Of a stretch of DNA of 7,047 nucleotides, positions 1 to 7,047 are shown in pieces. The notes beneath the pieces are model-generated. The model searched no databases, was not told the origin of the DNA, and worked only from the letters and a program-made list of their open reading frames with translations. The translations under genes and the position numbers were made by a program. The stretch comes from Candidatus Desantisbacteria bacterium CG1_02_38_46 (GTDB taxonomy: Bacteria; Desantisbacteria; UBA1551; UBA1559). The stretch lies in NCBI GenBank assembly GCA_001871015.1, contig MNUO01000101.1, positions 1 to 7,047 of the forward strand. Reading direction: 5' to 3'. Position 1 is the first letter of the stretch; each line of letters opens with the position of its first letter.

Positions 1-2
1 TT

Positions 3-158
3 ACTGATTATATTTGGGTTACTGTTGATACTGGTAAACAAACCTGTAATATCTATTATCAGGAGAGTGAAGATTCTCCAAAGATATTGATAAAAACTTT
101 TCCTTACAGATTAAGAGAAGAAGTAGTGGCTTTTGATTCTAAAAATAGACTTGTTTAA
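3..158 (+). CDS. C-terminal end of an unrecognised protein (partial)
   Basis: A frame is open from the left edge of the window and closes at a TAA at 156-158, giving 51 residues that start TDYIWVTVDTGKQTC and end DSKNRLV. The gene's start lies outside the window. The fragment alternates polar and beta-branched residues as a beta-rich domain end might, with one Cys and no transmembrane segment. I do not recognise a family. It is not the AlbA_2 domain missing from the next gene. That this is a real gene end is supported only by an uninterrupted frame and plausible composition; the fragment is too short for more. Confidence 0.45.
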   Translation, partial: TDYIWVTVDTGKQTCNIYYQESEDSPKILIKTFPYRLREEVVAFDSKNRLV

Positions 159-244
159 TATGATGAGATATTTTTCTAATTTTCAATAAACAAATTATCG
201 AGGGAAGCAGGGTAACCGATCTATGTGCATCTGCCAAGTATCAC

Positions 245-1318
245 TTGATAGATTACCATAACGGAATTGCCAAATTTAAGATTGCAACACTTCTTCTCTT
301 TGGAAAAGACCCCTCAAAATGGCATCCCAGATGCGGAGTAGATTTTATCAAATATGAAGGGACAGAAAGAAAAGTAGGAAAGGAGTTGAATATCATCAAA
401 AGGGCAAGGATAGAATTGCCTTTGGTAAAATTGATAGAGGAAATCTACAAAACAATTTCTGCACATATTAGAGAGAGACAATATTTACATGACCTTTTCT
501 TCGTAGAGAAACTCGAATATCCAACATTTGCCTGGCAAGAGGCAATTGTAAATGCTATTGCTCATAGAGACTATAGTATTCAAGGGCTATCTACTGAGCT
601 ATGGATGTTTGATAATAGAATAGAGATTCGTAGTCCCGGTCTACCACCTGAGCCAGTTACTCTTGAGAAGATTCTTAAAAAAGAGCGTATTCATGCCAGT
701 AGAAATCCTCTCATTATCCGGGTATTGACTGATTTAGGCTATATGAGAGAAACTGGAGAAGGTATTCCAAGAATGTTTGAAGAGATGGAAAAAAATGGTT
801 TATATCCCCCAAATATTGAGATTGTTGCCGATTCTTTATTTTCTGTTACTTTGAAAAATCAGCCAATGTATTCAGCAGAGGATATGGAGTGGCTTAAACA
901 ATTCGGCAATTTAGCTCTTAATCCTAACCAGAAACGAATACTCCTTTTTGCTAAATCTCATAACAATTCGTTTACCAGCAGAAATTATCAGAATGTATGC
1001 GGCATAGATGTCTATACCGCATCAAGGGATATAAGAGAAATGCTTAGAAAAGGAGCTGTTACATTACCCAAGAAAGGCGGAAGAGTATATTTGCTTATTC
1101 ACCATTTAGAAGAGAAAAAAGTGAAAAATATTCCAAACGAATATAAGGTTATTGAAGAAATCATTCAAAAGCAAGGATATGTGAAAAATAAAGATATCAG
1201 ACAAGCACTTGGAATATCCAGATTAAAAGCTGCCCGTTTAGCACAGCGATTGGTAGATTTAGGCCTGCTGAGAATAATTGGAGAAAGAAAAGGAGCCAGA
1301 TATATTAAACCAGAATAG
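245..1318 (+). CDS. 5'-truncated AlbA/Schlafen-HATPase family ('RecG-like') transcriptional regulator, probable pseudogene
   Basis: The 357-residue product matches the C-terminal two thirds of COG2865-type regulators, often annotated as ATP-dependent DNA helicase RecG-like though they lack helicase motifs. LLLFGKDP (16-23) is the conserved strand that normally lies some 200 residues into the protein. An HATPase_c_4 domain spans about 98-185, with AIVNAIAHRDY (100-110) and the glycine motif ETGEGIPRM (169-177). Two winged-helix segments follow, roughly 220-285 and 298-355. The AlbA_2 domain expected at the N-terminus is absent. The start is a TTG with no visible Shine-Dalgarno sequence. The same frame stays open upstream to a TGA at 164-166 and reads family-like sequence (TDLCASAKYHLIDYHNG) across the TTG, which suggests a deletion or rearrangement junction between about 160 and 215. 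The family usually binds DNA and often sits in mobile or defence neighbourhoods. This copy may be non-functional, or may work only through its winged helices. Confidence 0.75.
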   Translation: MIDYHNGIAKFKIATLLLFGKDPSKWHPRCGVDFIKYEGTERKVGKELNIIKRARIELPLVKLIEEIYKTISAHIRERQYLHDLFFVEKLEYPTFAWQEAIVNAIAHRDYSIQGLSTELWMFDNRIEIRSPGLPPEPVTLEKILKKERIHASRNPLIIRVLTDLGYMRETGEGIPRMFEEMEKNGLYPPNIEIVADSLFSVTLKNQPMYSAEDMEWLKQFGNLALNPNQKRILLFAKSHNNSFTSRNYQNVCGIDVYTASRDIREMLRKGAVTLPKKGGRVYLLIHHLEEKKVKNIPNEYKVIEEIIQKQGYVKNKDIRQALGISRLKAARLAQRLVDLGLLRIIGERKGARYIKPE

Positions 1319-1320
1319 AG

Positions 1321-1394
1321 ATATGTATCAGTCTTATATGTATCAAGTTAAAATTTAGAATGATACATAAATTATTTAGAATGATATATAAAAT
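1321..1394 (+). repeat. AT-rich tandem repeat with TGATACAT / ATGTATCA dyads
   Basis: Two adjacent 21-bp units, 1353-1373 and 1374-1394, are identical at 19 of 21 positions. Just upstream, ATATGTATCA occurs at 1321-1330 and again at 1336-1345. TATGTATCA (1337-1345) is the exact reverse complement of TGATACATA (1361-1369), giving a 9-bp dyad with a 15-nt loop; TGATATAT at 1382-1389 is a near copy. The block lies between the truncated regulator and hbd, so it could be an operator array, possibly for a winged-helix regulator, or the remains of a promoter. There is no GC-rich stem plus U-run, so a terminator is unlikely. I found no convincing -35/-10 pair for hbd here. Confidence 0.6.
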
Positions 1395-1430
1395 TTTGAC
1401 TAATTGGTGTTGTAGTAGCGCGGGAATAGA

Positions 1431-2294
1431 ATGGAAATAAAAAAGATTATGGTTGTTGGCGCAGGGATAATGGGGCAGGGCATCAGCCTTGTTTTTGCTC
1501 GCAAAGGTCTTAGCGTTATTATTCAGGATATCGCGGATGAACAGGTTAAAAAAGGACTTCAGGATATAGAAAAAAATCTGGATAAAGAAATCAATAAGGG
1601 GGATATATCTTTAAAAGAAAAAGAACTAATCTTAAAAGGGATTACAGGAACTACAGAATTAAAAGAAGCAAAAAATGTGGATTTTGTGATTGAGGCGGTT
1701 ACAGAGGATATAAAAATAAAAAAAGAAATTTTCAGAAATTTAGATAAATTTTGTCCTCCAGATGTTATTTTTGCAAGCAATACTTCTTCTTTAAGTATTA
1801 CAGAAATTGCACAGGTGGTCAGCCGTAAGGATAAAGTGATAGGAATGCATTTTTTTAATCCCCCAACGAAGATGGAATTGATAGAAATTGTTTGTGGAAA
1901 AGATACTGCCAAGCAAACATTTCAGACGGTGAAAAGATTAAGTGAAATTTTAGGTAAAAAGATAGTAAAAGTAAAAGATTCCCCAGGTTTTATAGTGAAT
2001 AGATTACTTATCCAGATGATTAATGAATCTTGTTTTCTATTGCAGGATGGGGTAGCAAATCCAGAAGAGATTGACCTGGCAATGCAATTGGGGGCAAGAC
2101 ATCCTTTAGGACCACTCGGTTTAGCGGACCTCATTGGTTTAGATGTTTGTCTTTCTATTATGGAAACATTTTATCAGAAATTTCAAGATTCCAAATATAA
2201 GCCTTGTCCTTTACTAAAAGAAATGGTAGAAAAAGGAAAGAAAGGTAGAAAGACTGGAGAAGGGTTCTTTAAATATGGAACAGATTGTCGTTGA
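1431..2294 (+). CDS. hbd: 3-hydroxybutyryl-CoA dehydrogenase
   Basis: This cytosolic enzyme interconverts (S)-3-hydroxybutyryl-CoA and acetoacetyl-CoA with NAD(P), in butyrate-type fermentation, short-chain fatty acid oxidation or polyhydroxybutyrate-linked metabolism. The 287 residues are close to the family norm of about 282. The N-terminal Rossmann fold carries the dinucleotide motif VVGAGIMGQG (8-17, GxGxxG at G10, G12, G15). The active-site set expected from clostridial homologues is present: SNTSS (116-120, Ser119), GMHFFNPP (138-145, His140), Glu152 in IEIV, and Asn190 in PGFIVNRLL (185-193). The C-terminal helical domain includes HPLGPLGLADLIGLD (224-238) and ends in the family's KTGEGFF. 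The last few residues (KYGTDCR) run into the next gene, which starts 20 bp before this stop. The ATG has only a weak purine-rich region upstream. No thiolase, crotonase or acyl-CoA dehydrogenase gene is visible, so the pathway direction cannot be told. Codon use is AT-rich and Lys-rich. Confidence 0.93.
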   Translation: MEIKKIMVVGAGIMGQGISLVFARKGLSVIIQDIADEQVKKGLQDIEKNLDKEINKGDISLKEKELILKGITGTTELKEAKNVDFVIEAVTEDIKIKKEIFRNLDKFCPPDVIFASNTSSLSITEIAQVVSRKDKVIGMHFFNPPTKMELIEIVCGKDTAKQTFQTVKRLSEILGKKIVKVKDSPGFIVNRLLIQMINESCFLLQDGVANPEEIDLAMQLGARHPLGPLGLADLIGLDVCLSIMETFYQKFQDSKYKPCPLLKEMVEKGKKGRKTGEGFFKYGTDCR

Positions 2295-3243
2295 GACCTA
2301 CTTGGCTGAAGGGATTGTTGGGAAGAGTGCTGCAATCAAGAAGGTGATAGACCTCGCTAAAAAGGTTGCACCTACTGACAGTACCATCCTCATTTCAGGA
2401 GAGACAGGAGTTGGAAAAGAACTCATTGCCAGATACATACATCATTTGAGTCCCCGCCAGGATAAGTCTTTTGTTGCTTTGAATTGTGGAGCAATTCCAG
2501 AGACTTTATTAGAGAGCGAACTATTCGGGCATAAAAAGGGTGCTTTTACTGATGCAGTTGCTGATAAAAAAGGATTGTTTGAAGAGGCGAATGATGGGAC
2601 ATTTTTTCTGGATGAAGTTGGAGAACTTTCATCTTCCACTCAGGTGAAATTGTTGCGGGTTATTGAAAATCATGAAATTAGGCCAGTAGGAAGTACCGAG
2701 ATAAAAAAGGTGAATATCAGAATTATTGCTGCGACCAATAAGGACCTTGCTGAAGCAGTCAAAAATGGAAGATTTCGTGAGGATTTATTTTTCAGGATTA
2801 ATGTAATACAAATTCATATACCACCATTACGGGAAAGAAAGGAAGATGTGCCTTTATTGATAGCATATTTCCTGCGCCGGTATAACCAGCAATTCAAAAA
2901 AGAAGTGACAGATATTTCTGATGAGGCAATGACGATGCTGATGAACTACGACTATCCCGGCAATGTGAGGGAATTGGAAAATATTGTCCAGCATGCCATT
3001 GTTGTTGCTGAAGGCAGTATGATTTCAAAAAATGAACTTCCCTCTTTTGTTCCTGCAAGACAATCCCTGCCTGAACCAGTAGAGCCAATCTTTAAAACAA
3101 TGGAAGAAATGGAAAAAGACATCGTTCGTGAAACTCTTCTCAAATGTCATGGCAACCAGAGTCTTTCCGCAAAGAAGCTCGGCATAGGCCGCACAACCCT
3201 GATTCGCAAAATGAAGAAATACAATATAGGTGTCAGGTCTTGA
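2275..3243 (+). CDS. Single-domain sigma-54-dependent activator (AAA+ plus Fis-type HTH)
   Basis: This bacterial enhancer-binding protein would use ATP to open sigma-54 RNA polymerase complexes. Its 322 residues show Walker A GETGVGKE (42-49), the sigma-54 contact loop as GAFTDA (89-94) instead of GAFTGA, Walker B TFFLDE (109-114), sensor I ATN (153-155), the arginine-finger region RFREDLFFR (166-174) and sensor II GNVRELEN (229-236). A linker at about 255-280 leads to a C-terminal Fis-type HTH (about 283-318; LSAKKLGIGRTTLIRKMKKY). Only about 12 residues precede the AAA+ core, so there is no receiver, PAS or GAF domain; the architecture is that of PspF. The start ATG lies inside the end of hbd, which implies translational coupling; a GAGAAGGG stretch sits about 12 bases upstream of it. 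The last codons (GVRS-stop) lie inside a palindromic element, so the native C-terminus may have been altered. A sigma-54 promoter lies 221 bp downstream, before dnaK, which makes dnaK the obvious candidate target. Confidence 0.9.
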   Translation: MEQIVVETYLAEGIVGKSAAIKKVIDLAKKVAPTDSTILISGETGVGKELIARYIHHLSPRQDKSFVALNCGAIPETLLESELFGHKKGAFTDAVADKKGLFEEANDGTFFLDEVGELSSSTQVKLLRVIENHEIRPVGSTEIKKVNIRIIAATNKDLAEAVKNGRFREDLFFRINVIQIHIPPLRERKEDVPLLIAYFLRRYNQQFKKEVTDISDEAMTMLMNYDYPGNVRELENIVQHAIVVAEGSMISKNELPSFVPARQSLPEPVEPIFKTMEEMEKDIVRETLLKCHGNQSLSAKKLGIGRTTLIRKMKKYNIGVRS

Positions 3244-3289
3244 CAAATCAGGACTAAAGTCCTGAGTTACATGTCAAGACCTGACACCT
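3228..3289 (+). repeat. Nested palindromic element overlapping the activator's stop codon
   Basis: An 18-bp perfect inverted repeat (3228-3245 and 3272-3289; left arm AGGTGTCAGGTCTTGACA) encloses a second palindrome, TCAGGACT at 3248-3255 and AGTCCTGA at 3258-3265. The inner 27 bases (3246-3272) recur exactly at 3515-3541, just before dnaK. This looks like one interspersed repeat inserted into the loop of another. The left arm supplies the final codons and stop of the upstream gene. As RNA it would form a long, stable hairpin that could protect the 3' end of the hbd-activator transcript. There is no U-run after it, so I do not call it an intrinsic terminator. Confidence 0.8.
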
Positions 3290-3294
3290 GCTAA

Positions 3295-3329
3295 TCCATT
3301 CTGAAACACACTTATTGTTTCAAAATGGA
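3295..3329 (+). promoter_or_regulatory. Dyad, candidate enhancer site (UAS) for the sigma-54 activator
   Basis: Arms TCCATTCTGAAACA (3295-3308) and TGTTTCAAAATGGA (3316-3329) are complementary at 13 of 14 positions, the single mismatch being C3301 against A3323, around a 7-base centre. The centre at 3312 is 152 bp upstream of the -24 GG and about 177 bp upstream of the predicted start. That is within the usual range for enhancer sites of Fis-type HTH activators. No U-run follows, which argues against a terminator. The sequence between dyad and promoter is T-rich (for example 3388-3403) and might be bent; I see no convincing IHF consensus. Binding by the adjacent activator is inference. Confidence 0.5.
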
Positions 3330-3461
3330 ACATATAACCAAATTTGATACAAACTAAAGCCTGCATCCAACATTCCAAATTGTATAGTTTTTTTATTTTT
3401 CTTCAATAAAATACAGCATTTTTCTGCATTTCGCTACTTTTCGCATTCATTTTTTTCATAT

Positions 3462-3478
3462 TTGGCACGCTTATTGCA
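3462..3478 (+). promoter_or_regulatory. Sigma-54 (-24/-12) promoter upstream of dnaK
   Basis: The sequence TTGGCACGCTTATTGCA matches the sigma-54 consensus TGGCAC-N5-TTGCW in every defined position. The invariant GG is at 3464-3465 and GC at 3476-3477, with exactly 10 bases between them. The predicted transcription start is near 3489, giving a leader of about 71 nt before the dnaK ATG. No equally good match was noticed elsewhere in the window. The gene for a sigma-54 activator directly upstream strengthens the call. Confidence 0.82.
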
Positions 3479-3488
3479 TATTAATAAA

Positions 3489-3540
3489 TGTAGCGCAGGG
3501 CTTTAGCCCTGTCTAATCAGGACTAAAGTCCTGAGTTACA
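3489..3540 (+). repeat. Double-hairpin interspersed repeat forming the dnaK leader
   Basis: This 52-bp unit has outer arms TGTAGC/GTTACA (one G-U pair) around two hairpins: CAGGGCT/AGCCCTG (3496-3502 and 3505-3511) and TCAGGACT/AGTCCTGA (3517-3524 and 3527-3534). Such compact double-hairpin units are typical of REP-like elements, which in some bacteria are spread by RAYT transposases; no such transposase is visible here. The second hairpin and its flanks recur at 3246-3272. The element begins at the predicted sigma-54 start site and ends 19 bases before the dnaK ATG, so the transcript would begin with this structure. Confidence 0.75.
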
Positions 3541-3559
3541 TTGAAAAAAGAGGTGTAAA

Positions 3560-5485
3560 ATGGCGAAAATAATTGGAATTGATCTGGGAACGAGTAATTC
3601 AGCAGCGTCTGCAATGGAATTGGGAAAGCCCGTTATTATACCCAGCGCTGAAGGGACATCAATTGGCGGAAAGGCATTTCCTTCTTATGTTGCTTTTACC
3701 AAAGATGGGCAATTGTTAGTTGGAGAACCTGCACGCCGTCAGGCTGTTGCAAATCCAGAAGGTACTGTTATGAGTATTAAAAGGAAGATGGGGCAGGATA
3801 TAAAGGTGAAAGTTTATGATAAGGAATATACTCCACAGCAGATTTCATCCTTTATTTTGCAAAAGATTAAAAGAGATGCAGAGGCATTTATTGGAGAAAA
3901 AGTAGAAAAAGTCGTTATAACCTGTCCTGCTTATTTCAATGACAACCAGCGTCAGGCAACAAAGGATGCAGGTACGATTGCCGGTTTAAATGTGGTTCGC
4001 ATTATCAATGAGCCGACTGCAGCGTGCCTTGCTTATGGATTGGACAAGCTTGAGCAGGAACAGAAAGTTTTAGTTTTTGATTTCGGCGGAGGCACCCTGG
4101 ATGTTACAATTATGAATATGAACAAAGGGATGTTTGAAGTCCTTGCTACAAGCGGCGATACCCAGCTGGGTGGAACCGACATGGACAATATACTTACAGA
4201 CTACATTGTGGAAGAATTTAAAAAGGAAAGCGGTATTGATTTAAAGAAAGATAAGATGGCTATCCAGCGAGTTCGTGAAGCTAGTGAAAAAGCAAAAATC
4301 GAACTATCCACCACACTTTCCACTGATATCAATCTTCCTTTTATTACAGGTGACCCACAGACAGGTCCAAAACATCTCGCTATAACTTTAAGGAGGGCAA
4401 AACTCGAAGAACTTGTAATGCACATTATTGAAAAATGCCGCGGACCAATGGAGCAGGCAATCTCTGATTCCAAGTTGAGCCCTGACAAGATTACTAAAAT
4501 TATCCTTGTGGGAGGCCCTACGAGAATGCCTGTTGTGCAGAAATTTCTTGAGGATTATGCAGGCAAAAAGGTTGAAAGGGGTGTTGACCCAATGGAATGC
4601 GTTGCAACGGGCGCTGCTATTCAGGGAGCGATTATCGGCGGCGATTTAAAGGACAAAGATTTACTGCTTTTAGACGTTACTCCTCTTTCACTTGGGGTTG
4701 AAACTCTGGGTAGTGTATTTACTAAACTTATTGAAAGAAACACTACCATACCTACACGCAAGAGTCAGATTTTTACTACTGCCGCAGATAACCAGCCCGC
4801 AGTTGACATTCATGTTCTTCAGGGTGAAAGGGCGATGGCTCAAGACAACACAGAACTGGGTAGATTCGACCTTGTAGGAATTCCTCCTGCTCCACGCGGA
4901 ATGCCTCAGATAGAGGTGACCTTTGACATTGATGCAGACGGCATTATGCATGTTTCAGCAAAAGACCTCGGTACAGGAAAAGAACAGAGTATCAGAATTA
5001 CCGCACCCACAAAATTAAACAAGGAAGAAATTGACAAAATGGTAAAACAGTCTGAGCAATTTTCTGCTGAAGATGCAAAACGCCGAGAAGAAGTGGAAAT
5101 TCGCAATCAGGCTGATACGCTTGTCTACACAGCTGAAAAATCTCTGAAGGAACATGGAGATAAAGTAAACAAGGATGAAAGAGCGAAAATAGAAACTGCT
5201 ATAAATGAAGCTAAAGAATCACTCAAAGGTAAGGATGTAGATAAGATTAAAAAGGCGATGGAGAATCTGTCAAATGCGAGTTATAAACTTTCTGAGGTAA
5301 TATATAAAGAGGCGCAGGCAAAGAGGCAGGCGACACCTGGACCAGGCACTCCTCCGACAGGAGAGGGTACCCCTCCGACAGGAGAGGGTGGCGCACAACC
5401 TGGACCCCAGCAGGAACAAAAAGAACAGCCATCAGAAAAGGGTGGTGCAGTTGATGCTGAATTCCGTCGTGACGACAATAAATAA
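3560..5485 (+). CDS. dnaK: Chaperone DnaK (Hsp70)
   Basis: DnaK is a cytosolic ATP-driven chaperone that binds exposed hydrophobic peptides and normally works with DnaJ and GrpE, neither of which is in this window. The 641 residues include the phosphate loops DLGTSNS (8-14) and DFGGGTLD (174-181), GDTQLGG (199-205) with Thr201 matching the E. coli autophosphorylated Thr, the adenosine motif LVGGPTRMP (316-324), the linker [13 protein letters not shown] (367-379), a beta substrate domain to about 485 and a helical lid to about 590. The ATPase domain is the short type, lacking the roughly 25-residue E. coli insertion between IKRKMG (73-78) and TPQQIS. Ser12 replaces the usual bacterial Thr, and Cys123 sits in VITCPAYF. 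The tail (590-641) is Pro/Gly/Glu/Gln-rich with a duplicated TPPTGEG and ends [10 protein letters not shown] rather than the acidic EEV-type end. The ATG follows an AGAGGTG ribosome-binding site by 4 bases. A sigma-54 promoter at 3462-3478 probably drives it. Confidence 0.97.
5348..5389 (+). repeat. 21-bp tandem duplication in the dnaK tail
   Basis: Units 5348-5368 and 5369-5389 differ at one base, a silent third-position change (ACT to ACC). Each encodes TPPTGEG (residues 597-603 and 604-610) in the disordered linker before the C-terminal tail. Such in-frame units change in number by slippage or unequal recombination without harming the folded domains. Confidence 0.85.
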
Positions 5486-5489
5486 GAAC

Positions 5490-5525
5490 CCCCGTCAATA
5501 ATTAGTGGCGGGGAACCTTGTTTTT
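5490..5525 (+). terminator. Probable Rho-independent terminator after dnaK
   Basis: CCCCGTC (5490-5496) pairs with GGCGGGG (5507-5513), a 7-bp stem with one G-U pair and a 10-base loop. A U-rich stretch TTGTTTTT (5518-5525) follows after four bases. The stem begins 4 bases past the dnaK stop. The gap before the U-run and the largish loop make it imperfect, so partial read-through into groES is possible. Confidence 0.55.
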
Positions 5526-5547
5526 CGTGTGTAAATGTCGATAAAAT
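5518..5547 (+). promoter_or_regulatory. Weak candidate sigma-70-type promoter for groES-groEL
   Basis: TTGTTT (5518-5523) and TAAAAT (5542-5547) are separated by 18 bases and lie 33 bases before the groES ATG. The match to consensus is modest and overlaps the U-run of the proposed terminator. There is no CIRCE operator (TTAGCACTC-N9-GAGTGCTAA) and no sigma-54 motif in this gap, so groESL seems to be controlled differently from dnaK, or to depend on read-through. Confidence 0.25.
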
Positions 5548-5580
5548 GTCAAAATAAGAAAGGAAGGAGGTGGATATAAA

Positions 5581-5868
5581 ATGCAGTTAGTGCCATTAGG
5601 GGATAGAGTTATTGTGAAACCACTTGAGGAAGAGGGAAAGACCAAGGGCGGAATTGTGCTGCCCGACACCGCAAAAGAAAAACCTCAAGAGGGAGAAGTA
5701 ATTGCAGTTGGAGATGGAAAGTTACTGGACAACGGGCAAAAGGTTGCACTTCAGGTTAAAAAAGGAGATAAGGTTCTTTATGGAAAATACAGTGGGACCG
5801 AAGTAAAAATTGATGGCGTTGAGCACCTCATTGTGAGGGAAGAAGATATTCTCGCCATCATCAAGTGA
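5581..5868 (+). CDS. groES: Co-chaperonin GroES (Hsp10)
   Basis: GroES forms the seven-subunit lid that closes the GroEL folding chamber in the cytosol. The 95 residues are a full-length family member: the N-terminal strand [16 protein letters not shown] (3-18), the mobile loop that docks on GroEL (about 16-35, with GGIVLPD at 23-29), GEVIAVGDG (38-46), [18 protein letters not shown] (62-79), and the closing strand [12 protein letters not shown] seen here as [13 protein letters not shown]. The ATG is preceded by a strong ribosome-binding site, AAGGAGGTGG, about 6 bases away. groEL follows after 120 bp, longer than usual because a palindromic repeat occupies most of the gap. Confidence 0.97.
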
Positions 5869-5878
5869 CGGCAGTACC

Positions 5879-5952
5879 GTCATTGCGAGTCCCGATGTAA
5901 CATCGGGGCGTGGCAATCCAGAACGAGATTGCTTCACGGCGTTCGCAATGAC
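5879..5952 (+). repeat. Palindromic interspersed element between groES and groEL
   Basis: Outer arms GTCATTGCGA (5879-5888) and TCGCAATGAC (5943-5952) are exact reverse complements. Inside are two more hairpins: CCCGATG/CATCGGG (5891-5897 and 5901-5907, loop of 3) and GCAATC/GATTGC (5913-5918 and 5927-5932, loop of 8). The RNA would fold as a three-way, cloverleaf-like junction. The GTCATTGCGAG...GCAATGAC signature resembles a palindromic repeat that I know from many unrelated bacterial genomes; this is recall and was not searched. It begins 11 bases after the groES stop and ends 36 bases before the groEL ATG, leaving groEL's ribosome-binding site intact. Confidence 0.8.
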
Positions 5953-5973
5953 ATTTTGCGTATTATAATATGA

Positions 5974-7047
<1,074 letters not shown>

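Follow-up and report, generated by a model that had tools for sequence, protein, structure and literature searches.

Transcription of dnaK in bacteria is usually governed by sigma-32, HrcA/CIRCE, HspR and similar systems. A sigma-54 promoter stays silent unless an activator powered by ATP acts on it, so a dnaK gene lying behind one would be held tightly off in the activator's absence. NifA is the activator of groESL3 in Bradyrhizobium japonicum, and the gene for another activator, PspF, is transcribed divergently from its target operon. Several reports contradict the notion that chaperone genes are free of sigma-54 control (PMC12316311; PMC8762339; PMC4842269; PMC4370416). In Bacteroidota and Planctomycetota, sigma-54 regulation of GroEL, GroES, GrpE, DnaJ and DnaK has been predicted (PMC12316311). 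In Chlamydia, the hrcA-grpE-dnaK operon carries tandem sigma-66 and sigma-54 promoters, HrcA/CIRCE is also used, and the activator is the unlinked two-component protein AtoC (PMC8762339). The groESL3 operon of B. japonicum is listed among the RpoN-dependent genes together with the nif genes (PMC4842269), and a sigma-54-driven small heat-shock protein gene has been reported (PMC4370416). Finally, the HsfB-HsfA pair of Myxococcus xanthus supplies an NtrC-type regulator for a heat-shock gene, lonD (PMC9109919).

Sigma-54 promoters at chaperone genes are thus already known; what is new at the locus described here is a dedicated activator together with its predicted enhancer. The window, by which we mean the whole analysed stretch of 7,047 nucleotides from Candidatus Desantisbacteria bacterium CG1_02_38_46, carries on its + strand, in this order, a sigma-54 activator gene, two palindromes, a -24/-12 promoter, dnaK, groES and groEL (Table 1). 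The earlier note had correctly placed the activator gene next to dnaK but had omitted groES and groEL after it. In this little-known lineage, dnaK appears to be under sigma-54 control through a neighboring activator, unlike the textbook heat-shock arrangements. The likeness to Bacteroidota and Planctomycetota lies in a sigma-54 promoter before core chaperone genes including dnaK; the available text of that report names no activator or enhancer, and the window adds an adjacent dedicated activator, two sites and an unrelated lineage (PMC12316311). Chlamydia shares the sigma-54 promoter at a dnaK operon but retains HrcA, for which the window's genome gave no match. The groESL3 operon is one copy of a chaperonin family and the other case a small heat-shock protein, neither being the single dnaK, and the activator there serves another pathway. 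The M. xanthus regulator differs in being a receiver protein under phosphorelay control with lonD, not dnaK, as its target (PMC9109919).

Table 1. Features of the window, with the basis on which each was assigned.
Feature	Position	Strand	Basis
3-hydroxybutyryl-CoA dehydrogenase gene (hcd)	1431..2294	+	profile matches
Sigma-54 activator gene (bEBP), 322 aa	2275..3243	+	Pfam/NCBIfam profiles
L1 loop GAFTDA, residues 89-94, natural variant of GAFTGA	2539..2556	+	translation
HTH_8 DNA-binding domain, recognition helix LGIGRTTLIRKMKKY	3097..3222	+	profile match
Site 1, TAATCCATTCTGAAACA, 11/14 arm bases of TGTTTCA-N3-TGAAACA	3292..3308	+	sequence; counterpart in G001
Site 2, TGTTTCAAAATGGAACA, 13/14 arm bases of TGTTTCA-N3-TGAAACA	3316..3332	+	pattern search; conservation
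Sigma-54 -24/-12 promoter, TTGGCACGCTTATTGCA	3462..3478	+	consensus match; conservation in G001
Predicted dnaK 5' leader	3489..3559	+	sequence
dnaK, 641 aa	3560..5485	+	TIGR02350, 877 bits, over cut-off
groES, 95 aa	5581..5868	+	PF00166
groEL, 5' 353 codons, window end inside gene	5989..7047	+	PF00118

The full-consensus promoter that had been claimed before dnaK was confirmed, as its sequence fits YTGGCACGNNNNTTGCW at every specified base; GG lies at 3464-3465 and GC at 3476-3477, satisfying GG-N10-GC within TGGCACG-N4-TTGCW. By the usual distance from -24/-12, transcription is predicted to start at about 3488-3490. The leader so delimited contains two dispersed palindromic repeat units, absent from the relative G001, and gave no Rfam match to an RNA element; the ribosome-binding site of dnaK is GAGGTG at 3550-3555. 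The strict pattern TGGCACN5TTGCW occurs six times in the 1.73-Mb own assembly (G000) and once in the 2.5-Mb genome of G001, whereas its backward control occurs in neither; one copy per genome precedes dnaK, in G001 the sole copy. As pointers to a further regulon, the five other matches in the own assembly were set aside: four lie within coding sequence, and the fifth (C116:8989) is intergenic, but its contig ends, in repeats, 300 bp further on.

Upstream of the promoter, a dyad with 14-nt arms had been described at 3295-3329. The arms (3295-3308 and 3316-3329) are 13/14 complementary and enclose a 7-nt loop. The stated coordinates are right, but we prefer to read it as two adjacent 17-bp palindromes, 24 bp apart from start to start, because the two sites of G001 form a direct repeat. 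Mismatch-free matches to the searched site pattern are restricted to site 2 in the own genome and to the two dnaK-upstream sites in G001. Other near-matches in the own genome (contigs C3, C101 and C104), considered as further regulon members, fall within or border on coding sequence and were rejected.

G001 belongs to the same order as the window's genome but to a different family. It retains the activator, the two palindromes and the promoter, followed by dnaK-groES-groEL, so that the order activator, -24/-12, dnaK is indeed conserved in a related genome, and the loss of promoter and dyad from a relative keeping both genes was not seen. All 11 specified bases of the -24/-12 element and 16 of the 17 bases of the second palindrome are unchanged, while the DNA between the conserved elements is 53% identical; the gap from palindrome to promoter measures 130 bp in the window and 128 bp in G001. 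The counterpart of site 1 is TGTATCAAGATGGAACA, at the same 24-bp offset. At the protein level, identity is 80% for DnaK and 76% for the activator, whose ortholog in G001 is partial, being cut by the contig end before its N-terminus. In view of the whole-genome counts and this conservation, we reject chance matches as the source of promoter and sites.

The assignment of the upstream gene to the sigma-54 activators was borne out, with the Sigma54_activat, AAA_lid_14 and HTH_8 domains all matched. Its AAA+ domain (residues 14-181; PF00158, 5.7e-72) carries the Walker A motif GETGVGKE and is followed by the lid (residues 186-263) and a C-terminal Fis-type HTH_8 domain (residues 275-316; PF02954, 2.2e-13). 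Ahead of the AAA+ domain, no receiver, GAF or PAS domain was found, and just 13 residues precede it; the entire open frame comprises 337 codons. The closest solved structures are ZraR, NtrC1, NifA and PspF (3e-56 for PspF). GAFTDA in place of canonical GAFTGA is a point against the proposed module, although the variant is common: it was seen in 14 of 80 fetched activator homologs and is counted among the GAFTGA variants expected to retain activity (PMC4641369).

In architecture, the protein most resembles PspF: AAA+ plus Fis-type HTH without an N-terminal regulatory domain, a gene beside the target operon, tandem upstream sites and a stress-type target. It differs in that its putative target is dnaK-groESL rather than pspA, its gene is co-directional with the target rather than divergent, no PspA-like partner was seen, and its sequence, with GAFTDA rather than GAFTGA, is nearer to ZraR/NtrC1 than to PspF.

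The genes, promoter and sites, their conservation, and the co-occurrence of site and activator clade described below form the basis for proposing that a self-contained module places dnaK, and possibly groES-groEL after it, under sigma-54 control. We regard this as likely, and it supports the regulatory interpretation of the earlier note, except for the stress induction that its term 'switch' may imply. Here, activator dimers would bind the two palindromes about 130 bp upstream of -24/-12, oligomerize and loop to RNA polymerase-sigma-54 at 3462-3478; ATP hydrolysis would then remodel the polymerase, and transcription would begin about 70 nt before dnaK. A terminator-like hairpin (5490-5513) lies between dnaK and groES and may keep transcription from reaching groESL. 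Lacking a sensor domain, the activator must depend for its activity on its own level or on binding of an inhibitor protein, as PspF does. Its level may be the control, given that its start overlaps the 3' end of hcd by 20 bp; the two genes are probably co-transcribed. Negative feedback through DnaK or GroEL would be an economical, if rather speculative, candidate for this control.

That same overlap, with the missing sensor domain, accommodates another account, in which promoter and activator are functional but do not form a heat-shock switch: the hcd-linked activator would tie chaperone level to metabolic or growth state, or dnaK would be permanently on. Sigma-54 systems often read nutrient signals, and groESL3 keeps company with nif genes (PMC4842269). 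However, HrcA (PF01628) gave no match in the window's genome or G001, although 7 of 14 control genomes were positive, so that in both one would expect dnaK to be under a different stress control. The best CIRCE candidates (TTAGCACTC-N9-GAGTGCTAA) before dnaK reach 10/18 in the window and 11/18 in G001, like background, and control by HrcA/CIRCE was rejected for both genomes. We consider the account without a heat-shock switch possible but unlikely.

Less probable still is that the activator controls dnaK while the main promoter is an unrecognized one of the sigma-70 family, the -24/-12 transcript being minor or condition-specific. The tandem promoters of Chlamydia offer a precedent (PMC8762339), and the lineage may use promoter types unlike the E. 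coli consensus. Yet nothing sigma-70-like that could serve dnaK emerged from a scan of the + strand ahead of the gene; the sole match spans 3541-3570 and overlaps the dnaK start. The two sites and -24/-12 are conspicuous in being conserved and in being rare across the genome.

The self-contained module presupposes sigma-54 itself, and on this point the outcome is mixed. The earlier note had named a genome without rpoN as evidence against its reading, and by that standard the window's own MAG (88% complete), in which no rpoN was detected, formally counts against it; G001 encodes an intact 481-aa RpoN. The V-ATPase gene located two positions after rpoN has an ortholog in the own genome that ends at a contig edge; the place expected for rpoN, close ahead of ntpH/ntpI, is therefore within an assembly gap, which is probably the reason for its absence. 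That the -24/-12 element and dyad are chance matches or relics left after loss of rpoN, as the missing gene might suggest, is scarcely credible given their conservation in G001, the rpoN neighbor at the contig edge, two further sigma-54 activators encoded in the own assembly, and the recurrence of promoter and site ahead of dnaK in two genomes from outside the phylum.

Those two genomes (G025 and G064) emerged when 87 upstream regions of dnaK, drawn from about 80 families, were surveyed. Strong sigma-54 promoters occur in 11 of the 87 regions (0.00 expected) and the palindrome, at 12/14 arm bases or better, in four (0.19 sites expected), all four of which also hold a sigma-54 promoter. Presence of the promoter was not significantly associated with detected rpoN (10/65 genomes with it vs. 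1/16 without, P = 0.31). By tree, G025 and G064 hold the nearest activator relatives after G001, with LGISRSTLWRKMKEY as recognition helix; the clade of the window's activator comprises six rows including Fibrobacter (support 96/83), or four alone (78/86). This pairing of the same palindrome with the nearest activator relatives independently strengthens the link between activator, dyad and dnaK. Tentatively, with slightly less than an even chance, we propose a cross-phylum sigma-54 chaperone-control system that combines a dedicated activator clade, the enhancer TGTTTCA-N3-TGAAACA and -24/-12 at dnaK in the window's lineage, the two other survey genomes and probably Fibrobacter; it would stand in for HrcA/CIRCE or sigma-32 as the principal control of dnaK, with the activator dnaK-linked and receiver-less in the window's lineage. 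With an activator and predicted sites linked to dnaK, and the same site and clade outside the phylum, scattered promoter predictions become a specific, testable circuit, and the site motif can guide a search for the activator in cultured species. Among 80 activator loci, each with at most 6 kb of flanking DNA, linkage to dnaK was seen elsewhere on one Bacteroidota contig alone (L104), where dnaK lies 1.5 kb from the activator and a near-promoter, TTGGCACAATCATTGAC, sits 32 bp before the dnaK start; because its activator belongs to another clade, we did not count it as a further case of the linked module.

The sigma-54 activator gene, the -24/-12 promoter and dnaK all lie where the earlier note had placed them. 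The dyad that it put at about 3295-3329 is also present, but is better resolved as two 17-bp palindromes separated by a 7-bp spacer.

Genes and control elements of the window
Feature	Position	Strand	Basis or description
3-hydroxybutyryl-CoA dehydrogenase gene	1431-2294	+	domain/family searches
Sigma-54 activator gene	2275-3243	+	domain/family searches
Site 1, TAATCCATTCTGAAACA	3292-3308		version of TGTTTCA-N3-TGAAACA
Site 2, TGTTTCAAAATGGAACA	3316-3332		version of TGTTTCA-N3-TGAAACA
-24/-12 promoter	3462-3478		
dnaK	3560-5485	+	domain/family searches
groES	5581-5868	+	domain/family searches
groEL	from 5989	+	domain/family searches

The window corresponds to contig C6 in a 1.73-Mb MAG (133 contigs, 88% complete), and G001, from another family of the same order, was the only other genome of the phylum compared. 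There, contig C33 carries a truncated activator gene followed by dnaK, groES and groEL, so that the order of activator, -24/-12 and dnaK is kept in a relative (76% identity over 152 aa for the partial activator, 80% for DnaK). G001 retains all 11 specified promoter bases and, in the second site, 16 of 17; the stretch between them shows 53% identity in a gapped alignment. The counterpart pair in G001 reads TGTATCAAGATGGAACA, 7 bp, TGTTTCAAAACGGAACA; site pitch is 24 bp in both genomes, and the gap to the -24/-12 element is 130 bp in the window and 128 bp in G001. The pair appears as an inverted repeat in the former and as a direct repeat in the latter, as expected if both sites are symmetric but have decayed in different halves. 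In whole-genome searches of both, the site pattern with zero mismatches was found only upstream of dnaK. Strict TGGCACN5TTGCW occurs once in the 2.5 Mb of G001, at dnaK, and six times in the own genome (dnaK, one intergenic and four in coding sequence). The second intergenic copy (G000:C116:8989-9004, about 3990 in locus L145) is almost identical to that of dnaK over some 25 bp and follows genes named by eye as FtsK-like and small HTH; the contig stops before any target gene. A dispersed palindromic repeat, TCAGGACTAAAGTCCTGAGTTACAT, lies downstream of this perfect element (L145 4021-4280) and also at window 3246-3272 and 3515-3541, where its copies bracket the dnaK control region, one falling in the predicted leader directly after the promoter.

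The activator comprises an AAA+ domain (residues 14-181), a lid and a Fis-type HTH (275-316), with no domain N-terminal of AAA+, a layout shared with PspF; by sequence, the nearest solved structures are ZraR, NtrC1 and NifA, with PspF ranking lower. Its L1 loop is GAFTDA, as in 14 of 80 fetched homologs, a variant that a D. vulgaris study counts among those expected to stay active (PMC4641369). The C-terminal residues differ from those of G001 because the last codons are supplied by an 18-bp perfect inverted repeat (AGGTGTCAGGTCTTGACA, 3228-3245 / 3272-3289) surrounding one TCAGGACTAAAGTCCTGAGTTACAT-type copy. Farther upstream, a TTG-start ORF (245-1318), whose sole match is a RecG-C-terminal-like HATPase_c_4 (PF13749), is probably a truncated or broken remnant of a larger regulator.

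The earlier note had also looked to rpoN in the same genome. Neither RpoN Pfam domains nor the G001 RpoN protein gave a match in the 88% complete MAG; G001 itself has the gene (481 aa), followed by a small gene (V-ATPase subunit, by eye) and a V-ATPase subunit I gene (by eye). Since the own-MAG ortholog of the latter leaves the end of contig C1 on the side expected for rpoN, and the MAG encodes three activators, a gap in the assembly is far more probable than loss of the gene.

Other controls of dnaK were sought. HrcA had no match in the own genome or G001, the identical search being positive in 7 of 14 control genomes; upstream of dnaK there was no CIRCE-like element, the + strand offered no sigma-70-like promoter that could be used, and an Rfam search gave no match.

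A survey that sampled one genome from each family of relatives yielded 87 usable regions upstream of dnaK homologs, in which -24/-12 elements were scored out of 17 at 20-160 bp before the start codon. Scores of at least 15 were reached in 11 regions (shuffles, 0.00; reverse strand, 0) and of at least 14.5 in 15 (0.17 expected); sigma-54 promoters at dnaK thus recur widely. In this sample, however, promoter-positive genomes did not have a detected rpoN significantly more often than the others (P = 0.31). A palindrome scan, run irrespective of promoter score, gave sites matching at least 12 of the 14 arm bases (about 0.19 sites expected) in the window, G001, and G025 and G064 from outside the phylum; all four regions also scored among the highest for the promoter. 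In families beyond the window's order, nine loci (L209, L202, L242, L169, L179, L170, L238, L183, L197) have a strong sigma-54 promoter at a distance of 36-121 bp upstream of dnaK, and seven of them lack the TGTTTCA site. L197, L234 and L170 carry instead a TTGTGCCA-type palindrome, perhaps the site of a different activator. On a Bacteroidota contig (L104 6001-8450), a sigma-54 activator gene lies about 1.5 kb upstream of dnaK, and TTGGCACAATCATTGAC precedes the dnaK start by 32 bp.

By a route independent of the palindrome, a tree grouped the best G025 and G064 homologs with the window and G001 activators (support 78/86), and adding Fibrobacter gave a supported clade (96/83). The G025 and G064 relatives share the recognition helix LGISRSTLWRKMKEY, similar to LGIGRTTLIRKMKKY in the window activator. 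Activator relatives outside the phylum have receiver domains (Response_reg 4e-12 to 5e-8), which the window copy lacks. Inspected by eye, the neighbours of the G025 and G064 activator genes included no recognisable histidine kinase.

Chaperone genes with sigma-54 promoters have been reported before: by prediction in Bacteroidota and Planctomycetota (PMC12316311); at the Chlamydia hrcA-grpE-dnaK operon (PMC8762339) and E. coli ibpB (PMC4370416); and at the RpoN-dependent groESL3 of B. japonicum (PMC4842269). Myxococcus has a heat-shock regulator of the NtrC type (PMC9109919). The new element is a dnaK-linked dedicated activator together with its enhancer, of which a search of mainly open-access literature returned no description.

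The self-contained sigma-54 chaperone switch proposed earlier is borne out in its genes, promoter and paired sites, in their conservation and in their co-occurrence with the activator clade; binding, looping and the promoter start we infer from general bEBP knowledge. Activator dimers would bind both sites, a DNA loop would bring them to RNA polymerase-sigma-54, and ATP-driven remodelling would allow a start near 3489. More speculatively, because the activator has no sensor domain, it would be either active whenever made or kept off by a partner. Given the one target evident for it, the best guess for that partner, though a rather doubtful one, is DnaK or GroEL, by analogy with other heat-shock feedback loops. 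Read-through from the dnaK promoter may reach groESL, but would have to pass a terminator-like hairpin at 5490-5513. The groES-groEL gap contains a long imperfect palindrome (5868-5960, GTCATTGCGAG...CGCAATGAC) that looks on visual inspection like a dispersed repeat, and G001 has other repeats at the equivalent place.
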